A stretch of 39,965 bases of DNA from an uncultured Roseiflexus sp. (lineage in GTDB: Bacteria; Chloroflexota; Chloroflexia; Chloroflexales; Roseiflexaceae), in NCBI GenBank assembly GCA_937935075.1, contig CALGYB010000054.1, forward strand, positions 1 through 39,965. The letters are read 5' to 3'. The notes under the pieces were generated by a model that was not told the DNA's origin, did not search any database, and saw nothing but the letters and a program-made list of their open reading frames with translations. The translations under genes and the position numbers were made by a program. Below, piece after piece: positions 1-39,965 of this stretch; positions within the stretch are counted from its first letter, which is position 1, and the number at the start of each line of letters is the position of its first letter.

Positions 1-168
1 CTTGCCCCTTGCCTCTCACCTCTTGCCCCTTGCCTCTCACCTCTTGCCCCTTGCCTCTCACCTCTTGCCCCTTGCCTCTCACCTCTTGCCCCTTGCCTCT
101 CACCTCCTGCCCCTTGCCTCTCACCTCTTGCCCCTTGCCTCTCACCTCTTGCCCCTTGCCTCTCACCT
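1..168. repeat. 21-bp tandem minisatellite, 8 copies
   Basis: Eight head-to-tail copies of a 21-bp unit that starts CTTGCCCCTTGC and ends CTCTCACCT. All copies are identical except the sixth, which starts at 106 with CCTG instead of CTTG. The array begins at the window edge, so it may be longer. Because the unit is a multiple of three, it makes spurious open frames on the plus strand. It lies downstream of the kinase gene that ends at 248. Confidence 0.95.
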
Positions 169-189
169 CGTCCACACCCCGTGCGCGGG

Positions 190-212
190 GGGGTGCGCCA
201 GCGGCGCGCCCC
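190..212 (-). terminator. GC-rich hairpin downstream of the kinase gene
   Basis: An inverted repeat GGGGTGCGCC-AGC-GGCGCGCCCC gives a 10-bp stem with one wobble pair and a 3-nt loop, 36 bases after the kinase stop. No U-tract follows on the minus strand, so termination is only a guess. Confidence 0.3.
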
Positions 213-247
213 TACCTGCCACTGTCCCCCGTGCAACCTGCCCACCG

Positions 248-1066
248 TCAACGTCCCACGTCCGCCCGATACGGAATCGCTCCCGGTCCCACGCCTTCGA
301 CGCTGCGTGCGGCGATGCAGGCGGCGAAATGCGCGGCTTCGAGCGGATCGCCGGTTTCGTCGAGGCGCACGAGGAAGGCAGCGGCAAACACGTCACCGGC
401 GCCGGTCGGGTCGCGTTCGACTGCCGGGCAGGCGTCGATGGAATGCGGATGACCGTTGATGAAGAGGGTCGCCCCGGCAGCGCCGCGGGTCAGCGCAACG
501 AGCGGGCAGTAGCGCGCATAGGCGCGAGCGCGCGCTTCGTCGAAGCGCACATCTTCGATGCTCATCACCAGCACATCGATCCGCTCCAGTACACGTGGCG
601 ACGGATCCCATGGGCGGTAGGCGATCTGCGCAGGGAGCGGCGCATGCCAGGCGCGCATCATGCCCTGCGGCGTCATGCCGAGGAGCGCGTTGGGGAAGGC
701 TTCCGCCAGGCGTTCAGGCGTTTCCGCCAGGATTGGCGCAAGGTGCACAATGCGCGCCGACCGCCACGCCGGTGGAACATCATCGAGCGTCAACGCCCCA
801 GAGTCGGCGTGGAGGATCTGCACCCGTCCATGCGGCGTGTAGCGATTCTCAAAGATCGGCGCCTCAAGCGGCGGAGCGAACGCCACTGCAATATCATCAG
901 ACCAGTCGGGCGGGATGGCGGCGCGCGCCGACACCACCCCCACGCGGCGTCCCAGCCGATGGGCAGTCAGAGCCGCGTACAGCGCCGTCCCACCTGGCGC
1001 AAACGAGCCATCGGGCAGCAGGTCGCGGGTCATATGACCGATCAGGAGATAGTCAGGCGTCGTCAT
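248..1066 (-). CDS. PfkB/ribokinase-family carbohydrate kinase
   Basis: A 272-aa protein of the ribokinase superfamily, which transfers phosphate from ATP to a sugar or nucleoside hydroxyl. The N-terminal half has the substrate-site glycine motif (PGGTALYAALTAHRLGR). Near the C-terminus, DPTGAGDVFAAAF is the PfkB signature holding the anion-hole GAGD and the catalytic Asp. At 272 aa it is slightly shorter than typical members (about 300), which suggests a reduced lid. The ATG at 1066 is the only good start. It follows jag on the same strand, but a hairpin with a U-rich tract sits directly before the start, so expression may be separate from jag or attenuated. The substrate cannot be told from sequence. 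Confidence 0.85.
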   Translation of the reverse strand: MTTPDYLLIGHMTRDLLPDGSFAPGGTALYAALTAHRLGRRVGVVSARAAIPPDWSDDIAVAFAPPLEAPIFENRYTPHGRVQILHADSGALTLDDVPPAWRSARIVHLAPILAETPERLAEAFPNALLGMTPQGMMRAWHAPLPAQIAYRPWDPSPRVLERIDVLVMSIEDVRFDEARARAYARYCPLVALTRGAAGATLFINGHPHSIDACPAVERDPTGAGDVFAAAFLVRLDETGDPLEAAHFAACIAARSVEGVGPGAIPYRADVGR

Positions 1067-1070
1067 GGAT

Positions 1071-1119
1071 TAAAAGAAGAGGGAGCGGCGCAACCGGCGC
1101 AGCGCCGATTGTCGCTCCC
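1071..1119 (-). terminator. Strong hairpin with U-rich tract between jag and the kinase gene
   Basis: Read on the minus strand, GGGAGCG (1119-1113) pairs with CGCTCCC (1087-1081). An inner stem CGGCGC/GCGCCG lies inside, and TCTTCTTTTA (1080-1071) follows directly. This is the form of a factor-independent terminator. It ends only 4 bases before the kinase ATG, so it either ends the jag transcript or works as an attenuator in the kinase leader. Confidence 0.6.
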
Positions 1120-1142
1120 CCTAGTTTAGCGGTATACCGGCA

Positions 1143-1829
1143 TCATGATCGTTTTGCCGGATAGATCACAACCTTGCGGTTCTCACCTTCGCCGCTGCTC
1201 TCAGTATACACCGTCGGGTCAGAGCGCAGCGCCAGGTGCACGATGCGTCGTTCATAGGCGCCCATCGGTTCGAGCATCAACGGACGGCCGCTCTGGCGCA
1301 CTCGTTCCGCCATGCGGCGCGCCAGCCCTTCGAGCGACTCCTGGCGGCGCTGGCGATAATTCCCGACATCGACGACGATCTGCGGCCATTTTTGCACCCG
1401 GCGACTGACCAGGAGATTGACCATGAACTGGAGCGAACGCAGCGTTTCGCCGCGCCGTCCGATGAGCAGGCTCATCGCCTCTTCATCGGCGCCTTCGATG
1501 TGGAGCGTGATGGTTTCTTCGGGTTCGCCGCGCTGATCGGGAACCGAACTGATCACGGCGGTAACATAGGCATGGATATCCATGCGTTCGAGGATATCTT
1601 CCAGAATCTGGCGCGCAATCTGCTCGACGGGACCGGTTGCCGCCGCGCGCGGCGCCGGGATCTCGTCGGCCTCATCATCCACGACGGTGACGCGCACGAG
1701 CGCTTCATCGCCATTAGTGCCCGGCTCGAGCACTTCGATCGCCACCTCATCGCGATCTTTGCCAAGTTGTGCAAGGGCGAGACGAATTGCTTCCGCTACT
1801 GTGCGTGCACTGATCTCAATACTTTTCAT
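1143..1829 (-). CDS. jag: Jag/KhpB (SpoIIIJ-associated) KH-R3H RNA-binding protein
   Basis: A 228-aa cytoplasmic RNA-binding protein. It has a Jag-type N-terminal domain (about residues 1-50: MKSIEISARTVAEAI), a KH domain with the IGRRGETL loop near residue 125, and a C-terminal R3H domain with AYERRIVHLAL. Jag (KhpB) binds RNA and in many bacteria lies next to yidC, as here: yidC ends 79 bases upstream on the same strand. An ATG at 1853 is also in frame, but the start at 1829 (MKSIEIS) matches the family N-terminus. Stop is TGA or TAG class at 1143. Function is assigned from domain order and neighbourhood. Confidence 0.92.
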   Translation of the reverse strand: MKSIEISARTVAEAIRLALAQLGKDRDEVAIEVLEPGTNGDEALVRVTVVDDEADEIPAPRAAATGPVEQIARQILEDILERMDIHAYVTAVISSVPDQRGEPEETITLHIEGADEEAMSLLIGRRGETLRSLQFMVNLLVSRRVQKWPQIVVDVGNYRQRRQESLEGLARRMAERVRQSGRPLMLEPMGAYERRIVHLALRSDPTVYTESSGEGENRKVVIYPAKRS

Positions 1830-1907
1830 GGAGCCCCCAGTTGAGTACGGCATCCGCGCCGATGCGCCCTGGCGGAGATTGAGAGCCGGAACCTGCGACT
1901 CCCGCTC

Positions 1908-2927
1908 CTACCTGCGCGCCTTTCTGCGTCGCGGATTCATCTGCGACGCCACTCGCCGCACGTGCGCTGGCGTGGCGCTTTCAACAGGCGCAGCGCTTTC
2001 TGCCGATTGCGACTGTGACTCGACCGGCTCGCTGCGTGACTCGGTCAGCGGCCGGAGCGCCTCCCAAAAATCAATCTTGTGCGATGGCTCCTCAGGCGAA
2101 GCGGCGCTTCCACTGCTGACCGCCGACGCCGCTGTTTGCGCAGGCGGCGTGATCGGCGGAAGGAGACCGCCATCGGTCGGCAGGAACTTAAGGTAATTTG
2201 CCAGCGACCCCCAGCCGGAGATCACATACTGCTGAATAATCGACAGAATGCTGCCAACCACCCAGTAGAGCACGGCGCCGCTTGGGAAGATAAACCCGAT
2301 GTAGCCGAACACAATCGGCAGAATCAGCATCGACTGCATCATCGCCTTCTGCTGCGGGTCCTGTATGCGCGGCGTCGCCATCAGTTGCACGATCAACTGA
2401 AAGATCACCGACAGGATAGGCAGGATATAGTACGGGTCGGTCTTCCCCAAATCCGGCAGCCAGAGGAAACTGCCCGCCAACTGCGGCTGCCCCAATGTCG
2501 CCGTTGCGGCGCTGAACGGAATGCCCTGCTCACTGAGCACGCGCAGCATCGCACTGCCAGCGTGTTCCGCGGGTGACACGCGCGTCAGATTGATCACCGC
2601 CTGGTAGATGCCGAAGAAGATCGGGAGTTGCAGCAGCATCGGCAGACATCCGCCGACCGGGTTGACCTTGTATTCGCGGTAGAGACGCATCGTCTCTTCC
2701 TGAAGTTTCTGCGGGTCCTTGCCGTATTTGCGCTGCAGTTCCTTCATATGCGGCTGAAGTTCCTGCATCTTGCGCGACGACTGGAGGGATTTGATCGTCA
2801 GCGGCAGAATAAACAGGCGTGCAACGATTGTGAACAGAATAATGGCAAGGCCGCCGCTGCCCGTCCACGCATAGAAGGTCAGCAACACTTGCTGGAGGAA
2901 CTCCACGAAAGCAAGCCAGACTGGCAT
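1908..2927 (-). CDS. yidC: YidC/Oxa1/SpoIIIJ membrane protein insertase
   Basis: A 339-aa inner-membrane insertase that helps membrane proteins fold and enter the bilayer, with or without SecYEG. It is the short Gram-positive-like form with no large periplasmic domain. The first transmembrane helix has an Arg in IVARLFILPL, the position of the groove Arg needed by YidC. Next come the charged cytoplasmic hairpin (MQELQPHMKELQRKYG) and the core motif NPVGGCLPMLLQLPIF. After the last helices there is a Ser/Ala/Pro-rich tail ending in a basic cluster (RRRKARR) that could bind ribosomes. AAGGA lies upstream of the ATG. A promoter in the gap to rnpA suggests yidC-jag can be transcribed without rpmH-rnpA. 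Confidence 0.95.
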   Translation of the reverse strand: MPVWLAFVEFLQQVLLTFYAWTGSGGLAIILFTIVARLFILPLTIKSLQSSRKMQELQPHMKELQRKYGKDPQKLQEETMRLYREYKVNPVGGCLPMLLQLPIFFGIYQAVINLTRVSPAEHAGSAMLRVLSEQGIPFSAATATLGQPQLAGSFLWLPDLGKTDPYYILPILSVIFQLIVQLMATPRIQDPQQKAMMQSMLILPIVFGYIGFIFPSGAVLYWVVGSILSIIQQYVISGWGSLANYLKFLPTDGGLLPPITPPAQTAASAVSSGSAASPEEPSHKIDFWEALRPLTESRSEPVESQSQSAESAAPVESATPAHVRRVASQMNPRRRKARR

Positions 2928-2967
2928 AACAGCATGTCCTTGTTACTCACAACACACAGCGTGTGTA

Positions 2968-2996
2968 TTCTAGCGCATTTTTGCTCATCTGTCAGG
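2968..2996 (-). promoter_or_regulatory. Sigma-70-type promoter for yidC-jag
   Basis: On the minus strand, CTGACA (2996-2991), 17 bases, then TAGAAT (2973-2968): each hexamer has one mismatch to consensus. A 6-bp hairpin ACACAC-GCT-GTGTGT (2953-2967) follows in the leader, and the yidC start is about 40 bases downstream. Confidence 0.6.
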
Positions 2997-3002
2997 TGCT
3001 GA

Positions 3003-3380
3003 TCACTGATGCTCCGTGTTGTCGGACGGTTTGTTCACCGACTCGTGCACCACGCCGGCGCGCTGCACCAATTGCAGCACCAGCGCCTGGAGTTGTGGAA
3101 ACGCGATCGTTGCCAGCGCCGGTGAGCGCGCAATAAAGACCATGTCCCAGCCGGGTTCGATCTGTGGATACAGCAGACGCACCGCTTCGCGCACACGGCG
3201 GCGGATGCGATTGCGCACAACTGCGCCGCCCAACCGTTTGGCGACGATGAATCCACACCGTGAAACCCGGCGTCGGTTGGGGGCGGCGTTGAGCATCAGC
3301 ATCCCCACATCCCAGGTTCGACCATCACGGCGTACCCGCTGATACTGTTCAGGCGTGCGAAGGCGGTAAGCGCGTTTCAT
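3003..3380 (-). CDS. rnpA: Ribonuclease P protein component
   Basis: A 125-aa basic protein that assists the RNase P RNA in cutting tRNA 5' leaders. The family motif is clear: RLGGAVVRNRIRRRVREAVR (the RNR-type helix that contacts RNA), preceded by SRCGFIVAKRLG. I chose ATG 3380 (MKRAYRLRTPEQY) because it matches the family N-terminus and length (110-130 aa). In-frame ATGs at 3419 and 3479 exist. The 3479 start would overlap the end of rpmH by 35 bases, a type of arrangement known from Thermus. None of the three starts has a strong Shine-Dalgarno, so translation may be coupled to rpmH. Confidence 0.9.
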   Translation of the reverse strand: MKRAYRLRTPEQYQRVRRDGRTWDVGMLMLNAAPNRRRVSRCGFIVAKRLGGAVVRNRIRRRVREAVRLLYPQIEPGWDMVFIARSPALATIAFPQLQALVLQLVQRAGVVHESVNKPSDNTEHQ

Positions 3381-3444
3381 CGCAGGCTGTGGGCGAAGTA
3401 TTCGGAGAGTCGAGTTCATGCCCGACGCCCACAGATCGGCAAGA

Positions 3445-3618
3445 TTACCGATGCCCGCGACGGACCTGACGACGCTCATCGCTAACGGTCAAGCGGTAGC
3501 GCCCCTGGAGACGCCGGCGGCGCAAGACTGCGCGACCATCTTTGGTTGCCATACGCGCCAGAAATCCGTGCTTACGGCGACGCGGAATACGTTTGGGTTG
3601 CCATGTTCGCTTGGGCAT
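3445..3618 (-). CDS. rpmH: Ribosomal protein L34 (bL34)
   Basis: A 57-aa, very basic protein of the large ribosomal subunit. It starts [19 protein letters not shown], the near-invariant L34 N-terminus, and continues with [15 protein letters not shown] and GRYRLTVS. Usual bacterial length is 44-50 aa; here about nine extra residues ([11 protein letters not shown]) extend the C-terminus towards rnpA. ATG at 3618; stop TAA at 3447-3445. The rpmH-rnpA order is the common bacterial one, but dnaA, often next to rpmH, is not in this window. A consensus promoter lies about 245 bases upstream with a structured leader in between. Confidence 0.95.
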
Positions 3619-3863
3619 TGGCGCCAACCTCACAACATCATACAAGCTGGACTCTCGTGGAGGTCGCGCACCGTCCCGCCATCCGCATTCCGCCTTGCGA
3701 CCGAAGCCGCAGCCATGGGATGCAACGCCCGCCTGTGCGGACCAGCGGTTCCACTGCTTACCGCCATACGAGGATCCAGCGTTTCGATTTCCTTTACAAC
3801 ACCGCAAACGCTGGAATGCGGCGCAACGTTCGACCGGCGCGGCAATGCCGCGCCGGTTCGAGA
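3619..3863 (-). promoter_or_regulatory. Long structured 5' leader of rpmH-rnpA
   Basis: About 240 nt between the predicted transcription start and rpmH with no convincing ORF. On the minus strand it begins with a 10-bp perfect hairpin ACCGGCGCGG-CATTG-CCGCGCCGGT (3857-3833) almost at +1. Then comes a 9-bp stem CCAGCGTTT/AAACGCTGG with a 21-nt loop (3814-3776), then a UUCG-capped hairpin TGCGGC-TTCG-GTCGCA (3711-3696). I could not match it to RNase P RNA, SRP RNA, tmRNA or a known riboswitch. It may be an L34 autoregulatory leader or a processed small RNA. Confidence 0.5.
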
Positions 3864-3893
3864 ATTATACCCGCTCTGAAAGCGATGTGTCAA
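3864..3893 (-). promoter_or_regulatory. Full-consensus sigma-70 promoter for rpmH-rnpA
   Basis: On the minus strand, TTGACA (3893-3888), 18 bases, TATAAT (3869-3864). Both hexamers are perfect. The promoter sits a few bases after the S1-protein stop codon at 3899, so rpmH transcription is probably independent of the upstream gene. Confidence 0.8.
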
Positions 3894-3898
3894 GAATC

Positions 3899-5512
3899 TT
3901 AATCGTCGTCCAGTTGCTGAAGGGTGCGACGGATAGCATCGCGCTGACGGCGGAGGTTCCGGTCTTCCGCGTCGTCGTCATCGTCCTGGCGGCGGCGGCG
4001 CTCGTTGCGCCGGGATCCGCCGAATTTCGACACCAGATCTTCGATGGTGGCATTCCCGCCGAAATCGTCGTCTGCCGGGGTGTACACGTCACTCGCCCGC
4101 TCACGGCGCGGCGGGCGTTCCTCGCGCGGCGGGCGCCCCTCGCTCCGCGCTCGCTCGACCCGCGGGCGTTCTTCCCGCGCCCGTTCTTCGCGCGGACGCT
4201 CCTCGCGCGGCGGCGGTTCGCGCGGCGTGTCTTCCAACCGCAGGCTCAGACTGATCCGTTTGCTCTGCGGATCGACATCGATCACCCGCACCTGCACCTT
4301 ATCGCCGACCTTGACGGCATCTTCGACCCGCGCCACGCGCGTGTTCGACAACTCAGAAATGTGCACCAATCCATCGCGCCCGACGCCGATATCAACGAAC
4401 GCGCCAAACGGCGCCAGGCCGCTGATCGTGCCTTCAAGAATCTGCCCCTTCTCCAGTTGCTGCCATTTTTGCCCGCGCTGCGCCCGTCGCAGGCTCAGAC
4501 TGATGCGCGCCCCTTCCGCATCAACTTCCAGAACCTTGAAGGTGTAGGTCTGACCGACCTGCACGACATCTTCCGCCTTTTCGACACGCCCTTCCGCCAG
4601 TTCCGACACGTGCACCAGCCCATCTTTGCCGACGCCAATATCGACGAACACGCCAAAGGGCGCCAGCCCGGTCACTGTTCCTTCAACATTATCGCCGACA
4701 CGCAGCGCCGCCAGTTTTTCGTAATCCACGTCGGGCTTCTTCTTGCCACGACCGCCGCGCGGTTCTGTGCTGCGCTCCCTTGTGCGCATTGTCAGGCTAA
4801 TCCGCCGGCCATCGGGTTCGACGCTTTTCACCCGCACCTTTACCGTATCACCGATCTTCACCAGATCGCTTGGCGATTCGATCCGGGTATCGCTCATCTC
4901 CGAAATGTGCACCAGACCGTCGCGCCCGACGCCAATATCGACGAAGATGCCGTACAGCGCAATTGAGGTGACTCGCCCTTCGAGTTCCATACCGGGCGCC
5001 AGGTCTTTCACCCGGCGCGGGCGTCCGGCGGGTTCATCGGCGGGCGCCTGATAACTCGCAGCCTCGGCAGGCGCGCTGTCGGCGCTTTCTGTCGCCGGCG
5101 TTGCAGCGGCGGGCGCCAGCGTTTCCGCCGTGTCTTCGGCGCTTTCGGTTGCCGGCGTTTCAGCGGCAGGCGCCGCGTCGTCTGCCGCTGCAACACCCGC
5201 CGCACTATCAGCGCTCGTGGTCGTCAGCGTTTCAGCAGCAGGCGCCGCATCGTCTGTTGAGGCGGCAGCCACTGCCTCTATCGCTCCATCGGCGGCAGGG
5301 ACCGGTTCGGCGTTATCGCCGCCCTCAGACGACGCAACCATACTCACATCTGCCGTCTCTCCCGCCCCAGCGCCATCCGGCGCTTCCGCCGCCGGGGGAG
5401 ATTCTATCGACGGCTGCTGAGTGTCCGCTTCCGCCACTGCCACACCTTTTGTAGCCAGCGAGTCGCTCAGCAGTTCATTCCGCTCTTCGACGGGACGCTC
5501 CTGATCGGTCAT
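3899..5512 (-). CDS. S1-domain RNA-binding protein with three S1 repeats
   Basis: A 537-aa protein with an Ala/Glu/Thr-rich, low-complexity acidic N-terminus (about residues 1-160, with imperfect repeats around AAPAAET and TPATES). Three S1/OB-fold domains follow at about 170-240, 262-333 and 347-420, each with a GIFVDIGVGRDGLVHISE-like core. An Arg/Glu/Pro-rich linker (PREERPREER type) and an acidic, basic-mixed tail close it. S1 repeats bind single-stranded RNA; it resembles ribosomal protein S1 or polynucleotide-binding S1 proteins but is not a standard rpsA. An in-frame TTG at 5518 exists, but AGGAGGA at 5528-5522 lies 9 bases from the ATG at 5512 and only 3 from the TTG, so ATG 5512 is the start. 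Confidence 0.88.
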   Translation of the reverse strand: MTDQERPVEERNELLSDSLATKGVAVAEADTQQPSIESPPAAEAPDGAGAGETADVSMVASSEGGDNAEPVPAADGAIEAVAAASTDDAAPAAETLTTTSADSAAGVAAADDAAPAAETPATESAEDTAETLAPAAATPATESADSAPAEAASYQAPADEPAGRPRRVKDLAPGMELEGRVTSIALYGIFVDIGVGRDGLVHISEMSDTRIESPSDLVKIGDTVKVRVKSVEPDGRRISLTMRTRERSTEPRGGRGKKKPDVDYEKLAALRVGDNVEGTVTGLAPFGVFVDIGVGKDGLVHVSELAEGRVEKAEDVVQVGQTYTFKVLEVDAEGARISLSLRRAQRGQKWQQLEKGQILEGTISGLAPFGAFVDIGVGRDGLVHISELSNTRVARVEDAVKVGDKVQVRVIDVDPQSKRISLSLRLEDTPREPPPREERPREERAREERPRVERARSEGRPPREERPPRRERASDVYTPADDDFGGNATIEDLVSKFGGSRRNERRRRQDDDDDAEDRNLRRQRDAIRRTLQQLDDD

Positions 5513-5560
5513 GACCAACCGTCCTCCTGGTTTAGTTACCTGTACTTTTGCCTATCATAA

Positions 5561-5580
5561 CCGCACACTAGCGTGTGCGG
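5561..5580. other. Perfect hairpin over the chlD-like stop codon
   Basis: CCGCACAC-TAGC-GTGTGCGG: 8-bp stem, 4-nt loop. It includes the TAG stop of the VWA gene. No U-run follows on the minus strand, so it may be a weak terminator or an mRNA 3'-end stabiliser. Confidence 0.45.
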
Positions 5581-6557
5581 TCGCGTAACTCTGCGCGTAC
5601 CAGATCGGCGAGCCCGCGCTCCTGAACATCTTCGATGCGGTAGTAGCTTCCCTTCAGATGGTGCGCCAGTTGCCGCGCCAGACCGCGTTCGAAGATCGGG
5701 TGTTCAGTATCGATCACCACCGCCGGTATCGATTGCGCTGCAATAAAATCAGCCAGTGCATAACTTTCCGCCTGCGGCGGCAGATCGCTCATCGAGACAT
5801 TCGCCTGTCCGTCGGTGAGCAACACCAGCAGCGGCATCACTTCCGGGTCCTGGCGACGTGCGCGTTCGAGCACTTCATACCCCAGCAACAGGCCGCGTGA
5901 GAGCGGCGTTTTACCGCCGGTCGGCATCTGTTGCAACTGCCGTTGCGCCAGTTCAACGCTGTTAGTCAACGGCAACAGCAGCGTCGCATAATCACGCTGG
6001 AACGACACAAGCCCCACCCGGTCGCGGCGCTGATACGCATCGCGCAAGAGCGAGAGCACCGCCGCTTTGGTGGCGCGCATGCGCTCTTCGGCAGCCATGC
6101 TCCAGCTGGCATCGACCACGAAGCAGACTGCGTTGCGCGTTTTACGCACCCGCACCTTCTGGCGCAGGTCGCTGCGGCGCACAATCACCCGTCGTTTTCT
6201 ATCGTCATCGCCATGCTCTGCGCGACGACGGATCTGCTGTGGCGCCGCCTGGCGCAGGGTGGCGTCCAGCGCCAGATCGGTGATTCGCTCCGCCGGGCGG
6301 CTGGTGATGTAACGCCCCTGTTTCCGTGTTGTACGGGTGCGACTGCGTCTGCCTGGCGCCCGACGCTGCAAGCGATCGCGCGCGCCTTCGATCTTCTGCG
6401 GGCGGAAGGCGGGATCGCTCATGAACGTTGTGCCGCCCTGCGTTTTATCACCGCTGCTGGATGCCGCGTCGGCTTCGGTTGCCGCGTGCGCCGATGGCGG
6501 CGGCGCATCACCTTCCTCGCTGCTGCGCCGTTCGCCATCTGGCTGCCCGGCGGTCAC
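5568..6557 (-). CDS. chlD: VWA-domain (ChlD/BchD C-terminal-like) chelatase subunit
   Basis: As an independent ORF, 329 aa from GTG 6557. The first 130 residues are charged linker (Ser/Ala/Asp-rich, then Arg-rich). The C-terminal half is a von Willebrand A domain with a complete MIDAS: DASWSM, the Thr in [12 protein letters not shown], and [10 protein letters not shown]. This matches the C-terminus of Mg-chelatase D and related cobalt-chelatase subunits, which dock the AAA+ motor on the large ChlH/CobN subunit. The GTG overlaps the TGA of the upstream AAA+ gene (GTGA). It is in the -1 frame relative to that gene and has no N-terminal AAA module. A -1 slip at the A9 run would instead yield one 693-aa ChlI-linker-VWA protein. 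An ATG at 6422 is another possible start. Confidence 0.85.
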
Positions 6558-6575
6558 GCCGTCAACTTTTTTTTT
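6548..6575 (-). promoter_or_regulatory. Candidate -1 programmed frameshift signal
   Basis: On the minus strand, nine A's (6575-6567) then G are read as GTA AAA AAA AAG, giving the in-frame slippery heptamer A AAA AAG (6572-6566). After a 4-nt spacer comes a 5-bp hairpin CGGCG-TGAC-CGCCG (6561-6548). The zero frame ends at TGA 6556-6554. The -1 frame is open and enters the VWA gene. Confidence 0.7.
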
Positions 6576-7648
6576 ACGTGCTCGGCGGATGGCGACGCAT
6601 CATCGCCAATCTCACCCTTGACGCGCTCCAGAATCTGCCCGACGCGCGCTTCGTCGAGTCTGACCTCGGTGAACGGCTGGCGGCGCATCCGATGGGGCAA
6701 CGCCAATTCCGCCGCCAGGCGAATATCTTCCACCGTCAGGCGTGTGCGCCCCGACCAGGCGGCATGGGTGCGCGCCGTTTCGAGGATGGCGAGATCGGCG
6801 CGATGCCCATCGACCCCCAATTCGAGCGCCAGCCCTGCCACTGCGGCCATATCGCCGCGCGAAATCGTCACAGCCGGCAGCAGCGCGCGCGCCGCGATAA
6901 TGCGTTGCGCCAGCGCCTCTTCTTCCTGCTGCCACTGCGCTACGAACGCATCCGGATCGCTCTCGTACGCCAGACGCCGCTCAATGACCTCCACCCGCCC
7001 GGCAACATCGGTCAACCCGCTGATCTCGACCACCAGCCCGAAACGATCCAGCAGTTGCGGACGCAATTCGCCCTCTTCCGGGTTCATGGTGCCGACCAGA
7101 ATGAACCGCGCCGGATGCGAAACGCTGATCCCCTCGCGCTCGACCGTATTGACCCCCATCGCCGCCGCGTCAAGCAGCACATCGACCAGGTGATCATCGA
7201 GCAGGTTCACCTCGTCTACATAGAGCAAACCGCGATTCGCCTGCGCCAGCAACCCCGGCTCGAAGCGGCGCTGCCCCTCGGTCAGCGCGTGTTCGAGATC
7301 GAGCGAGCCGACGACCCGATCTTCCGATGCCGCAACCGGCAGCTCGACCAGGCGAGTCGATCGTTCTTCGACCGGCAACTCCTCGCCACGACGCAGCCGC
7401 GCCACACACGTCGCGCACATCATTGCCGGACGATCAGGCGGGCAGCTATAGGGGCAATCGGCGACGACCGTAATATGTGGCAGGAGCCGGGCAAGCCCGC
7501 GTACTGCGGTTGATTTGGCAGTCCCCTTCTCGCCGCGGATCAACACGCCGCCGATGCGTGGATTGATCGCATTCAGGATCAGGGCGCGCTTGAGGCGTTC
7601 CTGCCCGACCAGCGCGCTGAATGGGTAGATTGGTCGCTCTGATGGCAT
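6554..7648 (-). CDS. chlI: AAA+ ATPase, Mg/Co-chelatase I (ChlI/BchI-like) subunit
   Basis: A 364-aa AAA+ ATPase. Walker A is [18 protein letters not shown], Walker B is [20 protein letters not shown], and [20 protein letters not shown] holds sensor 1 and the arginine-finger region. A cysteine cluster [17 protein letters not shown] sits between them, as in chelatase I/D N-termini. The motor remodels a VWA-type D subunit for metal insertion into a tetrapyrrole (Mg for bacteriochlorophyll or Co for cobalamin). I chose ATG 7648 ([20 protein letters not shown]) because upstream codons are unlike the family. The gene ends in KKKLTA at an A9 run and overlaps the VWA ORF by 4 nt. No large subunit (bchH or cobN) lies in the window, so the metal is unknown. 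Confidence 0.9.
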
Positions 7649-7676
7649 TCGCTCTCTGACGCTTACGCAACACAAC

Positions 7677-7705
7677 GCGCTTCCGGTCATGACAGACCGA
7701 AGCGC
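7677..7705 (-). promoter_or_regulatory. Stem-loop in the leader of the chelatase genes
   Basis: Inverted repeat GCGCTTCCGGTC (7677-7688) against GACCGAAGCGC (7695-7705), with one bulged base and a 6-nt loop. It lies about 30 bases upstream of the chlI-like start. I looked for cobalamin-riboswitch conserved boxes here and did not see them. Confidence 0.4.
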
Positions 7706-7843
7706 TGCGTTTGGGTTTTGTCTTGACGGATTATTGCACGACCAGCGGTAATGATTCTGTGTCATGTACCGGACGCGGTCATTGTCGCACAAAGGAGAGC
7801 AAAAGTCAAACGCTCCAAACCATCCGAAGCATCGCTCGTGATT

Positions 7844-7853
7844 GTGGTATAAT
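7844..7853 (+). promoter_or_regulatory. Extended -10 promoter for the 7932-10883 cluster
   Basis: TATAAT (7848-7853) is preceded by TGG, an extended -10 (TGn). No good -35 hexamer is seen. The first ATG of the cluster is about 80 bases downstream. Confidence 0.5.
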
Positions 7854-7931
7854 AGGCATCTAGCGCAGCAGCGGCGCAAATGTCGGGCTGCGCCTTGTCT
7901 GTTTCAATTTCAGTGGAGTCAGGGTGGCGGT

Positions 7932-8090
7932 ATGATGGATGGCAAGAACATCATCTACGGGGAGACGGCGATAGACAAATTGGCGCAGCAGGTGCGAGCC
8001 ACAGGCCAACCGCAAGACATCCAGAGCCTGACGGAGCGGTATCTGGAAATTCTGCGCGAGCTGGTGCTCGCAGGAGAACAGCAGGCATGA
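7932..8090 (+). CDS. Small conserved-looking protein, unknown function (52 aa)
   Basis: A 52-aa acidic helical protein (starts MMDGKNIIYGETAIDKLAQQ). I do not recognise a family. A G-rich tract (AGGGTGGCGG) just upstream serves as a possible ribosome site. Two ATGs in tandem (7932 and 7935) could start it. Its stop overlaps the next start as ATGA (8087-8090), the usual sign of translational coupling, so it is probably a real gene working with the 618-aa protein. Confidence 0.65.
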   Translation: MMDGKNIIYGETAIDKLAQQVRATGQPQDIQSLTERYLEILRELVLAGEQQA

Positions 8091-9943
8091 CAGCAGTCAC
8101 TAGGGAGCGTCCAACATTTGCCGGCACCGAAGAGCAGCAGGCGCTGGCGGAAGAAATCTATCAATTGATGGTCGCGCAGGGGCGCCTTTTCGCCTTCGAT
8201 GCGCCCATCCGTCAGACCCTTCAAAACCTGGCGGACTTTTACGCCCGGCAGCGCCAGATGGATCCGGCTGAAGCGGCGCGATTGATCGACGAAGCGCTGC
8301 GCGTCAATGATCACGTCTTTGCGCGGCAGGAGACCAACGGCGACGTCGTGTTCATCACGTCGCGGCGCGGCCGGTATATTCCCCCGCAGGTCGATACCGT
8401 CCACACATTCAAGCAACGCCTGTACGAACCGGAAAATCCGCTTCCCGTCGATGACATCAGCGTGGTGGTGACCACCACTCGCCCGGCGCTGACCACGGTC
8501 GAACCGGTGTTCATCTCCGAATACTGGCAGCAGCAGGCAGGATTGATCCCGGTGGTCGTCGAATCAACGGTCGAAACGCCGGTCGAAGCGGTTGTCGCAG
8601 CGCCGGAAGCGGCGGAACCGGCTGGCGTGAGCGCACCTCTCGAAGAGGAATCCAGGGTTGCTCCGCCGGTCGAACCGGCACAGGCGAACACGGTGATTGT
8701 GCTGCCCAACGGGTTGCAGATCGACCTGCGCCGTCCGGTTGAGGAGTTGATGGCGCAACACGGCAATACCCTTATGTCGCAATTGCGCATGGCAATCGAA
8801 AACGACCCGCTCCGTCGTCTGGTGATATTCGGCAATCAGGCGTTCCCCGAAGCGGCGCTCGTCAGTTTCGGCAAGAACGATCTGCGTCGCATCAGCGAGT
8901 ACATCAAGGAAGTCGGCGAGCCGTTGCTCGATACGCAGATCATTGCCGACATCTTCTACCACAATCCACGCCAGAGCGATTATGAGGTCTTTCGTTTCGC
9001 GCTCAACTATCGCCTGAGCCGCGAAAAAGACTTCGAGTTCGTCGGCATCGAGGGGGCGCGCCTCTGGTCGGTGCGCAACCTGCCGGCAATCGGCACCAAG
9101 CGGGTCAAGGCAAGCGAAATGGGGCAACTTGCCGGCTACATCGAAGAAGGGTTCGACGATAGCCTGGCAGAACAGAGTATCGATTCCATCCGCAAGAGCG
9201 GGCAGGTCAGCCATGTGCTGACGTTCTTCGAGTGGGAATATGGCATCCTGCCGCTCACGCGCGCCCTGGCGGCGCTGCTGCCGCAACCGCTGCTCGCCGA
9301 TCAGCGCAGCGCGGTGCTGCGCTTCGAGTTGCCGCAGCACTATCTGAGCACGCTCGTGGAACTGCGCTACCCGACCGGCAATCGCGGCGGTTGGGTGCAG
9401 GGCTTCGAGACGCTGTTTCACGATTACCTGGTCCCCGGCGCCCTGATTACGCTCATGCGCACCGATGATCCGCGCACCTTCGCCATTACCTATGAGGAAC
9501 AGGAGGAGACGCAGGATCGCCTGCTGGTGCTCGACGAAACCAAGAAAACGCCAAAATTCACCTTTGCCAACATCTCCTATGCCTGCGTCGTCGATACCGA
9601 TATGCTGCTGAGTCAGCAGCAGTACGGTCGCTTGCGCAATCTCAAGGCGTTCCCGATGAACGAGCGGCGCAAAGCCGACCTGATGCTCGAGCATGTCTTC
9701 GAGATCATCGGTGCGCCGGTCGGGACGCGCGCGGAGCCGAAATATGCGGCTTCGTTCGAGACGCTGTTCGTCGCCCTGAATGTGTTGCGCCCGGCGTCGC
9801 GCGAATACCTGACCCATCTTCTCGCCGAAGGCGACAATTTCGCGCCCGACGCGAGTCGTCCGGGATGGTGGTTCTATACGCCGCCGCCGTCGCCGGAAGA
9901 GGACGAAGAGCCGGACGACGAGGATTTCGACGACGAGGAGTGA
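8087..9943 (+). CDS. Uncharacterised 618-aa protein with acidic tail
   Basis: I do not recognise the family. Residues about 20-110 look like a helical/winged-helix fold (helices around EEIYQLMVAQG and AARLIDEALRVNDHVFARQ, then a strand pair DVVFITSRRGRY). A Pro/Val/Glu-rich linker lies at about 160-205. A large mixed alpha/beta region from about 210 to 590 follows, starting IVLPNGLQIDLRRPVEEL. The last 20 residues are almost all Asp/Glu. No signal peptide or membrane segment. ATG 8087 has AGGAG about 10 bases upstream and overlaps the preceding stop. The HEAT-repeat gene follows 10 bases later, so the three form an operon. Confidence 0.75.
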   Translation: MTAVTRERPTFAGTEEQQALAEEIYQLMVAQGRLFAFDAPIRQTLQNLADFYARQRQMDPAEAARLIDEALRVNDHVFARQETNGDVVFITSRRGRYIPPQVDTVHTFKQRLYEPENPLPVDDISVVVTTTRPALTTVEPVFISEYWQQQAGLIPVVVESTVETPVEAVVAAPEAAEPAGVSAPLEEESRVAPPVEPAQANTVIVLPNGLQIDLRRPVEELMAQHGNTLMSQLRMAIENDPLRRLVIFGNQAFPEAALVSFGKNDLRRISEYIKEVGEPLLDTQIIADIFYHNPRQSDYEVFRFALNYRLSREKDFEFVGIEGARLWSVRNLPAIGTKRVKASEMGQLAGYIEEGFDDSLAEQSIDSIRKSGQVSHVLTFFEWEYGILPLTRALAALLPQPLLADQRSAVLRFELPQHYLSTLVELRYPTGNRGGWVQGFETLFHDYLVPGALITLMRTDDPRTFAITYEEQEETQDRLLVLDETKKTPKFTFANISYACVVDTDMLLSQQQYGRLRNLKAFPMNERRKADLMLEHVFEIIGAPVGTRAEPKYAASFETLFVALNVLRPASREYLTHLLAEGDNFAPDASRPGWWFYTPPPSPEEDEEPDDEDFDDEE

Positions 9944-9953
9944 CGGACGACCT

Positions 9954-10883
9954 ATGGATCTTGCGGCTCTCCTGCGCACCTTTGCGGCGCGCGAGCATCT
10001 GTCGATGCGTGACCTGCGCTCCCTTTCCGGGCTTGATCCGCGTGATCGCGCGACGGTGTGGCCCGAATGGGAGCGCATTCCTGTCGAACGGCGCATCGAA
10101 ATCGCCCACGCGATGGTCGAACTCGCCGAGGATAATATCGACCTCGATTTCACGGTGATGTTCCAGTGGTTGCTCGATGATGCCGACGCAGCCGTTCGCA
10201 CGAGCGCGATCGAGGGGCTGTGGGAGTGCGATGGTTTGCCGATTCTGCGGCGCATGCTGACGTTGCTCAACGATCCCGCCGATCAGGTGCGCGCCGCGTC
10301 GGCGCTGGCGCTTGGGCGCTTTGCCTATATGGCGGAAATTGAAGAGATCGACGCTGCATACGGTCAGCAGGTGCACGATGCGTTGCTGGCGCTGATCCGT
10401 GACCCGTCGCAGCCGACCGAAGTGCGCCGCCGCGCTATCGAGAGCGCAGGGTATTTTGCCGCGAGCGATGAGGTGCAACAACAGATCGAACTGGCGTATG
10501 CCAGTTCGGACCAGTTAATGCGCGAAAGCGCTCTAACGGCGATGGGGCGTTCGATGCTGCCCCGCTGGCTCCCGATTGTCAGCCGCGAACTCGAAAGCCC
10601 TTCTCCGGCGCTCCGTTATGAAGCCGCGCGCGCCGCCGGCGAAATGGCGGACCTGGCGCGCTCACTGGTAGCGCGCATCGTTCGCCTGTGCAGCGACGCT
10701 GATACCGAGGTGGCACTGGCCGCGATCTGGGCGCTTGGTCAGATCGGCGGCGAAACGGCGCGTCGCACCCTGCAACGCATCAGCGGCAGCAATGACGAGG
10801 CGCGCAGTCAGGCAGCCGCCGAAGCGCTCGACGAATTGACTCTCGAAGAGGGGTTCTCCGGCGGCGACTGGCGCAATAATTAG
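9954..10883 (+). CDS. HEAT-repeat scaffold protein
   Basis: A 309-aa all-helical protein made of HEAT/PBS-lyase-type repeats: recurring blocks such as DADAAVRTSAIEGLWECDG, DPADQVRAASALALGRFA, QPTEVRRRAIESAGYFA, SPALRYEAARAAGEMA and DTEVALAAIWALGQIGG, each about 30-37 residues. HEAT repeats form solenoids for protein-protein contacts; there is no sign of a catalytic domain. It follows the 618-aa gene by 10 bases and is probably its partner. No signal peptide, so cytoplasmic. The biological role is unknown. Confidence 0.85.
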   Translation: MDLAALLRTFAAREHLSMRDLRSLSGLDPRDRATVWPEWERIPVERRIEIAHAMVELAEDNIDLDFTVMFQWLLDDADAAVRTSAIEGLWECDGLPILRRMLTLLNDPADQVRAASALALGRFAYMAEIEEIDAAYGQQVHDALLALIRDPSQPTEVRRRAIESAGYFAASDEVQQQIELAYASSDQLMRESALTAMGRSMLPRWLPIVSRELESPSPALRYEAARAAGEMADLARSLVARIVRLCSDADTEVALAAIWALGQIGGETARRTLQRISGSNDEARSQAAAEALDELTLEEGFSGGDWRNN

Positions 10884-10991
10884 ATACGTCGGCGGACGTT
10901 CGCGCCGGGTTTCCGTCGGACTTGAGGCTTTTCCAATGCGGCGCCTGCCATAGGCGGGCTTACGCGGTAGCGTACTGGCGGGTTGCTCATA

Positions 10992-11065
10992 CTAACTTGC
11001 GGTCAGTCAGACAAGATGTTCGCGCGTTCGTCGGGCAAGGCGCAACGATCAACGCGCAGCGGCAG
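10992..11065 (+). repeat. Dispersed 74-bp repeat, copy A
   Basis: Begins CTAACTTGCGGTCAGTCAGA and matches the reverse complement of 28822-28895; over the core 67 bp I count 60 identities with no gaps. Non-coding in both places. Confidence 0.8.
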
Positions 11066-11212
11066 GCGTGTCGTGGATGCAGATTGCGCCCCGGCGTCAG
11101 CATTCGCTCGTCCGCCCGGCGGCTGAAGCCGCAGGCTACGGTTGCCAGGCTCGCCTGCGCGGGCTTCACCGGGCGATACCGGATTCTTTTCTCAAAAACC
11201 ATTCTTGGAGTC

Positions 11213-11560
11213 CACTGCAAAAAGGCTTAACCGCCAAGGACACGAAACGCACGAAGGGGAAGAACCATGAAGCGCATTTCCTTCGTGTCCCTTGGTGACT
11301 GCGTAACGCGAAATGTATTCCGCCCGTCTGCCGATAGATAATGAAGCGCATGTCCTTCGTGTCCCTTGGTGACCTTCGTGGTCAGGCTTCACCGCCAGGG
11401 ACCCGAAGCGCACGAAGGGGAAGAACCATGAAGCGCATTGCCTGGGTGTCCCTTGGTGACTGCGTAACGCGGAATGTATTCCGCCCGTCTGCTGATAGAT
11501 AATGAAGCGCATGTCCTTCGTGTCCCTTGGTGACCTTCGTGGTTACAGCTTTTTGCAGTG
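11213..11560. mobile_element. Non-autonomous repeat element with terminal inverted repeats
   Basis: The left end CACTGCAAAAAGGCTTAACC (11213-11232) and the right end at 11541-11560 are inverted repeats matching at 17 of 20 positions. Between them is a 161-bp unit present twice in tandem (11223-11383 and 11384-11544), built of shorter motifs such as CCTTCGTGTCCCTTGGTGA. It encodes nothing credible. Its form is that of a MITE-like or expanded palindromic repeat. Confidence 0.6.
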
Positions 11561-11606
11561 AAGTCAATACATAAAATCGATAGCAATCCACGCTTCTGTT
11601 GAGATA

Positions 11607-12386
11607 ATGAACCCATTTCGAGTCTTCTGGCAATCGGCACGCGACACGTTCGAGGACTTGTTGCCGCTCACGTTGATCGGCGCCATCTGGTTGCTGGTCG
11701 TGCTGCCGCTCCCGCTGCTATCGGGCGGATTCGCAGTCGGTGGCGCACCATTTGGCGCAGCGGCATTGCTGATGTTGACCACGCTGCCCATGGGGATGGC
11801 CAGTGCCGGGTTGACGGTCATTGCCCGACGGATTCACGAAGGGCGCACGGTATCGTGGGGCGACTTCGTGGCAGGCGCGCGGCAACACTATCGTATTGGG
11901 TGGCAGGTGTACGGCGCATGGCTTGCCGGGTTGCTGATTCTCCTGGTCAATGCCGCTTTCTACGCGCAGATGGACGCGCCAATCGGCATCTATCTGATGC
12001 TGCTGTTTGCCTATCTGCTGGTTGCGTGGGTCAGCCTGTTGATCTATCTCGGTCCGCTGACGCTGCTGCAAGAGCGCCCGAGTGTGCGTCTGGCGTTTCG
12101 CAATGCGTTCGTCCTGGCGTTCGGCAGACCGCTGTTTACTATTGTGACCCAGGTGTTGATGGGGATTCTTGTCTTTCTCTCGATGTGGCCGCCGCTGCTT
12201 CTGCTGCTGCTCATCATGCCCGCATTACTGGCAGTGTGGGGGTTTCGCGCCACAGTGGCGCTGATTGCCGATGCGGAAGCGCGGCGCCAGGCGCAGCAGG
12301 AGCGTGAACGCGCCGCAACGATGACGACCGCCAATCTGCCCGCCACCGAGAAAGGACGCGGCGGGCAGATCCGCCCGCGAGAATAG
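11607..12386 (+). CDS. Polytopic membrane protein, about six helices
   Basis: A 259-aa integral membrane protein. Hydrophobic segments occur near residues 20-38, 45-72, 103-123, 128-150, 174-195 and 195-215, separated by short basic loops (ARRIHEGRTVSWGDF). The C-terminal 40 residues are cytoplasmic and Arg/Gln-rich. The pattern resembles DUF624/YesL-like or glycerophosphoryl-diesterase-type membrane domains, but I cannot assign a family. The DUF11 gene follows 33 bases downstream. The ATG is at 11607 with no clear Shine-Dalgarno; the repeat element ends 46 bases upstream. Confidence 0.75.
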   Translation: MNPFRVFWQSARDTFEDLLPLTLIGAIWLLVVLPLPLLSGGFAVGGAPFGAAALLMLTTLPMGMASAGLTVIARRIHEGRTVSWGDFVAGARQHYRIGWQVYGAWLAGLLILLVNAAFYAQMDAPIGIYLMLLFAYLLVAWVSLLIYLGPLTLLQERPSVRLAFRNAFVLAFGRPLFTIVTQVLMGILVFLSMWPPLLLLLLIMPALLAVWGFRATVALIADAEARRQAQQERERAATMTTANLPATEKGRGGQIRPRE

Positions 12387-12419
12387 CACGTTGCCGCGAC
12401 CGTCACACAGGAGGCGCTT

Positions 12420-13703
12420 ATGGACACACCAGGCACATCGTTGACCGTATGGCGTCCGTTGGTTGCCGCAGTCGTCGTTGCGATGGCGGCCGTGGCGATC
12501 TGTTACCTGACTGCGCCGGGTAATCTGGCAGCGGCGCCTCCTGCACAGATCGGCACGTTGAGCATGGAGATCTCGAAGCGCCTCCAGGGATCGGAGGTCA
12601 TTCAGGTCGGACAGGAATTGACGTTCACAATTCGCATTACCAACACCGGCACGATCTCGATCACAACGCTGCCGTTGATCGATGAGTATGAGTCGAGCAT
12701 TCTGCAACTCGAACGCACCGATCCGCTGTCATCGACCAACATCGTGACGCCGGCAACCGGCGGTGGATTGATCACCTGGAGCGACCTGACGACCGACACG
12801 GTGTTTGGTCCGCTCAATCCGGGGCAGTCGATTGAGATTATCACCGTCTTTCGCGCGATTGCGCCGCGGGTGGCGACGGTCAACCGGGCGCGTATCGGCG
12901 CCGCCGTGGGATTTGGCGGCGAGCAGTATGCCGGGGAAGGGCGCAGCAGCAGCGGTGATGCGATTGGCGGGCAGGTCATTGTGCGAAAAGAAGTCGTGAC
13001 GGATACCGTCGCCGCCAGTGGCTTGCCGCTGACGTTTACCATTACGATTAGCAACGACGGCGCCGCCGACCTGACGCGCATTCCGCTGCGCGATACGTTC
13101 GATCCAACGTACCTGGCGTTTGCCAGCGCCGTTCCAACGCCAACGATCACTTCCACATCGTCGATCACCGAGAGCGTCCTGGAGTGGGACGATGTGCTGC
13201 CTGGTCTCGGGCTGACGCGGCTGCGTCCGGGTGAAGTGATCACGGTCACTACCGTCTTCACGGCGTTGCGCTCTGTCGATGCTGCATTCATCAACCGCGC
13301 CGACGCTGTGGGGGTGCGCGACGAGTTCGACGACGACGTGCAGGCGCCGCGTCAGGCGGAGGTCCCAATCCGAATTATTCCCGGACCGGCAGAGGCGACA
13401 CGGACTCCTACACCGACCGCGACCTCCACGCCTACGGCGACCCCAATCCCGGCGTCTCCCGAAGAACCGCAACCGCGCCCGACGGACGTTCCGGCAACGC
13501 CAACTGAAACCCCAACGCCGACAGTCGAGGCGATCACCGCCACGGCGACCGCCGAAGCGACGGAGGCTACGGCAACGCCGACGGTTCCGGCGCCGGCGAC
13601 GCTGCCGCGCACCGGCGGGTCGGACGGCATCCTGTGGGTGGCGGCAGCCGTAGCGCTGGTTCTCGGCGCTGCGCTGGCGCTGCGCTCAAAAGTGCGATTC
13701 TGA
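12420..13703 (+). CDS. Secreted DUF11-repeat surface protein with LPRTG-type anchor
   Basis: A 427-aa exported protein. An N-terminal hydrophobic segment (residues 12-35, signal peptide or anchor) is followed by two DUF11-like beta-sandwich repeats at about 45-165 and 185-305, each with a TFTI-ITNTG type strand. A Thr/Pro-rich stalk (about 315-390, TPTPTATSTPTATPIP) follows. The tail is LPRTGG, a hydrophobic stretch, then RSKVRF: the three-part sorting signal of sortase substrates. AGGAGG lies upstream of the ATG. The function is probably cell-surface structure. Whether Chloroflexota sortase anchors it is unproven; the tail could be just a membrane anchor. Confidence 0.85.
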   Translation: MDTPGTSLTVWRPLVAAVVVAMAAVAICYLTAPGNLAAAPPAQIGTLSMEISKRLQGSEVIQVGQELTFTIRITNTGTISITTLPLIDEYESSILQLERTDPLSSTNIVTPATGGGLITWSDLTTDTVFGPLNPGQSIEIITVFRAIAPRVATVNRARIGAAVGFGGEQYAGEGRSSSGDAIGGQVIVRKEVVTDTVAASGLPLTFTITISNDGAADLTRIPLRDTFDPTYLAFASAVPTPTITSTSSITESVLEWDDVLPGLGLTRLRPGEVITVTTVFTALRSVDAAFINRADAVGVRDEFDDDVQAPRQAEVPIRIIPGPAEATRTPTPTATSTPTATPIPASPEEPQPRPTDVPATPTETPTPTVEAITATATAEATEATATPTVPAPATLPRTGGSDGILWVAAAVALVLGAALALRSKVRF

Positions 13704-13704
13704 T

Positions 13705-14235
13705 ATGTATTGGCGGTCACGTGTTATTCGATATGCGGTTGTCCCTTCCGCCTTTGGGCATATGCTGGCGGCGACGACTGAACATGGCATCTGTGCGGTT
13801 GCGCTCGGCGATGATCCGGCGATGGTGATCGCCGATCTGTCGCGTGCATTCAGCGATGCAACCCTCGATCCGGAGGAACGTCCTCTCAACGACTGGATAG
13901 ACGCCCTGCTCGACTATCTGCGCGGCGAGCGGACGAATCTCGATCTGCCGCTCGATGTGGCGGCAACACCGTTTCAGCGGGAAGTCTGGAACGCACTCCG
14001 CGCCATTCCTTACGGCGAAACACAGACCTATCAGCAGGTGGCGCAGCGGATCGGGCGTCCACACGCAACGCGCGCCGTGGCGCGGGCTTGCGCCAGTAAT
14101 CCGGTCGCGCTGATTGTGCCGTGCCATCGTGTTGTGCGCGCCGATGGCGCGTCGGGCGGGTATCGCTGGGGGGTGGAACGAAAACGCGCCCTGATCGCGC
14201 ACGAGGCGGCGCATATTAAACTTTGTGCATCTTGA
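13705..14235 (+). CDS. ogt: Methylated-DNA-[protein]-cysteine S-methyltransferase
   Basis: A 176-aa suicide DNA repair enzyme that moves the methyl group from O6-methylguanine to its own Cys. The active-site motif is IVPCHRVVRADGASGGYRWG. The helix-turn-helix (ETQTYQQVAQRIGRPHATRAVARA) carries the conserved Arg that flips the base. The N-terminal part (GICAVALGDDPAMVIADLSR) resembles the C-terminal half of Ada. The ATG is 1 base after the preceding stop, which suggests read-through coupling with the surface protein gene. Its stop codon overlaps the -35 box of the nuo promoter. Confidence 0.95.
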   Translation: MYWRSRVIRYAVVPSAFGHMLAATTEHGICAVALGDDPAMVIADLSRAFSDATLDPEERPLNDWIDALLDYLRGERTNLDLPLDVAATPFQREVWNALRAIPYGETQTYQQVAQRIGRPHATRAVARACASNPVALIVPCHRVVRADGASGGYRWGVERKRALIAHEAAHIKLCAS

Positions 14236-14259
14236 CACAAGTCTGGAAGGGCGTATAAT
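14232..14259 (+). promoter_or_regulatory. Perfect consensus sigma-70 promoter of nuoABCDE
   Basis: TTGACA (14232-14237), 16 bases, TATAAT (14254-14259). The -35 box overlaps the ogt stop codon. The nuoA start is 86 bases downstream of the -10 box, leaving a GC-rich leader with a small GCCGC-TGT-GCGGC hairpin. Confidence 0.85.
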
Positions 14260-14344
14260 GCCATACATCCGCGCAGAGAGGCGCAGTTAACGCCGCTGTG
14301 CGGCGCATGCGCCCTGCTTGCTCCGTAACAACGAGGAACCATTG

Positions 14345-14701
14345 ATGCTGATCGACTACCTGCCGATCCTGACGCTGTTCCTGGTGGCGATGTTCATCGC
14401 CGTCTTCGTGATCGTGCTGTCGCGCTACCTGGGACCGCAGCGCCCAAGCCGGCGCAAGTTGATGCCGTATGAGTCGGGCATGGAGCCGATCGGTCCGGCA
14501 CAGCGTCGTTTCCCGATCAAGTTCAACCTGGTGGCGATGCTGTTCATCCTTTTCGACATCGAGATCATCTTCCTTTTTCCCTATGCGCTGGTCTACCGGC
14601 AACTCGGCGTTCCAGGGCTGGCGGTCATGGGAGTGTTCTTCCTGGTGCTGGTGATCGGCCTGGTGTATGAGTGGCGGCGAGGAGCGTTGCGATGGGAATA
14701 G
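14345..14701 (+). CDS. nuoA: NADH-quinone oxidoreductase subunit A
   Basis: A 118-aa membrane subunit of complex I with three transmembrane helices. Family marks are the loop [20 protein letters not shown] and [20 protein letters not shown], where the acidic residues in FDIEIIF are near-invariant. The ATG at 14345 has a GAGG upstream; an earlier in-frame ATG at 14318 is less likely. The stop overlaps nuoB by 10 bases. First gene of the operon. Confidence 0.95.
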
Positions 14702-15195
14702 AGCAGAAAGCAGGCGACATGGGGATTGTCACCGCCTCGCTCGAGCAGGTGGTGAACTGGAGCCGTTCCAACGCGATGTGGCCCCTGTTGTTCGGGCTGG
14801 CGTGCTGCGCCATCGAAATGATGGGCGCGCAGAGTGCGAACTACGACCTGTCGCGGTTTGGCATGGAGATCAACCGCGCGTCGCCGCGTCAGGCGGACCT
14901 GATGATCGTCGCGGGGCGTGTGTCGCGTAAGATGGCGCCGGTGGTGCGCCGCCTCTACGATCAGATGGCGGACCCGAAATGGGTCATTGCCATGGGTGAT
15001 TGTGCAGCATGCGGCGGTGTGTTCAACAATTACGCCATCGTTCAAGGGGTCGATGAGATTGTGCCGGTCGATGTGTATGTCGCCGGATGCCCGCCACGCC
15101 CCGAAGCATTGATCGACGGCATTATCCATTTGCACGAGAAAGTCCGACGGATGCGGCTCGACGGTACGCTGCGTGAGCCGGTGCACCTGTCGTAG
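14692..15195 (+). CDS. nuoB: NADH-quinone oxidoreductase subunit B
   Basis: A 167-aa peripheral-arm subunit that holds the last [4Fe-4S] cluster (N2), which passes electrons to quinone. All four cysteine ligands are present: the tandem pair in [10 protein letters not shown], the Cys in GDCAACGG, and the Cys in [18 protein letters not shown] (14680-14684 region) lies 8 bases before ATG 14692, confirming the start inside the end of nuoA. Confidence 0.97.
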
Positions 15196-15275
15196 ACGAA
15201 ACAATGCCGGGTGCGGCATCCTGCAGGTATGCGCAGCGTGACCCGCTGCCCGGCGCCGATGCCAGGAGAACGATC

Positions 15276-15800
15276 ATGGCACTCGATAATCGAACCGTCC
15301 TGGCGCGATTGCAGGCGGCGCTGCCTGATGCCATCCTCAGTTCGTCAGAGTTTCGCGGTGATCTGAGCGTGTATGTTCGCCCGGAACGGATCGTCGATGT
15401 TGCGCGCTTTCTGCGCGATGACCCTGAGTTGCGCTACAATTTCCTCGAAAACCTGTGCGGCGTCGATTATCTTGGTCGTGAGCCGCGCTTCGAGGTCGTC
15501 TATCATCTGCTGTCGTTCGCCAATCGCCACCGGCTCTGTCTGAAAGTCGGCGTCAGCGAACGCGACCCGTCGGTCCCATCGCTGACGGAACTCTGGCCCG
15601 GCGCCAATTACCACGAGCGAGAGACGTTCGATATGTTTGGCATCACGTTCACGGGTCATCCCTGCCTTGATCGGATTCTGATGCCGGAGGAATGGGAAGG
15701 TCATCCGCTGCGGAAAGATGTGCCGCTCGGCGCCGAAGAAGTGGCGTTCACCTTCAACCAGGACCGCATCTACGCGCACAAGCCGTTTGCAAAGGAGTAG
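15276..15800 (+). CDS. nuoC: NADH-quinone oxidoreductase subunit C
   Basis: A 174-aa peripheral-arm subunit (30-kDa type). The family signature is [38 protein letters not shown] 15276 has AGGAGA upstream; the frame is open earlier but the added residues are not family-like. nuoC and nuoD are separate genes here, not fused as in enterobacteria. nuoD starts 6 bases after the stop. Confidence 0.95.
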
Positions 15801-15806
15801 GCAGCG

Positions 15807-17060
15807 ATGACGGTCACCGAAACCCGTGCGCGCAACCTGAGCATCCCCGCCCCCAGCCAGATCACCCGCCCGGCGCTCGAAGGGGCGAAAGAAACCATGG
15901 TGCTGAATATGGGTCCCCACCATCCCAGCACCCATGGCGTGCTGCGGCTGGTTGTCGAACTCGATGGCGAAACCGTGGTTGATACGGCGCCCGACATCGG
16001 GTATCTGCACACCGGCATTGAAAAAACGATGGAGAGCAAAACGTACCAGAAAGCCGTGGTGCTGACCGACCGCACCGATTATCTGGCGCCGCTCTCCAAC
16101 AATCTGAGTTATGTGCTGGCAGTCGAGAAACTGCTCGGTTGCGAGATCCCCGAGCGTGCAACCGTCGCGCGTGTGCTGCTGGTCGAACTGCAACGCATTG
16201 CCAGTCATCTGGTATGGCTCGGCACCCACGCGCTCGATCTGGCGGCAATGAGCGTGTTCCTCTACGGCTTCCGCGAACGTGAACAGATTCTCGACATCTT
16301 TGAACTGGTCTCGGGCGCGCGCATGATGACCAGTTATTTCCGCGTCGGCGGGCTGGCGTATGACCTGCCGGCCGAATTCGACGCCGCCGTTGAGGCGTTC
16401 CTGCAGATCATGCCGGGACGCATCGATGAGTATGAAGCCCTGCTGACCGACAATCCGCTCTGGATCGAGCGCACGCAGGGCATTGGCGCCATTGACAGCG
16501 ATGCAGCGATTGCCCTGGGATTGACCGGACCTGGTCTGCGCGCGACCGGCGTGGCATGGGACCTGCGCAAAACCATGCCCTACTGTGGCTACGAAACCTA
16601 CTCGTTTGCCATCCCCACTGCTACCCACGGCGATATTTACGACCGCTACCTGGTGCGCATGGCGGAAATGCGCGAGAGCGTCTCGATCTGCCGTCAGGCG
16701 TTGCAGCGGCTGCGTGATATTGGTCCTGGACCGTACATGACGCCGGATCGCAAGATTGCGCCGCCGCCAAAGAGCGAGATCACGCACAGCATGGAAGCGC
16801 TCATCCATCATTTCAAGTTGTGGACCGAGGGCTTCAAGCCGCCGCGCGGCGATGCGCTGGCGGCGGTCGAGTCGCCGCGCGGCGAACTGGCGACCTATAT
16901 CGTCAGCGATGGCAGCGCGAAACCGTATCGCGTCCATTTCCGCGCGCCCTCTTTTGTCAATCTCCAGTCGCTGCCGCATATGGCGCGCGGGCATCTGGTC
17001 GCCGATCTGGTGGCCCTCATCGCCTCGCTCGACCCGGTGCTCGGCGAAGTTGATCGCTGA
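15807..17060 (+). CDS. nuoD: NADH-quinone oxidoreductase subunit D
   Basis: A 417-aa 49-kDa-type subunit that shapes the quinone pocket with NuoB. The N-terminal loop NMGPHHPSTHGVLRLVVELD holds the conserved quinone-site His. Other marks are the helix EKLLGCEIPERA, the region LLVELQRIASHLVWLGTHALD, and the C-terminal SLPHMARGHLVADLVALIASLDPVLGEVDR. AAGGAG precedes the ATG. Length is standard for an unfused NuoD. Confidence 0.97.
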   Translation: MTVTETRARNLSIPAPSQITRPALEGAKETMVLNMGPHHPSTHGVLRLVVELDGETVVDTAPDIGYLHTGIEKTMESKTYQKAVVLTDRTDYLAPLSNNLSYVLAVEKLLGCEIPERATVARVLLVELQRIASHLVWLGTHALDLAAMSVFLYGFREREQILDIFELVSGARMMTSYFRVGGLAYDLPAEFDAAVEAFLQIMPGRIDEYEALLTDNPLWIERTQGIGAIDSDAAIALGLTGPGLRATGVAWDLRKTMPYCGYETYSFAIPTATHGDIYDRYLVRMAEMRESVSICRQALQRLRDIGPGPYMTPDRKIAPPPKSEITHSMEALIHHFKLWTEGFKPPRGDALAAVESPRGELATYIVSDGSAKPYRVHFRAPSFVNLQSLPHMARGHLVADLVALIASLDPVLGEVDR

Positions 17061-17086
17061 AACCTGAAAGAACACGAGAACCTTGT

Positions 17087-17611
17087 ATGTCCCTGACCGA
17101 AAAATACGGCGCCGAGATCGAAGCGATCGTGGCGCGTTACCCCCACAAACGCAGCGCGGTTCTGCCGTTGCTCTTCATTGCCCAGGATGAGTATGGGTAT
17201 CTGACCGATGCAGCCATGCGCGAAGTGGCGGATCTGCTCGACATGCCGCCAACCGATGTGTTCGAGGTTGCCGGTTTTTACTCGCTGCTGTATAAACAGC
17301 CGGTCGGCAAGTGGGTCTTGCAGGTGTGCGATGATGTGCCGTGCGCCTTTTGCGGCGCCGAGGACCTGATCGCCGCGCTGCAAGCGCAACTGGGCATCGC
17401 TGTGGATCAGACGACGCCCGACGGCATGTTTACGCTGCAACGGGTCAAATGCCTGGCGGACTGCGATCACGCGCCGGTGTTACAGGCGAACCTGGAGTAC
17501 TACCACAACCTGACCGCGCCAGAGCACGTCGAAGCCGTGCTGGCGGAACTCCGACGGCGCGCAGAGTCTGGCGAGCAACTCAGCATTTCGGGGCGGTACG
17601 CAGACCGGTAA
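17087..17611 (+). CDS. nuoE: NADH-quinone oxidoreductase subunit E
   Basis: A 174-aa thioredoxin-fold subunit with a [2Fe-2S] cluster. The ligand pattern is CDDVPC (C-x4-C) and CLADC (C-x3-C). It normally works with NuoF (FMN, NADH site), but nuoF does not follow: the operon passes directly to a P-type ATPase gene. The remaining nuo genes must be elsewhere if a full enzyme is made. The ATG is at 17087, 26 bases after nuoD. Confidence 0.93.
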   Translation: MSLTEKYGAEIEAIVARYPHKRSAVLPLLFIAQDEYGYLTDAAMREVADLLDMPPTDVFEVAGFYSLLYKQPVGKWVLQVCDDVPCAFCGAEDLIAALQAQLGIAVDQTTPDGMFTLQRVKCLADCDHAPVLQANLEYYHNLTAPEHVEAVLAELRRRAESGEQLSISGRYADR

Positions 17612-17630
17612 CCTGTTTGCGAGGAGCGTC

Positions 17631-20420
17631 GTGTCGGACCACTCGCTCGATCAGCTTGCGGCAATGTCGCCGCTCGAAGTTTGCGCCGCGCTGCAGACCG
17701 CGCCTCACGGCCTTGATGAAGCCGAGGCGCGTAAACGCCGTGAACGCTACGGACCCAACGCGATTGCCGATACCCTGTCGGTCTCTACGCTACGCCGTCT
17801 CATCGCGTCGTTCACCAACTGGATTTCGCTGATCCTGTTGATCGCCGGCCTGCTGGCGTTTCTCAGCGATACGCCGATCATTGGCTGGATCATCCTGGTC
17901 GTCGCCCTTCTCAACGGAATCTTCACCGCCTGGCAGGAATATCTCGCCGAACGCGCCATCGCCGCACTCCGTCAACTGTTGCCGGCAAACGCCTATGTGC
18001 GTCGCGCCGGGCAGGTGCGCCAGATTCCGACGACAGAGGTCGTCCCTGGTGATATTCTGCCCCTGAAACCGGGCACAGTCGTGGTCGCAGACGGCTACCT
18101 TATCTCCAGCGATGGGTTGCGCGTCAAGCAGACCGCACTAACCGGCAATGCCGCGCCGGTCACTAAAGTGGCCGGCGCCATGCCCGATCCGACGCTGGCG
18201 CTGGCGGAACGCCCCAATATTCTGCTGGCGGGTACGGTCGTGTTCGAGGGGCAGGGCAGCCTAGTCGTGGTGCATACCGGTATGCAGACCCTGCTGGGCA
18301 CGATTGCCGAAAGCACTGCGGCGCTGCGCGCCGAGCCAAGCCCGCTGGGGCAGGCGTTGAACGCCCTTGCCGCCACGATAACCCGTGTCGCAATTGTCGC
18401 CGGTATTGGCGCGTTCCTGTTGACCGTTCTGGGACAACAGTTCTCCATTCAGGCCGGCATCATTTTTGCCATCGGCATGATCGTCGCGTTTGTGCCGGAA
18501 GGGCTGTTGCCGACGGTCACGCTGGCGCTGGCGCTGGCGCGGCGGCGCCTGGCGCGCTATGGGGTGCTGGTGCGACGGCTGGCAGGAGTCGAAAGTCTGA
18601 GTTCGGCGACGGTGTTGTGCCTTGATCGGGTTGAGACGCTGACCACCAATGCGCTGACGGTCAACACCATCTGGGCTGGCGGGCGGGTCTACACCACGAC
18701 CGGCAGCGATTATCGACCGGAGGGTGCGTTTCTGCACGAACGCGCCCTGGTGCGGGTGTCATCAGATCCCGACCTGACGGCAGTGTTGCGGGCTGCGGTG
18801 TTGTGCAACAACTCGCGTCTGTTGCCGCCTGACGCCACCAATCCCGACTGGCACATCGTCGGTGATTCATTGGAAGGCGCGCTGCTAGCGACCGCAGCGC
18901 GCGGCGGCATCACTGAAGCAACCATTGGCAACTGCGTGGTGCGCGTGCAGAGTTTCCCGTATGAGCCACGCCGCCAGCTTGGCAGCGTGATCGTGTCGCT
19001 CGAAGCCCACGGTAAACGCGAACTGGTGGCATATGTGCGCGGCGCCGGTCGTGTTGTGCTCTCGCTCTGCGCATCCATCCAGCGCCGGGGGGCGGTCACG
19101 ACACTGGATGAAACCACACGGCGGGAAATCGAACAAGTCATTGACAATTACGCCCGCACCGGTCAGCGTGTGGTCGCCTTTGCCATGCGGATACTCGAAG
19201 AGCTGCAGGAAGGGATGATGTGGCGCGCGCGCGATATTGAACACGACCTGACCTTTCTCGGTTTCGCTACGCTCCAGGAACCGCCACAGCCAGAAGTCGT
19301 CCAACTGATCGAGGGATGCCGTAAGGCGGGTATTCGGGTGATCATTGTCACCGGTGCGTATGGACTGACCACTGAAGCGACCGCACGGCGAATCGGTCTG
19401 ATCGACACGCCACACGTTCAGATTGTGACCGGCGCCGACCTCGACGACATGAGCAGCGCCAACCTCGGGTTGCTGCTTGCGCCGCTGGAAGATGTGGTAT
19501 TCGCCCAAATGGACGCAGCGCATAAGCAACGAATCGTCGAAGCGTTGCAGCAGCGTGGTGAGGTGGTCGCATTTCTTGGTGACAGTATCAACGACGCGCC
19601 GGCGCTGCGGCAGGCGGAAATTGGCGTGGTCGTCAGCGCATCGGGAACGGCAGTCGCGCTGGCTGCCGCCGATATCGTGCTCAACGCGCAACACCCCGCT
19701 GGTCTGCTCCTGGCAATCGAGGAAGGGCGCGCGATCTTCGCCAATATCCAGAAACTCGCCGCGTATGTTTTTGCGCACAATGTCGCCGAAGCCGCCGTGA
19801 TTGTCATCAGTGTCATCGCCGGCATCCCGCTGCCACTGACGGTGTTACAGGTGCTGGCAATTGACGTCGGAACAGAATTGCTGCCGTCGGTCGCGTTGAG
19901 CACCGAACCACCCGAACCAGGCATCCTGGAACAGCCGCCGCGCTCGCGCACCGCGCCGCTGCTCGACCGTGAGACGCTGCTGCGCACCTTCGCTATGCTG
20001 GGCATGCTGGAAGGGGCGCTGGCGTTGCTGGCATTCTTCGCCGCCTACTGGAGCGCCGGGTGGCGACCGGGTATGCCAATGGACGATAGCGGCGACCTCT
20101 ACGCTCAGGCGACGACCCTGGCTTATATGGCGATTGTGATGGCGCAGGTGGGTGTGGCGTTCGCCAGCCGAACGCGCCGGAGTTCGGTGTTTCACATTGG
20201 GCTGTTCACCAACCGGGCGCTGGTGATCGGAACGCTCCTCTCAGTCGTGCTGATGCTGGCGCTGGTGTATATCGAGCCGCTGGCGGAACTTTTCAACTTT
20301 GTTCCGCCACACTCCGAACACTGGATTATGCTGGTCTCCTTTCCGGCGATCATGCTCCTGGTGGACGAAGTCTTCAAGTGGTGGCAGCGACGCCGCCAGA
20401 CGGTACAGTTTGCTTTTTGA
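17631..20420 (+). CDS. P2-type cation ATPase homologue with degenerate catalytic motifs
   Basis: A 929-aa protein with the full P-type ATPase layout: N-terminal segment, A domain, the M4 motif FVPEGLLPTVTLALALARRR, P/N domains, and M5-M10 with IDVGTELLPSVALS like Na/K-ATPases. The catalytic motifs are altered. DKTGT reads DRVET (phosphorylatable Asp332 kept, Lys and Gly lost). TGES reads TGNA (171-174). KGA reads RGA (470-472). TGD reads TGA (574-576). GDGxND reads GDSIND (650-655). The protein probably cannot run the normal pump cycle and may be a regulator or pseudoenzyme. The GTG start at 17631 has GAGGAG 4 bases before it. It lies 19 bases after nuoE. The frame is intact over 2.8 kb, so it is not a decaying pseudogene. 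Confidence 0.9.
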   Translation: MSDHSLDQLAAMSPLEVCAALQTAPHGLDEAEARKRRERYGPNAIADTLSVSTLRRLIASFTNWISLILLIAGLLAFLSDTPIIGWIILVVALLNGIFTAWQEYLAERAIAALRQLLPANAYVRRAGQVRQIPTTEVVPGDILPLKPGTVVVADGYLISSDGLRVKQTALTGNAAPVTKVAGAMPDPTLALAERPNILLAGTVVFEGQGSLVVVHTGMQTLLGTIAESTAALRAEPSPLGQALNALAATITRVAIVAGIGAFLLTVLGQQFSIQAGIIFAIGMIVAFVPEGLLPTVTLALALARRRLARYGVLVRRLAGVESLSSATVLCLDRVETLTTNALTVNTIWAGGRVYTTTGSDYRPEGAFLHERALVRVSSDPDLTAVLRAAVLCNNSRLLPPDATNPDWHIVGDSLEGALLATAARGGITEATIGNCVVRVQSFPYEPRRQLGSVIVSLEAHGKRELVAYVRGAGRVVLSLCASIQRRGAVTTLDETTRREIEQVIDNYARTGQRVVAFAMRILEELQEGMMWRARDIEHDLTFLGFATLQEPPQPEVVQLIEGCRKAGIRVIIVTGAYGLTTEATARRIGLIDTPHVQIVTGADLDDMSSANLGLLLAPLEDVVFAQMDAAHKQRIVEALQQRGEVVAFLGDSINDAPALRQAEIGVVVSASGTAVALAAADIVLNAQHPAGLLLAIEEGRAIFANIQKLAAYVFAHNVAEAAVIVISVIAGIPLPLTVLQVLAIDVGTELLPSVALSTEPPEPGILEQPPRSRTAPLLDRETLLRTFAMLGMLEGALALLAFFAAYWSAGWRPGMPMDDSGDLYAQATTLAYMAIVMAQVGVAFASRTRRSSVFHIGLFTNRALVIGTLLSVVLMLALVYIEPLAELFNFVPPHSEHWIMLVSFPAIMLLVDEVFKWWQRRRQTVQFAF

Positions 20421-20437
20421 GCCATTGCGAGCGACAT

Positions 20438-20872
20438 GTGACCGAACAACGTGCTGCGCCGGCGCGCATTCTGGTCTGCATCAGTGAGGAAGAGCAATCG
20501 CAGGCGGTGATTCGCCATGCTGCGCGGGTGGGGGTTGAACTCGGCGCCGAACTCCTGGCGTTGCATGTCGAGCCGCCGGGCGCCGCCACCCGGCGTCCGG
20601 CGCGCGCTGCGCAGCAACTGGAGCGCAACCTGCGCCTGGCGCGCGACCTGGGCGCCCACGTGCGGGTGATCGACAGTCATCGCGTTGTATCTTCCATCCT
20701 CCAGTATGCGCACGATCACGGCGTGCAACGCATCATCGTCGGCAAGCCGCGCCCACGCACCTGGCGGCACTGGTTCACCGGCGACATTGTGACCCGGCTG
20801 CTCCGTGAGACCGATATTCCCATCGAAGTGGCGCCGGGGATCGCTGAAGAGCAGATCACGGTGGGTGGATAA
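20438..20872 (+). CDS. Universal stress protein (KdpD-like Usp domain)
   Basis: A 144-aa single-domain protein. It resembles the Usp domain of KdpD sensor kinases: ARILVCISEEEQSQAVIRHAARV at the start, LLALHVEPPG in the second strand, and IIVGKPRPRTWRHWFTGDIVTRLLRET, a nucleotide-binding region of the G-x2-G-type, at the end. No kinase domain is present. The GTG at 20438 is the best start; it lies 17 bases after the ATPase stop, so it is the last gene of the nuo-ATPase run. A link to ion or energy stress is inference. Confidence 0.8.
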   Translation: MTEQRAAPARILVCISEEEQSQAVIRHAARVGVELGAELLALHVEPPGAATRRPARAAQQLERNLRLARDLGAHVRVIDSHRVVSSILQYAHDHGVQRIIVGKPRPRTWRHWFTGDIVTRLLRETDIPIEVAPGIAEEQITVGG

Positions 20873-21200
20873 GGGGGGATACGCAGGTCGCCGCTACTTC
20901 CTGCTCGTTTGTACTGGCTCAGAGTGAGGGTGTGCAAGATGCGCTCGCGCCGCTCGAAATCGGTGTTTTGCAACGCGAAGACGCGGAGGCGCAAAGGTTT
21001 TTCTTGGCGTCTTGGGGTTGCGATTTTGAACGCAAAGGCGCGGAGGCGCGAAGGGTTTCCGTGGCGTCTTGGGGTTGCGATTTTGAACGCAAAGGCGCGG
21101 AGGCGCGAAGGGTTCTTGGTGTCTTAGCGTCTTTGCGTTGCGTTTTGGCTACCTGGCGTTGCGATTCTTAACGCGAAGACGCAAAGCCGCCAAGGTTTTT
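20873..21200. repeat. AT/GC alternating repeat block left of the GxxExxY gene
   Basis: No gene. A 57-bp unit with core GCGTCTTGGGGTTGCGATTT occurs at 21006 and again at 21063, with further degenerate pieces. The same core recurs at 21609 on the other side of the GxxExxY gene. Shorter motifs are CGCAAAGACGC and AAGGCGCGGAGGCGC. Confidence 0.8.
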
Positions 21201-21581
21201 TTAGAGACCATTGACCACGCGGTGAATACCATGTTTGACCAATCTTTGCCCAAAGTTGATGACCAGACCAAGTTTCAAGCCGGTCAGCCGCAGATAAGTC
21301 AAAACTTGCGATTCAAAAATCGGATTGTACGTCATCACGGCTTTGCATTCCACAATCACCAGCCCGCCGACAAGCAAGTCGAGCCGCAAGGGGGCGCTGA
21401 TAACCTGTCCTTTATACATCACTGGCACAAGTTTTTCGCGCTCCACTTTTGGACCTCGGCTTTGAATTTCGATTGCCAGCGCGTCGCGGTAAATGCCTTC
21501 GAGTAGTCCAGGTCCGCCCAGCGTGCGATGGACCTCGATGGCCGCGTCCACGATAACCTGACTCAGCGCATTTTCATCCAT
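21201..21581 (-). CDS. GxxExxY protein (PD-(D/E)XK nuclease-like)
   Basis: A 126-aa protein. The family motif is GPGLLEGIYRDALAIEIQ (G-x2-E-x2-Y). The PD-(D/E)XK core is seen as RLDLLVGGLVIVECKAV (Asp ... Glu-x-Lys). ATG 21581 has AAGGAG upstream. Members are common, short, poorly understood, and often sit alone between repeats, as here: blocks of the same repeat lie on both sides. Function may be a nuclease or a mobile-element-linked protein; not known. Confidence 0.85.
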   Translation of the reverse strand: MDENALSQVIVDAAIEVHRTLGGPGLLEGIYRDALAIEIQSRGPKVEREKLVPVMYKGQVISAPLRLDLLVGGLVIVECKAVMTYNPIFESQVLTYLRLTGLKLGLVINFGQRLVKHGIHRVVNGL

Positions 21582-21599
21582 ACCTGCTCCTTAGTGCTT

Positions 21600-21697
21600 C
21601 GCGTCTTAGCGTCTTGGGGTTGCGATTTTGAACGCAAAGGCGCAGAGACGCAAAGAGATTTTGGTTCTGTGCGCCTTCGCGCCCTGGCATCTTTGCG
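21600..21697. repeat. Repeat block right of the GxxExxY gene
   Basis: GCGTCTTGGGGTTGCGATTT at 21609 continues for about 50 bases and matches the two copies at 21006 and 21063. It makes the GxxExxY gene appear as a cassette between direct repeats. Confidence 0.75.
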
Positions 21698-22025
21698 TTA
21701 AGCGTCTCCGTAAAACTTCCTGTTCAACTGCTTCTCTTCCTTGCTGACCTGGAACCGCGCGTCGTCCATCTCGGAGAGATGGACGTACAACTTGTTCTTG
21801 TCCAGCAATTCCGCCAGCAGGCGTTTTTGCTGTTCCAGGACGCCAATGGCCATAAACTCCTTCACTGCCTCGTCGGGCATGCGCGGGGGGGCGAGCAGGC
21901 GGATGATTTCATCCTGCGCCAGCACTTCGTTGAAGAAAATCTCCCTGGCGCTGCTCTTCTTCCTTCGTCTGCCCGCCTTCGAGGACGCAGTCCTTGTAGG
22001 GCCAAACCGGCGCCACTTCGCCGCC
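21698..22025 (-). pseudogene. Remnant of a site-specific DNA methyltransferase gene
   Basis: Two pieces in different frames on the minus strand. The first (about 22024-21950) reads PVWPYKDCVLEGGQTKEEE, which I recall from type III-like adenine methyltransferases. The second (to 21698) reads REIFFNEVLAQDEIIRLLAP and ends SKEEKQLNRKFYGDA. The frames part near CGCCAGGGAG, so there is a frameshift. A stop precedes the first piece, so the 5' part is missing. The catalytic domain is absent. Family assignment rests on memory of these motifs. Confidence 0.5.
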
Positions 22026-22300
22026 TCAGGGGGTAGAGACTATGACGACGCTTTTGCCTGAACAAGTGTACAGTGAATGCGCGTCTTCTAACCGTGTTAT
22101 ACAGCATATCAGCACGAAGGAGTATATAGCAACGCATGTTCTGTGTAAAGGGATTTGTTCACGCTCCCGGCTGCCTCTCTCACAAGTGTCGATTTTTTTG
22201 ATAGGAAGCCGCATGACACCGGCGGCTTCGCCGAAGGACGCACTCCTGTGCCGAAGGCGCTCAAACGCTGCTCTTATGCGCCAGGCTTTACGAAAAAATC
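22026..22300. other. Gene-free stretch between menH and the methyltransferase remnant
   Basis: 275 bases with no credible gene. It holds some palindromic pieces (AAGCCGC/GCGGCTT near 22207-22230) and a T7 run near 22194, but no clear terminator. Confidence 0.5.
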
Positions 22301-23116
22301 TCAACAGGCGGCAAACCCGGTCACGCACCGCACGAACTCCAGCGGGCGTTCGAGGTGCGGCGTGTGCCCGGCGCCTTCGATGATCTGATGGCTCATCGCC
22401 GGGCAGCGTGCGCACATCTTGCGAGCAATCGCCGTAAACTTCTCATCGAGCGCGCCGGTGATCGCTAGCGTCGGAATAGTAAGACGCGGCAGATCATCCC
22501 AGAACGACGGTTGCGCACCCGTTCCCATGCTGCGCAGGCTGGCTGCCAGCCCTGCTGCGGTATTGCGCAGGCGCTGTGCGCGCAGTCGCTGCCGCACGTG
22601 GTCTGGCAACCGCTGCTGACTCGCCCATAGCGGCAGTCGCTCCCACTCGTCCACGAAGGCTTCAATGCCGTACTGTTCGATGCGCATGGCAAGCGCCTCA
22701 TCGTGGGCGCGCCGCGCCGCACGTTCCGTCTCCGTCTCCAAACCTGGCGAGCCGCTCTCCAGAATCAGCGACTGCACCACGCCGGGATGCAACACGGCGA
22801 TGCCAAGCGCCAGCCGCGCCCCCATCGAATAGCCGAGCAGATGCGCCGGCGCTGCCTCCAGATGGCGCAGCAGAGCGGCAATGTCGGCGGCGACCGACGG
22901 CAGCGACCCGCGCGCCGGGTCCGATGGCGCCGGTGTGCGCCCGTGCCCCGGCAGGTCGATACAGATCACGCGAAACTGCTGCGCGAAGTGAGAGATGACC
23001 TCATCCCAGGATGCGCTGCTGCCGGTGAAGCCGTGGAGGAGAACGAGCGGATCGCCTGCGCCGGTTTCAAGATAGCGATATGCGATACTGCTTGAGATGG
23101 CAACAAGAGGTTTCAT
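22301..23116 (-). CDS. menH: 2-succinyl-6-hydroxy-2,4-cyclohexadiene-1-carboxylate synthase
   Basis: A 271-aa alpha/beta hydrolase of menaquinone synthesis that removes pyruvate from SEPHCHC. The N-terminal oxyanion region is VLLHGFTGSSASWDEV, the nucleophile elbow GYSMGARLAL holds the catalytic Ser, and the last catalytic His is in GAGHTPHLERP. MenH-specific features are ESGSPGLETETERAARR, WASQQRLPDHVRQRL and SLRSMGTGAQPSFW. It stands alone, not in a men operon. ATG at 23116; a promoter lies about 30 bases upstream. Menaquinone use fits a Roseiflexus-like phototroph. Confidence 0.92.
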   Translation of the reverse strand: MKPLVAISSSIAYRYLETGAGDPLVLLHGFTGSSASWDEVISHFAQQFRVICIDLPGHGRTPAPSDPARGSLPSVAADIAALLRHLEAAPAHLLGYSMGARLALGIAVLHPGVVQSLILESGSPGLETETERAARRAHDEALAMRIEQYGIEAFVDEWERLPLWASQQRLPDHVRQRLRAQRLRNTAAGLAASLRSMGTGAQPSFWDDLPRLTIPTLAITGALDEKFTAIARKMCARCPAMSHQIIEGAGHTPHLERPLEFVRCVTGFAAC

Positions 23117-23142
23117 TGACCAATCCAGACGATCGGGTCTGA

Positions 23143-23171
23143 AGCATACCCATCATCAGCATCTCCGTCAA
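23143..23171 (-). promoter_or_regulatory. Promoter of menH
   Basis: On the minus strand, TTGACG (23171-23166), 17 bases, TATGCT (23148-23143). Both boxes are near consensus. Confidence 0.55.
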
Positions 23172-23364
23172 TCGGCGTGTCCCGACGATCACGCTGCGTG
23201 AAGCAACCATTACCCTAAATTGCGCCAGACGCGCTACAATAAGAAGACTACAAGAATACTATGCGCCACCGCAACGGTGCGGCAGGTAACGGCGCCATTA
23301 TGCTTCGCTTGCTTTGTCTGGCGCTCTCCGCCGCCTGTTCCGGTGGTGCGCGGAGGCGCCTGCG

Positions 23365-24084
23365 ATGCGTATCAGGAAAGAGTTTCCTCCGCTCTTCCGC
23401 GACCGCCGTGAAGCCGGCAGATTGCTGGCGCAGCGGCTGGCGACATTGACCGACCATCCCGATCTCCTGGTGCTGGCACTGCCACGCGGCGGCGTGCCGA
23501 TCGCGTATGAAGTGGCGCGCGCGCTCCGCGCGCCGCTTGACATTGTCCTTGTGCGGAAACTGGGTGTGCCTGGTCATGCCGAACTGGCAATGGGCGCGAT
23601 CGCTGAAGGCGGCGTGCGTGTGCTGAACCATGCCGTAATCAGAGAACTCGACATTTCAGAAGATATTATTGATCATATTGCCAGAGAAGAACAGCGCATC
23701 CTCGAGCAACGCCGACGCCTCTACCGTGGCGAGCGACGACCGCCGACAGTTGAGGGGATGCGCGTCATCCTCATCGACGATGGACTGGCGACCGGCATGA
23801 CGATGATGGCGGCCATCGAAGTCGTGCGGCGCGGCGGTCCGGCGGGGATCATTGTGGCCACGCCGGTTGCTGCACCGGAAAGCGTCGCCGAGATTGAGAC
23901 GCTGGTCGATGACGTGGTGACGCTGGCGACCCCTGAGTTTCTCTATGCCATCGGTATGTGGTACAGCGACTTCACGCCAACCAGTGATGAGGAGGTGTGC
24001 ACTCTGCTTGCCGAGGCGCTTCGCGGCTATGCGCCGACGCCCCCTTCTGAGATTGCGCTCGAACGTGGCAGCGAGAGCGCCTGA
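23365..24084 (+). CDS. Predicted phosphoribosyltransferase (COG1926-type)
   Basis: A 239-aa PRTase-fold protein. The PRPP-binding motif is RVILIDDGLATGMTMMAAIE. The early loop LALPRGGVPIAYEVARAL and the PPi loop VLVRKLGVPGHAELAMGAI are also typical. The substrate is not known for this subfamily. ATG 23365 has GGAGG 8 bases upstream; an in-frame ATG at 23314 lacks one. The baeRF3 gene follows 51 bases later on the same strand. TACAAT at 23235 may be its -10. Confidence 0.87.
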   Translation: MRIRKEFPPLFRDRREAGRLLAQRLATLTDHPDLLVLALPRGGVPIAYEVARALRAPLDIVLVRKLGVPGHAELAMGAIAEGGVRVLNHAVIRELDISEDIIDHIAREEQRILEQRRRLYRGERRPPTVEGMRVILIDDGLATGMTMMAAIEVVRRGGPAGIIVATPVAAPESVAEIETLVDDVVTLATPEFLYAIGMWYSDFTPTSDEEVCTLLAEALRGYAPTPPSEIALERGSESA

Positions 24085-24135
24085 CAATGACGGTGCGCAC
24101 GATCACTCCATCACCGCGCAATGCAGGAGGTTCAT

Positions 24136-25302
24136 ATGAGGGTTTTGCTCAAAGGAGTGTCACGTGAGGAAGTGCGAGAACTGATTGCGCTGAACAAGAC
24201 GCCATGGGTCTCGTTGTTTCTGGCGCCCTGTCCGCCTGGTGAAACCATCCAGCGCGCGATTCGACTCGAAAACCTGCTGCGCCGTAGCGAGGCGGACCTT
24301 GAGTCGCGCGGATATGATCGCAATGAGGTGCACGCAATACTGGCGCCGGTATGGAGTCTCACCGACGTGCGATTACTGGAGGAATATCAGGATTCGGGGC
24401 TGGCGTGCTATGTCGCACCGGAAGAGTTTCACCTCCACCGTCTGCCGTATCACGTCAGTGATGGCGTGACGGTTGGTCAGCGGCCCTCTATCAAGCCGTT
24501 GCTCATACCGCGCCCTGCGACCGATTCGTTCTATGTGCTGGCGCTGAGCAAGAATCGCATGCGACTGCTGCATGCCACGCCGTCGGGCATCACCGTCGTA
24601 CCGCTGCCCGATGCGCCCGCCAGCATCGATGATCTGACGCAAACCGATCCGACCGGACGCCAGGCGCAGCGCCATGTCGCTCCTTCGACGCGCGGCGGCG
24701 CCAGTGGCGCAATGTACCCCGGTCACGGCGGCAATGTTTACGACGAAAAGGCCGAGGTGCAACGTTATCTTCAGGCGGTCAGCAGTGCGGTCGAACGCGC
24801 GCTCAACCGGACACGCGATCCGCTCGTGCTGGCAGGCGTCGATTATATGGTGGCGATGTATCGCTCGTTGAACGGCTATGCGCAGGTTATCGACGATCAT
24901 ATCAGCGGCAGTCCCGATCACGTCAGCGATGAGGTATTGTGCGAGCGCGGCGCGCAGGTGCTGACGGCGCACCTGAGTCGCCTTGCAACTGACGAACGCG
25001 ACCGCTTCGAGGCGCTGTTGCAGCACACCCCGCCGCGCGCCAGCACGAACCTGCGTTCGATCCTGCCCGCTGCGCATGCCGGTCGTGTAGCGCGGATTCT
25101 CGTCGCCGGCGACCGGCAGGTGTGGGGACGCTACGACCCCGACGATGAAACGATCTCGCTCCATAATGAGCCGCTGCCAGGTGATGAGGACCTGCTGGAT
25201 ATTGCGGCGCAACAAACGCTCCTTCACGGCGGCGAAGCCGTTGCCGCGCCCGGGGCGGATATTCCCGGCAACAGCGGCGTGGCAGCGGTTTTTCGCTACT
25301 GA
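24136..25302 (+). CDS. baeRF3-type (eRF1-like) protein
   Basis: A 388-aa protein resembling bacterial archaeo-eukaryotic release factor family members. The N-terminal block WVSLFLAPCPPGETIQRAIRLENLLRR matches the family start. The middle has VYDEKAEVQRYLQAVSSAVERAL, and the end GNSGVAAVFRY matches the eRF1-like domain 3 terminus. Such proteins are predicted to act on ribosomes, but their role is untested. AGGAGG at 24125-24130 lies 5 bases before ATG 24136 and inside the frame of an earlier ATG at 24121, so 24136 is the start. Confidence 0.8.
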   Translation: MRVLLKGVSREEVRELIALNKTPWVSLFLAPCPPGETIQRAIRLENLLRRSEADLESRGYDRNEVHAILAPVWSLTDVRLLEEYQDSGLACYVAPEEFHLHRLPYHVSDGVTVGQRPSIKPLLIPRPATDSFYVLALSKNRMRLLHATPSGITVVPLPDAPASIDDLTQTDPTGRQAQRHVAPSTRGGASGAMYPGHGGNVYDEKAEVQRYLQAVSSAVERALNRTRDPLVLAGVDYMVAMYRSLNGYAQVIDDHISGSPDHVSDEVLCERGAQVLTAHLSRLATDERDRFEALLQHTPPRASTNLRSILPAAHAGRVARILVAGDRQVWGRYDPDDETISLHNEPLPGDEDLLDIAAQQTLLHGGEAVAAPGADIPGNSGVAAVFRY

Positions 25303-25325
25303 AGGTCATGGACATCCGTCTGATC

Positions 25326-25356
25326 GGCGTTGGCTGAGCCTGTCGAAGCCAACGCC
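25326..25356. repeat. Dispersed palindromic repeat, copy 1
   Basis: GGCGTTGGCT, 11-nt loop, AGCCAACGCC: a perfect 10-bp inverted repeat. Loop GAGCCTGTCGA. Related copies are at 28437-28467, about 30299-30332 and about 30367-30402. Confidence 0.85.
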
Positions 25357-25461
25357 AGCGGTTTACCAGGAGGCGCTCAGGAACAAGCGCGGGGTTCAGC
25401 GGGACGGCAACTGTAGCGCGGATTGCTCAGGCAATGGCGCCCAGGGCGACGGGTTGCAGTT

Positions 25462-25560
25462 CAATACCTTTCAAACAAGCAAGACGAGCCATCATTACGG
25501 GGTACATACGCGAGGTCTTTGTGCCTTTGCGCTTATGTGTGCGCTTATTTGAAAGGCATG
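25462..25560 (+). mobile_element. MITE-like element, copy 1
   Basis: A 99-bp non-coding element. Its ends CAATACCTTTCAAA and TTTGAAAGGCATG form terminal inverted repeats. It is homologous, in reverse orientation, to 30464-30556; shared internal blocks are GACGAGCCATCAT and TCTTTG...CCTTTG. Flanking 10-mers GGTTGCAGTT and GGTTCCAGGT match at 8 of 10, an aged target duplication. Confidence 0.75.
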
Positions 25561-25817
25561 GGTTCCAGGTTTAATCTGACAATGGCGTGCAGAGCGCAAT
25601 CCGTATGAATCCGTCTCAATCCATGAGCATCCGTGAACTATTATCCGCTTTGTTCAACGCGCAACCAACGTGAACTTTCCTTTTCATCCCCTTCTCATCT
25701 TCGAAGCTTTCTGCAAGCGCTTTTCCACCCTCTCTCCATTCCGTTTATACGCGCTGTGGCGTAGACTCAAAGTGACAACGAGCAGTGGCGCGACACCACT
25801 GTAGAAAGGGGAAAACC

Positions 25818-26942
25818 ATGAAACGTTGGACATTTATGCTCACCCTCTTGCTGGCGATGACCGGCGTGCTTGTTGCGGCAGCGCCAGCAAACGCCGCCGA
25901 ACGGCAGCGCTGCTTCCCGGAAACTGGCTACTGCGTCTCCGGCGCAATCCTGCGCTATTGGGAGCGCAACGGCGGTCTGCCGGTCTTTGGCTACCCGATC
26001 AGCGAACTGCGCGTCGAGACGGTTGAGAACTGGACCGGTCCAGTGCAGTGGTTCGAGCGTGACCGCCTCGAAGATCATGGCTCGATCGGCGTTCTTGCCG
26101 GACGGCTTGGCGCGCAGGTGCTCGACTGGCAGGGGCGCCCCTGGCAATCGCTGCCACGCCCAACGTCGATTCCGAAGGGATGCCAGTTCTTCCCGGAGAC
26201 AGGACACACCCTGTGTGGCAAGTTCCTGGACTACTGGCGGCGCAATGGCGGACTGATGCGCTTCGGCTATCCGATCAGCGAGCCGATGACCGAAACGCTG
26301 GCGAATGGCGATGAACTCTGGACTGGCACGGTGCAGTACTTCGAGCGGCGACGCATGGAGTACCATCCGGAACTGGCCGGAACGCGGTATGAAGTGTTGC
26401 TCGGCTTGCTGGGGCGCGACATGTATACGGCGCTCAGCGACCGCTGCGCACCACCGGCGCCGTTCCTCGGACCGACGACGCGCGCCTACCCGGATATCCT
26501 TGGCTGCCCGTCACCCTTCCCGAAACTGGCGTTTCCAGCGGCATCGCAACGCTTCGAGCGCGGCGCCATGTACTGGGTCGCCAATCCCAGCACCATATCG
26601 TCCTGGATAACCGGTAACATCTGGGTGGTGTTCTACGACAACGCGCGCGGGTCGCTCGTCTGGCAACTGCACCCGGATTACTGGCGCGAGGGGGAGCCGG
26701 CAAGCGGTGGCATGACGCCGCCGCCAGGACTGTTCGAGCCGATCCGCGGCTTTGGCAAACTGTGGCGCGAGAACCCGGCCATCCGCGAAACGCTTGGCTG
26801 GGCTGTCGAACCGGAGCAGGCGGATACTGCGGTGGAGCAGTACTTCCGGGGTGGGGCATTTGCCATCTACCGGATGAATAGCGACCGCATCTACATCATG
26901 AAACCGGACAACACGGCTGAGGACATTCAGCGCATTCGCTGA
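25818..26942 (+). CDS. Secreted protein with RCFPETG/LGFP-like repeats, paralogue 1
   Basis: A 374-aa exported protein. The signal peptide is MKRWTFMLTLLLAMTGVLVAAAPANA, cut after ANA. Two repeats follow: RCFPETGYCVSGAILRYWER with NGGLPVFGYPISELRVE, then FFPETGHTLCGKFLDYWRR with NGGLMRFGYPISEPMTE. The FGYPIS core recalls LGFP repeats, which bind cell-wall sugars in other bacteria; this role is inference. A C-terminal module with two Cys and conserved Trp/Tyr follows. An ATG and an AAAGGGG upstream fix the start. A terminator separates it from paralogue 2, which is very similar along its length. Confidence 0.85.
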   Translation: MKRWTFMLTLLLAMTGVLVAAAPANAAERQRCFPETGYCVSGAILRYWERNGGLPVFGYPISELRVETVENWTGPVQWFERDRLEDHGSIGVLAGRLGAQVLDWQGRPWQSLPRPTSIPKGCQFFPETGHTLCGKFLDYWRRNGGLMRFGYPISEPMTETLANGDELWTGTVQYFERRRMEYHPELAGTRYEVLLGLLGRDMYTALSDRCAPPAPFLGPTTRAYPDILGCPSPFPKLAFPAASQRFERGAMYWVANPSTISSWITGNIWVVFYDNARGSLVWQLHPDYWREGEPASGGMTPPPGLFEPIRGFGKLWRENPAIRETLGWAVEPEQADTAVEQYFRGGAFAIYRMNSDRIYIMKPDNTAEDIQRIR

Positions 26943-26964
26943 GCGGTAGAAACGACGAAGGACG

Positions 26965-26993
26965 GGGCGGGCATCCCGTGTGGATGTCCGCCC
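26965..26993 (+). terminator. Hairpin between the two paralogues
   Basis: GGGCGG-G-CATCC (26965-26976), 5-nt loop, GGATG-T-CCGCCC (26982-26993): 12-bp stem with one G-T pair, then TGTGTGTTG. It is a plausible terminator, so each paralogue has its own transcript. Confidence 0.65.
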
Positions 26994-27149
26994 TGTGTGT
27001 TGAAACGCGCCTGTTTCATTGGCATCTCATCCTCGACGCGCCCTGTCAGGACATTGCCATCTTCTCGCTCTTCCTTCGATGCGTACAGTAGCGTAGAATC
27101 AACGTGACAGACGGCAACGGCGCTCTACCACTGCAGAAAGGAGACAACC

Positions 27150-28283
27150 TTGAAACGCTGGACGCTTGTGTTCACCCTGTTGCTGGCAATGACCGGCGTG
27201 CTTGTTGCGGCAGCGCCAGCAAACGCCGCCGAACGGCAGCGCTGCTTCCCGGAAACCGGCTACTGCGTCTCCGGCGCAATCCTGCGCTACTGGGAACGCA
27301 ATGGCGGTCTGCCGGTCTTCGGCTACCCGATCAGCGAACTGCGCGTCGAGACGGTTGAGAACTGGACCGGTCCAGTGCAGTGGTTCGAGCGTGACCGCCT
27401 CGAAGATCATGGCTCGGTCGGGGTTCTTGCCGGACGGCTTGGCGCGCAGGTGCTTGAGTCGCAGGGTCTCTCCTGGCAGTCGCTGCCGCGTCCCGACTCG
27501 GCGCCGCAGGGATGCCGGTTCTTCCCGGAGACCGGTCATTCGCTATGCGGCACGTTTTTGGAGTACTGGGAGCGCAACGGCGGACTGATGCGCTTCGGCT
27601 ACCCGATCAGTGAGCCGATGACCGAAACGTTGCCGAATGGCGATGAACTCTGGACCGGCACGGTGCAGTATTTCGAGCGACGGCGGATGGAGTACCATCC
27701 GGAACTGGCAGGCACCCGGTACGAAGTGTTGCTTGGCTTGCTGGGACGCGATGTGTATACGTTGTATACGTCCGCCAAAGACCGCTGCGCCGCGCCGGCG
27801 CCGCTCCTCGGTCCAACCGTGCGCGCCTACCCGGATATCCTTGGCTGCCCGGCGCCCTTCCCGGCTGTGCTGTTTTCGGCAGCATCGCAACGCTTCGAGC
27901 GCGGCGCCATGTATTGGATTCCCATAGCGCCTTTGTATGCGTGGAGGTATACCGGCAACATCTGGGTGGTGTTCTACGACAACGCGCGCGGCTCGCTGGT
28001 CTGGCAGGTGTATGCGAGCCGCTGGCGCGAAGGGATGCCTGAAAACGGCGGACTGACGCCGCCGCCGGGTCTGTTCGAGCCGATCCGCGGCTTTGGCGAG
28101 GTGTGGCGGAGCGTCCCGTCACTCCGCGAGACGCTTGGATGGGCAGTCGAGCCGGAGCAGGCCGATAGGACTATCATGCAGTATTTCCAGAGCGGCGCAT
28201 ACGTTATCTACCGCGTGAATAGCGATCGGGTCTACATTTTGAAGCCGGATAAAACGGCTGAGGACATTCCACGGATTCGCTAG
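27150..28283 (+). CDS. Secreted protein with RCFPETG/LGFP-like repeats, paralogue 2
   Basis: A 377-aa tandem duplicate of the gene before it, with long identical runs in the N-terminal two thirds and a more varied C-terminal third (insert TLYTSAK near residue 205; PLYAWRYTGN instead of TISSWITGN). The signal peptide and both repeats are kept. The start is TTG 27150 with AAAGGAG 6 bases upstream; paralogue 1 uses ATG. About 65 bases upstream of both genes are also conserved (ACCACTG-AGAAAGG and TCAA-GTGACA blocks), so regulation was copied too. Confidence 0.85.
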   Translation: MKRWTLVFTLLLAMTGVLVAAAPANAAERQRCFPETGYCVSGAILRYWERNGGLPVFGYPISELRVETVENWTGPVQWFERDRLEDHGSVGVLAGRLGAQVLESQGLSWQSLPRPDSAPQGCRFFPETGHSLCGTFLEYWERNGGLMRFGYPISEPMTETLPNGDELWTGTVQYFERRRMEYHPELAGTRYEVLLGLLGRDVYTLYTSAKDRCAAPAPLLGPTVRAYPDILGCPAPFPAVLFSAASQRFERGAMYWIPIAPLYAWRYTGNIWVVFYDNARGSLVWQVYASRWREGMPENGGLTPPPGLFEPIRGFGEVWRSVPSLRETLGWAVEPEQADRTIMQYFQSGAYVIYRVNSDRVYILKPDKTAEDIPRIR

Positions 28284-28436
28284 GGTACAGTCGCGAGCCG
28301 CCGTCTCGCGGCGGGCTGATGAACATTCACCACATAATCCGGCATTCGCTTTGTGCCCGGCGACTGAAGCTGCGGGCTAATAGGAAGATCAACCAGATGT
28401 TGCACGTTCATTGTCCGTGTTGACCGTCGTGCGGTT

Positions 28437-28467
28437 GACGTTGGCTGAGCCGGTCGAAGCCAACGTC
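28437..28467. repeat. Dispersed palindromic repeat, copy 2
   Basis: GACGTTGGCT, loop GAGCCGGTCGA, AGCCAACGTC. Stem changes G to A and C to T at the same pair as in copy 1, so pairing is kept: a compensatory change. Confidence 0.85.
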
Positions 28468-28724
28468 AGCCGCTCCACGTCCTTGATGTCCGGATTTTGG
28501 TTGATCGCTCTATTGAGGTTGCGAAGCCTGCTTTCGCAGGCTCTGCCGGATGTATCTCTTATATTCATATGTGGACGAATATGCGCGATCTCCCCACGCC
28601 GCCCAATCCGGCGCGCCTGACAGCCCTGCCATGGTGTGAGCACGAGCGAAGCGCCGCCTCACTCCAACCCTGAGCCAGGAGGCTGTCTGACCGTTCACGC
28701 CCGGACCCGATTCGCTAAGCGCCC

Positions 28725-28753
28725 TTGACGATCCGACAGTGTCTGCGTACAAT
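28725..28753 (+). promoter_or_regulatory. Near-consensus promoter upstream of sbcD
   Basis: TTGACG (28725-28730), 17 bases, TACAAT (28748-28753). A 7-bp hairpin AGGGCGC-ACCA-GCGCCCT (28772-28789) follows close to the expected start. The next gene is sbcD, about 255 bases on. Confidence 0.55.
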
Positions 28754-28821
28754 CGTTCGTGTTGGATCGCAAGGGCGCACCAGCGCCCTGCTTATACTAA
28801 TGCGCCGTCATTCGTACCATA

Positions 28822-28895
28822 CTGCCGGTGTGCGTTGACCGTTGCGCCTTGCACAACGAACACGCGAGCATCTTGTCTGACTGACCGCAATTTAG
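28822..28895 (-). repeat. Dispersed 74-bp repeat, copy B (inverted)
   Basis: Reverse complement of 10992-11065, about 90% identical over the 67-bp core. It lies in the sbcD leader region. Confidence 0.8.
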
Positions 28896-28929
28896 AGCAT
28901 ATCCGAAAAATCGCTGACTAAGTGCGGCC

Positions 28930-28959
28930 GGGTAGGCGAAGGCATGCCTTCGCCTACCC
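28930..28959. repeat. Perfect 30-bp palindrome upstream of sbcD
   Basis: GGGTAGGCGAAGGCA followed directly by its reverse complement, with no spacer. It lies 49 bases upstream of the sbcD start. Confidence 0.9.
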
Positions 28960-29008
28960 AACGAGCTTTTCTGGACAGACTCTTCGTATTAGAAAGTATC
29001 GTAACGCC

Positions 29009-30265
29009 ATGCGCCTGCTTCACCTGGCTGACCTGCATATCGGCATCGAAAACTATGGTCGCGTCGATCCATCCACTGGCCTGCACAGTCGTCTACGCGA
29101 CTACCTGGAGCGCCTCGATGAGGCGATTGAGGTCGGCAGAGCCGAGGGCATGGATGCGGTGCTGATCGCCGGTGATATTTACAAGAACCGCACGCCAAAC
29201 CCGACACAGCAGCGCGAGTTTGCGCGGCGTATTCATAACCTGCGGGCGCTTGGCGTGCCGGTGTTCATCCTCACTGGCAACCATGATATTTCTCCAGCTG
29301 CCGGGCGCGCGCACGCCGTCGAGATCTTCGATACGCTCGCGGTCGATGGCGTGACCATCGCCGACCGGCCACGTGTCCACACGCTGCGCACGCGATCTGG
29401 TCCGCTCCAGATCATTGCGCTTCCCTGGGTGACGCGCCACGCGCTGCTGACGAAAGAGGAATTGCGCATGGCGTCGTTTCTGGAAATTGAAACGATGCTG
29501 ATCGAGCGGGTGGAACGCTTTCTACGCCAGGCCGCCGATGATCTCGATCCGGCGCTGCCGGCAGTGTTGGCCGTTCACGGAACGATCGATGGCGCGACGT
29601 TCGGCGCGGAACGGCAGGTGCTGCTCGGGCGCGACCTGGTATATCCACGCAGTCTGATGGCGCTGCCGAATGTCGATTATGTGGCAATGGGGCATATCCA
29701 CTGCCATCAGGCGATTGGCGAGCATCCGCCGATCATCTATCCGGGCAGTATCGAGCGGATCGATTTCGGCGAAGAGGACGAGGATAAGGGATGTGTCATC
29801 GTCGATCTGGCCGCAAAGGGCGAAGCGCGCTGGCGTTTTCATAAACTGGCGGCGCGTCCATTCGTCACGATTGCGGTCGATGTGCGCGGCATGACCGATC
29901 CGATGCAGCGGGTGCTGGCAGCCATCGAGCGGCGTTCGTTGCACGGCGCGGTGGTGCGGGTGAAAGTCGACGCGCACTCCGAACAGACGGAACTGATCCA
30001 GACCGAGACCATCCGGCGCGTACTCGATGATGCTGGCGCATATGTGATTGCCGCCGTGACGGTCGAGGTCGAACGCAGCAGCCGTGGGCGATTGGGCGGC
30101 GGCGATGCGAGCGTCCTCGACGGATTGACCCCGCGCCGTGCGCTGGAGTTGTATCTGCGTCAGAAGACGCCGCCACTCGCGGAAGAACGCATCGCCGCGC
30201 TTCTCGCTGCTGCCGATGAACTGCTGGCGGAGGGCGCGCAGGATCACACGGAACGGTTGTCCTGA
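29009..30265 (+). CDS. sbcD: SbcD/Mre11-type DNA repair exonuclease subunit
   Basis: A 418-aa metallophosphoesterase of the SbcD/Mre11 family. It holds the metal-binding motifs in order: HLADLHIG (1-12), LIAGDIYKNR, LTGNHDISP, VLAVHGTIDG and AMGHIHCHQ. SbcD with SbcC cuts hairpins and DNA ends. No sbcC lies next to it in the window, so the partner is elsewhere or the protein acts alone. ATG 29009 (MRLLHLADLHIG) is the family start; no strong Shine-Dalgarno is present. The C-terminal part (DGLTPRRALELYLRQKTPP) fits the capping domain. Confidence 0.9.
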   Translation: MRLLHLADLHIGIENYGRVDPSTGLHSRLRDYLERLDEAIEVGRAEGMDAVLIAGDIYKNRTPNPTQQREFARRIHNLRALGVPVFILTGNHDISPAAGRAHAVEIFDTLAVDGVTIADRPRVHTLRTRSGPLQIIALPWVTRHALLTKEELRMASFLEIETMLIERVERFLRQAADDLDPALPAVLAVHGTIDGATFGAERQVLLGRDLVYPRSLMALPNVDYVAMGHIHCHQAIGEHPPIIYPGSIERIDFGEEDEDKGCVIVDLAAKGEARWRFHKLAARPFVTIAVDVRGMTDPMQRVLAAIERRSLHGAVVRVKVDAHSEQTELIQTETIRRVLDDAGAYVIAAVTVEVERSSRGRLGGGDASVLDGLTPRRALELYLRQKTPPLAEERIAALLAAADELLAEGAQDHTERLS

Positions 30266-30298
30266 CGCAGATTGTGACGTGCGCTCCCCAAAACGGAG

Positions 30299-30402
30299 GG
30301 CGTGGGCTGCGCCTGTCGAAGTCAATGCCTGCCTCTCACCTTGGCGATGGTCATCATTTCGCGGCAGGCGTGGGCTGCGCCTGTCGAAGTCAACGCCTGC
30401 CA
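30299..30402. repeat. Two imperfect copies of the dispersed palindromic repeat
   Basis: GGGCGTGGGCTGCGCCTGTC then GAAGTCAATGCCTGCC near 30299-30332; AGGCGTGGGCTGCGCCTGTC then GAAGTCAACGCCTGCC near 30367-30402. They share the CTGTCGAAG loop with the copies at 25326 and 28437, but the stems are less exact. Confidence 0.75.
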
Positions 30403-30453
30403 CTGTCCTTGTCTGTCCAGGTTCAGGTTGGTCGCTCTACAAGAAATAAAGCC

Positions 30454-30566
30454 GGTCTAGCCTCAATACCTTTCGAGTAAGCTCACACAAAGGTGCAAAG
30501 ACTCCACGCCTTTGCCCCGTCGATGATGGCTCGTCGTCCTTATTTGACAGGTATTGGGTCTAGCCT
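30454..30566 (-). mobile_element. MITE-like element, copy 2, with 10-bp target duplication
   Basis: Element 30464-30556 (93 bp), starting CAATACCTTTCGAGTAAG and ending CTTATTTGACAGGTATTG (terminal inverted repeats). It is flanked by perfect direct repeats GGTCTAGCCT at 30454-30463 and 30557-30566. Removing the element and one flank restores another dispersed repeat, so this is a nested insertion. Opposite orientation to copy 1. Confidence 0.82.
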
Positions 30567-30641
30567 GCGAAGGCAGGCTTCGCAACCGTAGCCTGCGGCT
30601 TCAGCCGCCGGGCGCAGCGCGAATGCCAGATATGTGCTCCA

Positions 30642-31613
30642 TCAATGGATTGCCGGCGCTACCTCTTCGGCAAACTGGTAAAGCGGCGTGTGATCGTAAG
30701 CGACACGCGGGAAATAGGTGATAAAGTAGTCTATACCCACGTCCGCCAGCGCCTGAAGGCGTTCGGCAACTTGTTCACTTGTGCCGACGATGGCGTTCTG
30801 ATGCAACTGGTCGACGCTCCATCCGTAGGTCGCGCGTACCTTCTCGGTGGCGGCAGCGATGTCGGCGCCGGGTTTGACCAGCACGATGTTGACGTTGCTC
30901 GATTTAATGATGTCGTTGTAGTCGCGCCCAACTGTTTCGCAGTGCTCGCGGAGGATTGCAAGTTTGCGACTGACCGTTTCCGGTGAGCCGCCGATATTAC
31001 AGGCGTTACCGTACTGCGCGACCAGTTTCAGGGTTACCTGTTCGCCGCTGCCGCCGATCCAGAGCGACGGATGTGGCTTCTGCACCCCGCGCGGCTCGTT
31101 GATCGGACCATCGATGCGGTAGTATTCTCCCTCGAACGTCGGCGTGGTTTCCGTCCACATTTTGACGATAATCTTCGTCGCTTCGCGGAAGGCGCGCATG
31201 CGGTCGCGGGTTTCGGGGAAACCGTAGCCGTAGGCGCGCCATTCATGCTCGTACCAGCCGGCGCCAATGCCGCAGTAGAGACGACCGTGGCTGAGCACAT
31301 CGACGGTCGAGGCGATTTTCGCCAGCAGCGCCGGGTTGCGATACCCGATGCATGTCACCATCTGCCCGATGTGAACGCGCTGCGTGTCGCGCGCCAGCGC
31401 CGCCGTGATCGTCCAGCACTCGAAGACGGCTTCCTGTTCGATCCGCGGCACAGTATGAAAATGGTCGTACACCCAGATCGAGTCGTACACCGGCAGTGCA
31501 TCGGCGGTCTTCGCAACGGCGGTCATTGCCTCGTATTTAGTTATTGGGTCGTCGATCTCGATCAGGTCGAGCCGCCAGCCCTGTGGCGCAAAGGTTCCGA
31601 AACGAATGGTCAT
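30642..31613 (-). CDS. LLM-class F420-dependent oxidoreductase
   Basis: A 323-aa TIM-barrel protein of the luciferase-like monooxygenase superfamily, F420-dependent subgroup (Rv1855c-like). Marks are YDSIWVYDHFHTVP near residue 43, VHIGQMVTCIGYRNPALLAKIA, LSHGRLYCGIGAGWYEHEWRAYGY, and the C-terminal HPSLWIGGSGEQVTLKLVAQYG. ATG 31613 (MTIRFGTFAPQGW) has AAGGAA upstream; an in-frame ATG 120 bases earlier would run into the HEPN remnant. Substrate unknown. Stop near 30642 faces the repeat block. Confidence 0.88.
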   Translation of the reverse strand: MTIRFGTFAPQGWRLDLIEIDDPITKYEAMTAVAKTADALPVYDSIWVYDHFHTVPRIEQEAVFECWTITAALARDTQRVHIGQMVTCIGYRNPALLAKIASTVDVLSHGRLYCGIGAGWYEHEWRAYGYGFPETRDRMRAFREATKIIVKMWTETTPTFEGEYYRIDGPINEPRGVQKPHPSLWIGGSGEQVTLKLVAQYGNACNIGGSPETVSRKLAILREHCETVGRDYNDIIKSSNVNIVLVKPGADIAAATEKVRATYGWSVDQLHQNAIVGTSEQVAERLQALADVGIDYFITYFPRVAYDHTPLYQFAEEVAPAIH

Positions 31614-31677
31614 GATACCCGAATTTCCTTTCCCTGACGATGCTTTTGGCGTTCTACTGCACAGACTGCCTGGACGT

Positions 31678-32099
31678 TCAGTCATCCATTTTATCCTGAA
31701 ACGCAAGACGTTCCCCAACTGCGCGATGCACATCAGTCACCATGCGGATCGCCTCCGCTGCATCGCGTGCGCTGTAAAACTCAGCGGGAATGACATCCTG
31801 GAGCGCATTGGGATAGCGCGCTTCGACGTAGTAGTAATCCAGCGTCTTGACCGCGTCTTTCAGTTCTGCAAAGAAGGGATCAAAGCGCGCTGCGAGATCG
31901 CACAGCTTAAAATCGAGTGGGTGAAGATCAGTTCTTCCCCCTGGCTGAAGAGGTGCGCCTTCAGCGCCTTCTCCGCTGTCTGTTGAGCCAGAAAACAGCA
32001 CGTGTCATACTTCCCGGCCTGCGCTACAAACGGGAGGAAGTCCAGATCGGCGCTCGCCTGACGCCACCAGCGATCAGACTCACGTTGCGGGTCGTTCAT
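31678..32099 (-). pseudogene. HEPN-domain protein gene, frameshifted
   Basis: From ATG 32099 (MNDPQRESDRWWRQASADLDF), the frame reads GKYDTCCFLAQQTAEKALKAHLF, a HEPN core, up to ELIFTHS, then shifts. The other frame continues KLCDLAARFDPFF, TLDYYYVEARYPNALQ and ARDAAEAIRMVTDVHRAVGERL. The two parts join near 31908-31915, where one base seems lost in ATTTTAAGC. It overlaps the end of the MNT gene by 20 bases, so the two were an MNT/HEPN toxin-antitoxin-type pair. The break may be a real mutation, a slip site or a sequence error. Confidence 0.75.
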
Positions 32100-32415
32100 A
32101 AAGCACCTGGGCATGTTGCAGTGCGTGTTTCCAAAAGGGACGCTGTTGGAGACGGTCGAAATCTTCGCTGTTGTATGCAAAAATGTCAACGCTCTCGCTG
32201 CTGTCGATCACACTGTAGACCCAGCGCGTCAACTCACGCGGCGAGCGGGGATCCTCGAAAAGCGCCAGCAGATCGATGTCGCTAAAGAGCGATGGAGTGC
32301 CGCGCGCCAGCGAACCGAACAGGACGACCCGAATGGCGCCAAGCGCGCGGAGTTGATCCGCCAGACGACGGGCTTCACTCAGGAGATGTTCATAATGGTG
32401 GGGCGATGCGCGCAT
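32080..32415 (-). CDS. MNT-type nucleotidyltransferase domain protein
   Basis: A 111-aa minimal nucleotidyltransferase. The active-site motif is VVLFGSLARGTPSLFSDIDLL (GS-x-ARG ... SDIDL), with a third acidic region ESVDIFAY. In MNT/HEPN modules this protein modifies or neutralises the HEPN toxin. ATG 32415 (MRASPHHYEHLLSEARR) is used; an upstream in-frame start at 32469 is less likely. Three tandem GAGAACC repeats lie directly upstream. It overlaps the HEPN gene. Confidence 0.85.
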   Translation of the reverse strand: MRASPHHYEHLLSEARRLADQLRALGAIRVVLFGSLARGTPSLFSDIDLLALFEDPRSPRELTRWVYSVIDSSESVDIFAYNSEDFDRLQQRPFWKHALQHAQVLYERPAT

Positions 32416-32417
32416 AA

Positions 32418-32438
32418 GAGAACCGAGAACCGAGAACC
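32418..32438. repeat. Three tandem GAGAACC heptamers upstream of the MNT gene
   Basis: Perfect copies at 32418-32424, 32425-32431 and 32432-32438, in the leader of the MNT gene, 2 bases from its start. No Shine-Dalgarno is seen there. Confidence 0.85.
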
Positions 32439-32572
32439 CAGGAGGCGACAACGCTTTATTGCGGCGCACGGATATGATAGCATAGGGTCAGGCAGGAGGG
32501 GTTGGCGGAACTCACGACTTGCCGGCGGCGTCTTGAGGTATAGGAGTGCCACACACAGACAGGAGCAATGAT

Positions 32573-35500
32573 ATGCCTCCGCTCTATCGCTGGTTTGCGT
32601 TGTTGATGGTGATTGCAACGACCATCGCTGCATGCGGCGGTCCACGCCCGCAGCCAACCCCAACGCCGGTGACGGCGCAACCAACCCCGGTGGCGTCGCG
32701 ACGCGATATTCCCCAACCGCCGACCCAGACGGCGCCGATCCTGGTGGCTCGTTCTCCCGAACCAGGGCAGGCGCTCGATCCAGGCGCTCCGGTCGAATTG
32801 GTGTTCGACCGCCCGATGGATCGCGCATCGGTGGCGGCAGCCCTGACCGTCGCCGGGGTGAGCGGGACGGTTGAATGGCCCGACGCGCGCACCGTGCGCT
32901 TCGTGCCTGGCGCGCCGCTGAAACGCGCTGCCACCTATGAGGTGCTGCTGCGCGAAACGGCGAAGAGCACTGATGGTGTGCCGCTGGCGGCGCCGCTGCG
33001 CTTCCGCTTCGCCACCGCCGGTTTTCTCGAGGTCGGGCAGGTGATCCCCGCCGATGACGCCGCCGATGTGCAGCCCAATTCGACGATCACGGTTTTCTTT
33101 AACCGTCCCGTCGTGCCGCTGACGGCAATCGAGATGCAGGCGAACCTGCCGCAGCCGCTGACGTTCGATCCGCCAATTGCAGGGCGCGGGGAGTGGCTGA
33201 ATACGGCGATCTACACCTTCATCCCCGCAGCGCCGCTTGCCGGCGGCGCCACCTACACCGGACGCATCGCCGCCGGGCTGACCGATGTGACCGGGAATCC
33301 GCTCCAGTCGGAGTATACCTGGCGTTTTACCGTCGCCCGTCCGCAGGTGGTGACGATTGATCCTTTCGATGGCGCAACCCTTGTGCCATTGCAAAAGCCT
33401 ATCACACTGCGCTTCAATGTGCCGGTCGATCCCGCCTCGGCGCGCGCGGCGTTCCGCCTGCGCAGCCCCGATGGCGCCGACATCCCCGGCGATCTTCAGG
33501 TTACCGGCGAGACGCTGATCTTCACCCCCTCCCAACGCCTCGAATACGAGGTGCGCTACACGGTCGAGGCGGATGCCAGCCTGACCGGCATTTCCGGCGG
33601 GCTTGGCATGGCGAACGATTTCCGCGCGACGTTCCAGACGGTTCCGCGACTGCGTATTCTCGAGACCGACCCGCGCGATGGCGAGACGGATGCGCGCCGT
33701 GGCGGGTTGGCGATCCGCTTCAATGCGCCGGTCGATCCGACGACGGTGATGCCGAATGTTGCGATCACGCCGCAACAGACGGAGGTGTATACCTATTTCA
33801 ACGAGTATGACAATACATTTGTGATCGGTTTCGATTCGCGCCCTTCGACCGAATATGCGGTAACCATTGGACCGGACATCGCCGATCCGTATGGCGCTCG
33901 CACCGGTCAGTCGCTGACGGTGCGGTTCCGCACAGCGCCGCTGGAGCCGGAGGTCTACCCGCTGACTCCCGGCTTCATCACGACGTTCGACGCTAATCGC
34001 GCGCCACGCCTGGCGTTGATGGCAACCAATGTCAGCAGCGCGTCGCTGGCGCTCTATCGCCTGCCGGTCGAGGCGGTGCTACGCCGTGAGATTCTTGGAC
34101 CCGACGGCGCTTCTCCGCCTCCTGGCGCGACGCTTGTGCGCCGCTGGCAGGCGCAGTTCAGTGTTCCCCGCGATGAACCAACGCCGGTGCGCATCGACCT
34201 GGTCGAAGGCGGCGGTCGCCTGGACCCTGGGCTGTATCTGCTGCTGCTCGACTCTCCCTCCGGCTACCCCGATGCGCGGGTGCTGGCAGTGTCGCCGCTG
34301 CACCTGACGCTGAAAGCGGCAGAACGCAATGCGCTGGTGTGGGCGAATGATCTGACGACCGGCGCGCCGGTTTCCGGTCTTGCGCTGGAACTGTTCGACA
34401 ACCAGGGCGCCTCGCTGGGGACGGTGACGACCGATGCGAATGGAGTGGCGCAGGCGACGTTCAATCGTACCGAGTATTATGGGATGGTCGCGGTCGCACG
34501 ACAGCCGTTTGCAATCTTCGGTGCGGACTGGAGCAGCGGTGTCAGTCCGTGGGATTTCAACCTCCCGGCGTCGTCTGATCTGCCAGAAGTCACCGCATAT
34601 GTCTACACTGATCGTCCGATCTACCGTCCCGGGCAGCAGGTGTGGTTCAAAGGCATGGTACGCGCCGAAGACGATGTGCGCTATTCGCTCATGCAGGGAG
34701 TGACCACGGCTCAGATTACCGTCTATGATGCCGCTGGCGAGTCCATCTTCCAGCAATTGACGACTCTGAACCCGAACGGCGCCTTCGATGGCGGGTTCGC
34801 GCTGGCAGCCGGTGCGCCAACCGGCCAGTATGCCATCAGCCTGAATATCGGCAGCCGCGAGTTCCGGTTCCCCTTTCAGGTCGCCGCGTACCGTCCGCCG
34901 GAGATCGAGGTGACGGCGACGCCGCGCGCTGCCGAGATCACGCGCGGCACACCCACCGATGTGACGGTGCGCGCCGGTTATTTCTTCGGCGCGCCGGCCG
35001 CAAACCTGCCGGTGCAGTGGAATGTGCTGGCTGAGCCGTTCTCTCCGGCGCCCGATTGGGCCAGCAGGTACACCTTCGACGAGTCGGGCGATGTGTGGAT
35101 CTGCCGCTTCTGCTGGTGGATCCCCGCTCCGCCGCCGCAACCGATCCTCTCCGGCAGCGCCACAACCGATGCGCAGGGTCAGGCAATCATCAGCCTGCCG
35201 GGTGAATTGCGCGATACGGAGGGGAATGTCATCACCCGCAGCGTGCGTCTGACAGTTGAGGCAACCGTCACCGGGCGCGACAATCAGGCGATCAGCGGGC
35301 GCACCAACGTCATCGTGCATTCCAGCGAACTGTACGTCGGCCTGGCGCCGCGCACCTACGTCAGCAGGGCAGGCGCGGTACAGCAGATCGACCTGGTAAC
35401 GATCGATACGCGCGGCAATCGCCTGGCGAACCGTGCGGTCGAAATCGAACTGGTGCGTACCACCTGGGAGAATCGGTTCGTGCAGGACGACGCTGGCGGG

Positions 35501-38500
35501 CGCTGGGAGTCGCGTGAGGTGCGCGAGCCTGTCGGCACGCAGACGGTCACGACCGACGCGAATGGCGAGGCGGTTGTCTCGTTCACTCCCGACAAAGGCG
35601 GCGCCTACCTGGTGCTGGCGCGCGCGCGCGATGCCGGCGGGCGCGAGGCGCGATCATCGCGCTATGTCTGGGTCTATGGCGGCGATGCGCTCTGGCTGCG
35701 CGAGAACAACGACCGTATCAACCTGATCGCCGACAAGGGCGAGTATCGCCCCGGCGAAACGGCGACCATCCTCATTCCTTCACCGTTCACCGGAACGCAC
35801 TGGGCGTTGCTGACTGTCGAACGCGGCGGTGTGCTGAGCCACGAGGTGCGCCAGGTAAGCGGCGGTAGTCTGGTCTACCAGTTGCCGATCACCCCCGATC
35901 ATGCGCCGAATATCTTCGTCTCGGCGGTGCTGTTCGCGCCGCCGGATGGCAGCGGCGCGCCGGCCGATTTCAAAGTTGGCGTTCTGCCGTTGAGCGTCGC
36001 GCCGACCGCACAGATGCTCCGGGTTGAGGTGACCTCCGCCGCGCCGCAGGCTGCCCCTGGTGATGCTGCCACATTCGAGGTGCGCGTCACCGACACGAAT
36101 GGCGCACCAGTGGCGGCGGAACTGTCGCTCGATCTGGTCGATAAAGCAGTGCTGTCGCTGCAACCACGCGAGCCGGATGCCATTGTCCAGCGGTTCTACG
36201 GTCGCCGTCCACTAGGGGTCTTCACCGGCGCCGGATTGTCGGTCGCCGCCGAGCGCTTCGAGCGTCTGCTGGACGAGGCGCAGCGCAATGCGCCGCCGGG
36301 TGCTGACTTAGCCGAAGCGGAGGTTGCTGTTCCTACGGTAGGACTGGCGCCAACGGCGCCGGCGGCAGCCATGCCCGCAGAGGCGATGCCCGCGCGCGCC
36401 GGAGATGCTGCGCTTCAGCAGGGATTGACCGTCCGCGAAGAGTTTGCCGATACCGCCTTCTGGCAGGCGGTTGTGACGACCGACGCCGGCGGGCGCGCAA
36501 CTGTGCAGGTCACGCTGCCCGACAATCTGACGACCTGGGTGATGCGTGGCGTGGCGCTCACAGCGGATACGCGCGTTGGCGAAGGAACCGGCGAACTGGT
36601 CAGCGCCAAACCACTGCTCGTGCGTCCGGTCACACCGCGCTTCTTCGTCGTTGGTGATGTGGTGGAACTGGCGGCAAACGTCAGCAATCTCACGAATGCG
36701 CCACTGGCGACTGAGGTCACCCTGAGCGCCGATGGGGTCACGGTCGCCACGCCGCTGACGCAGACGATCCAGGTTCCGGCGAACGGTGAAGCGTCGGTGA
36801 CCTGGCAGGCGACGGTTCTCGATGTCGAGTCGGTCGATCTGGTGTTCAGCGCCATCTCCGGGCAACTGAGCGATGCAACGCGCCCGCGCATCGCAACTGC
36901 GCCAGGCGGGCGCATTCCGGTCTACCGCTACAGCGCACCAGAGACGGTGGCGACCGGCGGGCAGATCGACAGTGCGGATGCGCGGGTCGAGGCAGTGGCG
37001 CTGCCGCCGAATGTCGATACGCGCCTGGGCGAACTCCGTATCCGTATCGATCCCTCGCTGGCGGCCGGCGTGCTCGACGGTTTGCAGGCTTTGGAGGAAT
37101 ACCCGTATGACACGGTCGAATCGACCGTCTCGCGTTTTGTGCCGAATGTCGTCGCGCTGCGGGCGCTGCGCCAGCTGGGGGTGACGAACGCCGAACTGGA
37201 GGCGCGTCTGCCGACGTTGGTCGCCGATGCGCTCGACCGGTTGTATCTGTGGCAGAATGCCGACGGCGGCTGGGGCTGGTGGTCAGAGGATGAGAGCAAC
37301 CCGTATATCAGCGCGTATGTGGTATTTGGCATGCTGCGTGCGCGCGAAGCGGGCTTCACCGTGCGCGACGACGTGCTGGCGCGCGGGATGGAGTACCTTA
37401 CTGCGCAACTCGTCGCTGATGCCGATGTGCGCACAGCGCCGCAGGCGAACCGGCAGGCGTGGCTGCTCTACGTCCTCGCCGACGGCGGCAAGCCGGACAG
37501 CGGACGGATGGATGCGCTCTACAACAACCGCGAGCGTCTGGGAGTGTACGGCAAAGCGCTGCTGGCGCTGGCGCTCCACCGCGTCAATACGAATGATGCG
37601 CGGCTCAAGACGCTTCTGTCGGACCTGAACAATGCCGCGATCACCAGCGCAACCGGGGTCTACTGGGAAGAACCCGTGCGGGACTACTGGGCATTCAGCA
37701 GCGACACCACCAGCAGCGCGATTGTGCTCCAGGCGCTGGTGCGGCTCGACCCGCAGAATCAGATCATTCCGAATGCTGTGCGCTGGCTCATGGTTGCTCG
37801 ACGTGGCGACATCTGGCTCACCACCCAGGAGTCGGTATGGGCGTTGCTGGCGCTGACCGATTGGATGGCAACCACCGGCGAACTCAACGGCGCCTACGAT
37901 TATGCCGTCTGGTTGAACGGCGACGAACGCATCGCCGGGCGCATCGACGCCACCAACGTGATGTCGCCGACCGTCGTGCGTGTGCCGACGACCGAATTGC
38001 TGACCGGCAATCCATCGCTGGTGGCAGTGGGGCGCAGTGAGGGACCGGGGCGACTCTACTATACGGCGCACCTGAACCTGGCGTTGCCCGCCGATCAGGT
38101 GAAGGCGCTCGATCGGGGCATCGCCGTGACGCGACGGTATGTGGCAGCCGATTGCACGGACGGACCACGTTGCCCGACGTTGACCAGCGTCAAAGCGGGC
38201 GACGCGGTGCGGGTCGAACTCTCGATTGTGGCGGAGCGCGATCTTTACTACTTCCAGCTCGAAGACCCGTTCCCTGCCGGGGGCGAAGCCATCGATCCGA
38301 CCCTGGCGACAACCGCGATCGCCGCGAATACCGGTCCGACGCTCCGATTAGCGCCGGACACGACGACGCCATACTTCTTCTGGTGGCGATGGCGCTGGTA
38401 CAACCGGGTCGAACTGCGTGACGAAAAGGTGGCGCTGTTCGCCGATTACCTGCCGCGCGGCGCATACGTCTTCAGTTACACCTTCCGTGCCGTGCAGCCC

Positions 38501-38596
38501 GGCGAGTACCGCGTCATCCCGACCATCGCGCAGGAGAGTTTCTTCTCCGAAGTGTTTGGGCGTTCGGATGGGCAACTGTTCATCATCACACGATAA
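32573..38596 (+). CDS. Alpha-2-macroglobulin family lipoprotein lacking the thioester
   Basis: A 2007-aa cell-envelope protein. The lipobox is ATTIAAC, so it is probably a lipoprotein, followed by a Pro/Thr-rich linker. Four Ig-like (Big_5) domains occupy about 50-460. The macroglobulin core includes [20 protein letters not shown] near residue 675 and [19 protein letters not shown] near 1055. The A2M domain is at about 1300 ([19 protein letters not shown]). The TED domain follows with [20 protein letters not shown]. The usual thioester CxEQ reads TVES (Thr1514-Ser1517, [12 protein letters not shown]), so no covalent protease trap can form. ATG 32573 has AGGAG 7 bases upstream. No pbpC lies nearby. 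Role: probably envelope protection or structural. Confidence 0.9.
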
Positions 38597-38612
38597 GCGT
38601 TCAAAAAAGCGG

Positions 38613-38618
38613 TATAAT
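38613..38618 (+). promoter_or_regulatory. Consensus -10 box upstream of the oxidoreductase
   Basis: TATAAT, 16 bases after the stop of the A2M gene. No convincing -35. The predicted start near 38625 gives a leader of about 57 nt. Confidence 0.5.
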
Positions 38619-38639
38619 CAGGCTTCGTCAACATCACAC

Positions 38640-38678
38640 GCGGAGGTCGTAGACCTCCGCATTATCTTCGCCGGAGGT
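38640..38678 (+). promoter_or_regulatory. Leader with two competing hairpins over the Shine-Dalgarno
   Basis: GCGGAGGTC (38640-38648), loop GTA, GACCTCCGC (38652-38660): 9-bp stem. The 3' arm ACCTCCG (38653-38659) can also pair with CGGAGGT (38672-38678), which is the Shine-Dalgarno of the next gene. The two pairings exclude each other. Confidence 0.55.
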
Positions 38679-38681
38679 TCT

Positions 38682-39692
38682 ATGGCTCCCCAACCTGTGC
38701 GCACGGTGATGATTGGATGTGGCGGCATGGCGCGCCACCATCTACGGCGTATGTACGAATTGCGCGACAGCACGCAGATCATCGCCGTGTGCGAACCATC
38801 GCAGTCCGCCTATGACGCCACTGCTGCGCTCTTCGAGCAGGCAGGCGTTGCGCCGCCGCCCAACGAACCGGACCTGGAGAAACTGCTCGTCGATTATCGC
38901 GGCAAACTCGACGCCGCCTTCATCATCACGCCGCATGCGTACCACCACAATCAGGCGAAAGCGTGCATGGAAGCCGGTCTCGACGTGCTGCTCGAAAAAC
39001 CGATGGTCATGAACGCCGACGAAGCCCACAGCCTGATCGAAACTCGTAATCGCACCGGGCGCTTGCTGGTGGTCGCGTTTCCCGGCAGCCTCTCGCCGAA
39101 CATGCGCACCGCCGTCGCCCTGCTGCGTTCCGGCGCATTCGGGCGTCTCCTGACGATCAGCGGCGTCGTCTGGCAGAACTGGGGACCAATGACCGTCGGG
39201 ACGTGGCGACAGCAACCGGAACTGTCCGGCGGCGGATTCCTGTTCGACACCGGCGCACATCTGCTCAACACTGTCGTTGATCTGGCAGGCGAAGATGTTG
39301 CCGAAGTTGCGGCATATCTGGACGACCGGGGGCGTCCGGTTGAGACGCTGGGAGCGGTAATTGCGCGGTTACGCTCGGGGGCGCTGATCACGCTCCATGC
39401 CTGTGGTGAAGCCATTCCGTCGTGCCATTCGGATGTGCGAGTCTTTTGCGAACGCGCCATTCTATACACCGGCGTCTGGGGCGAACGGCTCGAGGTGCAG
39501 TACAACGGCGACAAACCGCCTGCTGCGATACCCGTGCCCGAGTCGCGCGGCGTCTGGGAGCAATTCCTGGCGGTACGCGCCGGGAAGCAGGAGAACCCCT
39601 GCCCGCCCGAAGTCGGCTTGCGTATGGCGCAGTTGTGGGATGCCATCAAAGCGTCGGCGGCGCGGGGCGGCGCACCGGTGGGTGTGCGCTAA
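38682..39692 (+). CDS. Gfo/Idh/MocA-family oxidoreductase
   Basis: A 336-aa NAD(P)-dependent oxidoreductase. The Rossmann fold starts [19 protein letters not shown]. The family active-site Lys is in [14 protein letters not shown], and [21 protein letters not shown] holds the DTGxH motif. The C-terminal beta-sheet domain follows. Substrate, probably a sugar or inositol derivative, cannot be told. ATG 38682 with GGAGG at 38673-38677 (4-nt spacer) is the start; the frame is open far upstream into the A2M gene, but that part is a shadow. Leader described separately. Confidence 0.9.
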
Positions 39693-39965
39693 AGCAACCA
39701 ATGTCCCACCATCTGACCACCCGCCCCGCAGAAGTAGGGCGGGCTTCAGCCCGCTGCAAGACGGCGAATACGCCGGCACCCCCCTGCCCCTCCGCTCCTA
39801 CACGGGGAGCGGGGGAACATGGCTCCCCTCCCCCTCCCCTCCCCCTCCCTCCGCTGGGGGGAGGGCAGGGGTGGGGGACCAGCGAGCAGCGCCCCCCTGC
39901 CCCTCCGCTCCCACACGGGGAGGGGGGAAATACTCCCCTCCCCCTTTATGGGGGAGGGGTTGGGG
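39693..39965. repeat. C/G-rich repeat region to the window end
   Basis: No gene. GGGCGGGCTTCAGCCCGC forms a hairpin (about 39738-39755). After it, a block starting CCCCCCTGCCCCTCCGCTCC begins at 39779 and again at 39892, a 113-bp spacing. Runs of CCCCTCCCC fill the rest. Confidence 0.75.

Follow-up and report, generated by a model that had tools for sequence, protein, structure and literature searches.

A single catalytic cycle through an aspartyl phosphate defines the large family of P-type ATPases. As established for SERCA and the Na,K-ATPase, the phosphorylation and dephosphorylation steps require the Lys and Gly of the DKTG motif, the TGD Asp and the TGES Glu. The closest precedent found for the protein described here comes from Plasmodium falciparum, whose PfGCbeta has a degenerate P4-ATPase domain, likewise a P-type module with most of its signature residues gone and with a link to signalling (PMC6592433). 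PfGCbeta, however, is a eukaryotic protein of the P4 class fused to a guanylate cyclase, whereas the protein under study is bacterial, belongs to P2, stands alone and has a universal stress protein (Usp) as its neighbour. A second related system is KdpB/KdpD. In short KdpD, the Usp domain controls the phosphorylation of the actuator Ser in a P-type ATPase (PMC11018627), and the TGES loop is the control point in KdpB (PMC11018627, PMC4686210). The present locus also pairs a KdpD-type Usp with a P-type ATPase, but its Usp lacks the KdpD kinase domain, the actuator Ser is replaced by Ala, and the ATPase is of class P2 and not P1A. Searches of a library of open-access papers turned up no stand-alone pseudo-P-type ATPase from bacteria, and a term search of a 2023 review of open problems in the P-type family gave no match for inactive or degenerate members (PMC10654040).

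The window, that is, the whole stretch of 39,965 nucleotides from an uncultured Roseiflexus sp. that was analysed, carries this gene downstream of genes for complex I. The features of the region are the following:

14232..14259, + strand: sigma-70-type promoter match TTGACA-16-TATAAT (12/12) upstream of nuoA, a possible operon promoter
14345..14701, + strand: nuoA
14671..15195, + strand: nuoB
15276..15800, + strand: nuoC
15807..17060, + strand: nuoD
17087..17611, + strand: nuoE, separated from the pseudo-ATPase start by 19 bases
17631..20420, + strand: pseudo-P-type ATPase, P2 (P2C-like), 929 amino acids, with a GTG start at 17631 and a stop that ends at 20420
20438..20872, + strand: stand-alone KdpD-type Usp, its likely start 17 bases past the ATPase stop

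Changed and retained residues of the pseudo-ATPase

The initial annotation, made from the sequence of the window, had described 17631-20420 as an intact P2-type ATPase, and this description is borne out. The frame of 929 codons is unbroken while the opposite-strand reading of the same interval is riddled with stops, and Pfam models cover the protein end to end in the P-type order (Cation_ATPase_N, E1-E2_ATPase, N domain, HAD P domain, Cation_ATPase_C). The NCBIfam P2 models score far under their equivalog cut-offs, and the general P-type model alone is exceeded. Since the best matches among solved structures are the alpha chains of the H,K-ATPase and the Na,K-ATPase, the protein is assigned by descent and fold to the P2 class, closest to P2C. 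Membership of the fold is taken from sequence homology, as the AlphaFold model built on an 11-row alignment has a mean pLDDT of 45. An Rfam search of the window gave no match.

The same annotation had listed five altered catalytic signatures, all of which are confirmed within residues 171-655:

18141..18152, + strand: actuator loop TGNA in place of TGES (residues 171-174), the dephosphorylation Glu being replaced by Asn; invariant in 9/9 orthologues that cover the site
18624..18638, + strand: DRVET in place of DKTGT (residues 332-336), drifting among DRVET, DRAET, DRTDN, DRTDH and NRIET
19038..19046, + strand: N-domain RGA in place of KGA (residues 470-472), read as RGA, RGT or RGN in orthologues, with the change of Lys to Arg fixed
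19350..19358, + strand: TGA in place of TGD (residues 574-576), TGA or TGG in every orthologue
19578..19595, + strand: GDSIND in place of GDGVND (residues 650-655), with Gly to Ser fixed and both Asp kept

At the motifs covered, the orthologues agree on TGNA, DR(V/I/A/T)(E/D)(T/N/H)L, RG, TG(A/G) and GDS(I/V)(N/S)DAPAL, with one exception, at the Asp. In genera g3 and g4 the Asn of GDSIND is Ser, and DRVET is replaced by DRTDN or DRTDH. The exception is the orthologue of genome G010 (L013/L038), where the phospho-Asp itself has become Asn (NRIET, codon AAT versus GAT in its relatives) on a contig whose name states a 395-fold coverage. Accordingly, the residue is still Asp in 9/10 orthologues that cover the site. 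None of the signatures by which a functional pump is recognised (the DKTGT motif, the Glu of TGES, and the TGD and GDGxND motifs) is preserved across the clade. Moreover, out of 183 columns that are near-invariant in 37 canonical pumps, 115 are retained in the pseudo-ATPase clade and 18 are fixed to another residue; these replacements include E173N, K333R, K424R, K470R, D550E and R553Q, and also R626Q, G652S, E678A and P723V.

On the other hand, the marks of the fold that had been reported as kept, namely FVPEGL, the M5-M6 block and the P-domain HK, are indeed in place:

18495..18506, + strand: PEGL ion-site motif of M4, kept, its Glu being E290
19524..19526, + strand: P-domain Lys632 (hinge HK/QK), kept in the alignment with orthologues and pumps
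19776..19790, + strand: HNVAE of M5, in which His716 aligns with the Lys site of the H,K-ATPase (Ser in its K-to-S mutant) and the ion-site Asn and Glu are kept
19863..19877, + strand: DVGTE ion-site block of M6, with the first Asp kept and the second Asp replaced by Glu

The protein therefore carries the residues expected of a P2C cation site, PEGL, HN(V/A)AE and ID(V/L)GTE, the second D of M6 being E. M5 retains N717 and E720, and M6 retains D745, with Glu749 at the position of its second Asp. This P2C-like site (PEGL, the N and E of M5, the D of M6) is shared with the alpha subunits of the Na,K- and H,K-ATPases, from which the protein differs in lacking the catalytic set, in having an invariant His in M5 where the H,K-ATPase has Lys, and in that no beta subunit was identified. 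In pumps of the H,K-ATPase type, the Lys position of M5 sets ion stoichiometry. His716 is invariant across the clade, and the aligned position is Lys in ATP12A and Ser in the structure of an ATP12A mutant; given what this position does in the pumps, a titratable residue such as His could act here as a sensor of pH or ions. In addition, several residues of the nucleotide pocket are retained, and with E415, R513, Lys632, Asp651 and Asp655 in place the protein may still bind nucleotide or Mg2+.

Since the Lys and Gly of DKTG, the Asp of TGD and the Glu of TGES have all been replaced, and one species has lost even the phospho-Asp, an ATP-driven cycle is very unlikely, and it is highly probable that the protein is not an ATP-driven pump. 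The opposite reading would be a re-tuned or slow pump that hydrolyses ATP and moves ions with Arg in place of the DKTG and KGA lysines, and that is dephosphorylated without the actuator Glu. The conservative nature of the K-to-R changes speaks for such an enzyme, as do Asp332 in 9/10 orthologues and the retained Lys632, Asp651, Asp655 and ion-site residues. However, no acyl phosphate can form on the Asn332 of G010, the residues around Asp332 vary freely in a loop that does not change in pumps, and Gly335 has changed to Glu or Asp and Asp576 to Ala or Gly at sites that are near-invariant in the 37 pumps, which makes a re-tuned pump unlikely. Some slow or altered phosphoryl chemistry may nonetheless persist outside G010, where the Asp is present in 9/10 orthologues and Lys632, Asp651 and Asp655 are kept throughout.

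Single origin and selection

Whole-genome searches recovered one-to-one orthologues in 10 genomes from four genera of the family, at identities of 56-94%. In Roseiflexus (genus g1) the gene is present in all six genomes searched, namely its own and five others at 88-94% identity. Outside this genus the identity is 79% in g5, 56-57% in two g3 genomes and about 60% in g4, whose orthologue is split over two contig ends. The degenerate motif set is common to the 10 carriers, one of which is a single-contig genome of 5.8 Mb, and because it recurs in 10 genomes of four genera it exceeds what chance or sequencing error would produce. Homologues with normal motifs in the same locus were one of the outcomes that, according to the initial annotation, would refute its reading; no orthologue at the same locus has such motifs.

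The comparison set consists of 37 pumps, among the closest relatives in the phylum after a search of 400 genomes and including a paralogue from the same genome at 43% identity, and 37/37 keep DK[TS]GT, GE, TGD and GDG(V/A)ND. In a maximum-likelihood tree with P2 pumps, also proposed by the initial annotation and obtained here by a quick search without bootstraps, the nine long orthologues form one clade with 100% SH-aLRT support. The stem of this clade measures 1.18 changes per column. A single loss of phosphoenzyme chemistry explains the data, and the pseudo-ATPase has a single origin.

Among the closest known systems are the P2C-like cation ATPases of Chloroflexota, for example the paralogue in the same genome (contig C62, 43% identity). 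This paralogue and the pseudo-ATPase have the same domain order, PEGL motif, M5/M6 block and length, and, by homology, the same fold. In the paralogue, however, DKTGT, GES, KGA, TGD and GDGVND are intact and the phosphorylation loop is invariant, whereas in the pseudo-ATPase the five motifs are changed and the loop is drifting. This stretch of the genome (G000, contig C62:1525-8351, L070) holds two tandem canonical P2 ATPases, 43% and 36% identical to the pseudo-ATPase.

Within Roseiflexus, dN/dS of the pseudo-ATPase is 0.036-0.080 (Nei-Gojobori), which shows strong purifying selection and is not near 1, the other sequence-based outcome that the initial annotation had named as refuting. For the same four species, the whole-protein value is 0.062 for the pseudo-ATPase versus 0.101 for the canonical pump paralogue. 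By contrast, the phosphorylation loop (residues 329-344) has, across the four species, a dN/dS of 0.187 in the pseudo-ATPase but of 0.000 in the paralogue, these being rough numbers from short segments. Sliding windows of 10 residues place the DKTGT equivalent among the most variable 6-11% of the pseudo-ATPase, while it is invariant in the paralogue; the windows over TGNA, PEGL, GDS, M5 and M6 show zero amino-acid change across the seven sequences of g1 and g5. The pattern is that of a phosphorylation loop that has been released while new constraints have become fixed, and not that of general decay. The protein thus combines the features by which pseudoenzymes are generally recognised, namely a kept fold, lost catalytic residues and purifying selection. 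A decaying pseudogene or an assembly artefact would account for the damaged catalytic motifs, but given a dN/dS of 0.04-0.08, the lack of stops and the same motif set in 10 genomes, the single-contig one included, this explanation was rejected and its probability is close to nil. The proposal that selection has maintained the gene for a non-pumping role is, on the other hand, well supported by one origin, four genera, low dN/dS, the released loop and the one loss of the Asp.

Few parts of the protein are as conserved as its membrane core (M3-M4 dN/dS of 0.022). This conservation, with that of the ion-site carboxylates, would also fit a passive ion path, in which the P-type fold has turned into a channel or carrier and the gating is done by ion, nucleotide or Usp. 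A leak at a site of active transport would, however, cost energy unless it were tightly gated, and we consider a passive path unlikely.

Gene neighbourhood and the KdpD-type Usp

The neighbours had been correctly named from the start, with nuoE upstream and a KdpD-like Usp downstream. A promoter scan of 14000-21300 gave the match at 14232-14259 as the sole promoter-like site, one found against 1.7 expected at a looser threshold. In g1 and g5 alike, the genes run nuoA-B-C-D-E, pseudo-ATPase, Usp and form an apparent operon. In g4 the Usp gene directly follows the pseudo-ATPase, but the neighbours are pyruvate kinase and infC-type genes instead of nuo; in g3 the pseudo-ATPase stands near a phosphate-transporter operon without an adjoining Usp (gene names assigned by eye in both genera). 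The genomes of g3 and g4 have nuoE elsewhere. Hence, of the ion/energy link to nuo that the initial annotation suggested, the gene order stands in g1 and g5, while the copies of g4 and g3 lie away from nuo, and an exclusive link was rejected. A role as subunit or assembly factor of complex I, with the old pump fold as scaffold, would suit the conserved order, the short gaps and the one strong promoter match, but it is improbable in view of the same g4 and g3 copies, found away from nuo in genomes that encode nuoE elsewhere.

The KdpD-like Usp is linked to the gene in three of the four genera (g1, g5 and g4) and nuo in two (g1 and g5), which means that the link to Usp is older or more stable than that to nuo. 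Beside the gene in g3 there is no Usp, and a search for a relative of the Usp in G002 and G003 detected none, so it is not an obligate partner there. The Usp most resembles the Usp domain of KdpD. Nevertheless, KdpB above the cut-off is absent from 8/9 genomes tested, including all five Roseiflexus genomes searched, G004 alone having one; the Roseiflexus Usp therefore does not belong to a Kdp system, and the idea of a Kdp remnant was rejected. Diadenylate cyclase is present in 9/10 carriers. The Usp was compared by eye with the c-di-AMP motif of the KdpD Usp, SXS-X20-FTAXY, and the ATP motif G-X2-G-X9-G(S/T) (PMC4686210); it contains neither, reading SEE...LLALH at the former, and both candidates were discarded.

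An inhibitor subunit had also been put forward. As an inhibitory or accessory subunit, the pseudo-ATPase would act on a canonical P2 pump in the same cell, and canonical P2 paralogues do coexist with it in several carriers. However, these paralogues differ between species, and the incomplete drafts G002 (95% complete) and G003 (85%) carry the gene without any other detectable P2 ATPase, their further P-type matches looking like classes other than P2. The suggestion thus found no support where it could be tested; it was rejected, being very unlikely.

Other features of the window were recorded as well. A tandem repeat array of 57-base units lies at 20966-21114, just downstream of the Usp gene, and arrays of 21- and 161-base units occupy 1-169 and 11223-11543, respectively. 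At 21201-21581, between the operon and a menH-like gene, there is a GxxExxY-type PD-(D/E)XK_3 protein (PF13366), a gene with no counterpart close to the orthologues at the other loci inspected. A protein like family 7/3 of baeRF (bacterial archaeo-eukaryotic release factor) is encoded at 24121-25302 and adjoins a phosphoribosyltransferase-like gene. Two tandem secreted proteins with near-identical starts (ERQRCFPETGYCVSGAILRYWERNGGLPVFGYP repeats) are encoded at 25785-26942 and 27150-28283; relatives of this 25785-28283 pair occur within 10 kb of the g3 pseudo-ATPase (L064, L042), perhaps by chance, as such genes may be common.

Possible function and its implications

By descent the protein is a P2 ATPase; by its defining residues, it does not read as a pump. 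It most likely goes back to an ancient duplication of a P2C-like cation pump; the copy would have lost its phosphoenzyme chemistry a single time, in an ancestor within the Roseiflexaceae, and would have been kept since that loss as a non-pumping membrane protein. The transmembrane site may still bind a cation, or sense protons via the invariant His716, and the head may still move on binding ion and/or nucleotide. With the chemical cycle gone, this movement would serve as a signal, its most likely reader being the adjacent Usp, and the Usp would in turn report on ion or energy status or modulate it. In g1 and g5, the apparent co-transcription with complex I genes would match the amount of pseudo-ATPase to the expression of the respiratory chain. 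A non-pumping membrane regulator that senses ions, and perhaps nucleotides, with Usp as partner is a proposal to which we would give an even chance, its sensor mechanism being the inferred part. The more specific form, a stand-alone transmembrane ion or pH sensor that signals through a KdpD-type Usp and is tied to complex I expression, and thus a class of receptor derived from a pump, is put forward tentatively and is the more doubtful of the two.

A clade that strong selection has maintained beyond the loss of aspartyl-phosphate chemistry would amount to a separation-of-function experiment made by nature, showing which parts of a pump (the membrane ion site, the actuator loop, the P-domain core) still serve a purpose once the cycle is gone. 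It would also allow a test of whether the binding of an ion is enough to drive the large head movements that need phosphorylation in pumps. Non-pumping signalling roles have been claimed for the Na,K-ATPase, and the pseudo-ATPase of Roseiflexaceae would provide a bacterial counterpart to them.
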